Shown here one piece after another: positions 1 to 64,000 of a stretch of DNA of 64,000 nt. The position numbers and the translations under genes are program-made. The stretch covers positions 331,501 to 395,500 of the forward strand of contig JACYXH010000182.1 of NCBI GenBank assembly GCA_026745465.1. The letters run 5' to 3'. The notes beneath the pieces were generated by a model that worked only from the letters and a program-made list of their open reading frames with translations, did no database searches and had not been told where the DNA came from. Origin of the DNA: Lota lota. Taxonomy: Eukaryota > Chordata > Actinopteri > Gadiformes > Lotidae. How positions within the stretch are numbered: position 1 is the stretch's first letter; every line of letters starts with the position of its first letter.

Positions 1-98
1 CTGGACAGGGTTCTCAATAAGCGGTGCCATCACATCCATGTCTGCCATGCCACAGGGGGGCACAAAGTAAAATGAATGACAACATTTTACACACAAGC

Positions 99-1105
99 CA
101 GGGGTGCAAACTGGTGACGGCCCAAAAAGGTGAAAGAAAATATTTAACATTTTGCCAGAAAATAATGAAAATGGTCAATGCGCGGCGCAACTGTTAAAGT
201 GACACATAAAAGCCTGTCAGTGATGTTCAGACCCACATGCTATATGAAGCAGTGCTAACAATAACTCAGTCGCAGCCATTAGAATTTTAAAATATATACT
301 TTTTTAAGTGACATACAATAACCCCCCCCCCCCCCTCCCAACTACAGTCCACCCCACCAATGCACATTACTTGTGTTTTTTTTTACTTTGCCTGTACCAG
401 TGCTTTTTTTCAGTTATGTGCCTCACTTTGGCATGCCTGTCCTCCTACAATGCAGTGTTCCTGCTTTGCTATATAATAATTTTTTTATATTACAATTATT
501 TATATTTGAAATATAACTAAATAGTGTTTCTAGAGCAGCAAGAGCAATGTTTACAACAGCAAATTAAGTAAACAATATAAACGCCATATCTCACTGATAA
601 CAAGAAATCAAATCAAATAATGAATACTCCTGATATCAAAATCCTGAGTTAAGTTTAGAAAGAAGAACAGACTTGTTTGACCTTGTTCGTAACAATGAAC
701 GGTTCCACTAACCAGCCCTACAGGCGACACGGCTCAGATCCTAACGCTTGTATCTGCCGTGCATGTCAATGGAGAACCGCAATAGCTAACTAAAACCGTT
801 TTTGTTTTTTTACGTGGTAATTTGTCTTATTTGATCGTCAACATGGTAATCTATGCCGTTTTTAATCACCGTTATTGCTTACAGTGCTAACAGCTCTCCA
901 CGCTGCCTGGAAGTGAAGCTAGCAGTTTGCACGAGCGAACGACCAGCACGAGACGTTTAGCAGACAGAGCCGAGGTCATGACCCGCCCACTACTCTGCCT
1001 CTCATTGGCTAGTACTCGTTGATAACTTGGATGAGACGTAGACACCCCCCCCCCCCCCCCCCCTCCCGGCGAATTTCGCCGAAAGGTGACGAGTTTGCAC
1101 CCCTG
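99..1105. mobile_element. Probable non-autonomous DNA transposon (hAT-like ends)
   Basis: The ends are inverted copies of CAGGGGTGCAAACT (99-112 and 1092-1105). The 5-bp direct repeat CAAGC lies immediately outside both ends (94-98 and 1106-1110). CAGGGGTG-type ends are familiar from hAT elements, but those normally make 8-bp duplications, so the superfamily is uncertain. No transposase is encoded. The interior carries C runs at 322-335 and 1045-1063. Confidence 0.55.
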
Positions 1106-2113
1106 CAAGCACATATTCTCTTGAGAAAAATGGGTCAACAGTGCATTGTTTGAAATCAATTAAAAAGTTGGTTCCACATTATTATGACATTGAGCTCCAC
1201 AATATACTTCATGTAGAGCCGTGAGAGACAACAGTACAGGACAACTATACAGTGCATCTGCTGTTGAACTCAAAATGTTAAAGAATCATTTAAAGTGTAA
1301 TAGACTGAAACCCTCTGACTAAATGTGACACTCACTGTATGAAGCACTGTCTGAAGCCAAGGAGAGGAGTGAGATGCATTTGTAAATAACATAAGGCACT
1401 TTAGCTTTTTACCACAAAAGTATCTGGACTAGAAAGTTTCTCAAGAATAGAACATTCCCATCCACGAGTCAATCCATCCAGGGAATATGTCTCTTTAAAT
1501 AGTTTTATTCTGGGCCACTTTTACATGCAAGTCCAACCCAATAACTTGAACAATGATTACTCTCAAACTGTGACTCTCATAGCTTACAATATACTCTGAC
1601 TACTGTAAATAGTTAGTGTAAATAGTTAACAATTGACAGTTTCGATAAGGCCAAATATCAATATTGACTATCAAAATAATACACTTTTTACAGGCAAGTC
1701 TCCAGTGTTGTATCACAACACCGGATACTATGTGTATCAGTATGTTGACTAGACTCTTAGAAACTATAGATGCCAATGGTGCAGTCCAGGTAACATTAGT
1801 CAGTAGGCAATGGTCAATACTCACAACACACATATAAGCTACCACCCAGTGTACACACATGCATGATCCATTGCACGATGTAGTCATTCTTGTACATGTT
1901 TGCCTCTAGCGAGGTATAGCCTAGAAGCTGTAAAAGTTGTAAACGTGTTACCAAGTTGCTGCGTTATCCCCATCCTGCGCCAAGCATCTGTCAGGCAACC
2001 ACCAGACCCGGAGCTCAGTGATGAGACCCTCGTCCCCACCCAGTGTGCTCAGCGAACCGCGACGCTGTTGACCTAGGGATTGGAGGTTATATATAAATAT
2101 ATAGATAACGGAC
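1106..2113. other. Intergenic sequence, no gene seen
   Basis: AT-rich sequence without a convincing ORF, RNA gene or repeat family that I recognise. The short ORFs have no domain character. Confidence 0.5.
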
Positions 2114-2369
2114 ATTGATTATTCAAGTCAAAAGTTCAACGTGGTATTCATTTAGCAAGACAATGATGGGAAGTTATTGTAAGGGGTAGTGTCCTAATCA
2201 ATCCTAGTCCTAGCTAGACAGAACTAAACCCTCCTAAAATGACCCGCTGGAAAAACGGTTCACTCATTTCACAGCTGACACGTGTCCATTCAAATATCCT
2301 ATTTAATGAATGAAACTTGTATCGTGGCGGGTCAAGTGCCTTACCTAACTGTTGTCATTCGGTTCAGGA
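2114..2369 (+). repeat. Direct repeat, copy A (256 bp)
   Basis: This block recurs with few differences at 4400-4656 in the same orientation, offset by about 2286 bp. It starts ATTGATTATT and ends GTTCAGGA in both places. It has no coding content. It could be a local duplication or two copies of an unrecognised interspersed repeat. Confidence 0.85.
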
Positions 2370-4399
2370 AATACAGTCCACCATGGATTGCTCTCCAAAG
2401 ATCCTGTAGACTGTAGTAGAGGGTGGTCACGGAGGTCTATTTGTTTTAGTGGCACGTTTGAAAAAAAGGGTTCATTCATTTGTTTGTGATTTGGCGTGGT
2501 CGTCCTGACACACGGTGTTTATGTTTGCAGATTATACAGCAGGATAAATCTCTTCCTGATCCGAAGGAGAGCGTGTGACACGTCACAGGGTAGAGGGAGG
2601 GGCTTGGGTCTAGCAATTCCAAATCACGGAGATGACGCGAGAAGGGCTCATTTGCATGTTTGTGACAAACGCAAACATGAACATTGATTGTGGTGACAGG
2701 TGGAGCAAGAATTTTTTTTTATTTGTATGATGAATTATATCTATATAAATAGTTTATAATCGATCGAAAAATATAAGTAGGAGAAATGTTTTAACAATAA
2801 AAATGACCATTTTGGTAGATGCTGGATTAAAGCACGCTAATTGAAAATCCAATTGGGTTTTGTTTCAATCATTTAACTGAATTGATTAGCAATAGGGCCA
2901 ACATATAATGCTCTCCTGTCTGCCTTTGAAGAACAAATGGAAGCACCATCTCCTCCTTAGAAATAATCCTAGAACTACTATGTTTCTGTATCTTTATTCC
3001 TTTGTTGCTTGGGTTGTCCTCACTTTACAATTTAAATTGCCTACCACTTCTTTTTTTCTTGGCCATATTTTAATAAATACCATGAGACCTGATAGTGCGA
3101 TCTTGATGAAGATTTGAATCAGATACGTTATTGATTAAATTAAATTAATTTTAAATTTCCATAACTGATGTATAAACTGTCTGAACTCCATATTAACCCC
3201 TTCACTATAACACTAACTATACATCTCCAGCTCCTGTGTCCTCACTGGTCTCCTCATGTTAATCACATGAGTCACAGGCGCATGTAATTAGCATGGCACC
3301 TAAGGGAGAGTTTGGAGCACACCATAGGCAGCCAAGTGTGAAGGGAGCCCAGACAAATACACCCCACTATGTCAATTAGTGCTCTGGCATTTTTGCACCC
3401 GTTTTACTTACACATTTCATAAGGTCATGATTTGCATCAAATGATGTATGTTCATCAACCTCAAACCAATATCTGCCCTACCTTTTATGCGATAATAGTG
3501 TTAACCATTTATTTACCTATTTCTACATTTAAATTGTATGTTAATTAGTTTGTTTCTGTTCAACATTTATATTGTATATGAGTGAAGTGAAGCATAGCAA
3601 AGTGTAGGATAGTATACTGTAGTATAGAGAAGTATAGTGTAGTATAGTATGGAGTAGTGCAGTGTTGTGTAATATAGTGTAGTATAGCATAGCATGGTAT
3701 AATAGTGTAGTGTGTAGCGTAGTGTAGCATAGTACAGTATAATTATAGTAGTCTATCAATTATTAAAGATGAATATAGCTTATCATACCTCCAGGGGTAT
3801 GCATGCAGCATTAGGGGGTATGTGTAAGTAGTTTCAATGATTCTTGTTAATTTACTGTAGGCCCAAATAACAAGTGAACAGTGTACAGGCCATCTAATGT
3901 ATGATTCATGATGGGATACTCCTGTAGAGATTGTAGACGTGAGTGGGACTGAGGAATCACAGCATTAAATCACATTACATTATCACCGCTCCAAGCCGTC
4001 AGGCTATAAGATTATGTTTGCTCACACTACACATTTGGTCAGATTTCCCTTATCTCGCTTACAAAATAGGTACTGCTTGTAAAAATAAATTCTATACTGA
4101 TTTACTGGCATAAATAAAGGCAGCAAATAGATCGATATATTCTAAGCTTTACCTGTAGTTCACTATAAAATGTTCCATGTCATCGCTTACCATTGGTGAA
4201 AAGGAATGCTGGTATGGGGAGTGAGTTTGGAGCTGTATGCTGCTTATTTATATTAATTGAATTACTTTCATTTGTACGGTTCCTCCAACCTAAAAAGGTA
4301 TTGTAATCTCTAGGAAGGAAAAAAATACAATATAGACTGCCAGTTGAACATTAACTGAAACATGCTAATCATATTTGTATATATATTTCATTTATGTAT
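2370..4399. other. Intergenic sequence between the two direct repeat copies
   Basis: No gene recognised. It contains a degenerate pentanucleotide tract near 3585-3752 (separate entry). There is no reverse transcriptase, integrase or transposase reading that would make the flanking 256-bp repeats the LTRs of one element. Confidence 0.5.
3585..3752. repeat. Degenerate (TATAG/TGTAG)n tract
   Basis: Roughly 165 bp dominated by TATAG, TGTAG and CATAG words, with many substitutions. It is an old, decayed pentanucleotide microsatellite. Confidence 0.75.
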
Positions 4400-4656
4400 A
4401 TTGATTATTCGAGTAAAAAGTTCAACGTGGTATTAATTTAGCAAGACAATTATGGGAAGTTATTGTAAGGGGTAGTGTCCTATTCAATCCTAGTCCTAGC
4501 TAGACAGAACTAAACCCTCCTAAAATGACCCGCTGGAAAAAACGGTTCACTCATTTCACAGCTGACACGTGTCCATTCAAATATCCTATTTAATGAATGA
4601 AACTTGTATCGTGGAGAGTCAAGTGCCTTACCTAACTGTTGTCATTCAGTTCAGGA
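4400..4656 (+). repeat. Direct repeat, copy B (257 bp)
   Basis: Second copy of the block at 2114-2369. It ends at GTTCAGGA and is followed within a few bases by a run of 15 C (4661-4675). Confidence 0.85.
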
Positions 4657-4675
4657 TGAACCCCCCCCCCCCCCC

Positions 4676-7600
4676 GATTTTCCGTCGCCAAAACATTTTT
4701 CTGATTTCACACTCAAGTCTTTTTGGAACTCTGAGGAGGTTTACAGATACCACAATCAAAGTCTGCCAGCAAGATCCTCCCTCAAATGGTCATTTCATTC
4801 ACCCCAAGAGCAAAGCAAATTGAAAATAAATAGGGTATTACAGAGTTCCAGCCAAATCCAACCAACATCACCGTTGTTTCCAGAATCAACTGTGTGATAA
4901 TAATGAAACTGTGTTACTCATGTTATTACAATTTAAATTAAAATACATTTTCTGTTAATTGAAAAATGAAATTCCATTTGCTCAGATATCTGGTGCATGT
5001 CTATGCAATGCTCTGACACACTCACATTCTTCACACTTTTCAACTCCCTTTTCTCATCAGTAACCTATAGTCACTAGTCAAATTGTTGATCTATCTTCAA
5101 AGTAAAACATTGGATGAGGAATTTGAGGTGTGTGGAATATGTTAATGTTTGGACTTTAGGGGTTTTATTCAGTACAGAAATTATATGGAGCGAAAGCACT
5201 AATTGTATTATTAAAACCATTTTTTTTCAAAAGCCTACTTCACCACAGCTGGAAATTCTGCTTTTATCTTAATTTTCTCGAGTGGAGAGTGGAAAATAAG
5301 GGTTTATGGCAGAGTACAAGGCGAGTAATTCATGCTGAAACAAAGTTTGTTTTTACTTTACTTTTGAAACTTCAAGGGGGGGGGGGGTGTAGAAATGTCA
5401 GTCGATATCAGAGCTCTCCTTTAATAACTTGCTAACAAATAAATGTCAACGTTGTTCATCAAAAGCATGTCGAGAGGGGAATGAAATCAGTCAAGGCCCT
5501 TGTTTTTTGGTTAATCCATTATGATTCATAATATAAATCTACCGTATATATCATATTTCCAGTAGACTTCTATGCAAAGTATGAGAGACAGGTCAGGTTG
5601 TGTATTTCTGTGTGTAGTTGGGCAAACTATGCCACCTTCTGTAGCTGTCTTAGATGGTGCCATCGTACACTCGGCGTTGATGGAGTAATGGAGTTGTCCT
5701 GTAACAAAAGAGGTTAACCCAGAAAGTCATCAATGGTGGAGTGAACATTAAATATTATTATGGTTCATTATTTATTTATCATAGCATGCACATATTAATG
5801 GGTATGAAGAAAAAAGATTGGTTGACGAGGAATTAAATCATTCATTCTTGTATTTATTTGTGCTGTACGGTAATTTAACATTAAGTTAAATAATATAATT
5901 GAATGCTTCATCTTTTGTTGGAAAACATTGACCTTTCTGACATTCCTGTGGCCTATCACATACATTGCAAACTACAAATCAGCAATGTGTTTTGAAAACA
6001 ATAGCCTTCGTAGACTTTCCCAATAGCATTGTGTTCTCTCATTTTGGGTTTATGTCAAGCAATATTCCATTCATGCAGAATACTCTATGGATCAGGATGC
6101 CATATTCCCATTTCCATGTTGTCGCTGTACAACATACTACATACTTAATTACACTCCTCATAATGTCATTGTTATTCCATAAACACTTCCACAACCTCTC
6201 ATGCGTCATAGTTTATGCAAGCCTTTTTTTTTTGCAGTATAATGGCTGTGCTGAATGTGTAGAAGACTCATTTCCCTCTTACGTGGGGAAAACATACACA
6301 AATCCTATTCAAAACTGCATTCTGGGGAAAAAATATTATTTTAACAGTGTCCCTCAAATTCAAAAGCACTCCAACCTGTGTGCCCACAACACAATCCCTC
6401 TCTGTCACGTACTGTTTAGCATAAACGCCAGAGAAAATGCATGAAAAATAAGCAGGTTGCAGACGAAGAGTAGCGTCTAGTGGCAACTGAATAGCAGATG
6501 TCTGGGTTTTCACCTTCCCGCAGACATACACCTCATTTTATTATAGACTCACTTCTTTACATTGGAAAGAATGCCATCTCTTTATCATAAATAGATTGTA
6601 TGTTCTGGGTAATGTTTTGTTTCATTTCTCTCCATTTGTGTGGTAAACGTTTGTTCAGATAACTTGGCTCCGTCCTTTGCTGAGGAACCCTGTGTTTAAT
6701 TTCCCAAATTAGTCTAATATGATTTTTGTTCAATCCAAGTAGCTGAAAACTTTACAGCGTGTCTCGAAGATAGTAGCAAATCAAATGATCCTGGTAAAAA
6801 CATTTGAAACCATCTTTTAAGTATTTGTCCTTTAAATTGTGGTAACATAGGCCTAGCCGATAGGTCAAAAGCCTGAGTGCCTTCCTCAGTCCCCTCCTCA
6901 ATTTAAGAGCTGTTTTTTTTATATTTACTATCATCATACGATTTTGTTGGTTCTGAGGTATCTTCAGCAGCTATCCATTACACGCATAAAGCTGAACTCA
7001 CAGAGAAAGGGAAGAGATTATATTCACATCAAAAAAACTTAACCTGGAGGAATTTTCAGATAGGCTAATAGTACGGATTTAGTTTGCATTAACTGCAAAA
7101 AATAAACGATGAACCGTAAAGAATGTGTTAGACACATTATCCTATGGCGCCCTCTGTTGGTCAACTGTCAGAATATTTGCCCAAGTTATTAACTGACCTC
7201 GATTGGACAGATTGTACAATCGTACTGTAGCAAGTACACATACTTCCTAAACAGGATGTATGCATAAAACCTGCTATTACAACATTTTGGGTTGTCAGTA
7301 GCATTTTAAGTAACTATCAGTTTGTCTGCAGGACATGCAGAACGTTGACTGGATCAATCACTGTTCAAATGTTTGGAGGTGCTGAGCTTTTATTCACGTA
7401 GTTGAATGAGTCAGCCTTCTGACATGTATGTTTCTAATACCAAGACTGGTAATGAAAGTCTGGTAGTGGATGAGGTCACATATCCCCCATACACACTATG
7501 TAAAGCACGTTGGCTGTCTTGAAATGTGCTTTATAAATGCAGTTAATTGTTATTTTATTTAAGCCTGACACACCCACTGAGAAGCAGGAAGCAGGACTGG

Positions 7601-7726
7601 CCAGGAACAAACTAACAACTCAACTCTCCTTCACCAACCTCCATCAAATCACACATCTTATAATATAGAATACAAACTGTTTAAGACAATGTCTGAAGGC
7701 CAAATATTTGTTGTTGTTTCTAACAT
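4676..7726. other. Intergenic sequence, no gene seen
   Basis: About 3 kb of AT-rich sequence with a G12 run (5376-5387). The longest ORF (5965-6444, plus, 159 codons) has no recognisable domain and ordinary AT-rich composition, so I do not call it a gene. Confidence 0.5.
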
Positions 7727-8594
7727 TTTATTAATGGAAAAACATTCTCAAAAGGGTATAAGGCACATTTTTCACATCTGCACAGATGTCATGAGGTGAC
7801 TCCATAATCATCATGGCTGTCAATAACTTAAGAAACAGAATGTCGCACTTGGATGGAAAATACATGTGGTATATTCTGTGGCAGCTTTTTCTACTACAAA
7901 CATTCGTATGCATTTCACATCTACATTCACACAGAATGTAGGCCTTAATGAGTCAGAATACATTTCTTTTTGGGGGGGGGGGGGTTCTACGATTCTGAAT
8001 ACGTTCAGAGGACTGCATTAGCTTTCATAATACTATTTAGTGTACCTAACACAATCATTCACAATACATTCTGCAGACATTATCATAAGAGTGGTAAACG
8101 CTTGTGAATAGGAATCCAGAGGGAAGAGCATGGATCAGCAATACAGTTGCTAGAAATACTTTTTGGGATCTTCCAACAGATAAAAGTACATGCACTATGG
8201 CCACAATTAGAACACTGTGTAGTTGAACACTTTGGTGAATGGAGATTATTTTTAAATGCTACTCACAGACAACATGAATCGCTCTAAATTCTCAAATACA
8301 AAATGTATCCATCCCACAAAATATAAAATAGGCACTCATAATACAAATGTTTCTTAAAGTCCCAACAGCTTTGTAGATTTGATTCATCCATGCAGAAAAA
8401 GCACTCTTAAGACAAAAGTCGGTCGTTGAAACTGATTCATGGAGAGGGTGAATCAGGTTGGGAAGAGGAGAAAGAAAGAAAAAATAAAGACAGAAAGTAT
8501 TTGGTGAGGACGGAAGGCTGGAAGATTCCCGCCATTCTCAAGAGTTTGATTGAAGAAAAAAAACAAAACAGACTCCAGTCATGGTTTCGTGTCT

Positions 8595-8595
<1 letters not shown>

Positions 8596-8633
<38 letters not shown>
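8596..8633. repeat. 38-bp G run (poly-C in the smco4 transcript)
   Basis: An uninterrupted run of 38 G on the plus strand. On the smco4 sense strand it is C38, beginning 7 nt after the stop codon. Confidence 0.95.
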
Positions 8634-8640
8634 CGTGGTC

Positions 8641-8820
8641 CTACTCTAGGTCTCCTGGCCTGGTGGCCACATACACAAAGACCACGATGATCATGACCAC
8701 CACGGCCAACGTGGGCAGAACCACCGTTGACACCTGCTGCCGGGCCTCCTGCATGGCCTGCTTGCGCTCCTTCTTGTCCCGGGACGTTTCCTTCTTGGCT
8801 TTGCCTTTTAGTTGCCTCAT
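8641..8820 (-). CDS. smco4: SMCO4: single-pass membrane and coiled-coil domain protein 4
   Basis: Complete 59-codon ORF matching vertebrate SMCO4, which is also 59 residues. It starts MRQLKGKAKKETSRDKKERK, a Lys/Arg-rich charged N-terminal half predicted to be helical or coiled coil. One hydrophobic span follows at about residues 32-52 (TVVLPTLAVVV through VVFVYVAT), and a short tail ends RPGDLE. It is a small membrane protein of poorly defined function. The ATG at 8820 is chosen because it gives exactly the family length and N terminus; the frame stays open upstream but reads intronic sequence. A 3' splice site (CCCTTAG, minus strand) at 8945-8951 would leave about 124 nt of 5' UTR in this coding exon. 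The 3' UTR opens with a C38 run at 8596-8633. The nearest AATAAA on this strand is at 7727-7732, implying a 3' UTR of roughly 0.9 kb. Identification is confident; the UTR limits are inferred. Confidence 0.95.
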   Translation of the reverse strand: MRQLKGKAKKETSRDKKERKQAMQEARQQVSTVVLPTLAVVVMIIVVFVYVATRPGDLE

Positions 8821-8951
8821 GGTCTCTCTCTCTTCACTGGATGGGCACTGCTCCACCCACCAGTCTGATAGGATCCAGCGTCCACTCAGCGTCCTCTCCT
8901 CGCTTCCAACTCCCTGTTTCGGTCTGGGATCTAGCTCGCTAAAGCTAAGGG

Positions 8952-9700
8952 AATAAAATAATATATAACATTGATTTATGTTTGTTATGACCATTTGTCT
9001 TATGCATTTGTTGTTATTTACATGCATTAACATGTCAGTGCCATAACAGCCATTCCTGTGCCTTTGAAGCTTCCGGTCTTTAAACATGGATCTACATTTA
9101 ATGAAAAGGGGTTCAGCAATAAATGTAATATTTTTTCTTTTTTTTATCAAACAGTTTAACTGTGACTCAACATGTGAAACATGAAACTTGAAGCAAAATC
9201 AAATAGAATGACCAACCACCAAGCTACCACGAATTTAGTAGAACAGGAGAAGGCATCCATGGCACAAATTGGATCCATCTTATGATAAATGTCTTGGTAA
9301 AAGAAATTGGAGCACTATGAAATGTACTAGAAAAGTTGTCTTGCATTCATAAAACAGTTAACCTCCTAGCACCTCCCTTACTGTAAGAGTGTTTGTGGTA
9401 GAGTCCATCTGATGCATGTGGTGTACAGCAGAGTGGCCCAAGTGTACAACGTTAAGACATCTAGAGATCAACGAGCGGGATAAAGGGTAAAGAGACCATT
9501 AGCTTGACCCATGGAGCAGTAACCTTACGTGTCCTAGGAACGCATGTTTAACTCGTAGGCGTTTTTTTTTTTTAAGCATCGCTCCTGCAGTTATCCACGT
9601 GGAATGCAATGGCTGAAACATTGGCATTTGTATTCAGGATGGTCAATACACTGGTTGAGAACAAGGTGCAACAGCAGACAAGCAGCTCCGGAGCATTATG

Positions 9701-9733
<33 letters not shown>

Positions 9734-11094
9734 AGTGGCTAACAGCAACAGACAAGTATGTTGCATATTCCACTATTTGATCTTCTCGTACTTTACGATG
9801 AATAAATGACGTTTGCATTTAGGAAATATAGAACGCCACATTCTGCATGGGACTCTACGGTGATCGACTTAAGGTACTTCAAGCTACGTGTACCGACTAC
9901 TCTTTGCTAGCATTGCAACACAACAAAACAAAAAAAGTTAGCGCAACGAAAGTTAAGTACAGAAAGCGGTCTCCCCGACCTGGAGCTACTTTATGTCGCC
10001 ACGCAATCTAAGGACCAACACTGCCTGTCTCAACACTGCAAACCGCCTTTCCTCGAGGTTTACGATGACTAGAGTTAGCATGGCGTTATGAGCACAGGCG
10101 CTATTTTTAACCTGTGTGTTAACCTAAGTCAGCCAGCTAAGCTGGGCTAACGTTAATGTTACCTATGTGGAGAACCGACTGCTGGCGATGAGCTAACTCG
10201 CAGCTGTCCACAATTTTGACACGCTCGCACCTTTGATGGCTTGTTGTCCTTATACACGGGTGTATTGATTAAAAGTCTCCCTCGTTTTCTGCGCTGCTGT
10301 CCAACTTAATGGCGTGTTGTTGTTGTTTTTTGCGTCACGACTGCATGTTGCTGTGCTTTCCGTCACGTTTGCCTGCTCCGAAATCGACGTGGCATTTGTG
10401 CGTTTGCCCCACTGCATTCGGGGCTGGCTGTCTGGGAAACGTGGAAGTCACAGCGACTCAACCGCGCCCTCCAGAGGTTCCAAGCAGGGTAGCACATAGC
10501 TATCAACACTCCCATTGACACAACATGGAAGCACATATAATGTAAGGGCCGAGATGTCTTGCTCTGCCATCAACTCACGGTAGTTAAGTGCTAATACCAG
10601 GGTTATTTGTTTGCAAATAGATCATTACTTTACTTGGCACAAAAACTACCAGTAGAACCACTCTAGACGTTTTGCTAACTAATATTCATAATAGCCAACT
10701 ACCAAGTGCCATGACAATATTTTCAAAAGCTTGTGGCGGTTAAAAGCAGAGGAAACATTATATAGTGCAGTTTTATTATAAAACCATATTGTGTTAGTAT
10801 TAATGTTGTAGCCTACCATAAACAATCATTGTGTATTTATTGAAATACATATCAAAATCACATTTAACTTTAATATCAGTATCAATATGACCACATTTAC
10901 TATAATTTGTAATACGTTAATAATGTAACCTATTTACTTCACATGTCCAAAGTGATTAACGTTAAGTGCATTCACCAATGAAGATCTACCCCAATAAGGG
11001 CAAGATTCATTTAAGTACATACAAATTCACAAAATAAGCAAAGCAACTGCTTTTAAGTGCTAAAATAAAAATAAGTCTGCAGTCTGAACAGATG
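8952..11094. other. smco4 intron and 5' flank; upstream exon not placed
   Basis: This lies upstream of smco4 on its strand and should contain intron and first-exon sequence. The part from about 9950 to 10500 has more CpG than its surroundings, as expected near a promoter, but no exon boundary can be fixed from sequence alone. A run of 32 C lies at 9702-9733 inside the presumed intron. No protein gene is recognised. Confidence 0.45.
9702..9733. repeat. 32-bp C run
   Basis: An uninterrupted run of 32 C on the plus strand, inside the presumed smco4 intron or upstream flank. Confidence 0.95.
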
Positions 11095-12210
11095 AGTTCT
11101 CAGCCTGCGGCTGAAGATGGATAGGGTTTCAGCTGTCCTACTGTCAGGATAGTGGGGAGCTCATTCCACCATTTTGGAGCCAGGACTGCAAACAATCCAG
11201 ATTTTGCTGAGTGGGTGCTGGGGTTCCCATGTAGTGAAGGCGTAGCAAGTTGTTTGGCAGTCATGGAGCATAGTGGACAGGCTGGGGTGTATGGTTTGAC
11301 CATGCCGGATGGGCCAGGGCCGTTTGCAGCACGGTAGGCAAGTACCAGTGAATCCGATTCAAGCAGCCCCTGGTAGCCAGTGCAGGGTGCGACACCATGG
11401 GACACCTTGGGTAGGTTGAAGACCAGCAGGCTGCCACATTCTGGATGAGCTGCAGAGGATGAAGGCCACATGCAGACAAACCAGCCGTGAGGTAGGATGT
11501 GAACAAGGTGAGGGCAGAGCCTGAGATTCCCAGTTATTGGAGGGTGGAGAGGAGGATCTGATGGTTTACTGTGTCAGAGGCTGCTGAAAGGTCCAGCAGA
11601 ATAACAGCGGAGGAACGGGAGGCTGTTCTAGCAATGTGACGTATCTGACAGCAAGGAGGGCAGTCTCGGTTTGAGTGACCCGCCTTGAGTCCAGACTGGT
11701 GAGGGTCCAGAAGGTTGTTCTGGTGGAGGTATGCAGAGAGTTGGAAAAAGATTAACATTTATCTCAAGTGTTTGAGCTAAAAGTAAGAAGAGAGACAGAT
11801 CGGTAATTCTTTACATCACATGAGTTGAGTGTGTTTCTTTAAGAGAGAGCTCACTCTTGCTGCTTTAAAGGTTTTAGGAAAACAACCAGCAGTCAAAGAG
11901 GTGGTGGAAGGAAGAAGGTCCAGAGCAATAGACTGAAGAAGGTAGGGTTAGGGTCAAGAGGGCATGTTGTTGGACAGTGGGAAGTTACCGGGGATAGTAC
12001 CTCATTGGGCGAGAGTAGTGAAAAGGAAGTAAGAGTAGGATAAGTGGTGGCGATAGGAAAGGATAGGAGAGGGAAAATGTCCATTAGGGGGCGATAAGCA
12101 AGCCAATGTCCCTCCTCTACTATAAGGCTTGAGTGTGTGGGCGAAGGAGTAGTCAGAGGAAAGGGCTGCCCATGTTGTCTGGTGTGATCCAAGTCTCAGT
12201 GAGAGCAAGA
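11095..12210 (-). mobile_element. Decayed L2-type LINE fragment
   Basis: The minus strand in separate frames gives L2 reverse transcriptase pieces in the correct order. At about 11.9-12.2 kb is the segment reading PTTCPLDPNP. At 11534-11758 is QSGLKAGHSN and then VILLDLSAASDTVNHQIL (the AFDTV active-site region, with Phe changed to Ser). At 11100-11471 is the C-terminal block with SGLFAVLAPKWWNELP. The middle of the RT (the YADD region) is missing between the last two pieces, so the copy is internally deleted. Stops and frameshifts show it is dead and older than the L2 copies near the TAAR genes. Confidence 0.82.
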
Positions 12211-13557
12211 AGTGAACTCATGTGACAACATGTTTTACGTTTGTGAAGCGAGTGTGGTAGATACGATTAGAAAAGTAACATGGATGAATGTATGTGGTCT
12301 AAAGTACTTAGGAGAGGAGGAACTCAAAGGAATGTAAAGTATACACATATCAAATGAGAAGAAAATAAAATCGAAAAAAGTGAACAGACACCTAGCCTAG
12401 CAAAAGGTAAATAGTATTCCCACTTGGTCTCCTGCAAATGACTCCTTTGTCTTCATTTGAAGACAAGGACTCGTCTGCGCTTCCAACAATGGGGTACGCA
12501 AAGAGAAGTGCTGATTGCTCAAATGGCTACAGACATGCTAAGTTAACCACACCCCCAGTCGTTGTGACTCAGAAGGCTGACCAGGGGAACTTCCGAGATT
12601 TCCTAAACTGTTAAGAACAAGTACTCTCAACCCTACACTGGTTATACGATTAACTCACCACAACCCTATGTGTAGGTAGCCTCAGCGTGCACAACCCTAA
12701 GCCACAACAGAATATGGTGGAATATAACAATAGGCCTACTGAAAAATCTAGTAAACCAAAGCACAGCAGGAAACTATTCTATAAAGTAGTCTACCAATAC
12801 CAAAAGAACAATCTACAATGATAAGGTCAACTAACATCACTACAACAATGTGCAATTATAATCAGTCTACTACCACTAAAGCAGTACACAATTAGATTAC
12901 AAATATTTGATCCTAATACAGCAGACAGAGCACCACCAAGCAGAGAATGTCTATTTAAGAAAGTAAATGTACTCAACCTGATCCAAGCAGTCATTGAAGC
13001 ATGAAATCTCCTGAAGTCAGATGCACACAGTATGAATACATTTAGTTGGTGGAAGCCATGGGGATAAAGGACAAGAGTATTACACTTTGGCAGACTCAAG
13101 AAGAAAATTATATGAGAGGCAGGTGTTCTATGTTTCATGAGTGTTGAGTGATACTTCAACCAACACAGTCTGAAGGCTTCACAATATTACTTAGAACTCC
13201 TCCATTAGGCCTCCTTGTTTATACCTGTGATGGTTAGCCTATTAATAAGTAATTCAGTGACAGAATCACAGCATTGGCCTACTGCAGTCTCATAGGCAAA
13301 AAGCATGGGGGAAACCACCATATGTTATCAAAGTATCAGGATGGAAAATCGACTTTAAGGTTTGATACCATCTGCACAGTATCTGGAAGTCATGGTCAGG
13401 GACTTTGCAAAGATAGAAAAAATGAAATTACTGAAATTAGACCTAAAATGCACCAACAACCAAGGCCTATCATTTTATTCCACCCTTGTTCTGTTGTAGA
13501 AAAGTGTTCCCTCTTCAGCTCAAATTTTGAACTGCCTGAACTCATGCAGCCAGGTCA
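12211..13557. other. Intergenic sequence, no gene seen
   Basis: AT-rich sequence between the L2 fragment and the Tc1-like element. The ORFs here are short, lack domains and partly run into the transposon. Its first part may include more eroded LINE sequence. Confidence 0.5.
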
Positions 13558-13559
13558 TA

Positions 13560-14800
13560 CACTATATTGCCAAAAGTTTTGGGACGCCTGCCTTTACATG
13601 CACATGAAGGTTAATTCATTCTTAATCGTAGGGTTTAATATGGAGTCTGCCCACCCTTTGCAGCTACAACAGCTTCAACTCTTCTGGGAAGGCTTTCCAC
13701 AAGGCTTAGGAGTGTGTTTATGGGAATTTTTGACCATTCTTCTTGAACCGCATTTGTGAGGTCAGGCACAGATGTTGGATGAGAAGGCCTGGCTCGCAGT
13801 CTCCGCTCTAATTCATCCCAAAGGTGTTCTATCGGGTTGAGGTCAGGACTCTGTGCAGGCCAGTCAAGTTCCTCCACACCAAACTCGCTCATCCATGTCT
13901 TTATGGACCTTGCTTTGTGCACTAGTGTGCAGTCATGTTGGAATAGGAAGGGGCCATCCTCAAACTGTTCCCACAAAGTTAGGAGCATGAAATTGTCCAA
14001 AATGTCTTGGTATGCTGAAGCATTAACAGTTCCTTTCACTGGAACTAAGGGGCCAAGCCCAAGCCCTAAAAAACAACCCCACACCATAATCCCCCCTCCA
14101 CCAAACCTTACACTTGGCCCAATGCAGTCAGGTAAGTACCGTTCTCCTGGCAACCGCCAAACCCAGACTCGTCCATTGGATTGCCAGACAGAGAAGCATG
14201 ATTCGTCATTCCAGAGAACACGTCTCCACTGCTCTAGTGTCCAGTGGCGGTGTGCTTTACACCACTGCATCCGACGCGTTGCATTGCACTTGGTGATATA
14301 AAGCTTGGATGCAGCTGCTCGGCCATGGAAACCCATTCCATGAAGCTCTCTACGTACTGTTCTTGAGCTAATCTGAAGGCAACACGAAGTTTGGAGGTCT
14401 GTAGCTGTTGACTCTGCAGAAAGTTGGCAACTTCTGCACACTGTGCGCCTCAGCATGCGTTGACCCCGCTCTGTGATTTTACGTGGCCTACCACTTTGTG
14501 GCTGAGTTTCTGTTGTTCCCAATTGCTTCCACTTTATTATAATACCACTAACAGTTGACCGTGGAATATGTAGTAGTGAGGAAATTTCACGAATGGACTT
14601 ATTGCACAGGTGGCATCCTATCACGGTACCACACTTGAATTCACTGAGCTCCTGAGAGCGACCCATTCTTTCACAAATGTTTGTAGAAGCAGTCTGCATG
14701 CCTAAGTGCTTGATTTTATACACCTGTGGCCATGGAAGTGTTTGGAACACCTGAACTCAATGATTCGGAGGGGTGTCCCAATACTTTTGGCAATATAGTG
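13560..14800 (-). mobile_element. Complete Tc1-like transposon (1241 bp)
   Basis: The element is bounded by TA on both sides (13558-13559 and 14801-14802), the Tc1/mariner target duplication. The ends are inverted repeats beginning CACTATATTGCCAAAAGT and continuing TTGGGACG on the left; the right end is its complement with few mismatches. It carries one transposase gene on the minus strand. Intact ends, TA duplication and an open ORF together suggest a relatively young insertion. Confidence 0.93.
13635..14666 (-). CDS. Tc1-like DD34E transposase, apparently intact
   Basis: A 343-residue ORF, the normal size for Tc1-like transposases, that excises and inserts the element by cut and paste. The N-terminal ~110 residues hold the paired helix-turn-helix DNA-binding region, including [16 protein letters not shown] (about 35-50) and the GRPRK motif (about 59-63). 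The catalytic triad is Asp154 (LWNDES), Asp245 (LFQHD) and Glu280 ([11 protein letters not shown]), with 34 residues between the last two, so DD34E. The frame extends 28 codons upstream to 14750, but [10 protein letters not shown] matches the usual start, so 14666 is chosen. No stop or frameshift is visible. Whether it is active cannot be told. The common HDNDPKH-like motif reads HDCTLVHK here. Confidence 0.9.
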
Positions 14801-14802
14801 TA

Positions 14803-15934
14803 TGTAAAGGAGCTGGGAAAGACAGGCGTACCACACCTGTCTTGTAACACACTATCCAGAGAATACAGGAACCTGTCTTTCTCCTCCATCTTGACAATAG
14901 TGCTGTGGTTGGGGAGTTCAAAGATGGCTTACAGACTGGTATTGCGCACCGGTTACAATATCAATTGAAAAAACACAAATGTACCAAGATTAAAACAGAT
15001 TGCTACGTTTGATTGCTCAAAAGTGATGAACCTGTATGATCATACCATAATTACACTATTATGCACAAACGACAACAAAATAATTGTGCCTTTTTTTCAA
15101 TCACAGTATTTTCTTTAACACAGTAGGATCTAATTGAAGAGACCTCACAATGAAAGCCAACAGTGATGAAGAGCAAGGAGGGCCCATCACAGGAAGATTT
15201 TTATTTTGCACAAACGTTTTTAAGTAAATAGGTGTCCTAAATAAATCTGTCTAAGTCAAAAGCTGGACATCAGACAACTTTATGTCACAGTTACATTGGC
15301 CTGCCCTTAGAAGTAAGTGTATGATTGTTAGTTTTGTCTTGTTCTTTAGATGTCACGCCTCCCTCATTAACCTTGAACTGTAAACATAAGCTTGATTAAT
15401 GGATTATCTTATTGGTTTCAGCTGTGTCATTTTGTATATTTTGTTGATGAGTTGTTTCATTGAGTGTCTTTTCTTTTTTCTTCTATTCTGGTTCTCCAGT
15501 GTTTGGAGCCGTCTCACTAGCCAAGGCATCACATATTACTGATCCTGAAACTGCGTGTTATTACTCAATGTAATTTGTCTAAAGCTGTTCCTGGTGCGTA
15601 TATGCATTTGCTTGTTTGTTAGCAATTTTGCATTTTATAATAATAATAACAATAATAATAAAGGGTTTAAAAAAACATTGTACACTTGTATGTTTTTTAC
15701 CTCACTTTCATAAATTGGACTTGTTCTGACTTTGTTTTCGAGTTATTGTGTAATCCGAACAATTTACTCCCTTTGGTCTCTGCCTGTCCATTGTGTTTAC
15801 TATTATTGTGTCCCATCTGGGACGCAATTTTAGTTAATGAGCTCCCATGTTTAGGCATTAAATGCATGAATGATTCTGTAATGAATTCCCTGTTATTACA
15901 GGTGTGAAACATCCGGAACGACTGCGTGCAAACA
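14803..15934. other. Intergenic sequence before the satellite array
   Basis: No gene seen. It contains a short AAT-rich microsatellite near 15640-15661. The array begins at TTGTTCACAC (15935). Confidence 0.5.
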
Positions 15935-16800
15935 TTGTTCACACCTTTAATTGGTGTTTGTGTTGCTGTAACTATTACATCAGAAAACCCCTCGCTTTTT
16001 CGAAATTTAAACTTAAATAATTATTTACCCGTTATTTATATAGCACAAAGTTTGCAAAGTGCTTAACCATGAATAAAACATAGATAACAAAAATACAAGC
16101 TACAGAAAAACAAATATGCATGTAAAAATAACAATAAATAAAAAATAAATAAAAAATAAAATAAAAAAATAGCATAATAAATGCAAACCACAGATTAAAT
16201 AGGCAGTAAAATGCCAGCATCAATTAAATGCCAGTCTATAAAATAGTTTTTTTAAGAGATTTAAGAGAAGATACTGATGTTGATAGCCCTTCCAGTCTGG
16301 AACAAGTAAAGGGACTCTTCTTGAGGTCACTTTGACTTGGTTCATGGTGTCAATAGCATCAACGGCTACCCTACAAACATTTATAGATAATTTAATTTAC
16401 ATCTTATTTATAAACATGCATACACTTCTTTTTCTGTAGCACATTTGTATGCCTTAACTTACCAATTATTTTCCAAAATGTTGTCTATTTTCTTTACCTT
16501 GAGCTGAGCTTTAAGTGCAACAACTATCAAAAGGATCATAACAAATCGGTCAATTTAAAGAAAAAACATCGAGAAATGGCAAAACCAGTACTGCTTTTAC
16601 ACAAAACTCACTTGAATAAACCAAAAGTTCACAATACCCAAGTTAAACAGAGCAATAGTGACCTCATCTAACTGTTCTATTCAATTGGGCAGCATGGTTC
16701 GCTCAAGTCCACTCTCTTAAACTCCAGAAAAATGAAACCATGAATATTGGTTGTCTTCACATACTATAATTGGTTCATGGCCCAATTTGAACGTTGTTTA

Positions 16801-16972
16801 TGTGGCGTAAAGTTATGATCAGGGTATGATACATGAAGGCACGGTATGATGACATCATCAGATAGGGTCAGGGGGCAGTCTAGAGGCGACCGTGATGCTG
16901 GTAGTCATGTTCTGAATAAACTCCATGTAAATATACAGCTGGACTCACTAGTATTAGTCATATAACACGACA
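16801..16972 (+). mobile_element. Gypsy 5' LTR (first of 14 array copies)
   Basis: 172 bp starting TGTGGCG and ending ACGACA, the TG...CA form of an LTR. It is followed directly by TGGTGTTAG, whose TGG is the expected start of a tRNA primer-binding site. An AATAAA lies at 16915-16920. The other copies start at 18508, 20213, 21919, 23614, 25317, 27012, 28710, 30210, 31909, 33605, 35312, 37011 and 38713 (the last truncated). The same sequence at 42278-42436 is the 3' LTR, which confirms the boundaries. Confidence 0.9.
16847..16860. promoter_or_regulatory. LTR inverted motif TGATGACATCATCA
   Basis: TGATGA and TCATCA are inverted around CA, containing the CRE/AP-1-like core TGACATCA. It is kept in essentially every array LTR and in the 3' LTR. 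A role as a bZIP-binding site is only an inference. Confidence 0.45.
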
Positions 16973-17085
16973 TGGTGTTAGTCCTGTGCTGTGAGTACGT
17001 GGAGCTACGCTGGAACTCCTCAGAATTATCATTGGGCGCAGCTCTTAGATGCTAAAGTTAAAAGGAGAGAAAAAGGGAAAACAAA

Positions 17086-17457
17086 ATGGCAGATGAACAT
17101 GCAGGCCAGGAGGCAGCGGCAGTTGCAAGTAGAGTAGCATTGCTGAGTGCTAGCGCTACGTTTAGCATAAAGTTACCGGACAGCTTTGACTTTTCAAGAC
17201 TGAAAGCGTGGACCAAATGTTTACTGAGGTTTGACAGATTCAGTCTGGCAAGTAACCTGAATGCTAGTTCTGAGGAGAATCAAATGAACACTCTGATAAA
17301 CAGTATTGGAGATGAGGTGGACGATGTTTTGCGTGGGCTGACCTTGACTGAGGAAACAAAGTGGACTAACAAGGGCGCTCGCGAGGCCTTCCAAGATTTT
17401 TTCATAGTGAAGAGTAATGCCATATACAAACAGACAAACTTCATTATGCGCACATAG
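17086..17457 (+). pseudogene. gag N-terminal fragment, unit 1
   Basis: 123 codons starting MADEHAGQEAAAVASRVALL. The stretch DSFDFSRLKAWTKCLLRFDRF with NTLINSIGDEVDDVL and FFIVKSNAIYKQ is the pattern of the N-terminal gag region of vertebrate Ty3/gypsy elements. A CAG-to-TAG change ends this copy a few codons earlier than its sisters. After that, the same frame continues with a gag-like segment (YFGTALSVLAEHCKYG) to the unit junction. It is truncated and has no protease or pol behind it. Confidence 0.85.
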
Positions 17458-18791
17458 GGGAATAATTAGATTGTGGACTATTTTGGCACTGCCCTGTCTG
17501 TGCTAGCCGAACACTGCAAGTATGGACTGCTACACGATGAGTTCATTAGCGACAGGATTGTAGTCACAAATTGTTCACACCTTTAATTGGTGTTAGTGTT
17601 GTTGTAGATATTACATCAGAAAAACCCTCGCATGAGTACTTAAAAGTTAGCATATTGGTGCATTGAGTTTCTTTCAAACTTTAAACTTAAATAATTATTT
17701 ACCCTTTATGTGTATAGCACAAACAAAGTTTGCAAAGTGCTTAGCCATTAATAAAACAAAGAGAACAAAAATACAAGCTACAGAAAAACAAATATGCATT
17801 TAAAAATACATAACAATAAATAAATAATTGTTTAAATCAAATCAAATCAAAATCAAAATAACATAGTAAATGCAAACCACAGATGAAATAGGCAGTAAAA
17901 TGCCAGCATAAATTAAATGCAAGTTTATAAAATTGGGTTTTTAAGAGAGATTTAAAAGAAGATACTGATGTTAGCCCTTGCTATCATTTTCATTTTGGAC
18001 TCTGCAACGAGTAAAAGGGCTCAGTCTGAGGTCACTTGGACTTGGTTCTGGGTGTCAATAGCATCAACGGCTACCCTACAAAAATTTATAGATAATTTAA
18101 TTTACATCTTATTTATAAACATGCATACACTTCTTTTTCTGTAGCACATTTGTATGCCTTAACTTACCAATTATCTTCCAAAATGTTGTCTATTTTCTTT
18201 ACCTTGAGCTGAGCTGTAATAGCAACAACAATCCAAAGGATCATTACAAATCGGACAATCTAAAGAAAAAACATCGAAAAATGGCAAAACCAGTACTGCT
18301 TTTACACAAAACTCACTTGAAGTAAACCAAAAGTTCACAATACCCAAGTTAAACAGAGCAATAGTGACCTCATCTAACTGCTCTATTCAATTGGGCAGCA
18401 TTGTTCGGTCAAGTCCACTCTCATAAACTCCAGAAAAATGGAAACCATGAATATTGGTTGTCTTCACATACTATAATTGGTTCATGGCCCAATTTGAATG
18501 TTGTTTATGTGGCGTTAAGTTATGATCAGGGTATGATACATGAAGGCACGGTATGATGACATCATCAGATAGGGTCAGGGGGCAGTCTAGAGGCGATTGT
18601 GATGCTGGTAGTCATGTTCTGAATAAACTCCATGTAAATATACAGCTGGACTTACTAGTATTAGTCATATAACACGACATGGTGTTAGTCCTGTGCTGTG
18701 AGTACGTGGAGCTACGCTGGAACTCCTCAGAATTATCATTGGGGCTGCTCTTAGATGCTAAAGTTAAAAGGAGAGAAAAAGGGAAAACAGA

Positions 18792-19175
18792 ATGGCAGAT
18801 GAACATGCAGGCCAGGAGGCAGCGGCAGTTGCAAGTAGAGTAGCATTGCTGAGTGCTAGCGCTACGTTTAGCATAAAGTTACCGGACAGCTTTGACTTTT
18901 CAAGACTGAAAGCATGGGCCAAATGTTTACTGAGGTTTGACAGATTCAGTCTGGCAAGTAACCTGAATGCTAGTTCTGAGGAGAATCAAATGAACACTCT
19001 GATAAACAGTATTGGAGATGAAGTGGACGATGTTTTGCGTAAGCTGACCTTGACTGAGGAAACAAAGTGGACTAACAAGGGCGCTCGCGAGGCCTTCCAA
19101 GATGTTTTCATAGTGAAGAGTAATGCCATATACAAACAGACAAACTTCATTATGCGCACACAGGGGAATAATTAG
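18792..19175 (+). pseudogene. gag N-terminal fragment, unit 2
   Basis: 127 codons, open to the TAG after GGGAATAAT that all units share. The gag frame resumes directly after the TAG (IVDYFGTALSVLAEHC) and runs to the unit junction. This is one of the best preserved copies of the unit-1 type. Confidence 0.85.
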
Positions 19176-20496
19176 ATTGTGGACTATTTTGGCACTGCCC
19201 TGTCTGTGCTAGCCGAACACTGCAAGTATGGACTGCTACACGATGAGTTCATTAGCGACAGGATTGTAGTCACAAATTGTTCACACCTTTAATTGGTGTT
19301 AGTGTTGTTGTAGATATTACATCAGAAAAACCCTCGCATGAGTACTTAAAAGTTAGCATATTGGTGCATTGAGTTTCTTTCAAACTTTAAACTTAAATAA
19401 TTATTTACCCTTTATGTGTATAGCACAAACAAAGTTTGCAAAGTGCTTAGCCATTAATAAAACAAAGAGAACAAAAATACAAGCTACAGAAAAACAAATA
19501 TGCATTTAAAAATACATAACAATAAATAAATAATTGTTTAAATCAAATCAAATCAAAATCAAAATAACATAGTAAATGCAAACCACAGATGAAATAGGCA
19601 GTAAAATGCCAGTATAAATTAAATGCAAGTTTATAAAATTGGGTTTTTAAGAGAGATTTAAAAGAAGATACTGATGTTAGCCCTTGCTATCATTTTCATT
19701 TTGGACTCTGCAACGAGTAAAAGGGCTCAGTCTGAGGTCACTTGGACTTGGTTCTGGGTGTCAATAGCATCAACGGCTACCCTACAAACATTTATAGATA
19801 ATTTAATTTACATCTTATTTATAAACATGCATACACTTCTTTTTCTGTAGCACATTTGTATGCCTTAACTTACCAATTATCTTCCAAAATGTTGTCTATT
19901 TTCTTTACCTTGAGCAGAGCTGTAATAGCAACAACAATCCAAAGGATCATAACAAATTGGACAATCTAAGAAAAAACATCGAGAAATGGCAAAACCAGTA
20001 CTGCTTTTACACAAAACTCACTTGAAGTAAACCAAAAGTTCACAATACCCAAGTTAAACAGAGCAATATTGACCTCATCTAACTGCTCTATTCAATTGGG
20101 CAGCATGGTTCGGTCAAGTCCACTCTCATAAACTCCAGAAAAATGGAAACCATGAATATTGGTTGTCTTCACATACTATAATTGGTTCATGGCCCAATTT
20201 GAATGCTGTTTATGTGGCGTTAAGTTATGATCAGGGTATGATACATGAAGGCACGGTATGATGACATCATCAGATAGGGTCAGGGGGCAGTCTAGAGGCG
20301 ACCGTGATGCTGGTAGTCATGTTCTGAATAAACTCCATGTAAATATACAGCTGGACTCACTAGTATTAGTCATATAACACGACATGGTGTTAGTCCTGTG
20401 CTGTGAGTACGTGGAGCTACGCTGGAACTCCTCAGAATAATCATTGGGGCTGCTCTTAGATGCTAAAGTTAAAAGGAGAGAAAAAGGGAAAACAGA

Positions 20497-20775
20497 ATGG
20501 CAGATGAACATGCAGGCCAGGAGGCAGTGGCAGTTGCACACAGAGTAGCATTGCTGAGTGCTAGCGCTACGTTTAGCATAAAGTTACCGGACAGCTTTGA
20601 CTTTTCAAGACTGAAAGCATGGGCCAAATGGATACTGAGGTTTGACAGATTCAGTCTGGCAAGTAACATGAATGCTAGTTCTGAGGAGAATCAAATGAAC
20701 ACTCTGATAAACAGTATTGGAGATGAGGTGGACGATGTTTTGCGTGGGCTGACCTTGACTGAGGAAACAAAGTGA
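20497..20775 (+). pseudogene. gag N-terminal fragment, unit 3
   Basis: 92 codons. A TGG-to-TGA change after EETK stops the frame early. The variant EAVAVAHRV is shared with units 4 and 6. Confidence 0.85.
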
Positions 20776-22202
20776 ACTTACAAGGGCGCTCGCGAGGCCT
20801 TCCAAGATTTTTTCATAGTGAAGAGTAATGCCATATACAAACAGGCAAACTTCATTATGCGCACACAGGGGAATAATTAGATTGTGGACTATTTTGGCAC
20901 TGCCCTGTCTGTGCTAGCCGAACACTGCAAGTATGGACTGCTACACGATGAGTTCATTAGCGACAGGATTGTAGTCACAAATTGTTCACACCTTTAATTG
21001 GTGTTTGTGTTGCTGTAGATATTACATCAGAAAAACCCTCGCATGAGTACTTAAAAGTTAGCATGCTGGTGCATTGAGTTTCTTTCAAACTTTAAACTTA
21101 AATAATTATTTACCCTTTATGTGTATAGCACAAACAAAGTTTGCAAAGTGCTTAGCCATTAATAAAACAAAGAGAACAAAAATAAAAGCTACAGAAAAAC
21201 AAATATGCATTTTAAAATACATAACAATAAATAAATAATTGTTTAAATCAAATCAAATAAAAATAAAAATAACATAGTAAATGCAAACCACAGATGAAAT
21301 AGGCAGTAAAATGCCAGCATAAATTAAATGCAAGTTTATAAAATTGGGTTTTTAAGAGAGATTTAAAAGAAGATACTGATGTTAGCCCTTGCTGTCATTT
21401 TCATTTTGGACTCTGCAACGAGTAACAGGGCTCAGCCTGAGGTCACTTTGGACTTGGTTCTGGGTGTCAATAGCATCAACGGCTACCCTACAAACATTTA
21501 TAGATAATTTAATTTACATCTTATTTATAAACATGCATACACTTCTTTTTCTGTAGCATATTTGTATGCCTTAACTTACCAATTATTTTCCAAAATGTTG
21601 TCTATTTTCTTTACCTTGAGCAGAGCTGTAATAGCAACAACTATCCAAAGGATCATAACAAATCGGACAATCTCTGGAAAAAACATCGAGAAATGGCAAA
21701 ACCAGTACTGCTTTTACACAAAACTCACTTGAAGTAAACCAAAAGTGCACAATACCCAAGTTAAACAGAGCAATATTGACCTCATCTAACTGCTCTATTC
21801 AATTGGGCAGCATGGTTCGGTCCAGTCCACTCTCTTAAACTCCAGAAAAATGAAACCATGAATATTGGTTGTCTTCACATACTATAATTGGTTCATGGCC
21901 CAATTTGAATGTTGTTTATGTGGCGTAAAGTTATGATCAGGGTATGATACATGAAGGCACGGTATGATGACATCATCAGATAGGGTCAGGGGGCAGTCTA
22001 GGGGCGATGGTGATGCTGGTAGTCATGTTCTGAATAAACTCCATGTAAATATACAGCTGGACTCACTAGTATTAGTCATATAACACGACATGGTGTTAGT
22101 CCTGTGCTGTGAGTACGTGGAGCTACGCTGGAACTCCTCAGAATTATCATTGGGGCTGCTCTTAGATGCTAAAGTTAAAAGGAGAGAAAAAGGGAAAACA
22201 GA

Positions 22203-22481
22203 ATGGCAGATGAACATGCAGGCCAGGAGGCAGTGGCAGTTGCACACAGAGTAGCATTGCTGAGTGCTAGCGCTACGTTTAGCATAAAGTTACCGGACAG
22301 CTTTGACTTTTCAAGACTGAAAGCATGGGCCAAATGGATACTGAGGTTTGACAGATTCAGTCTGGCAAGTAACATGAATGCTAGTTCTGAGGAGAATCAA
22401 ATGAACACTCTGATAAACAGTATTGGAGATGAGGTGGACGATGTTTTGCGTGGGCTGACCTTGACTGAGGAAACAAAGTGA
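22203..22481 (+). pseudogene. gag N-terminal fragment, unit 4
   Basis: The same 92-residue reading as units 3 and 6, with the same TGA. It marks one half of a duplicated dimer (units 4-5 and 6-7). Confidence 0.85.
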
Positions 22482-23897
22482 ACTTACAAGGGCGCTCGCG
22501 AGGCCTTCCAAGATTTTTTCATAGTGAAGAGTAATGCCATATACAAACAGGCAAACTTCATTATGCGCACACAGGGGAATAATTAGACTGTGGACTATTT
22601 TGGCACTGCCCTGTCTGTGCTAGCCGAACACTGCAACTATGGACTGCTACGCGATGAGTTCATTAGTGACAGGATTGTAGTCATGAATTGTTCACAGCTT
22701 TAATTGGTGTTTGTGTTGCTGTAGATATTACATCAGAAAACCCCTCGCATGAGTACTTAAAAGTTAGCGTGCTGGTGCATTGAGTTTCTTTCAAACTTTA
22801 AACTTAAATAGTTATTTACCCTTTATGTGTATAGCACAAACAAAGTTTGCAAAGTGCTAAGCCATGAATAAAACAAAGAGAACAAAAATACAAGCTACAG
22901 AAAAACAAATATGCATGTAAAAATACAATAAATATATAAATAAATATTTAAATCAAATAAAAATAACATAGTAAATGCAAATCACAGATTAAATAGGCAG
23001 TAAAATACCATTATCAATTAAATGCCAGTTTATAAAATTGGGTTTTTAAGAGAGATTTAAAAGAAGATACTGATGTTAGCCCTTGCTGTCATTTTCATTT
23101 TGGACTCTGCAACGAGTAACAGGGCTCAGCCTGAGGTCACTTTGGACTTGGTTCTGGGTGTCAATAGCATCAACGGCTACCCTACAAACATTTATAGATA
23201 ATTTAATTTACATCTTATTTATAAACATGCATACACTTCTTTTTCTGTAGCATATTTGTATGCCTTAACTTACCAATTATTTTCCAAAATGTTGTCTATT
23301 TTCTTTACCTTGAGCAGAGCTGTAATAGCAACAACTATCCAAAGGATCATAACAAATCGGACAATCTCTGGAAAAAACATCGAGAAATGGCAAAACCAGT
23401 ACTGCTTTTACACAAAACTCACTTGAAGTAAACCAAAAGTGCACAATACCCAAGTTAAACAGAGCAATATTGACCTCATCTAACTGCTCTATTCAATTGG
23501 GCAGCATGGTTCGGTCAAGTCCACTCTCTTAAACTCCAGAAAAATGGAAACCATGAATATTGGTTGTCTTCACATACTATAATTGGTTCATGGCCCAATT
23601 TGAACGTTGTTTATGTGGCGTTAAGTTATGATCAGGGTATGATACATGAAGGCACGGTATGATGACATCATCAGATAGGGTCAGGGGGCAGTCTAGAGGC
23701 GACCGTGATGCTGGTAGTCATGTTCTGAATAAACTCCATGTAAATATACAGCTGGACTCACTAGTATTAGTCATATAACACGACATGGTGTTAGTCCTGT
23801 GCTGTGAGTACGTGGAGCTACGCTGGAACTCCTCAGAATAATCATTGGGGCAGCTCTTAGATGCTAAAGTTAAAAGAAGAGAAAAAGGGAAAACAGA

Positions 23898-24281
23898 ATG
23901 GCAGATGAACATGCAGGCCAGGAGGCAGCGGCAGTTGCACACAGAGTAGCATTGCCGGGTGCTAGCGCTACATTTAGCATAAAGTCACCGGACAGCTTTG
24001 ACTTTTCAAGACTGAAAGCGTGGACCAAATGTTTACTGAGGTTTGACAGATTCAGTCTGGCAAGTAACCTGAATGCTAGTTCTGAGGAGAATCAAATGAA
24101 CACTCTGATAAACAGTATTGGAGATGAGGTGGACGATGTTTTGCGTAAGCTGACCTTGACTGAGGAAACAAAGTGGACTAACAAGGGCACTCGCGAGGCC
24201 TTCCAAGATTTTTTCATAGTGAAGAGTAATGCCATATACAAACAGGCAAACTTCATTATGCGCACACAGGGGAATAATTAG
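23898..24281 (+). pseudogene. gag N-terminal fragment, unit 5
   Basis: 127 codons of the second sequence type (HRVALPGASATFSIKSPDSF). The protein reading is identical to unit 7. Confidence 0.85.
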
Positions 24282-25600
24282 ATTGTGGACTATTTTGGCA
24301 CTGCCCTGTCTGTGCTAGCCGAACACTGCAAGTATGGACTGCTACACGATGAGTTCATTAGCGACAGGATTGTAGTCACAAATTGTTCACACCTTTAATT
24401 GGTGTTTGTGTTGCTGTAGATATTACATCAGAAAAACCCTCGCATGAGTACTTAAAAGTTAGCATGCTGGTGCATTGAGTTTCTTTCAAACTTTAAACTT
24501 AAATAATTATTTACCCTTTATGTGTATAGCACAAACAAAGTTTGCAAAGTGCTTAGCCATTAATAAAACAAAGAGAACAAAAATAAAAGCTACAGAAAAA
24601 CAAATATGCATTTAAAATACATAACAATAAATAAATAATTGTTTAAATCAAATCAAATAAAAATAAAAATAACATAGTAAATGCAAACCACAGATGAAAT
24701 AGGCAGTAAAATGCCAGCATAAATTAAATGCAAGTTTATAAAATTGGGTTTTTAAGAGAGATTTAAAGAAGATACTGATGTTAGCCCTTGCTGTCATTTT
24801 CATTTTGGACTCTGCAACGAGTAACAGGGCTCAGCCTGAGGTCACTTTGGACTTGGTTCTGGGTGTCAATAGCATCAACGGCTACCCTACAAACATTTAT
24901 AGATAATTTAATTTACATCTTATTTATAAACATGCATACACTTCTTTTTCTGTAGCATATTTGTATGCCTTAACTTACCAATTATTTTCCAAAATGTTGT
25001 CTATTTTCTTTACCTTGAGCAGAGCTGTAATAGCAACAACTATCCAAAGGATCATAACAAATCGGACAATCTCTGGAAAAAACATCGAGAAATGGCAAAA
25101 CCAGTACTGCTTTTACACAAAACTCACTTGAAGTAAACCAAAAGTGCACAATACCCAAGTTAAACAGAGCAATATTGACCTCATCTAACTGCTCTATTCA
25201 ATTGGGCAGCATGGTTCGGTCCAGTCCACTCTCTTAAACTCCAGAAAATGAAACCATGAATATTGGTTGTCTTCACATACTATAATTGGTTCATGGCCCA
25301 ATTTGAATGTTGTTTATGTGGCGTAAAGTTATGATCAGGGTATGATACATGAAGGCACGGTATGATGACATCATCAGATAGGGTCAGGGGGCAGTCTAGG
25401 GGCGATTGTGATGCTGGTAGTCATGTTCTGAATAAACTCCATGTAAATATACAGCTGGACTCACTAGTATTAGTCATATAACACGACATGGTGTTAGTCC
25501 TGTGCTGTGAGTACGTGGAGCTACGCTGGAACTCCTCAGAATTATCATTGGGGCTGCTCTTAGATGCTAAAGTTAAAAGGAGAGAAAAAGGGAAAACAGA

Positions 25601-25879
25601 ATGGCAGATGAACATGCAGGCCAGGAGGCAGTGGCAGTTGCACACAGAGTAGCATTGCTGAGTGCTAGCGCTACGTTTAGCATAAAGTTACCGGACAGCT
25701 TTGACTTTTCAAGACTGAAAGCATGGGCCAAATGGATACTGAGGTTTGACAGATTCAGTCTGGCAAGTAACATGAATGCTAGTTCTGAGGAGAATCAAAT
25801 GAACACTCTGATAAACAGTATTGGAGATGAGGTGGACGATGTTTTGCGTGGGCTGACCTTGACTGAGGAAACAAAGTGA
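25601..25879 (+). pseudogene. gag N-terminal fragment, unit 6
   Basis: The reading is identical to unit 4, including the premature TGA. Confidence 0.85.
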
Positions 25880-27295
25880 ACTTACAAGGGCGCTCGCGAG
25901 GCCTTCCAAGATTTTTTCATAGTGAAGAGTAATGCCATATACAAACAGGCAAACTTCATTATGCGCACACAGGGGAATAATTAGACTGTGGACTATTTTG
26001 GCACTGCCCTGTCTGTGCTAGCCGAACACTGCAACTATGGACTGCTACGCGATGAGTTCATTAGTGACAGGATTGTAGTCATGAATTGTTCACAGCTTTA
26101 ATTGGTGTTTGTGTTGCTGTAGATATTACATCAGAAAACCCCTCGCATGAGTACTTAAAAGTTAGCGTGCTGGTGCATTGAGTTTCTTTCAAACTTTAAA
26201 CTTAAATAGTTATTTACCCTTTATGTGTATAGCACAAACAAAGTTTGCAAAGTGCTAAGCCATGAATAAAACAAAGAGAACAAAAATACAAGCTACAGAA
26301 AAACAAATATGCATGTAAAAATACAATAAATATATAAATAAATATTTAAATCAAATAAAAATAACATAGTAAATGCAAATCACAGATTAAATAGGCAGTA
26401 AAATACCATTATCAATTAAATGCCAGTTTATAAAATTGGGTTTTTAAGAGAGATTTAAAAGAAGATACTGATGTTAGCCCTTGCTGTCATTTTCATTTTG
26501 GACTCTGCAACGAGTAACAGGGCTCAGCCTGAGGTCACTTTGGACTTGGTTCTGGGTGTCAATAGCATCAACGGCTACCCTACAAACATTTATAGATAAT
26601 TTAATTTACATCTTATTTATAAACATGCATACACTTCTTTTTCTGTAGCATATTTGTATGCCTTAACTTACCAATTATTTTCCAAAATGTTGTCTATTTT
26701 CTTTACCTTGAGCAGAGCTGTAATAGCAACAACTATCCAAAGGATCATAACAAATCGGACAATCTCTGGAAAAAACATCGAGAAATGGCAAAACCAGTAC
26801 TGCTTTTACACAAAACTCACTTGAAGTAAACCAAAAGTGCACAATACCCAAGTTAAACAGAGCAATATTGACCTCATCTAACTGCTCTATTCAATTGGGC
26901 AGCATGGTTCGGTCAAGTCCACTCTCTTAAACTCCAGAAAAATGGAAACCATGAATATTGGTTGTCTTCACATACTATAATTGGTTCATGGCCCAATTTG
27001 AACGTTGTTTATGTGGCGTTAAGTTATGATCAGGGTATGATACATGAAGGCACGGTATGATGACATCATCAGATAGGGTCAGGGGGCAGTCTAGAGGCGA
27101 TTGTGATGCTGGTAGTCTTGTTCTGAATAAACTCCATGTAAATATACAGCTGGACTCACTAGTATTAGTCATATAACACGACATGGTGTTAGTCCTGTGC
27201 TGTGAGTACGTGGAGCTACGCTGGAACTCCTCAGAATTATCATTGGGGCAGCTCTTAGATGCTAAAGTTAAAAGGAGAGAAAAAGGGAAAACGGA

Positions 27296-27679
27296 ATGGC
27301 AGATGAACATGCAGGCCAGGAGGCAGCGGCAGTTGCACACAGAGTAGCATTGCCGGGTGCTAGCGCTACATTTAGCATAAAGTCACCGGACAGCTTTGAC
27401 TTTTCAAGACTGAAAGCGTGGACCAAATGTTTACTGAGGTTTGACAGATTCAGTCTGGCAAGTAACCTGAATGCTAGTTCTGAGGAGAATCAAATGAACA
27501 CTCTGATAAACAGTATTGGAGATGAGGTGGACGATGTTTTGCGTAAGCTGACCTTGACTGAGGAAACAAAGTGGACTAACAAGGGCACTCGCGAGGCCTT
27601 CCAAGATTTTTTCATAGTGAAGAGTAATGCCATATACAAACAGGCAAACTTCATTATGCGCACACAGGGGAATAATTAG
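27296..27679 (+). pseudogene. gag N-terminal fragment, unit 7
   Basis: 127 codons, identical to unit 5, ending at the shared TAG. Confidence 0.85.
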
Positions 27680-28993
27680 ATTGTGGACTATTTTGGCACT
27701 GCCCTGTCTGTGCTAGCCGAACACTGCAAGTATGGACTGCTACACAATGAGTTCATTAGCAACAGGATTGTAGTCACGAATTGTTCACACCTTTAATTGG
27801 TGTTTGTGTTGCTGTAGATATTACATCAGAAAACCCCTCGCATGAGTACTTAAAAGTTAGCGTACTGGTGCATTTAGTTTCTTTCAAACTTTAAACTTAA
27901 ATAATTATTTACCCTTTATGTGTATAGCACAAACAAAGTTTGCAAAGTGCTTAGCCATTAATAAAACAAAGAGAACAAAAATACAAGCTTCAGAAAAACA
28001 AATATGCATTAAAAAATACATAACAACAAATAAACAAATGTTTAAATCAAATCAAAGAAAAATAAAAATAACATAGTAAATGCAAACCACAGATTAAATA
28101 GGCAGTAAAATGCCAGCATAAATTAAATGCCAGTTTATAAAATTGGGTTTTTAAGAGAGATTTAAGAGAAGATACTGATGTTGCAAGCCCTTGCTATAAT
28201 TTGACTCTGCAACGAGTAAAAGGGCTCAGTCTGAGGTCACTTGGACTTGGTTCTGGGTGTCAATAGCATCAACGGCTACCCTAAATACATTTATAGATAA
28301 TTGAATTTACATCTTCTTTATAAACATGCAGACACTTCTTTTTCTGTAGCACATTTGTATGCCTTAACTTAACAATTGTCTTCCAAAATGTTGTCTATTT
28401 TCTTTTCCTTGAGATGAGCTGCAATAGCAACAACTATCCAAAGGATCATAACAAATCGGACAGTCTATAGAAAAAACATCGAGAAATGGCAAAATCAGTA
28501 CTGCTTTTACACAAAACTCACTTGAAGTAAACCAAAAGTTCACAATACCCAAGTTAAACAGAGCAATAGTGACCTCATCTAACTGCTCTATTCAATTGGG
28601 CAGCATGGTTTGGTCAAATCCACTCTTAAACTCCAGAAAATGGAAACCATGAATATTGGTTGTCTTCACATACTATAACTGGTTCATGGCCCAATTTGAA
28701 TGTTGTTTATGTGGTGTTAAGTTATGATCAGGGTATGATACATGAAGGCACGGTATGATGACATCATCAGATAGGGTCAGGGGGCAGTCTAGAGGCGATT
28801 GTGATGCTGGTAGTCATGTTCTGAATAAACTCCATGTAAACATACAGCTGGACTCACTAGTATTAGTCATATAACACGACATGGTGTTAGTCCTGTGCTG
28901 TGAGTACGTGGAGCTACGCTGGAACTCCTCAGAAGTATCATTGGGGCAGCTCTTAGATGCTAAAGTTAAAAGGAGAGAAAAAAGGAAAACAGA

Positions 28994-29380
28994 ATGGCAG
29001 ATGAACATGCAGGCCAGGAGGCAGCGGCAGTGGCACACAGAGTAGCATTGCCGGGTGCTAGCGCTACATTTAGCATAAAGTCACCGGACAGCTTTGACTT
29101 TTCAAGACTGAAAGCGTTGGACCAAATGTTTACTGAGGTTTGACAGATTCAGTCTGGCAATTAACATGAATGCTAGCTCTGAGGAGAACCAAATGAACAC
29201 TCTGATAAACAGTATTGGAGATGAGGTTGGACGATGTTTTGCGTGGGCTGACCTTGACTGAGGAAACAAAGTGGACTTACAAGGGCACTCGCGAGGCCTT
29301 CCAAGATTTTTTCATAGTGAAGAGTAATGCAATATACAAACAGGCAAACTTCATTTTGCACACACAGGGGAATAATTAGA
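28994..29380 (+). pseudogene. gag N-terminal fragment, unit 8, frameshifted
   Basis: The start ATG is present. Single-base insertions (GCGTTGGACC near 29113 and GAGGTTGGACG near 29225) break the frame. Confidence 0.8.
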
Positions 29381-30493
29381 CTGTAGTCTATTTTGTCACA
29401 GCCCTTTGTGTGCTAGCCAAACACTGCAACTATGGACTGCTACACAATGAGTTCATTAGCGACAGGATTGTAGTCACGAATTGTTCACACCTTTAATTGG
29501 TGTTTGTGTTGCTGTAGATATTACATCAGAAAACCCCTCGCATGAGTACTTAAAAGTTAGCGTGCTGGTGCATTGAGTTTCTTTCAAACTTTAAACTTAA
29601 ATAGTTATTTACCCTTTGTGTATAGCACAAACAAAGTTTGCAAAGTGCTAAGCCATGAATAAAACAAAGAGAACAAAAATACAAGCTACAGAAAAACAAA
29701 TATGCATTTAAAAATACAAAAAATAAATAAATAAATATTTAAATCAAATAAAAATAACATAGTAAATGCAAACCACAGATTAAATAGGCAGTAAAATGCC
29801 AGCATCAATTAAATGCCAGTTTATAAAATTGGGTTTTTAAAAGAGATTTAAGGGAAGATACTGATGTAAATAGCCCTCGCTATCATTTTCATTTTGGACT
29901 CTGGAACGAGTAACAGGGCTCAGCCTGAGGTCACTTGGACTTGGTTCTGGGTGTCAATAGCATCAACGGCTACCCTACAAACATGTATAGATAATTTAAT
30001 TTACATCTTATTTATAAACATGCATACACTTCTTTTTCTGTAGCACATTTGTATCCCTTAACTTACCAATTATCTTCCAAAATGTTGTCTATTTTCATTA
30101 CCTTGAGCTGAGCTGTAAGAGCAACAACTATCAAAAGGATCATAACAAATCGGACAATCTCTGGAATAAACATCGAAAAATGGCAAAAGCCCAATTTGAA
30201 TGTTGTTTATGTGGCGTTAAGTTATGATCAGGGTATGATACATGAAGGCACAATATGATGACATCATCAGATAGGGTCAGGGGGCAGTCTAGAGGCGATT
30301 GTGATGCTGGTAGTCATGTTCTGAATAAACTCCATGTAAATATGCAGCTGGACTCACTAGTATTAGTCATATAACACGACATGGTGTTAGTCCTGTGCTG
30401 TGCGTACGTGGAGCTACGCTGGAACTCCTCAGAAGTATCATTGGGGCAGCTCTTAGATGCTAAAGTTAAAAGGAGAGAAAAAGGGAAAACGGA

Positions 30494-30877
30494 ATGGCTG
30501 ATGAACATGCAGGCCAGGAGGCAGCGGCAGTTGCACACAGAGTAGCATTGCCGGGTGCTAGAGCTACATTTAGCATAAAGTCATCGGAAAGCTTTGACTT
30601 TTCAAGACTGAAAGCGTGGACCAAATGTTTACTGAGGTTTGACAGATTCAGTCTGGCAAGTAACCTGAATGCTAGCTCTGAGGAGAACCAAATGAACACT
30701 CTGATAAACAGTATTGGAGATGAGGTGGACGATGTTTTGCGTGGGCTGACCTTGACTGAGGAAACAAAGTGGACTTACAAGGGCGCTCGCGAGGCCTTCC
30801 AAGATTTTTTCATAGTGAAGAGTAATGCCATAGACAAACAGTCAAACTTCACTATGCACACACAGGGGAATAATTAG
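30494..30877 (+). pseudogene. gag N-terminal fragment, unit 9
   Basis: 127 codons, open to the shared TAG. Its unit lacks about 200 bp of host sequence just upstream of the LTR, so the LTR starts at 30210. Confidence 0.85.
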
Positions 30878-32192
30878 ACGGTGGACCATTTTAGCACAGC
30901 CCTGTCTGTGCTAGCCGAACACTGCAACTATGGACTGCTACACGATGAGTTCATTAGCGACAGGATTGTTGTCATGAATTGTTCACACCTTTAATTGGTG
31001 TTTGTGTTGCTGTAGATATTACATCAGAAAACCCCTCGCATGAGTACTTAAAAGTTAGCATGCTGGTGCATTGAGTTTCTTTCAAACTTTAAACTTAAAT
31101 AATTATTTACCCTTTATGTGTATAGCACAAACAAAGTTTGCAAAGTGCTTAGCCATTAATAAAACAAAGAGAACAAAAATAGAAGCTACAGAAAAACCAA
31201 TATGCATGTAAAAATACAATACATATATGAATAAATATTTAAATCAAAAACATATAAAAATAACACAGTAAATGCAAACCACAGATTAAATAGTCAGTAA
31301 AATGCCAGCATCAATTAAATGCCAGCTTATAAAATTGGGTTTTTAAGAGAGATTTAAGAGAAGATACTGATGTTAGCCCTTGCTATCATTTTCATTTTGG
31401 ACTCTGCAACGAGTAAAAGGGCTCAGTCTGAGGTCACTTTGGACTTGGTTCTGGGTGTCAATAGCATCAACGGCTACCCTACAAACATTTATAGATAATT
31501 TAATTTACATTTTATATATAAACATGCATACACTTCTTTTTTGTAGCACATTTGAATGCCTTAACTTACCAATTATTTTCCAAAATGTTGTCTATTTGCT
31601 TTACCTTGAGCTGAGCTGTAATAGCAACAACTATCCAAAGGATCATAACAAATCGGACAATCTAAAGAAAAAACATCGAAAAATGGCAAAACCAGTACTG
31701 CTTTTACACAAAACTCACTTGAAGTAAACCAAAAGTTCACAATTCCCAAGTTAAACAGAGCAATAGTGACCTCATCTAATTGTTCTATTCAATTGGTCAG
31801 CATGGTTCGGTCAAGTCCACTCTCTTAAACTCCAGAAAAATGAAAGCATGAATATTGGTTGTCTTCACATACTATAACTGGTTCATGGCCCAATTTGAAT
31901 GTTGTTTATGTGGCGTTAAGTTATGATCAGGGTATGATACATGAAGGCACAGTATGATGACATCATCACATAGGGGCAGGGGGCAGTCTAGAGGCGATTG
32001 TGATGCTGGTAGTCATGTTCTGAATAAACTCCATGTAAATATACAGCTGGACTCACTAGTATTAGTCATATAACACGACATGGTGTTAGTCCTGTGCTAT
32101 GAGTAAGTGGAGCTACGCTGGAACTCCTCAGAAGTATCATTGGGGCAACTCTTAGATGGTAAAGTTAAAAGGAGAGAAAAAGGGAAAACAGA

Positions 32193-32576
32193 ATGGAAGA
32201 TGAACATGCAGGCCAGGAGGCAGCGGCAGTGGTTCACAGAGTAGCATTGCCAGGTGCTAGCGCTACATTTAGCATGAAGTCACCGGACAGCTTTGACTTT
32301 TCAAGACTGAAAGCGTGGACCAAATGGATACTGAGGTTTGACAGATTCAGTCTGGCAAGTAATCTGAATGCTAGCTCTGAGGAGAACCAAATGAACACTG
32401 ATAAACAGTATTGGAGATGAGGTGGACGATGTTTTGCGTGGGCTGACCTTGACTGAGGAAACAAAGTGGACTTACAAGGGCGCTCGCGAGGCCTTCCAAG
32501 ATTTTTTCATAGTGAAGAGTAATGTCATTTACAAACAGGCAAACTTCATTATACACACAGGGGAATAATTAGACTG
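32193..32576 (+). pseudogene. gag N-terminal fragment, unit 10, frameshifted
   Basis: It starts MEDEHAGQ (GCA changed to GAA). Loss of two bases in AACACTCTG near 32397 shifts the frame, so the open part ends at 32420. Confidence 0.8.
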
Positions 32577-33888
32577 TGGACTATTTTGGCACCGCCCTGT
32601 GTGTGCCAGCCGAACACTGCAACTACGGACTGCTACACAATGAGTTCATTAGCGACAGGATTGTAGTCACGAATTGATCACACCTTTAATTGGTGTTTGT
32701 GTTGCTGTAGATATTACATCAGAAAACCCCTCGCATGAGTACTTAAAAGTTAGCATGCTGGTGCATTGAGTTTCTTTCAAACTTTAAACTTAAATAATTA
32801 TTTACCCTTTATGTGTATAGCACAAACAAAGTTTGCAAAGTGCTTAGCCATTAATAAAACAAAGAACAAAAATAGAAGCTACAGAAAAACAAATATGCAT
32901 GTAAAAATACAATACATATATGAATAAATATTTAAATCAAATACATATAAAAATAACACAGTAAATGCAAACCACAGATTAAATAGTCAGTAAAATGCCA
33001 GCATAAATTAAATGCCAGTTTATAAAATTGGGTTTTTAAAAGAGATTTAAGAGAAGATACTGATGTAAATAGCCCTTGCTATCATTTTCATTTTGGACTC
33101 TGCAACGAGTAAAAGGGCTCAGTCTGAGGTCACTTTGGACTTGGTTCTGGGTGTCAATAGCATCAACGGCTACCCTACAAACATTTATAGATAATTGAAT
33201 TTACATTTTATTTATAAACATGCATACACTTCTTGTTGGTAGCACATTTGTATGTCTTAACTTACCAATTATTTTCCAAAATGTTGTCTATTTGCTTTAC
33301 CTTGAGCTGAGCTGTAATAGCAACAACTATCAAAAGGATCGTAAGAGATCGGACAATCTAAAGAAAAAACATCGAAAAATGGCAAAACCAGTACTGCTTT
33401 TACACAAAACTCACTTGAAGTAAACCAAAAGTTCACAATACCCAAGTTAAACAGAGCAATATTGACCTCATCTAACTGTTCTATTCAATTGGGCAGCATG
33501 GTTTGGTCACGTCCACTCTCTTAAACTCCAGAAAAATGAAACCATGAATATTGGTTGTCTTCACATACTATAACTGGTTCATGGCCCAATTTGAATGTTG
33601 TTTATGTGGCGTTAAGTTATGATCAGGGTATGATACATGAAGGCATGGTATGATGACATCATCAGATCGGGTCAGGGGGCAGTCTAGAGGCGATTGTGAT
33701 GCTGGTAGTCATGTTCTGAATAAACTCCATGTAAACATACAGCTGGACTCACTAGTATTAGTCATATAACACGACATGGTGTTAGTCCTGTGCTGTGAGT
33801 TTGTGGAGCTACGCTGGAACTCCTCAGAAGTATCATTAGGGCAGCTCTTAGATGGTAAGGTTAAAAGGAGAGAAAAAGGGAAAACAGA

Positions 33889-34273
33889 ATGGCAGATGTA
33901 CATGCAGGCCAGGAGGCAGCGGCAGTTGCACACAGAGTAGCATTGCCGGGTGCTAGCGCTACATTTAGCATAAAGTCACCGGACAGATTTGACTTTTCAA
34001 GACTGAAAGCGTTGGACCAAATGTTTACTGAGGTTTGACAGATTCAGTCTGGCAAGTAACCTGAATGCTAGCTCTGAGGAGAACCAAATGAACACTCTGA
34101 TAAACAGTATTGGAGATGAGGTGGTCGATGTTTTGCGTGGGCTGACCTTGACTGAGGAAACAAAGTGGACTAACAAGGGCGCTCGCGAGGCCTTCCAAGA
34201 TTTTTTCATAGTGAAGAGTAATGCCATATACAAACAGGCAAACTTCACTATGCACACACAGGGGAATAATTAG
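33889..34273 (+). pseudogene. gag N-terminal fragment, unit 11, frameshifted
   Basis: The ATG at 33889 is kept. A one-base insertion (GCGTTGGACC near 34012), the same as in unit 8, breaks the frame. The distal part from 34088 is open to the shared TAG. Confidence 0.8.
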
Positions 34274-35595
34274 ACGGTGGTCTATTTTGTCACAGCCCTG
34301 TGTGTGCTAATCAAACACTGCAACTATGGACTGCTACACAATGAGTTCATTAGCGACAGGATTGTAGTCACGAACTGATCACACCTTTAATTGGTGTTTG
34401 TGTTGCTGTAGATATTACATCAGAAAACCCCTCGCATGAGTACTTAAAAGTTAGCATGCGGGTGCATTGAGTTTCTTTCAAACTTTAAACATAAATAATT
34501 ATTTACCCTTTATGTGTATAGTTCAAGCAAAGTTTGCAAAGTGCTTAGCCAATAATAAAACAAAGAGAACAAAAATACAAGCTACAGAAAAACAAATATG
34601 CATTTAAAAATACCTAACAATAAAAAAAAATGTTTAAATCAAATCAAATAAAAATAAAAATAACATAGTAAATGCAAACCACAGATTAAATAGACAGTAA
34701 AATGCTTGCATCAATTAAATGCCAGTTTATAAAATTGGGTTTTTAAGAGAGATTTAAGAGAAGATACTGATGTTGCTAGCCCTTGCTATCATTTTCATTT
34801 TGGACTCTGGAACGAGTAACAGGGCTCAGCCTGAGGTCACTTGGACTTGGTTCTGGGTGTCAATAGCATCAACGGCTACCCTACAACCATGTATAGATAA
34901 TTTAATTTACATCTTATTTATAAACATGCATACACTTCTTTTTCTGTAGCACATTTGTATGCCTTAACTTACCAATTATCTTCCAAAATGTTGTCTATTT
35001 TCTTTACCATGAGCTGAGCTGTAATAGCAACAACTATCAAAAGGATCATAACAAATCGGACAATCTCTGGAATAAACATCGAAAAATGGCAAAACCAGTA
35101 CTGCTTTTACACAAAACTCACTTGAAGTAAACCAAAAGTTCACAATACCCAAGTTAAACAGAGCAATAGTGACCTCTTCTAACTGCTCTATTCAATTGGG
35201 CAGCATGGTTCGGTCACGTCCACTCTCTTAAACTCCAGAAAAATGAAACCATGAATATTGGTTGTCTTCACACACTATAACTGGTTCATGGCCCAATTTG
35301 AATGTTGTTTATGTGGCGTTAAGTTATGATCAGGGTATGATACATGAAGGCACGGTATGATGACATCATCAGATAGGGTCAGGGGGCAGTCTAGAGGCGA
35401 TTGTGATGCTGGTAGTCATGTTCTGAATAAACTCCATGTAAATATACAGCTGGACTCACTAGTATTAGTCATATAAAACGACATGGTGTTAGTCCTGTGC
35501 TGTGAGTTTGTGGAGCTACGCTGGAACTCCTCAGAAGTATAATTGGGGCAGCTCTTAGATGCTAAAGTTAAAAGGAGAGAAAAAGGGAAAACAGA

Positions 35596-35979
35596 ATGGC
35601 AGATGAACATGCAGGCCAGGAGGCAGCGGCAGTTGCACACAGAGTAGCATTGCCGGGTGCTAGCGCTACATTTAGCATAAAGTCACCGGACAGCTTTGAC
35701 TTTTCAAGACTGAAAGCGTGGACCAAATGGATACTGAGGTTTGAAAGATTCAGTCTGGCAAGTAACCTGAATGCTAGCTCTGAGGAGAACCAAATGAACA
35801 CTCTGATAAACAGTATTGGAGATGAGGTGGTCGATGTTTTGCGTGGGCTGACCTTGACTGAGGAAACAAAGTGGACTTACAAGGGCGCTCGCGAGGCCTT
35901 CCAAGATTTTTTCATAGTGAAGAGTAATGCCATATACAAACAGGCAAACTTCACTTTGCACACACAGGGGAATAATTAG
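35596..35979 (+). pseudogene. gag N-terminal fragment, unit 12
   Basis: 127 codons, open to the shared TAG, with the D-to-V variant (GDEVVDVLRG) also seen in units 11 and 13. Confidence 0.85.
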
Positions 35980-37294
35980 ACTGTGGACTATTTTGTCACA
36001 GCCCTGTGTGTGCTAGCCAAACACTTCAACTATGGACTGCTACACAATGAGTTCATTAGCGACAGGATTGTAGTCACGAATTGTTCACACCTTTAATTGG
36101 TGTTTGTGTTGCTGTAGATATTACATCAGAAAACCCCTCGCATGTGTTCTTAAAAGTTAGCATGCTGGTGTATTGAGTTTCTTTCAAACTTTAAACTTAA
36201 ATAATTATTTACCCTTTATGCGTATTGCACAAACAAAGTTTGCAAAGTGCTTAGCCATTAATAAAACAAAGAGAACAAAAATACAAGCTACAGAAAAACA
36301 AATATGCATTTAAAAATACATAACAATAAATAAATAAATGTTTAAATCAAATCAAATTAAAATTAAAATAACATAGTAAATGCAAACCATAGATTAAATA
36401 GGCAGCAAAATGCCAGCATCAATTAAATGCCAGCTTATAAAATTGGGTTTTTAAGAGAGATTTAAGAGAAGATACTGATGTTAGCCCTTGCAATTTTTTT
36501 CATTTTGGACTCTGCAACGAGTAAAAAGGGCTCAGCCTGATGTCACACACACTGGGTGTCAATAGCAGCAACTGCTACCCTACAAACATTTAAAGATAAT
36601 TTAATTTACATCTTATTTATAAACATGCATACACTTCTTTTTTGTAGCACATTTGTATGCCTTAACTTACCAATTATCTTCCAAAATGTTGTCTATTTTC
36701 TTTACCTTGAACTGAGCTGTAATAGCAACAACTATCCAAAGGATCATAACAAATCGGACAGTCTATAGAAAAAACATCCAGAAATGGCAAAACCAGTACT
36801 GCTTTTACACAAAACTCACTTGAAGTAAACCAAAAGTTCACAATACCCAAGTTAAACAGAGCAATGGTGACCTCATCTAACTGCTCTATTCAATTGGGCA
36901 GCATGGTTCGGTCAAGTCCACTCTCTTAAACTCCAGAAAAATGGAAACCATGAATATTGGTTGTCTTCACATACTATAATTGGTTCATGGCCCAATTTGA
37001 ATGTTGTTTATGTGGCGTTAAGTTATGATCAGGGTATGATACATGAAGGCACGGTATGATGACATCATCAGATAGGGTCAGGGGGCAGTCTAGAGGCGAT
37101 TGTGATGCTGGTAGTCATGTTCTGAATAAACTCCATGTAAACATACAGCTGGACTCACTAGTATTAGTCATATAACACGACATGGTGTTAGTCCTGTGCT
37201 GTGAGTAAGTGGAGCTACGCTGGAACTCCTCAGATTTATCATTGGGGCAGCTCTTAGATGCTAAAGTTAAAAGGAGAGAAAAAGGGAAAACGGA

Positions 37295-37678
37295 ATTGCA
37301 GATGAACATGCAGGCCAGGAGGCAGCGGCAGTTGCACACAGAGTAGCATTGCCGGGTGCTAGCGCTACATTTAGCATAAAGTCACTGGACAGCTTTGACT
37401 TTTCAAGACTGAAAGCATGGGCCAAATGTTTACTGAGGTTTGACAGATTCAGTCTGGCAAGTAACCTGAATGCTAGCTCTGAGGAGAATCAAATGAACAC
37501 TCTGATAAACAGTATTGGAGATGAGGCGGTCGATGTTTTGCGTGGGCTGACCTTGACTGAGGAAACAAAGTGGACTTACAAGGGCGCTCGCGAGGCCTTC
37601 CAAGATTTTTTCATAGTGAAGAGTAATGCCATATACAAACAGGCAAACTTCACTTTGCACACACAGGGGAATAATTAG
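37295..37678 (+). pseudogene. gag N-terminal fragment, unit 13, start lost
   Basis: The initiation codon is changed (AATGGCAG to AATTGCAG). The rest of the frame is open to the shared TAG. It is the last gag copy; unit 14 ends within its LTR. Confidence 0.8.
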
Positions 37679-38870
37679 ACTGTGGACTATTTTGGCACAG
37701 CCCTGAGTGTGCTAGCCGAACACTGCAACTATGGACTGCTACGCGATGAGTTCATTAGCAACAGGATTGTAGTCACGAATTGTTCACACCTTTAATTGGT
37801 GTTTGTGTTGCTGTAGATATTACATCAGAAAACCCCTCGCATGAGTACTTAAAAGTTAGCGTGCTGGTGCATTGAGTTTCTTTCAAACTTTAAACTTAAA
37901 TAATGATTTACCCTTTATGTGTATAGCACAAACAAAGCTTGCAAAGTGCTTAGCCATTAATAAAACAAAGAGAACAAAAAAAAAGCTACTGAAAAAAAAG
38001 ATGCATTTAAAAATACATAACAATAAATAAATAAATGTTTAAATCAAATCAAATTAAAATTAAAATAACATAGTAAATGCAAACCACAGATTAAATAGGC
38101 AGTAAAATGCCTGCATCGATTAAATGCCAGTTTATAAAATTGGATTTTTAAGAGAGATTTAAGAGAAGATACTGATGTTAGCCCTTGCTATCATTTTCAT
38201 TTTGGACTCTGGAACGAGTAACAGGGCTCGGCCTGAGGTCACTTGGACTTGGTTCTGGGTGTCAATAGCATCAACGGCTACCCTACAAACATTTATAGAT
38301 AATTTAATTTACATCTTATTTATAAACATGCATACACTTCTTTTTCTGTAGCACATTTGTATGCCTTAACTTACCAATTATTTTCCAAAATGTTGTCTAT
38401 TTTCTTTACCTTGAGCTGAGCTTTAAGTGCAACAACTATCAAAAGGATCATAACAAATCGGTCAATTTAAAGAAAAAACATCTAGAAATGGCAAAACCAA
38501 TACTGCTTTTACACAAAACTCACTTGAATAAACCAAAAGTTCACAATACCCAAGTTAAACAGAGCAATAGTGACCTCATCTAACTGTTCTATTCAATTGG
38601 GCAGCATGGTTCGGTCACGTCCACTCTCTTAAACTCCAGAAAAATGAAACCATGAATGTTGGTTGTCTTCACATACTATAACTGGTTCATGGCCCAATTT
38701 GAATGTTGTTTATGTGGCGTAAAGTTATGATCAGGGTATGATACATGAAGGCACGGTATGATGACATCATCAGATAGGGTCAGGGGGCAGTCAAGGGGCG
38801 ACCGTGATGCTGGTAGTCATGTTCTGAATAAACTCCATGTAAATATACAGCTGGACTCACTAGTATTAGT

Positions 38871-39950
38871 TATATTCCTCCTCCTCCTCTTCCCTATGGG
38901 AGGCTGCTCCTCTGTGTTCCCACACCCTGACTGCCCTTCTGATGGGCCAGGAGTTGGGTTGTCCATGGCAGGGTAGGGTGGGCTGGCTGGCCTAGCTACC
39001 TGGCGGGCTGGCTGAGTGGGTTGCCTGGTTGGCTGGCTGGTTGGCTGGCCGGCTGGCTGGCTGGCTGGCTAGGTGGATGGGGGGACTGGCTGGCTGGGTT
39101 TGTAGGTAGGCTGGCTGGCTGGGGGGGGGGGGGACTGGCTGGCTGCGTTTGAAAGGTAGGCTGGCTTGCTGGCTGGCTGGGGGGGACTGGCTGGCTGGGT
39201 TGGTTGGTAGGTTGGCTGGCTTGCTGGCTGGCTCGGGGGGCGGACTGGCTGGGTGGGTGTGTGGGTGGGCTACCTGGCTGGGTTGCTGGGCAGTCAGGCT
39301 TGGTGGCCTAGCTACCTGGCTGGCTGGCATATTGGAGGACGTCTCCCTCACCTCCATAAATGGGCTCCAAGAACGACATGAGCGCCATGAACCGCCACGG
39401 TGGACGGTTGGAAACACTAGCTCCAATTCTACTCTTATCTTTCTCCTTTTTTCTCTCGTTTATGTAATTGTCCCTCCGGGACTTCCATTCCGTGTTCTAA
39501 TCAAACACAGCAGATGAAATACAGATCAGCATTGAATGTAAATGAATGAATCACCAATTATCATTTGGGTTTGTTATTGCACTTTTATTTACCTAATCTT
39601 ACCACAAAGACCAATATTTTCAGCAACACTCCTCCATGCTGCATTTCTTTTGTTTATAACTCTGTATGAGGGTAGAGCCAGGTCATACAAAACCCGAAAA
39701 CCACAAACTACAACTATGATTTTCTCCTCCATTTTCGGGATTCTACCTTTGAATGGCGGGAGAAACTCACTGAATGTCGATTGTCGAACGTGCACTTCCA
39801 GACGCGCTCATTTGCGTAAGGTTAACTGAAGTTCAACTTTGGTCCCTCCCCTTTACACGCGCCGCGGTCGCCAGCACGCGTCCAATCCAAAGTGAATGGG
39901 AGGCGACTGCTACGCTTGCGGCCACGCTTTTGGCGGGGCCGAGCCGTCAC
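38871..39950. other. Unassigned block splitting the array from gypsy pol
   Basis: It starts abruptly inside the last LTR and ends where gypsy RT becomes readable. It contains a CTGG/GGCT-rich tract and then sequence not seen elsewhere in the window. No domain is recognised. It replaces the gag remainder, protease and most of the RT expected here, so it is either an insertion plus deletion or an unrelated segment joined by rearrangement. Confidence 0.5.
38980..39330. repeat. Interrupted (CTGG)n microsatellite
   Basis: About 350 bp dominated by GGCTGGCT words with G-rich interruptions, including G13 at 39121-39133. The Pro/Ala/Ser-rich minus-strand ORF over it is a by-product of the repeat. 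Confidence 0.9.
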
Positions 39951-41440
39951 AGGACTGCAAGCCTTTGGGATTGCCTCTGCACCAGAACACTTCTGCAACA
40001 GAATGGTGACAGAGGTCACAGATGGCCTCCAGGGGTCGGTCGGTGGTCGGCTTTGTATGACCCTAACAAGGGGGTCAAAGTGTCAGCGGATGCCTCTTCC
40101 TACAGCCTGGGAGGGGTTCATCTCCAGAAGTGGGAGGATCAGTGGAAGCCAGTTGCCTATGTGTCACGGTCTCTGTCACAGATATAGCAGAGATACAGGC
40201 AGGTGAAAAGGAGGCCTTAGGACTGACCTGGGCCTGTGAGAGATTCCCCAACGTTTTCATCAGCAAACTGCTGCTATCTGCTGGAGACTAACCAGAAGCC
40301 ACTGTTCACTCCTGGGAATGCCCTCACCCCACAGATGTGTCTGTTGCGTTACTCCTACTCCATTGCTCATGTGCCTGGGAAATAGGGCTGTAGTCAATCA
40401 GACTGGTCATCCCCTCAGCTATGAGGAATGATGTGCTCACCAGACTGCACGAAGGCCATCAGGGCGTGGTGAAGTGCAGGGAGCGCGCACGACAGTCAGT
40501 GTGGGGGCCGGGCCTGAGCCAGCAGCTGAATTAACTGGTCCTTAACTGTCGACTGTGCTGCATACAGAGGCAAAATAGCAAGGAGCCGCTGATGCCATTA
40601 CACTACCCCGACAGACCGTGGCAGGAGTTGAGAGCTGACCTCTTCATGCTGAAAAGCAAGACTCAACCTGCTAGCGGTGAATTATGCATCCAGGTACGTG
40701 GAGATAGCTCAGCTCGCTCCCTCCAAGTCGACTGATGTCATTGTCCACCTGAAATCCATCTTTGCACGCCACGGCATCCCTGAAACACTGATGACTGACA
40801 AGGGGCCGCAGTTCTCTGGGAGGTATGGCTTCTGCCATATCACAAGTAGCCCAAAATTCCCACAGAGTAACAGCGAAGTTGAACGCATGGTCAAGACTAT
40901 GAAAGATCTCCTCAGGAAAGCAGCAGACCCCTACCTTGCTCTGCTTGCATACATGGCCACGCCATTGCAGAACGGGTACAGCCCTGCCCAACTCCTCATG
41001 GGGTGACGACGGGGTGCACAACCGTACCCATACTTCCAGCGCTATTAGATCCTGCTCTTCCCGATGGCGAAGTTGCTGCCTTGAAGGAAAAGGCAGGAGA
41101 ACGATGGATGCACAACACTACAACAGGCGCCATCGTACACGAGCCCTCAACAAACTCCCACCAGGACAACAAGTGTGGGTGACAGACCAAAGAGTACCTG
41201 GAACAGTGATCAGCAGCCACACCACTCCGCGTTCCTACCTCGTGGATGGACCCCATGGAACATTGAGAGGCAACTGCCATCACCTGATACCCATGCGGGC
41301 ATTTCTGGAGCAGAGCAGCAGAGGGGTGCAGGAGCAACCCTCAGTCGGTGATCCAGAACAGAGTTCTGCAGAACCACCAATGCAGACTGTTCCCGATCTG
41401 CCATCCGCCCCTAGAACAGGGTCTGGGAGAGTTGTAAGTG
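39951..41440 (+). pseudogene. Decayed Ty3/gypsy pol (RT end, RNase H, integrase)
   Basis: Pieces of gypsy pol appear in the normal order but in different frames. RT: FGIASAPEHFCNRMVTEVTD (near 39966). RNase H: VSADASSYSLGGVHLQ, then PVAYVSRSLS (40078-40187), continuing after a frameshift as EKEALGLTWACERF. Integrase core: WQELRADLF (near 40620), then ARHGIPETLMTDKGPQF and NSEVERMVKTMKD (40677-41006). C-terminal integrase: RALNKLPPGQQVWVTDQ, then GTLRGNCHHL (to about 41290). Stops, frameshifts and deletions make it non-functional. The 3' LTR at 42278 matches the array LTRs, so this is most likely the body of the element whose 5' end was amplified. Confidence 0.88.
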
Positions 41441-41499
41441 AGGCCAACAAGATTGGACTCGTAAACACAGGGGCACACTCAAATACTTATACAAATACT

Positions 41500-42277
41500 T
41501 AACACTCAAAAGAGAGACAGGACTTTGTGAAAAAAGTGTTTTACACGTGTTAATGGAGGGGCCCTCTATCTGTATGGCAAGTTTCAAGTTTCTGCTCCCT
41601 TCTGAAGCTGACTTGTGATTGATATAATAATGTTCTCTAATTAGCATATTTTGAATTTGCCATAACTCTGCCAATTTTTTACCCAATCAAAAATCCCTTC
41701 TAAATTTAAGATCAGACAACTCCATAGATCATGTACATTCAATCTGTTTGTCATTTAAATCTATGGTTCTGAAGAAGAACTTTTTTGAATGAAATTTTTT
41801 AAGCTTTCAAGAAATCTTTACTGTACAGCAAAATCTATCCTGACGGACATTTTGGGTCCAAATGAAAACAATGTTCAGCATGAGAAATAAGGCATATACA
41901 CCAGGTTTCAGAATTTTTCATCCATCAAGGCGGAAATGCAGAGCGTTTAACTTTGACCGGAAGTTATAGCGCCCCTGTGGGAAGTTCGACTCCAAACCTT
42001 TTTGATACCTGCTTACCAGGGATATGTTTAGATACCCTAAAATGAAAACCTTTGACCAGTCCACTGCGGAGATATAGGTGTTACCAATCCGGAATAATAA
42101 TAATACCCAAACCACATAATAACAATAGGTATCCACAGATACTCTGTGAATACCTAATTATAGAATATGTTAAATGCCAGGTCTACATGTGATAAGACTT
42201 ATGTGTTAAGTTAGGGTTGCACAAGGAGATGTTTCGTTTTAAATAAGTGTTTGTTGATCTATTCTAGAAAGGGGAGA
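41500..42277. other. Non-coding sequence between gypsy pol and its 3' LTR
   Basis: AT-rich sequence with no domain. The stretch ending near 42155 finishes with an imperfect hairpin (42128-42139 with 42143-42154, one mismatch), which may mark the end of a nested repeat. AAAGGGGAGA at 42268-42277 is the polypurine tract expected before a 3' LTR. Confidence 0.55.
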
Positions 42278-42436
42278 TGTGGTGTAATGTTATGATCAGG
42301 TTATGATACATTTAGGCACGGTATGATGACATCATCAGATAGGGTCAGGGAGCAGTCTAGAGGCGACCGTGATGCTTGGATAAACTCCGCGTAAATATAC
42401 AGCTGGACTCACTAGTATTAATCATATAACACGACA
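42278..42436 (+). mobile_element. Gypsy 3' LTR
   Basis: TGTGGTGTAATG to ACGACA, 159 bp, matching the array LTRs apart from a ~14-bp deletion near 42378. GTTTT follows it (42437-42441), to be compared with GTTTA before the first LTR (16796-16800), a probable 5-bp target duplication with one change. The host sequence after it resembles the flank upstream of receptor 2. Confidence 0.88.
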
Positions 42437-42701
42437 GTTTTCAACTGGCAAAATATCACTAAACTCTGGGAGTAAATCTGTAGGAGATCACAATTTCCTT
42501 TCAAACTACATTTTAACCTAAAGCTCTTCAACTACTAGTTATGGGATGTGATTTTTTTAACATTGCCTTGTTAAAAAAAAAATCTAATTCCAAAATAAAC
42601 AAAGCCCACTTCTCCGCTTGAGGGAAGTAAAGAAACATAAAATGACCAATTTTAATGAGACTTTTTAGAATGCAAATACTACGCCAAAAAGATGTGGTCC
42701 A

Positions 42702-42739
42702 TGTGGCCTGATGCAAGATTGTTATTGCATCAGGCCACA
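42702..42739. repeat. Perfect inverted repeat 1 upstream of receptor 1
   Basis: TGTGGCCTGATGCAA (42702-42716) and its exact complement (42725-42739), 15-bp arms with an 8-nt loop. The right arm region is conserved upstream of receptors 2 and 3; the left arm is not. Confidence 0.95.
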
Positions 42740-42744
42740 GAGTC

Positions 42745-42788
42745 CAGGGAAATGGCCCAGTCGGAGCAGTGGTTGGGCCATTTCCCTG
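42745..42788. repeat. Perfect inverted repeat 2 upstream of receptor 1
   Basis: CAGGGAAATGGCCCA (42745-42759) and its exact complement (42774-42788), 15-bp arms with a 14-nt loop. Here the left arm is conserved at the other receptors and the right arm is specific to receptor 1. Confidence 0.95.
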
Positions 42789-42796
42789 CAGTGGCT

Positions 42797-42975
42797 GAAA
42801 TTACACAACTCTCATTAAATACCTTTTAAATATGCTATCATGATAACAATTATATGACACATGAAGTTTTGTGCACACAATTCACATGTTTCATGTATGT
42901 TTTTCTTCAGGTCCTTTGAATGTCGGTGCCCAAACCCCTCCCCCACCAACTATGTTTAAACATCAATGATGTAAT
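42797..42975 (+). repeat. Copy of the pre-coding-exon intron segment in the promoter
   Basis: This block is closely similar, in the same orientation, to 43626-43790, the intron segment just upstream of the receptor-1 coding exon. The similarity includes ACACAACTCTCATTA and the CTTCAGGTCCTTTGAATG motif. It sits between the conserved upstream element and the TATA box. Receptors 2 and 3 lack it there. Confidence 0.88.
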
Positions 42976-42984
42976 CATAAAGCA

Positions 42985-42992
42985 TATATAAA
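42985..42992 (+). promoter_or_regulatory. TATA box and 5' exon of TAAR-like receptor 1
   Basis: TATATAAA is followed by a block conserved at all three receptors: AGCACATCCTGC, then CCACTGAGTT and CCTCTCCAGCTGACTGAG, ending at a strong donor GTAAGCC (GT at 43040-43041). The transcription start should be about 30 bp downstream of the TATA box, giving a tiny non-coding first exon. Acceptor candidates are TTTTTTTCAG before AAGTATACTTG (near 43220) and CGCAG at 43909-43913. Confidence 0.75.
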
Positions 42993-43861
42993 GCACATCC
43001 TGCAAGTATCCACTGAGTTTACCTCTCCAGCTGACTGAGGTAAGCCCGACATAATGCTTTATCATACTTTTAACTACTTAAACTACACAAACATATTTTA
43101 ATACATCAGAGTAATGGAAATCATTATTAGATCATATGTGACTGTCCTTACCACCTATTTTTGTATGGAATTATTCGTTTTATTATGAATAACCCTATTG
43201 TATATGTTTTTTTTTTCAGAAGTATACTTGAATACGTGTCCTGCTAAAACATTTAATATTACTAGTAAATTACATGTGGTATGTAAAGACAGTGGATAGG
43301 ATTAGCAGAGACGTTCAAGTCATTCTATGGTTTAGCATACAACAACAGAAATACAGTTTATTAAGCCCTTAACTAGTTTGTCATGTTGTAGTTGTTCATG
43401 AATAAGGATTATGGCATGACTTTTTTTGCTCTCTGAATGAAGAATATTTAGCAACTGAAGCACAGAAGCACATATGCTGGCTGGAAAAAGGCTGATAGTA
43501 TAATTATTTCATGACTGAATGCAATACAAAGCGCCAGATCAATCATTAGGCTGGTATTAACAACAAGAGAAATTATATTCTAGTGTGAAATCTGGCATAG
43601 CTCTGCATTGATTATAAGTGCAGAAGAAATTACACAACTCTCATTATATCAATTTTAAATACACTATCATGATAACAATTCTATGACACATGATGTTTGT
43701 GCACACGATTCACATGTTTCATGTGTGTTTTTTTCTTCAGGTCCTTTGAATGAATCCCCACCAACTATGTTTAAACATCAATGATGTAATAATGTCTTCC
43801 AGGTTGAAGAAAGTATGACCTAATTTATTAAAACCCTGCCTTACCCTACTCTTGCTTCCCG

Positions 43862-43913
43862 CCCCCCCCCCTCCCTCCCTCCCTCCCTCCCTCCCACCCT
43901 CCCTCCCTCGCAG
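43862..43913 (+). repeat. C/CCCT-rich polypyrimidine tract at the receptor 1 splice acceptor
   Basis: A run of C followed by (CCCT)n with one interruption, ending in CGCAG 4 bp before the ATG. It would serve as the polypyrimidine tract of the 3' splice site. Confidence 0.85.
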
Positions 43914-43917
43914 GTCG

Positions 43918-44901
43918 ATGGAGCCTGAGTTTTGCTACGGGAATGGCTCGTGTGTGAGGACGGTCTACCCCGTCGCCGTCCGCGTCATCCTCTACTTATG
44001 CCTGGGGTCTGCGGTGGTCCTCACGGTGCTGGGTAACCTCTTGGTGATCGTGGCCATTTCTCACTTCAAGCAACTCCACACACCTCCCAACTACCTGACC
44101 CTCTCCCTGGCCATAACCGACCTCCTCCTGGGGGTGCTGGTCATGTTCCCCGGCATGATTCAGTCCGTCGAGACCTGCTGGTACTTCGGGGAGATGTTCT
44201 GCAAGCTCTTCACCAGCTCTGACATCTTGCTGTGTACAGCGTCCATCTTGAACCTGTCCTTTATATCCATCGACCGCTATTATGCCGTGTGCCACCCTCT
44301 GCTCTACCCCCGTAAGATAACAGATAACACCGCATTCATCATGATCCTGGTTACCTGGTGTGTCTCAGCCGTGGTCGGCTTCGGGATGATCTTCCTCAAG
44401 CTGAATTTATTAGGAATTGAGGAGATCTACTATAACAACGTGGCGTGCGAAGGAAGGTGCTTTATGTTACAGAGCGGCGTTTCCATCACCGTCTCATCCA
44501 TTGTCGCCTTCTACATCCCCGGGGTCATCATGCTGTGCATCTACCTGAAGATCTACATGGTGGCCCGGAGACAAGTGCGCATCATAGGCCTACAGAACAC
44601 CACCTCCTCCAAGGTGGACAAGCACCAGAGGAAAGCCACCAAAACGCTGGCCATCATCATGGGCGTGTTTCTGTCCTTCTGGGCGCCGTTTTTCATCTGT
44701 AACATCATCGACCCCTACATCGGCTACTCCGTTCCGCCCATCCTGTTTGAAACACTCGTGTGGCTGGGGTATCTGAATTCCACAGTCAACCCGTTGGTTA
44801 ACGCCTTCTTCTACAGTTGGTTCAGGAAGGCATTTCAAATTATCGTTTCCGGTAGCATCTTTCGGTCAGACATGTCGGACACAAAACTGTTTGCAGAGTG
44901 A
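43918..44901 (+). CDS. TAAR-like amine receptor 1 (class A GPCR)
   Basis: Complete 327-residue single-coding-exon receptor of the trace amine-associated family, expected in the plasma membrane (in fish, mostly of olfactory neurons), signalling through Gs/Golf. Visible landmarks are Asn40 (1.50), LSLAITD with Asp68 (2.50), Cys95 (3.25), Asp102 (3.32, the amine contact), DRY 119-121, Trp147 (4.50), ECL2 cysteines 177 and 181, Pro201 (5.50), FWAP with Trp255 (6.48), Tyr285 (7.43), and the TAAR TM7 signature NSTVNPLVNAFFYSWF (287-302). One N-glycosylation site is NGS at 9-11. Oddity: residue 295 (7.53) is Asn instead of the NPxxY Tyr. There is no Asp at 5.42 (Ser193), unlike diamine-sensing teleost TAARs. 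The frame is open upstream to 43852 through the pyrimidine repeat; the ATG at 43918 follows a CAG acceptor and matches the other copies. The exact TAAR subfamily is not resolved. Confidence 0.93.
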   Translation: MEPEFCYGNGSCVRTVYPVAVRVILYLCLGSAVVLTVLGNLLVIVAISHFKQLHTPPNYLTLSLAITDLLLGVLVMFPGMIQSVETCWYFGEMFCKLFTSSDILLCTASILNLSFISIDRYYAVCHPLLYPRKITDNTAFIMILVTWCVSAVVGFGMIFLKLNLLGIEEIYYNNVACEGRCFMLQSGVSITVSSIVAFYIPGVIMLCIYLKIYMVARRQVRIIGLQNTTSSKVDKHQRKATKTLAIIMGVFLSFWAPFFICNIIDPYIGYSVPPILFETLVWLGYLNSTVNPLVNAFFYSWFRKAFQIIVSGSIFRSDMSDTKLFAE

Positions 44902-44904
44902 CAG

Positions 44905-46017
44905 TGGTCTCATGTTGAAGCTTCCAAGAAGATGTGGGGCCATGAAAAGAAAGGCTTAGCAACTGATAGTTGGAAAGTCTAATTGTGTTTTCCCCATTAT
45001 AACTCTTAATTTATCATTTAAATTACTATAATACTTTACATGATACCCCAAAATTACAAAATACTGATTTTGATGGTGATAATTGTTATCCCGGTGGTAT
45101 TATTGATCTCTGGCTCCGAAAGTCAGAACACATTGTTTTTAATCGACTACAAAAAGGGCCAGTGTGATTGAAAATGCATGTACTGTGGACCAAGCAATGT
45201 ATATGTACTTTGAGTGCTTTGTCACAAAACATTTGAAAATGGAACGATACCACAAAATTAAGCAAAATGTATTTTAAGATGTACCACAAGCAGTGCAAAG
45301 ACACAAATGTGCAAATAAGTCAAAATGCCTACTATGGAAGAACAGGAAACCATATAATACACTCATATAATACAAGACATCCATACATTGTCCTTCATGA
45401 TAGTCCATGCCGATGACATATTTTGGGATATAATGTATGTCTTAGAAAAACATATATTAAAGATGACAAAACTTTGGATTCAATTAACAAATACCTCCCG
45501 GACCAGTTTGATCCATGCATTCTATTTGTTATGTGCTCACAAATATGTCACAAAAATAAAAAAGCAAAACAAACTTATTAACTACAATTGATCACCATGT
45601 TTTAGACTATAATGAATGACAAAGGTTTTTATGTGTCTGATGAAAAAATATTTATTGTAAAACACTTTGTTGGCAAAGCATTTCATTTAATGGAGCATCA
45701 TCATGGGAAGACCCATTGGCAGCATTTACCAAGCATCTTCAGAGAGATAATGAGTATACATTTTTCTTATTGGGAAACTTTCATTTCTTTGGCTGTAACA
45801 TCAAAGGATTTAGGTCTGATATTAAGAAAACAAAGATGTTTGTGGAGGCTGTCATGGATTTGTTCAAGTCCACTCTCTTTAACCCCAGAAATCTCCAGAA
45901 AAGTTAACTCAATGAATATTGGTGTTCTTCTAATACTTGAATAGATTCATGAAAAAACTGTGTCAAAAGGGTGTTAACGGAGTTTAATAATAAAAAATAA
46001 AAAATAAGAAATAATAA
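44905..46017 (+). other. 3' flank of receptor 1
   Basis: 3' UTR and flank, closely matched at 62706-63786 (receptor 3) and less closely behind receptor 2. It ends with the recurring block containing CAAGTCCACTCTCTTTAACC (45868-45950) and an AT-rich tail of the following L2. Confidence 0.7.
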
Positions 46018-46619
46018 TTAATTTTAATTCAAGGTGCCTTTCATGACACCCAAGGTCGCCTTACAATTCATAAAACAATCTAGAGATACGGTCAACATGA
46101 TTAAAAGAACATAAGGTGGGGAGACACAGGTAGTAGGGGGATAAGAACAGTGGCAAAACGGGCATACAAAGGGAAACACACAGTAGAGGGGACATGGAAG
46201 TGAGTAGGCCAGTTTGAACAGATGTGTTTTAAGGTGGGATTTGAATGTTATTATGGTGTCAGATTGTTGAATGTGCGGGGGCAGGGAGTTCCAAAGCCTG
46301 GGAGCAGTGTAGCTGAAGGCCCTAGCACCCATGGCGCTAAGGCGTGAGGTTGGGATGGAGAGAAGACCAGCTGAGGATTAGCGAAGGGAGCAGAAGGGGC
46401 TGTGCTCATGAAGGAGGTTGGAAAGATGAGTGGGGGCTAGGTTGTGCAGGGCTTTGTAGGTGAGCAGAAGGTTTTTAAAGTCAATCCGGTGATGGACAGG
46501 GAGTCAGTGTAGTTGGATGAGAATGGGGGTGAGGTGGGCGGATGATTTGGTGCAGGTAATGATCCAGGCAGCAGATTTCTGGATGATTTGAAGCCTGTTG
46601 AGCAGTGTAGCATTGGTGG

Positions 46620-46953
46620 TTATCTCCATGGTACACGCCACCTAGGTGGCTGCCATACTCCACCAAGGGGAATTTTACTGGGCTCCTCCAAACAAAGGAC
46701 ACAGGGTGGTGATGTTGGAACCGGTTTATTGCCAAGGTTGCGTATAATGATACCAACAGATTGTGCTCCATGCTGCCATGTAGGAGATCTCTCTTGAGTG
46801 TGTGCGGTGATGGCTGGTTTAACCTGTGCACACTGATTGCTCAATGTGCAACAAGTGTGCAGCCTCACCCAGCTCCAGATTCCAATCAGTCTGACTCGGG
46901 CCAGGTGAGGCTGCTTAAACCAGCCATCATCCACACATACTCTCACAAGCAGT
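46620..46953 (-). mobile_element. 334-bp insertion in L2 copy A, solo-LTR-like
   Basis: It interrupts the L2 RT between the readings LSGFP and NATLLNRLQ and is flanked by the direct repeat TTGGTGG (46613-46619 and 46954-46960). It contains AATAAA on the minus strand and two nested perfect inverted repeats: 46809-46822 with 46915-46928, and 46859-46869 with 46904-46914. It has no coding content. Its class is uncertain. Confidence 0.65.
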
Positions 46954-47288
46954 TTGGTGGGGAAACCAGAGAGAACAGCGTTACAGTATATTCCGGGAAG
47001 AGACGAATGCATGGACCAATGTGTTGAGTTGAGTGATGGATTGAGACAGGGATGGGCAAAGTCTGGAATTGTTGCATAGATGGAAGAATGCAGTCCGGGT
47101 GACGATTTTGTGGGTGAGGTGCAAAGGAAAGGGTGTTGTCCAGAGGGACACAAAGGCTCTTGACTTGGCTGGAGACGGGTACAGGGAAGCCATCGATGAT
47201 AATTTTAGGGGTTCTGGTGTTTTGGGCTTTGGAGAGAGTTGCTTTGGAGCCAATGAGCAGGAACTCAGCTTTGCTGCCATTGATTTTC

Positions 47289-47711
47289 TAATGGAAATTT
47301 CCTTAACACATGTTGTTCGCAAGACACTAAGACACTGTGACCCTTTAGTTATTCTCTATAGTAAACATTTTACTGTTTCTACCATGCATATCGCCCTGGA
47401 GGGAAACTGAGACAGCTTCGGCTGACTCAGACACAGCAATACCACGAGCTACATCCTGATATGGCCGAAAGGAGTGGTGGCCTAACTGCAGCTGTGCCCT
47501 CAAGGACGTTCCCCTGCTTTCAACCTGGAGTGTGCCCACTATTCGGGGCTCACTACAGCGCTTACACCTTTGCTTGCTTGACGTGTTGTATGTGTTCTCT
47601 CTGCACAGAGACCCCCTTTATCTTATACTTTTTCTCAGCCTTCATTAAAATAAACTCTTTAAGTTTATTCTGAGTCACGTTGTCAATACACTTCAAAGAA
47701 TTTGCACCCCA
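47289..47711 (+). mobile_element. 423-bp insertion in L2 copy A, solo-LTR-like
   Basis: Counterpart of 58029-58451. The right flank AGCTTC (47712-47717) is intact; the left has changed to ATTTTC (47283-47288). It has an internal AATAAA (TAAAATAAACTC). Its presence in both L2 copies shows it predates the TAAR segment duplication. Confidence 0.7.
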
Positions 47712-48650
47712 AGCTTCCAAAGGGTCCTGCTCATCCAGCTCCTGATGTTCTGGAGGCAGTTGGCGAGGGAGGAAGGGCAGTGTTGGGATTAGAAAAGATG
47801 TCGACCTGTGTATCATCATTGTAGCAGTGAAAGTGGACTTCTTGCTGACGGAGGATTGTGCACAGGGGAAGAAGGTAAAATATGAATGGGATGGACCCAG
47901 TACTGACCCCTGGGGGACACCCAGTGGAACAGCAGAACACCTAGACCCTTGGTTCCTCAGTTGGACAAACAGTTTTCGGTCAGTGAGGTATGAGGAGAAC
48001 CATGATAGTGCAACAACAGTGATCCCAATGTCAGCCAGACGTTCCAGGAGTAGTAGGTGGGAGATGGTGTCGCAACCACCATCTCAAGACTTTTGGAAAT
48101 TAAGGGAAGGTTGGAGATGAGCCTGTAGTTAATCTGGTCAGCTGGGTCAGCACCATGTTTTTTGAGAGTGGGTGGTACAGTTCCAGAGGTGATGGAGGAG
48201 TTATTTATGTTTGTGATCATGGGAAAAATGGATGGCAGACAGGCTTTGACAAGGGTAGTGGGGAGGGGATCAAGCTGACAGTTAGTGGATTTGGCTTTAA
48301 GGATGAACTTAGAGATGGTGTCTTCCGTTGCTTGGGTGAAGTTGGAGAAGGAGCTGGTGGTAGGTTGGCCCATGGTAACCATCCAAGGTGGATCCCCTGG
48401 GGAGGTGCCTTACGAGGCCAGCTGTAGGTGGATGGTTTTGATTTTGGTGTCAAAGAATTGAAGAAAGGCAGTGCAGTGATCAGTGGAGATATTTAGGGGA
48501 AAGGTTCTGGGGAGCTGAAATAGGTGGCCGACTGTCGAGGAGAGAGCTCGAGTGTTGCCTTTGCCAGCGCTGAGGTTGGAATAGTAGGAGGATTTGGCAG
48601 TGAAGAGGGTGTCCAAGTATTGGTGTAGGTGTATCATGGTGCAGGCATAG

Positions 48651-49505
48651 TAGCAGCTTTCCAGTGGTCCCTCCCCCCAAGGGTGAGGTCCTTATGTCTC
48701 TCTTCCTCAACACATCTAACCCTAACCCTAACCGACCGCAGCACTGCCACCCCTCGAAAGATTTGCGTTGCACATTTTGCATTAGACTGTTGGACTTCTC
48801 CCCTCTTTAAGGTTGTAATACTTCCACATCGCTGACATGGCCATTCTCCAGGTAGCTCTCACGTTGCAGCTCTCATTCTCATGCGACCAATTAGCTACTA
48901 CTGTTGTCACGTGACACACTGCGCATGTGGGGTCATATTTTCTGTGTTGTTTCCAGCGTTCTGGGCCAGTGTCTGCCCGATCCCGATGCTGTGTATCGGA
49001 ACGGGACATCCCAAGTTCATATAAAATGTATAATGTGGCATGGTTCACTCAAGTCCACTCTCTTTAACCTCTTTAACCTCCAGGAAAGTGGAAACCATGA
49101 ATTCTGGTTTACTTTGAATACTTGAATTGGTTAATGGCTAAATGTGAATGTTGTTCTAGACTGACAAAATATATGTCAAATCTTGGAGTAAATCTATTGG
49201 AGATCAGATAACATATGTCCTACTGTTCTTAACATGTCCATTTAAAGCTCTTTAAAAATGATGAGTACGAATTTAAACAGATATTCAAATAAAACAAAAT
49301 TATCAGACTAACAACACTGCGCCAAAAAGGTGTGGTCCATATATCTCTCTTTCTCAACAAATATTACCCTCAACTTTGTCCACGTTGCATTCACAGCCCT
49401 TTCCTCAGAGATTGTTATTGCATGTGGCCACAGAGTCCAGGGAAATGGCCCAGTCAGAGGAGTGGCTGACTATTTTGACCGTGTCGTCATCTTGACATGA
49501 TAACA
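48651..49505 (+). other. Upstream region of receptor 2
   Basis: Closely matched at 59441-60294 before receptor 3. It includes a short telomere-like CTAACCCTAACCCTAACC (48717-48734), the recurring CAAGTCCACTCTCTTTAACC block (49050-49140), and the element ATTGTTATTGCAT with GGCCACAGAGTCCAGGGAAA near 49420-49447, which is conserved before all three receptors. Confidence 0.7.
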
Positions 49506-49513
49506 TATATAAA
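49506..49513 (+). promoter_or_regulatory. TATA box and 5' exon of TAAR-like receptor 2
   Basis: TATATAAA is followed by the conserved first-exon block ending CAGCTGACTGAG and the donor GTAAGCC (GT at 49561-49562). Candidate acceptors are TTTTCTTTTCAG near 49812, TCTTTCAG near 50821 and ATCGCAG at 50937-50943. Confidence 0.75.
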
Positions 49514-50877
49514 GCACATCCTGCTAGTAGCCACTGAGTTTACCTCTCCAGCTGACTGAGGTAAGCCACACATAATGCTTTATCACACTTTAAACTATTT
49601 GCTCTCCAAGTTAAATTGAATACATAAGAGTAATGGAAATGGTTATTAAATAATATGTCTATCTTTACTAAATATTTGGGGAAGTTCCTTAAATCTGACG
49701 AGTTCTAGGTAATGTATTGATATTATTTGTGTGTAACATCTTTATTTATTTTTTACCAGCTTAATTATTTTTGTATTAAGAAGAACCCTATTTAATCAGA
49801 TTTTCTTTTCAGAAGTACATTTCAATGGACGTCCTGCTAAAAAAATCATATTACTGGCAATTAAAAAAATGCAGGGACTGTAAAGACAGTGGATAGGATA
49901 AGCAGAGACAAGTCAGTTATTCTATGGTTTAACACACAACAATAGAAATACAGTTCATTAAACTCATTAATTGTTCATAATCAATGATTATTATAATACT
50001 TTTTTTATTCCTCAGTCAGAGAGCAAAAAAGTCATCCAACAATACTTAAATATAAACAACTACAACATAAATATAGTTAACTAAGCTCTTATGTAGTGAT
50101 CTTGTAGTTGTTTATGAATAAGGATTGTGGCATGGCATTCTTTACTCTCTGAATGAGGAATATTTAGCAATTTAAGTAAGCACCTATGTTGGGTTTGAAC
50201 AGCCGGAAAATTGCTTGTTGTCGTGACAACATTACAATACGATGTTCCAGGTATTATGAACAGTAAATCCTTGCTGTCATTTTTCATTGTAATTTATCAC
50301 TGAACAATGGCAAAAACAAATACATTGTATTATTTCTAATAGTATATATGGTTAAGTCTATGAAAGCTTTTCCTAGTAAAATTGTTGAAGAGTGTTCATT
50401 GTACACAATGATTGCATCACAGAATGGATGGTCTACGAAGAGATCCTGCTGTACCACTTGTTGACTCATCAACATGATTCATCATTTAACAAGAGTGCCA
50501 TAAGGTGGAAATGATGCAAGCTTAGGTGTAGGCCTGTATTTAGACATTAGGTTGTATTGTCTATTGTAAACGCTGGCAAAGTTGTCAAATCTTCCATTGA
50601 TTATGATGGCAGACGAAATAACACAACTCTCATAATATCATTATTAAATGCACTATCATCATCTGAATTGTATACCGGTTCTATGACACATGATGTTTCT
50701 GCATTTGATTCAAATGTCTCATATATGTTTTGACTCAGATCCTTTGCATATGGGTGCCCAAACCCCTCAATCCTCCCCCCGCTATGTTTGTACATAAACA
50801 ATGTAATAATGTCTCTTTCAGGTAGCGGAAAGAATGACCCCATTTTCTAAAACCCTGTCTCTCCCCCACCCTTCCCT

Positions 50878-50936
50878 TCCCTCCCTCCCTCCCTCCCTCC
50901 CTCCCTCCCTCCCTCCCTCCCTCCCTCCCTCCCTCC
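50878..50936 (+). repeat. (CCCT)n tract, ~15 units, at the receptor 2 splice acceptor
   Basis: 59 nt of uninterrupted tetranucleotide repeat directly before ATCGCAG and the start codon. It is the polypyrimidine stretch of the inferred 3' splice site. Confidence 0.92.
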
Positions 50937-50947
50937 ATCGCAGGCCG

Positions 50948-51931
50948 ATGGAGCCTGAGTTTTGCTACGGGAATGGCTCGTGTGTGAGGACGGTCTACCC
51001 CGTCGCTGTCCGCGTCATCCTCTATTTGTGCCTGGGGTCTGCGGTGGTCCTCACGGTGCTGGGTAACCTCTTGGTGATCGTGGCCATTGGTCACTTCAAG
51101 CAACTCCACACGCCCACCAACTACCTGACCCTCTCCCTGGCCATAACCGACCACCTACTGGGGGTGCTGGTCATGTTCCCCGGCATGATTCGCGCCGTTG
51201 AGACCTGCTGGTACTTCGGGGAGATGTTCTGCAAGCTCTTCATCTGCTCTGACATCTTGCTGTGCACCGCGTCCATCTTGAACCTGTCCTTTATATCCAT
51301 CGACCGCTATTATGCCGTGTGCCACCCTCTGCTCTACCCCCGTAAGATAACGGTTCACACGGCAGTCATCATGATCCTGGTTACCTGGTCTGTCTCGGCT
51401 GTTGTCGGCTTTGGGATGATCTTCATCAAGCTGAATGTATTAGGAATCGAGGAGTTCTATAATATTAATGTGCCGTGTGAAGGAGGGTGCTTTATGTTTC
51501 AGAGTGTGATGTCCAGCACCGTGTCATCCATGATCTCCTTCTACATCCCCGGGGTCAACATGTTGGGCATCTACCTGAAGATCTACATGGTGGCCCGGAG
51601 ACAAGTGCACATCATAGGCCTACAGAACACCAGCTCCTCCAAGGTGGACAAGCACCAGAGGAAAGCCACCAAAACACTGGCCATCATCATGGGCGTGTTT
51701 CTGTCCTTCTGGACGCCGTTTTTCATCTGTAACATCATCGACCCCTACATCGGCTACTCCGTTCCGCCTGCCTTGTTCGCCACACTCCGGTGGCTGGGGT
51801 ATCTGAATTCTACCGTCAACCCACTGGTGTACGCCTTCTTCTACAGTTGGTTCAGGAAGGCATTTCAAATTATCATTTGCGGTAAAATCTTTCGGTCTGA
51901 CATGTCGGACACTAAATTGTTCTTAGAGTGA
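50948..51931 (+). CDS. TAAR-like amine receptor 2 (class A GPCR)
   Basis: Complete 327-residue receptor, the most divergent of the three. It keeps Asp68 (2.50), Asp102 (3.32), DRY 119-121, Trp147, Pro201, Trp255, Tyr285 and a canonical TM7 signature NSTVNPLVYAFFYSWF with Tyr295 (7.53). Distinctive changes cluster near the presumed ligand pocket and ECL2: His69 after Asp2.50, ICSD instead of TSSD before Asp3.32, FYNINVPCEGGC in ECL2, PGVNMLGIY in TM5, and PALFATLRW before TM7. The frame is open upstream to 50834 through the CCCT tract. MEPEFCYGNG at 50948 is chosen because it follows the CAG acceptor and aligns with receptor 3, where no longer start exists. The function is as for receptor 1, but the altered pocket suggests a different amine preference (inference). 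Confidence 0.93.
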   Translation: MEPEFCYGNGSCVRTVYPVAVRVILYLCLGSAVVLTVLGNLLVIVAIGHFKQLHTPTNYLTLSLAITDHLLGVLVMFPGMIRAVETCWYFGEMFCKLFICSDILLCTASILNLSFISIDRYYAVCHPLLYPRKITVHTAVIMILVTWSVSAVVGFGMIFIKLNVLGIEEFYNINVPCEGGCFMFQSVMSSTVSSMISFYIPGVNMLGIYLKIYMVARRQVHIIGLQNTSSSKVDKHQRKATKTLAIIMGVFLSFWTPFFICNIIDPYIGYSVPPALFATLRWLGYLNSTVNPLVYAFFYSWFRKAFQIIICGKIFRSDMSDTKLFLE

Positions 51932-52028
51932 CAGTACTTTCATGTTGAAGCTTCCAAGAAGATGTGGGGCCTTGAAATGAAAGGCTTAGCTACTGATAGT
52001 TGGAAATTCAAAATTGTGTTTTCCCCAT

Positions 52029-52117
52029 TGTTCGGATCTTCGTCGTTCAGCCCTCCGAAAAGGCTCACCAGGAAGCACGCAAAGTTATAACTCGTGTTTC
52101 GTCTTTAATTTTCAACA
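52029..52117. mobile_element. 89-bp solo-LTR-like insertion behind receptor 2
   Basis: It begins TGTTCGGATC and ends TTTTCAACA (TG...CA) and is flanked by the exact 5-bp repeat CCCAT (52024-52028 and 52118-52122). Receptors 1 and 3 have the uninterrupted sequence CCCCATTATAACT at this place. The size is very small for an LTR, nearer to TRIM-type elements. Confidence 0.75.
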
Positions 52118-52844
52118 CCCATTATAACTGTTAATTCATCATTTAAATTACTATAATATTTTACATGATACCCCAAATTGACAAAATACTGATTTTAATG
52201 GTGATAATTGTTATCCCGGTGGTATTATTGATCTCTGGCTCCGAAAGTCAGAACACATCGTTTTTAATCGACTATGAATATGGCCAGTGTAATTGAAAAT
52301 GCATGTACTGTGGACCAAGCAATGTATATGTGCTTTGTGTGCTTTGCCACAAAACATTTGAAAATGGAATGCTAACACACATTTAAGCAAAATGTATTTT
52401 AAGATGTACCACAAGCTCTGCAAAGACACAAATGTGCAAATAAGTCAAAATGCCTACTATGGAAGAACAGGAAACCATATAATACACCCATATAATACAA
52501 GACATCCATACATTGTCATTCATGATAATAAGTCCATGCCGATGACATATTTTTGGGATATAATGTATGTCTTAGAAATACATATATTAAAGATGACAAA
52601 ACTTTGAATTCAATTAACAAATACCTCACCAAATTTGACCCGTGTTGTTATTTTTTGTGATGTGATCACAAATACAGTATGTCACAAAAATAAAAATAAA
52701 GCAAAACAAACTCATGAACTACAATTGATCAACATGTTTTAGACTTTAATGAATAACAAAGGATTTTAATGTGTGTGTGATGAAAAAATACATATCGTAA
52801 GACACTTCATGTAGCAAAGCATTTAATTTAATGGAGCATCATTG

Positions 52845-54262
52845 AATCAGAATCAGAATCAGAGTTGCTTTTATTACATCTTAACGTACAAGTACGCAAG
52901 AGTAAAATGCTTAGGCTTGGATCCTCGACAGTCATATAGCATCATCAATACAAGATTAATAACAAAGTATGTAATAATAAATAATAATAATAATAATAAG
53001 TAGCAACATCAACACAACAATGTGTTCAAGTGGTAGTGCAAAAAAATAAATACATAAATAAATAAAATGCTGAACAAAATACAGACTATAATGCAGATAA
53101 TCCAATTGGTTGTTGTAGTGTGCGTGGGGTTGGCTTGGGGGTAATGGATTTTTCCAGGAGCCTGGCTGCTTGGGGGAAAAAACTGTTCGTCATCCTCTGG
53201 GTTTTGGCCCTGAGGCTTCTGTACCGCTTCCCCGAAGGCAGTAGCTCAAACAGTTTCTGATTGGGGTTGCTGGTGTCCCTAATGATTCTGAGGGCCTTCT
53301 TGACAAACCTGGCCTTCTTGACACATTGGGCCTTGTAGGTGTCCTAAATGGAGGGAAGCTCACATCCGCTGTTCCTTTCAGCTGTCCGCACTACCCTTTG
53401 CAACGTTTTGTGGCTTTGGGCAGTGCAGTTCCCGTACCAGGCAGTGATGCATCCCGTCAAGATGCTCTCCGTTGTGCCTCTGAAGAAGGCCCCCAGGATC
53501 TTGGGCCCCAAGCCGAACTTTTTCAGCCGCCTAAGGTGAAATAGGCGACATTGTGCTTTTTTCACGACCTGGTTGGTGTGCTCGTCCCAGGTGAGGTTGT
53601 TGGTGATGTGGACCCCCAGGAACATGATGCTGTACTCTCTCCACAGCAGACCCATTGATGGTGATGGGGTCATGTACCCTGTCTCTTCCTCCTGAAGTCC
53701 ACCACCAGCTCCTTGGTCTTGTCGGCATTGGGAGCAAGGTTGTTGTCTTGGCTGTACTGAGCCAGGCGGTCAAATTAATTCCTATAGGCCGCCTCGTCGC
53801 CGTCGGTGATCAGGCCGATCACTGGTGTGTCATCTGCAAACTTGATCACCGTGTTGGAGCTGTGTGTGGCCACGCAGTCAAGGGTGTACAGGGAGTAGAG
53901 AAGGGGGCTTGTGGTGATGGTCAGGGGGCCGAGATCTTAGAACCCATCCTCACCACCTGTTTCCGATCTGACAGGAAGCTAATGATCCAGTCGCATAGGC
54001 CAGGGTCGATGCCTAGGTCCCTGAGCTTGCAGTGAAGTCTGGAGCGGACTATGGTGTTGAATGCTGAGCTATAGTCCACGAACAGCATCCTTACATAGGA
54101 GTTCCTCTTGTCAAGGTGGGTGAGGGCTGAGTGGAGTGCTGTGGCAATGGCGACGTCTGTCGATCTGTTATTCCTGTAGGCAAATTGTTGAGGGTCCAGG
54201 GTGGGTGGCAGCATTCTGCAGATCAGCACCTTGATAAGCTTCTCAAAGCATTTGCAGCATTG
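52845..54262 (-). mobile_element. Rex1/CR1-like LINE, 5'-truncated
   Basis: The minus strand reads a LINE reverse transcriptase C-terminal half. ECFEKL-like CFEKLIKVLICRMLPPTL and PQQFAYRNNRSTDVAIATAL are followed by RMLFVDYSSAFNTIV (54286-53921). Further on come WREYSIMFLGVHITNNLTWD and TTESILTGCITAWYGNCTAQ (53673-53344). The 3' end on this strand is a short (ATTCTG)n tail at about 52845-52862, typical of CR1/Rex1-group LINEs. Frameshifts break it. The insertion is absent behind receptors 1 and 3, so it is younger than the segment duplications. Confidence 0.85.
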
Positions 54263-54564
54263 GCATTGGCATTGCATTGGCAGCATTTACCAAGCATCTT
54301 CAGAGAGATAATGAGTATAAATCTTTCTTATTGGAAAACTTTCATTTCTTAGTCTGTAACATCAAAGGATTTAGGTCTGATATTAAGAAAACAAAGATGT
54401 TTGTGGAGGCTGTCGTGGATTTGTTCAAGTCCACTCTCTTTAACCCCAGAAATCTCCAGAAAAGTGGAATCAAGTAATATTGGTGTTCTTCTAATACTTG
54501 AATAGATTCATGAAAAAGATTTGCCAAAAGGGTGTTAAAGGGGACTAATAATAATAAATAATAA

Positions 54565-55171
54565 TCCATTTTAATTCAAGGTGCCTGTCATGACACCCAA
54601 GGTCGCCTTACAATTCATAAAACAATCTAGAGAGAAAAACAGCAAGAGCTTGCATAGCCAACATCATGATTAAAAGAACATAAGGTGGGGAGAAACAGGT
54701 AGTAGGGGGGATGAGAACAGTGGCACAATGGGCATACGAAGGGAAACGCAGAGTAGAGGGGACATTACAGTGAGTAGGCCAGTTTGAACAGATGTGTTTT
54801 AAGGTGGGATTTGAATGTTGTTATGGTGTCAGACTGTTGAATGTGCGGGGGCAGGGAGTTCCAAAGCCTGGGAGCAGTGCAGCTGAAGGCCCTAGCACTC
54901 ATGGCGCTAAGGCGTGAAGTTGGGATGGAGAGAAGACCATCTGAGGATTAGCGAAGGGAGCAGTAGGGGCTGTGCTCCTGAAGGAGGTTGGAAAGATAAA
55001 TGGGGGCTAGATTCTGCAGGGCTTTGTAGGTGAACAGAAGGTTTTTTAAGTCAATCCAGTGATGGACAGGGAGTCAGTGTAGTTGGATGAGAATGGGGTT
55101 GAAGTGGTCGGATGATTTGGTGCGGGTAATGATCCGGAAACCCGAATTCTGGATTATTTGAAGCCTGTTGA
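54565..55171 (-). mobile_element. L2-type LINE, copy B, 3' part
   Basis: Counterpart of 46018-46600 (RT C terminus and 3' end). It is cut off at 55171 by the LTR element; the rest of the copy resumes at 57745. Confidence 0.85.
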
Positions 55172-55715
55172 TGTCATGTGACCCTCTGCCACCACCTAGT
55201 GGCGCCGGCCATCACTACACCATGTGCTTCTGTTTATCTCCTGCCGTTAATTTACCACGTGCAATCCGGTCTACACTCCTGCCAACAATTCACCAATCAC
55301 CCCCTCTGTACTTAAGCACTGGCTCCCCACAGAGCCAGTGCCAGTTCGTTAGTTGTATACCTCTCATGGTAACTACGTCCCCGCCACTTCTTGTTTTCGG
55401 GTCCCACTCCCGTTCTTGTTCGTTACGGGTTCCGCTCCCGTTCATGTTCCCGCTCTTGTTCCCGTTCCTGTTCCCGCTCTCGTTCCTGTTCCTCGTTCCT
55501 GCCTGCCTGCCTTCCTTGTTGCTGAACCTCGCCTGTCCGACCACCCGCCTGCCTACGTCCTTCTGCCTGCCTGACTCCCCGCCTGCCTACTGCCTGCTGG
55601 ACTACCCGCCTGCCTTGCCCTTGCCTGTACCTGAGTGACTAATAAATCCCGTTCTGAACCTGCTCTCTTCTGGTTTCCGTGTTTTGCGTTTGGGTCCTAG
55701 TCCGTAACCTTAACA
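55172..55715 (+). repeat. 5' LTR of the chromodomain element
   Basis: It starts TGTCATGTGACC and ends CCGTAACCTTAACA. Polyadenylation signal AATAAA is near 55641. It is almost identical to the 3' LTR except near its start, where sequence and length differ. Confidence 0.88.
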
Positions 55716-55731
55716 GTACGAACTGGCCAAG

Positions 55732-57177
55732 ATGGACCCAGCAGACATGGATTCTTCTACATGGAAGTCTCTTGTCGCGTCTGCCTCAAGCGAGCGGATT
55801 CCGTGGGATACGTCGGCTATCCTCCAGATGCTTGAGCGCAAACTCCGCTCGGTTTCTCTCTCTTCCTTCCCCGCTGCAACCGCAGCCTCGTGGCCACCAG
55901 CCCGCGCCACAGCCGCTGTCTCGTGGTCACCAGTTCCGCTGCAACCGTGGTCTCATGGCTCCAAGTTCCCGCAGCCGTTGTCTCTTGTCTCCAAGCCTCA
56001 ACCCCCACAGCTGTGGACTCCGGACCCCAAGCCCCAGCGAACTCCTGGCCGCAAGTGCCGGCTACCGGTTCAGCTGCCCTCCCCCGGGAAAAGGCCCAAG
56101 TCCCAGCTGCCTCCTGGCCCTGAGCCCCAGCGCCAGCAGCAGTTGCCTCTTGGTCCCAAGCCCCAGCTGTATCCTGGCCCTGAGCCCCAGCGCCAGCCCC
56201 AGCTGTCTCCTGGTCCCGAGTCCAAGCCCCAGTTGTCTCCTGGTCCCGAGTCCAAGCCCCAGTTGTCTCCTGGTCCCGAGTCCAAGCCCCAGTTGTCTCC
56301 TGGTCCCGAGTCCAAGCCCCAGTTGTCTCCTGGTCCCGAGTCCAAGCCCCAGTTGTCTCCTGGTCCCGAGTCCAAGCCCCAGTTGTCTCCTGGTCCCGAG
56401 TCCAAGCCCCAGTTGTCTCAAGGTCCCGAGTCCAAGCCCCAGTTGTCTCCAGGTCCCGAGTTCCAGCCCCAGTGTCCTCCTGAGCCCCAGCAGCAGTTCC
56501 CTTCTGGCCCTGCGCCCCAGCGCCAGCAGCAGTTGCCTCCTGGTCCTAAGTCCCAGTTGTTTCCAGGTCCCGAGTCCCAGCCCCAGTGTCCTCCTGGTCC
56601 TAAGCCCCAGTTGTTTCCAGGTCCCGAGTCCCAGCCACAGTGTCCTCCTGATCCTGAGCCCCAGCAGCAGTTGCCTCCTGGCCCTGAGCCCCAGCAGCAG
56701 TTGCTTCCTGGTCCTAAGCCCCAGTTGTCTCCAGGTCCTGAGTCCCAGCCCCAGTATCCTCCTGATCCTGAGCCCCAGCAGCAGTTGCCTCCTGGCCCTG
56801 AGCCCCAGTGTCCTCCTGACCCTGAGCCCCAGCAGCTGCCTCCTAGTTCCAAGCCCCAACGGCCTCCTGGTCGCAAGCGCCGGTTACCGGTCCCACGGTT
56901 ATCCGCCGGGAAAAAGTCCCAGTCCCTTAGTCCGCTGTCACCTCCATCCCCGACTCCGCCTCTTCCCCGGGTGATTGACAGCATTCCGGCGTACTCAGTC
57001 AGACGCCTCCTCGATGTGCGTCGTCGCGGCCGACGACATCGATATCCGGTGGACTGGGAGGGCTACGGACCTGAGGAGTGGTCCGGGGTGCTCCTAGTTC
57101 CTGGATCACTTCCTAACCCGCGATTCTCACCGCCAGCACCCTCCCTCGCCGTGCGTCCGCCTGGAGGCGTCCGTTGA
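55732..57177 (+). CDS. Gag-like / Pro-Gln repeat / chromodomain fusion protein (481 aa)
   Basis: One uninterrupted ORF fills the interior of the LTR element and starts 17 nt after the 5' LTR, where gypsy gag normally starts. Residues 1-45 ([20 protein letters not shown] and onward) look like a gag N terminus. Residues ~80-400 are Pro/Gln/Ser-rich low complexity, including eight decapeptides of the type [10 protein letters not shown] at about 163-243 and looser [12 protein letters not shown] repeats after that. Residues ~421-462 form a chromodomain of the kind found at the C terminus of chromovirus integrase: [13 protein letters not shown], then [14 protein letters not shown], with possible cage residues Tyr421, Trp442 and Tyr445. 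The usual Trp further on is Gly452. Everything between gag and chromodomain in a full gypsy element is missing. It may be a chromatin-binding, gag-derived protein or just an open remnant; the function is unknown. Confidence 0.8.
56221..56460 (+). repeat. Eight 30-bp tandem repeats in the fusion ORF
   Basis: Each 30-bp unit begins TCCAAGCCCCAGTTGTCTCC. The first six are identical and the last two have small changes. 30 bp keeps the frame, encoding ten residues per unit. Slippage here would change protein length without breaking it. Confidence 0.95.
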
Positions 57178-57188
57178 GGGGGGGGTAC

Positions 57189-57744
57189 TGTTACACCCTC
57201 TCCCGTGTTTCTGTCCATTTCCGCCATCTAGTGGCACCCAGCCTCATTACACCATGTGCTTCTGTTTATCTCCTGTCCTTAATTTACCACGTGCACTCCG
57301 GTCTACACTCCTGCCAACAATTCACCAATCACCCCCTCTGTACTTAAGCACTGGCTCCCCACAGAGCCAGTGCCAGTTCGTTAGTTGTATACCTCTCATG
57401 GTAACTACGTCCCCGCCACTTCTTGTTTTCGGGTCCCACTCCCGTTCTTGTTCGTTACGGGTTCCGCTCCCGTTCATGTTCCCGCTCTTGTTCCCGTTCC
57501 TGTTCCCGCTCTCGTTCCTGTTCCTTGTTCCTTGCCTGCCTTCCTTGTTGCTGAACCTCGCCTGTCCGACCACCCGCCTGCCTACGTCCTTCTGCCTGCC
57601 TGACTCCCCGCCTGCCTACTGCCTGCTGGACTACCCGCCTGCCTTGCCCTTGCCTGTACCTGAGTGACTAATAAATCCCGTTCTGAACCTGCTCTCTTCT
57701 GGTTTCCGTGTTTTGCGTTTGGGTCCTAGTCCGTAACCTTAACA
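57189..57744 (+). repeat. 3' LTR of the chromodomain element
   Basis: It starts TGTTACACCC after the polypurine tract and ends CCTTAACA. AATAAA is near 57672. It is followed directly by L2 sequence. Confidence 0.88.
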
Positions 57745-59440
57745 GAATGCATGGACCAATGTGTTGAGTTGAGTGATGGATTGAGACAGGGATGGGCAAA
57801 GTCTGGAATTGTTGCATAGATGGAAGAATGCAGTCTGGGTGACGATTTTTTGGGTGAAGTGCAAAGGAAAGGGTGTTTTCCAGAGGGACACAAAGGCTCT
57901 TGACTTGGCTGGAGACGGGTACAGGGAAGCCATCGATGATGATTTTAGGGGTTCTGGTGTTTTGGGCTTTGGAGAGAGTTTCTTTGGAGCCAATGAGCAG
58001 GAACTCAGCTTTGCTGCCATTGAGCTTCTAATGGAAATTTCCTTAAGACATGTTGTTCGCAAGACACTAAGACACTGTGACCCTTTAGTTATTCTCTATA
58101 GTAAACATTTTACTGTTTCTACCGTGCACATCGCCCTGGAGGGAAACTGAGACAGCTTCGGCTGACTCAGACACAGCAATACCACGAGCTACATCCTGAG
58201 ATGACCGGAAGGAGTGGTGGCCTAACTGCAGCTGTGCCCTCAAGGACGTTCCCCTGCTTTCAACCTGGAGTGTGCCCACTATTCGGGGCTCACTACAGCG
58301 CTAACACCTTTGCATGCTTGACGTGTTGTATGTGTTCTCTCTGCACAGAGACCCCCTTTATCTTATACTTTTTCTCAGCCTTCATTAAAATAAACTCTTT
58401 AAGTTTATTCTGAGTCACGTTGTCAATACACTTCAAAGAATTTGCACCCCAAGCTTCAAAAGGGTCCTGCTCATCCAGCTCCTGATGTTCTGGAGGCAGG
58501 TGGTGAGGGAGGAGGGAGGAAGGGCAGTGTTGGGATTAGAAAAGATGTAGACCTGTGTATCATCAGCGTAGCAGTGAAAGTGGACTTCTTGCTGACGGAT
58601 GATTGTGCACAGGGGAAGAAGGTAAAATATGAATGGGATGGACCCAGTACTGACCCCTGGGGGACACCCAGTGGAACAGCAGAACACCTAGACCTTTGGT
58701 TCCTCAGTTGGACAAACAGTTTTCGGTCAGTGAGGTTTGAGGAGAACCATGATAGTGCAACAACAGTGATCCCAATGTCAGCCAGACGTTCCAGGAGTAG
58801 TAGGTGGGAGATGGTGTCGATAGTGTCGCAATCACCCTCTGAAGACTTTTGGAAATTAAGGGAAGGTTGGAGGTGAGCCTGTAGTTAATCAGGTCAGCTG
58901 GGTCAGCACCTTGTTTTTTGAGGGTGGGTGTAATTGTAGACGTTTTGAGAGTGGGTGGTACAGTTCCAGAGGTGATGGAGGAGTTATTTATGTTTGTGAT
59001 CATGGGAAAAATGGATGGCAGACAGGCTTTGACAAGGGTAGTGGGGAGGGGATCAAGCTGACAGTTAGTAGATTTGGCTTTAAGGATGAACTTAGAGATG
59101 GTGTCTTCCGTTGCTGGGGTGAAGTTGGAGAAGGAGCTGGTGGGAGGTTGGTCCATGGTAACAATCCAAGGTGGATCCTCTGGGGAGGTGCCTTACGAGG
59201 CCAGCTGTAGGTGGATGGTTTTGATTTTGGTGTCAAAGAATTGAAGAAAGGCAGTGCAGTGATCAGTGGAGATATTTAGGGGAAGGGTTCTGGGGAGCTG
59301 AAATAGGTGGCCGACTGTCGAGGAGAGAGCTCGAGTGTTGCCTTTGCCAGTGCTGATGAGGTTGGAATAGTAGGAGGATTTGGCAGTGAAGAGGGTGTCC
59401 AAGTATTGGTGTAGGTGTATCACGGTGCAGGCATAGTAGC
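57745..59440 (-). mobile_element. L2-type LINE, copy B, 5' part
   Basis: Counterpart of 47007-48650. The active-site region is better kept than in copy A: IIRQQEVHFHCYADDTQVYIF (58687-58433) has an intact YADD. LQNIRSWMSRTLLKL runs up to the nested insertion at 58451. Together with 54565-55171 it is one L2 split by the LTR element; about 60 bp of L2 at the junction is missing. Confidence 0.86.
58029..58451 (+). mobile_element. 423-bp insertion in L2 copy B, solo-LTR-like
   Basis: Flanked by the exact 6-bp repeat AGCTTC (58023-58028 and 58452-58457). Removing it joins the L2 reading TLLKL to NGSKAEL, as expected of L2, so the ends are well defined. AATAAA is internal. It begins TAATGG and ends CACCCCA, which is not the usual TG...CA, so the class is open. 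Confidence 0.75.
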
Positions 59441-60294
59441 AGCTTTCCAGTGGTCCCTCCCCCCAAGGGTGAGGTCCTTATGTCTCTCTTCCTCAACACA
59501 TCTAACCCTAACCCTAACCGACCGCAGCACTGCCACCCCTCGAAAGATTTGCGTTGCACATTTTGCATTAGACTGTTGGACTTCTCCCCTCTTTAAGGTT
59601 GTAATACTTCCACACCGCTGACATGGCCATTCTCCAGGTAGCTCTCACGTTGCAGCTCTCATTCTCATGTGACCAATTAGCTACTACTGTTGTTGTCACG
59701 TGACACACTGTGCACGTCGGGTCATATTTTCTGTGTTGTTTCCAGCGTTCTGGGCCAGTGTCTGCCCGATCCCGATGCTGTGTATTGGAACGGGACATCC
59801 CAAGTTCATATAAAATGTATAATGTGGCATGGTTCACTCAAGTCCACTCTCTTTAACCTCTTTAACCTCCAGGAAAGTGGAAACCATGAATTCTGGTTGA
59901 CTTCGAATACTTGAATTGGTTAATGGCTAAATGTGAATGTTGTTCTAGACTGACAAAATATATGTCAAATCTTGGAGTAAATCTATTGGAGATCAGAAAA
60001 CATATGTCCTACTGTTCTCAACATGTCCATTTAAAGCTCTTTAAAAATGATAAGTACGAATTTAAACAGATATTCAAATAAAACAAAATTATCTGACTAA
60101 CAACACTGCGCCAAAAAGGTGTGGTCCATATATCTCTCTTTCTCAACAAATATTACCCTCAACTTTATCCACGTTGCATTCACAGCCCTTTCCTCAGATA
60201 TTGTTATTGCATCTGGCCACAGAGTCCAGGGAAATGGCCCAGTCAGAGCAATGGCTGGCTGTTTCGACCGTGTCGTCATCTTGACATGACAACA
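59441..60294 (+). other. Upstream region of receptor 3
   Basis: Nearly the same as 48651-49505 before receptor 2, including the telomere-like triplet and the conserved element ATTGTTATTGCATCTGGCCACAG near 60199. Confidence 0.7.
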
Positions 60295-60302
60295 TATATA
60301 AA
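60295..60302 (+). promoter_or_regulatory. TATA box and 5' exon of TAAR-like receptor 3
   Basis: TATATAAA plus the conserved first-exon block ending CAGCTGACTGAG, then donor GTAAGCC (GT at 60350-60351). Acceptor candidates are TTTTCTTTTCAG near 60599, TCTTTCAG near 61610 and ATCGCAG at 61708-61714. Confidence 0.75.
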
Positions 60303-61718
60303 GCACATCCTGCTAGTAGCCACTGAGTTCACCTCTCCAGCTGACTGAGGTAAGCCCCACATAATGCTTTATCACACTTTAAACTGTTTGCTCACCAAGT
60401 TAAATTGAATACATAAGAGTAATGGTAATGGTTATTAAATAATATGTCTATCTTTACTAAATATTTGGGGAAGTTCCTTAAATCTGACGAGTTCTAGGTA
60501 ACGTATTGATATTATTTGTGTGTAACATCTTTATTTTTTTTACCAGTTTAATTATTTTTGTATTAAGAAGAACCCTATTTAATCAGATTTTCTTTTCAGA
60601 AGTATATTTGAATGGACGTCCTGCTAAAAAATCATATTACTGGCAATATAAAAAATGCAGGGACTGTAAAGACAGTGGATAGGATAAGCAGAGACAAGTC
60701 AGTTATTCTATGGTTTAACACACAGCAACAGAAATACAGTTCATTTAACTCATTAATTGTTCATAATCAATGATTATTATAATACTTTTTTTATTCCTCA
60801 GTCAGAGAGCAAAAAAGTCATCCAACAATCCTTAAATATAAACAACTACAACATAAATATAGTTAACTAAGCTCTTATGTAGTGATCTTGTAGTTGTTTA
60901 TGAATAAGGATTGTGGCATGGCTTTCTTTACTCTCTGAATGAGGAATATTTAGCAACTTAAGTAAGCACCTATGTTGGGTTTGAACAGCCGGAAAATTGC
61001 TTGTTGTCGTGACAACATTACAATACGATGTTCCAGGTATTATGAACAGTAAATCCTTGCTGTCATTTTTCATTGTAATTTATCACTGAACAATGGCAAA
61101 AACAAATACATTGTATTATTTCTAATAGTATATATGGTTAAGTCTATGAAAGCTTTTCCTAGTAAAATTCTTGAAGAGTGTTCATTGTACACAATGATTG
61201 CATCACAGAATGGATGGGCTACGAAGAGATCCTGCTGTACCACATGTTGACTCATCAACATGATTCACTCATTTAACAAAAGTGCCATAAGGTGGAAATG
61301 ATGCAAGCTTAGGTGTAGGCCTGCATTTAGCAACATTAGATTGTATTGACTATTGTAAACGCTGGCAAAGTTGTCAAATCTTCCATTGATTATGATGGCA
61401 GACGAAATAACACAACTCTCATAATATCATTATTAAATGCACTATCATCATCTGAATTGTATAACGGTTCTATGACACATGATGTTTCTGCATATGATTC
61501 AAATGTCTCATGTATGTTTTGACTCAGATCCTTTGCATATGAGTGCCCAAACCCCTCAATCCTCCCCCCGCTATGTTTGTACATAAACAATGTAATAATG
61601 TCTCTTTCAGGTCGTGGAAAGAATGACCCCATTTACTAAAACCCTGTCTCTCCCCCACCCTTCCCCTCCCTCCATCCCTCTCTGGATGGAGACCCTGTCT
61701 CCCCCCCATCGCAGGTAG

Positions 61719-62702
61719 ATGGAGCCTGAGTTCTGCTACGGGAATGGCTCGTGTGTGAGGACGGTCTACCCCGTCGCTGTCCGCGTCATCCTCTACTTGT
61801 GCCTGGGGTCTGCGGTGGTCCTCACGGTGCTGGGTAACCTCTTGGTGATCGTGGCCATTTCTCACTTCAAGCAACTCCACACGCCCACCAACTACCTGAC
61901 CCTCTCCCTGGCCATAACCGACCTCCTACTGGGGGTGCTGGTCATGTTCCCGGGCATGATTCGCGCCATCGAGACCTGCTGGTACTTCGGGGAGATGTTC
62001 TGCAAGCTCTTCACCAGCTCTGACATCTTGCTGTGTACAGCGTCCATCTTGAACCTGTCCTTTATATCCATCGACCGCTATTATGCCGTGTGCCACCCTC
62101 TGCTCTACCCCCGTAAGATAACAGATAACACCGCATTCATCATGATCCTGGTTACCTGGTGTGTCTCGGCCGTGGTCGGCTTCGGTATTATCTTCCTCGA
62201 GCTGAATATATTAGGAATCGAGGAGTTCTTCTATAACAACATTGCATGTGAAGGAGGGTGCGTTTTGTTTCAGAGTGGGGTGTCCAGCACTGTGTCTTCC
62301 ATTGTCGCCTTCTACATCCCCGGGGTCATCATGCTGTGCATCTACCTGAAGATCTACATAGTGGCCCGGAGACAAGTGCGTGTCATAGGCCTACAGAACA
62401 CCAGCTCCTCCAAGGTGGACAAGCACCAGAGGAAAGCCACCAAAACGCTGGCCATCATCATGGGCGTGTTTCTGTCCTTCTGGGCGCCGTTTTTCATCTG
62501 TAACATCATCGACCCCTACATCGGCTACTCCGTTCCGCCCATCCTGTTTGAAACACTCGTGTGGCTGGGGTATCTGAATTCCACAGTCAACCCGTTGGTT
62601 AACGCCTTCTTCTACAGTTGGTTCAGGAAGGCATTTCAAATTATCGTTTCCGGTAGCATCTTTCGGTCAGACATGTCGGACACAAAACTGTTCGCAGAGT
62701 GA
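61719..62702 (+). CDS. TAAR-like amine receptor 3 (class A GPCR)
   Basis: Complete 327-residue receptor. All landmarks of receptor 1 are present: Asn40, Asp68, Cys95, Asp102 (3.32), DRY 119-121, Trp147, Cys177/Cys181 in ECL2, Pro201, Trp255, Tyr285 and NSTVNPLVNAFFYSWF. Like receptor 1 it has Asn295 at the NPxxY tyrosine position. From about residue 232 to the end it matches receptor 1 exactly, while ECL2/TM5 (ELNILGIEEF, ACEGGCVLFQ) differs from both others. The acceptor before the ATG has no long CCCT run, only a short CT-rich stretch ending CCCCCCCATCGCAG, and no in-frame ATG exists further upstream. This supports the same start in all three genes. Confidence 0.93.
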   Translation: MEPEFCYGNGSCVRTVYPVAVRVILYLCLGSAVVLTVLGNLLVIVAISHFKQLHTPTNYLTLSLAITDLLLGVLVMFPGMIRAIETCWYFGEMFCKLFTSSDILLCTASILNLSFISIDRYYAVCHPLLYPRKITDNTAFIMILVTWCVSAVVGFGIIFLELNILGIEEFFYNNIACEGGCVLFQSGVSSTVSSIVAFYIPGVIMLCIYLKIYIVARRQVRVIGLQNTSSSKVDKHQRKATKTLAIIMGVFLSFWAPFFICNIIDPYIGYSVPPILFETLVWLGYLNSTVNPLVNAFFYSWFRKAFQIIVSGSIFRSDMSDTKLFAE

Positions 62703-62705
62703 CAG

Positions 62706-63786
62706 TGGTTTCATGTTGAAGCTTCCAAGAAGATTTGGGGCCATGAAAAGAAAGGCTTAGCTACTGATAGTTGGAAATTCTAATTGTGTTTTCCCCATTA
62801 TAACTCTTAATTTATCATTTAAATTACTATAATACTTTACATGATACCCCAAAATTACAAAATACTGATTTTGATGGTGATAATTGTTATCCCGGTGGTA
62901 TTATTGATCTCTGGCTCCGAAAGTCAGAACACATTGTTTTTAATCGACTACAAAAAGGGCCAGTGTGATTGAAAATGCATGTACAGTGGACCAAGCAATG
63001 TATATGTACTTTGAGTGCTTTGTCACAAAACATTTGAAAATGGAACGATACCACAAAATTAAGCAAAATGTATTTTAAGATGTACCACAAGCAGTGCAAA
63101 GACACAAATGCGCAAATAAGTCAAAATGCCTACTATGGAAGAACAGGAAACCATATAGTACACCCATATAATACAAGACATCCATACATTGTCCTTCATG
63201 ATAGTCCATGCCGATGACATATTTTGGGATATAATGTATGTCTTAGAAATACATATATTAAAGATGACAAAACTTTGAATTCAATACAAAAAGACCACAA
63301 CATCTTTTCATTATGTGCTCACAAAGTCACAAAAATAAAAAAGCAAAACTAACTCGTGAACTACAATTGATCACCATGTTTTAGACTATAATGAATGACA
63401 ACAGTTTTTTATCTGTGTGTGATGAAAATGTATATATTGTAAGACACTTCATGTTGGCAAAGCATTTAATTTAATGGAGCATCATCATGGGAAGACCCAT
63501 TGGCAGCATTTACCAAGCATCTTCAGAGAGATAATGAGTATACATTTTTGTTGTTGGGAAACTTTCATTTCTTTGGCTTTAACATTAAAGGATTTAGGTC
63601 TGATATTAACAAAACAAAGATGTTTGTGGAGGCTGTCATGGATTTGTTCAGGTCCACTCTCTTTAACCCCAGAACTCTCCAGAAAAGTGGAATCAATGAA
63701 TATTGGTGTTCTTCTAATACTTGAATAGATTCATGAAAAAACGGTGCCAAAAGGGTGTTAAAGGGGATTAATAATAATAAATAATA
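62706..63786 (+). other. 3' flank of receptor 3
   Basis: Closely matches the receptor 1 flank (44905-46017), including the recurring CACTCTCTTTAACC block (63653-63740). It lacks the insertions seen behind receptor 2. Confidence 0.7.
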
Positions 63787-64000
63787 ATTCATTTGAATTC
63801 AAGGTGCCTTTCATGACACCCAAGGTCGCCTCACAATTCCTAAAACAATCTAGAGATAAAAACAGTAAGAGCTTGCATAGCCAACATCATGATTAAAAGA
63901 ACATAAGGTGGGGAGACACAGGTAGTAGGGGGGATGAGAACAGTAGCACAATGGGCATACAAAGGGAAACGCACAGTAGAGGGGACATTACAGTGAGTAG
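63787..64000 (-). mobile_element. L2-type LINE, copy C, cut by the window end
   Basis: It starts with the same AATTCAAGGTGCC boundary as copies A and B and continues past the window. This shows the TAAR-L2 unit repeats again on the right. Confidence 0.8.

Follow-up and report, generated by a model that had tools for sequence, protein, structure and literature searches.

An enzyme-less LTR element of Lota lota with a long open frame and half a chromodomain: a candidate passenger of self-priming chromoviruses

The analysed stretch of DNA, referred to below as the window, comprises 64,000 nt of the Lota lota genome (assembly GCA_026745465.1, contig JACYXH010000182.1, positions 331,501 to 395,500). 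Three similar single-exon GPCR reading frames lie on its forward strand (43852-44901, 50834-51931, and 61719-62702), and the two that were scanned score 190 bits for 7tm_1; judged by eye, they are presumably trace amine-associated receptors of the teleost type. A Tc1-type transposase frame of 371 aa occupies 13635-14750 on the reverse strand (HTH_Tnp_Tc3_2, 46 bits; DDE_3, 42.5 bits). The LTR element described here is located between the second and the third GPCR frames, and its features are as follows.

55172..55715, forward strand: 5' LTR, TGTCA...TAACA (read from the sequence and by LTR comparison)
55309..55315, forward strand: TATA-like TACTTAA, 31 nt (start to start) ahead of the self-primer sequence
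55340..55349, forward strand: GCCAGTTCGT, predicted RNA 5' end and self-primer, complementary to the primer-binding site
55366..55638, forward strand: upstream ORF in the leader, 90 codons
55716..55731, forward strand: primer-binding site GTACGAACTGGCCAAG, immediately 3' of the 5' LTR
55732..57177, forward strand: main ORF, 481 codons
55732..55746, forward strand: MDPAD, the sole gag-like residues of the window copy
55747..55866, forward strand: N-terminal segment, present at 25 places in the genome
56044..56103, forward strand: first copy of the basic linker module, PGRKCRLPV..., ahead of the array (read directly)
56104..56850, forward strand: Pro/Gln-rich decapeptide array in 30-nt units, some spacings being 24 nt
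56866..56925, forward strand: second copy of the basic linker module, PGRKRRLPV..., ahead of the chromodomain (read directly and aligned)
56971..57072, forward strand: N-terminal half of a chromodomain ([10 protein letters not shown]...WEGYGP)
57079..57174, forward strand: ORF tail outside the native chromodomain frame, with a helix remnant from near 57101 in frame +1
57176..57186, forward strand: polypurine tract
57189..57744, forward strand: 3' LTR, TGTTA...TAACA (read from the sequence and by LTR comparison)

The ORF that a preliminary description placed at 55732-57177, with 481 codons and an ATG start, was recovered at exactly these coordinates. That description also holds with regard to the near-identical LTRs (97.2% identity over 527 nt), the loss of the pol enzymes (a Pfam search found no pol domain in the window ORF), and the decapeptide repeats, which form approximately 20 tandem units of 30 nt. 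Its gag-chromodomain fusion stands as an in-frame ORF, but gag is reduced to five residues and the chromodomain to one half. The internal region between the two LTRs spans 55716-57188. The start codon of the ORF has A at −3 and G at +4, and the upstream ORF of 90 codons in the leader counts against simple translation of the main ORF. Within the window copy the first ~40 nt differ between the LTRs (55172-55215 versus 57189-57240), the 5' one resembling the LTR of an autonomous-like element (L061); these unlike starts suggest recombination between elements, as read from their sequences. No target-site duplication was seen at the window copy, and the search for its pre-insertion site returned no match.

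Gag homology was established through the genome's own gag frames instead of Pfam. The window ORF shows no Pfam gag domain, and the N-termini of four other copies (80 residues each) gave two matches below the cut-off, both to unrelated families. Older-type copies begin with ~46 gag-like residues, and a query blended from the gag starts of two of them matches gag frames of ~352 aa at 59% identity. On the contigs that carry these frames the integrase core is found 3.2 kb and the chromodomain 4.07 kb downstream of the gag start. Their pol frames reach 1163 aa, and one contig has both a gag frame of 352 aa and a pol frame of 1163 aa. Integrase and chromodomain share one phase in all 5 contigs compared. 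Among autonomous-length pairings, 1 of 10 has its gag start in phase with its chromodomain. Of one chromodomain relative with a 1132-aa frame, a 1.2-kb 3' end was fetched; the LTR of this relative is 77% identical to that of the window family over its first 173 nt, and the left edge of the fetched piece is too close to the chromodomain to show where the deletion starts. As for the 40 residues that follow MDPAD in the window copy, all 25 candidates for them were scored, 17 of which are in fetched loci, and none coincides with any of the 150 scored gag-start matches.

Copies are numerous: the exact 28-nt sequence that runs from the LTR end through the primer site into the gag start was found 123 times genome-wide, and the reversed control not once; a search for further copies with the same fusion, as proposed in the preliminary description, thus found many. 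DNA similarity adds 102 matching stretches from the 40 scored of 798 candidate places. A further 40 loci (L021-L060) were read, of which 32 yielded elements, 7 had no LTR pair by the criteria used, and one (L033) had its pair dropped. Of 41 LTR-LTR intervals, 6 were set aside (L033 and five spacers that separate neighbouring or tandem copies), and 5 of the remaining 35 candidate elements represented the same insertion or an identical core, which leaves 30 two-LTR elements, 29 of them with a chromodomain remnant. The pairs L039/L045 and L023/L060 were kept, though each shares one flank at 80-85% identity. A 5-bp target duplication surrounds 8 of 8 flank-distinct elements that have both outer ends located by motif outside tandem arrays. 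At the family level, the two LTRs, primer site, polypurine tract, and target duplication of an LTR retrotransposon are therefore all present. LTR identity within elements reaches 100%, while the median distance between the 3' LTRs of different copies is 0.153 (406 pairs), which indicates many old lineages with recent insertions and not a single burst. Recent insertions without enzymes of their own, in a genome that also contains autonomous relatives, are what a trans-mobilised non-autonomous family would show.

In 22 of the 30 elements, the primer site and a stretch of the 5' LTR are complementary over 9-12 nt; in the other 8 no exact match of at least 8 nt was found there. The self-primer site is situated 30 nt past a TATA-like box in 17 of 30 elements (no box was found in 8). 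Rare primer forms are matched in the LTR in several elements: CTGGC is accompanied by GCCAG in the window copy and L026, and CAAGC by GCTTG in L024, while in L028 one base pair is added between primer site and LTR. Three elements (L021_4603, L030, and L054) have a rare primer-site form, yet the common LTR form, and L056 combines the common primer-site form with the rare LTR form; an exact LTR match is seen in only 3 of 6 elements with the rare primer-site form. Self-priming is the common feature of the Tf1/sushi group, according to the accessible part of PMC10085805, and the complementarity of the primer site to the predicted RNA 5' end agrees with it. The integrase with a C-terminal chromodomain that marks this group is missing, as the window ORF has no integrase and a Chromo match of 16.2 bits to half of the model. 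To judge from these sequence features, the family is a derivative of the Tf1/sushi chromovirus lineage and not an autonomous member of it.

Among the 29 read elements with a chromodomain remnant, gag start and chromodomain are in phase in 21, and 18 are open. Coordinates alone were used for further copies, combining all 150 chromodomain matches, 100 listed junctions, 150 gag-start matches, and 25 window-type N-termini. This gave 33 short enzyme-less pairings with 27 in phase. Of these, 21 had not been read as sequence (17 in phase, 12 open), and C335, the figures of which equal those of C745, was dropped. The resulting 20 coordinate-only copies, counted without a filter for independent flanks, include 16 in phase and 11 open. 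In total, 37 of 49 copies are in phase and 29 of 49 are open. The ORF is thus not broken at random in other copies; random breakage would have spoken against the preliminary description. The frames of the 18 open elements stop between −192 and +230 nt relative to the start of the 3' LTR. Accumulation of stops since insertion alone would leave an expected 15.8 of 29 elements stop-free, compared with fewer than 1 of 29 at the divergence between copies; the 18 observed fit the former. Open and broken elements do not differ in LTR identity (medians 98.0 and 98.3, respectively). Open frames in the array are also cheap, since register 1 of the same array is nearly stop-free as well: over 29 copies, registers 0, 1, and 2 contain 30, 51, and 444 stops, respectively, and in L059 and L036 the array is open in the other register. 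At least one upstream ATG is present in 22 of 27 leaders.

Within the array, C>T changes that create a stop amount to 2 of 856, in comparison with 38 of 1302 for synonymous transitions (p = 7e-7) and 116 of 2089 for missense C>T (p = 2e-15), although these p values are too small because array units are mutually related. With every distinct unit counted a single time across all elements, the figures are 2/486 stop-making, 14/353 synonymous, and 77/1210 missense C>T changes. The 12 elements not scored as open show the same tendency, with 2/367 stop-making versus 19/527 synonymous changes (p = 0.003). In the array, nonsense is thus removed and missense is tolerated. Many codons of frame 0 are a single step away from a stop, with 57.7 stops expected per substitution per site. 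Conservation of frame-0 amino acids over the whole ORF was considered as well, and an uncontrolled protein-guided alignment gave a ratio of 0.73; register controls and neutral simulation fail to support it for the array. In the 18 open copies, with one simulation, array pN/pS is 0.76 against a neutral 0.87 for frame 0, and 0.66 against a neutral 0.84 for register 1. Frame 0 is therefore no better than register 1, and the amino acids are not specially kept. The N-terminal part, in the same copies and also with one simulation, has a pN/pS of 1.10 (neutral 0.87) and shows no clear constraint. As for the linker and half chromodomain, N/S is 1.21 on internal branches (neutral 2.06), with 0 stops where 4.2 are expected, and 1.83 on terminal branches (neutral 2.18), with 2.3 stops where 5.0 are expected. 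The low N/S near the chromodomain could be an inheritance from autonomous lineages.

The chromodomain itself is incomplete. In the window copy Pfam reports 13.0 bits for the whole ORF and 16.2 bits for its tail (cut-off 25.1), covering positions 1-30 of the 53 in the model, whereas an autonomous-like relative scores 42.2 bits over positions 1-52. Past WEGYGP, 8 of 29 elements have the helix remnant in its native open frame (in two of these, L034 and L040, the far tail alone is native), 16 have it in a shifted frame, and 5 have it stopped. In 17 of 29 elements the place of the third strand is taken by a T-rich tract of varying length, with four or more T in a row, which sets the frame of the ORF end; L056, L054, and L038 provide examples of it. 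At this place a deletion is found instead in L030, L041, and the window copy. The W..GY core is missing in 6 of 29. The whole domain is in frame in L053 alone, and in L047 it is whole except for an internal stop, neither being joined to an open gag start. No complete chromodomain was found among the 18 open copies read. The aromatic residues of the first half sit, as we assume, at histone-cage positions, and the half chromodomain has a pN/pS of 0.51 versus 0.92 under neutrality (18 open copies). A match at the level of half a domain should nevertheless not be taken as chromatin targeting; to judge by the domain sequences, tethering by this chromodomain is unlikely.

On balance, we lean towards the family being a non-autonomous, self-priming chromovirus derivative that is mobilised in trans, with source copies selected to stay translatable and with half a chromodomain that is a non-tethering leftover. 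The 3.8-4.1 kb that separate gag start from chromodomain in the autonomous relatives would have been lost almost entirely, and the deletion junction would have expanded into a minisatellite coding for Pro and Gln. Transcription would start ~30 nt past the TATA-like box, the RNA would prime itself, and proteins of full chromoviruses would package, copy, and integrate it. Piggybacking on full chromoviruses, suggested in the preliminary description, is indeed likely given the self-priming site, the polypurine tract, the 5-bp duplications, and the autonomous-type elements in the same genome. Selection would keep source copies translatable all the way between the gag start and the vicinity of the 3' LTR. 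The likeliest reason would be that, with a premature stop, the 3' UTR becomes long and the RNA vulnerable to decay; a need for a loose, disordered protein appears a less likely one. Chromatin tethering is probably not what the frame is for.

The explanations differ mainly in what keeps the frame open. The excess of missense over nonsense in the array is what a decoy frame would produce, in which selection purges stops and not missense because a ribosome that runs to the 3' LTR guards the genomic RNA against nonsense-mediated decay; in that case the T-rich tract might be a protein-binding shield near the stops. We regard this mechanism as possible and put it forward tentatively. The same depletion of nonsense without that of missense could also arise if the protein itself mattered, namely a disordered Pro/Gln-rich chain that includes a basic linker and in which nothing but length and overall composition counts, acting for instance in entry into the particle or the nucleus. 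The in-frame fusion in 37 of 49 copies, the A at −3 and G at +4, and an N/S that falls below neutrality on internal branches of the linker and half chromodomain agree with such a protein, but its N- and C-termini are free to change and shift frame. We consider it less likely than protection from decay, though a serious alternative. Upstream ATGs in 22 of 27 leaders count against both the protein and the protection from decay.

It is less probable still that the long ORFs are a neutral by-product of an array that is stop-poor by composition and whose unit turnover keeps multiples of three. The near absence of stops in register 1 and the arrays of L059 and L036, open in the other register, agree with neutrality. 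However, frame 0 is rich in near-stop codons, and yet stops occur there several times less often than synonymous changes of the same type; the non-repetitive linker also has no internal-branch stops where 4.2 are expected. As for a chromodomain protein that tethers to chromatin and either guides chromoviruses or competes with them, the domain's first half is in frame in many copies and has the low pN/pS given above, and in the relative L018 the domain is more complete (completeness was scored in 18 of the 29 open copies, the other 11 being known by coordinates). Against it stand the 18 of 18 open copies read with an incomplete domain, the frame that scatters over all phases past the domain middle, so that the helix remnant keeps its native open frame in only 8 of 29, the T-rich tract at the third strand in 17 of 29, the 6 elements without the W..GY core, and the internal stop of L047. 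Tethering, which the preliminary description had put forward, was rejected on these grounds and seems highly improbable. The same description saw a possible step toward host use of the chromodomain, which finds no support: a domesticated host gene would be a single conserved locus under purifying selection, whereas here the copies are dispersed LTR-flanked insertions that decay singly, with about the number of stop-free elements that the LTR clock predicts.

In comparison with known systems, the family, here taken as a trans-mobilised chromovirus derivative, differs from each of its nearest counterparts. The noaCRM elements of hop, which are centromeric retrotransposons, lack reverse transcriptase, RNase H, and integrase out of six domains, and like the window family they are recently active chromovirus derivatives that share the primer site with autonomous relatives, as far as the available text of PMC12371157 describes them. 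By subtraction from that list, they keep GAG, protease, and chromodomain in a plant host (PMC12371157), whereas the Lota lota family is self-priming and has a minisatellite, half a chromodomain, and no capsid or protease; in the window ORF, Pfam detects neither a gag domain nor a protease, and of the chromodomain one half. TR-GAG elements are LTR elements without POL that possibly use the machinery of complete elements, and to judge by their name they keep GAG (PMC5818461, in its accessible part); the Lota lota family has a short gag start only, with no Pfam gag domain in the window ORF or the four other N-termini. Since it falls outside both definitions, it represents a variant of non-autonomous LTR elements distinct from both. 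With Tf1/sushi chromoviruses it has in common self-priming, chromodomain ancestry, and the 5-bp target duplication, as given for the revised Tcry1-1 in the available portion of PMC10085805, but it is non-autonomous and has no enzymes and an incomplete chromodomain. Among the matches listed in the open-access literature, no vertebrate element of such a kind appears. Exposure to decay through a long 3' UTR is described for Rous sarcoma virus RNA (PMC4764554; PMC5580461, both as far as accessible). There, a cis RNA element after the gag stop is involved (PMC5580461), in contrast to the ORF proposed to run to the 3' LTR in Lota lota, and the parallel is an analogy only.

LTR elements that lack enzymes are commonly regarded either as non-coding or as helpers that encode gag. 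In this family, many diverged lineages keep an apparently useless frame open while its amino acids drift. The family thereby separates the need to be translatable from the need to encode a given protein and offers a natural system for testing whether RNA decay shapes mobile elements.

Tandem arrangements were also observed at a larger scale than the decapeptide. In L017 and L018, the half chromodomain and basic linker are repeated in tandem as a second repeat unit. The locus L023 (C98) has the structure LTR-core-LTR-core-LTR, in which two identical cores share LTRs and CCTTT is present at both outer ends.
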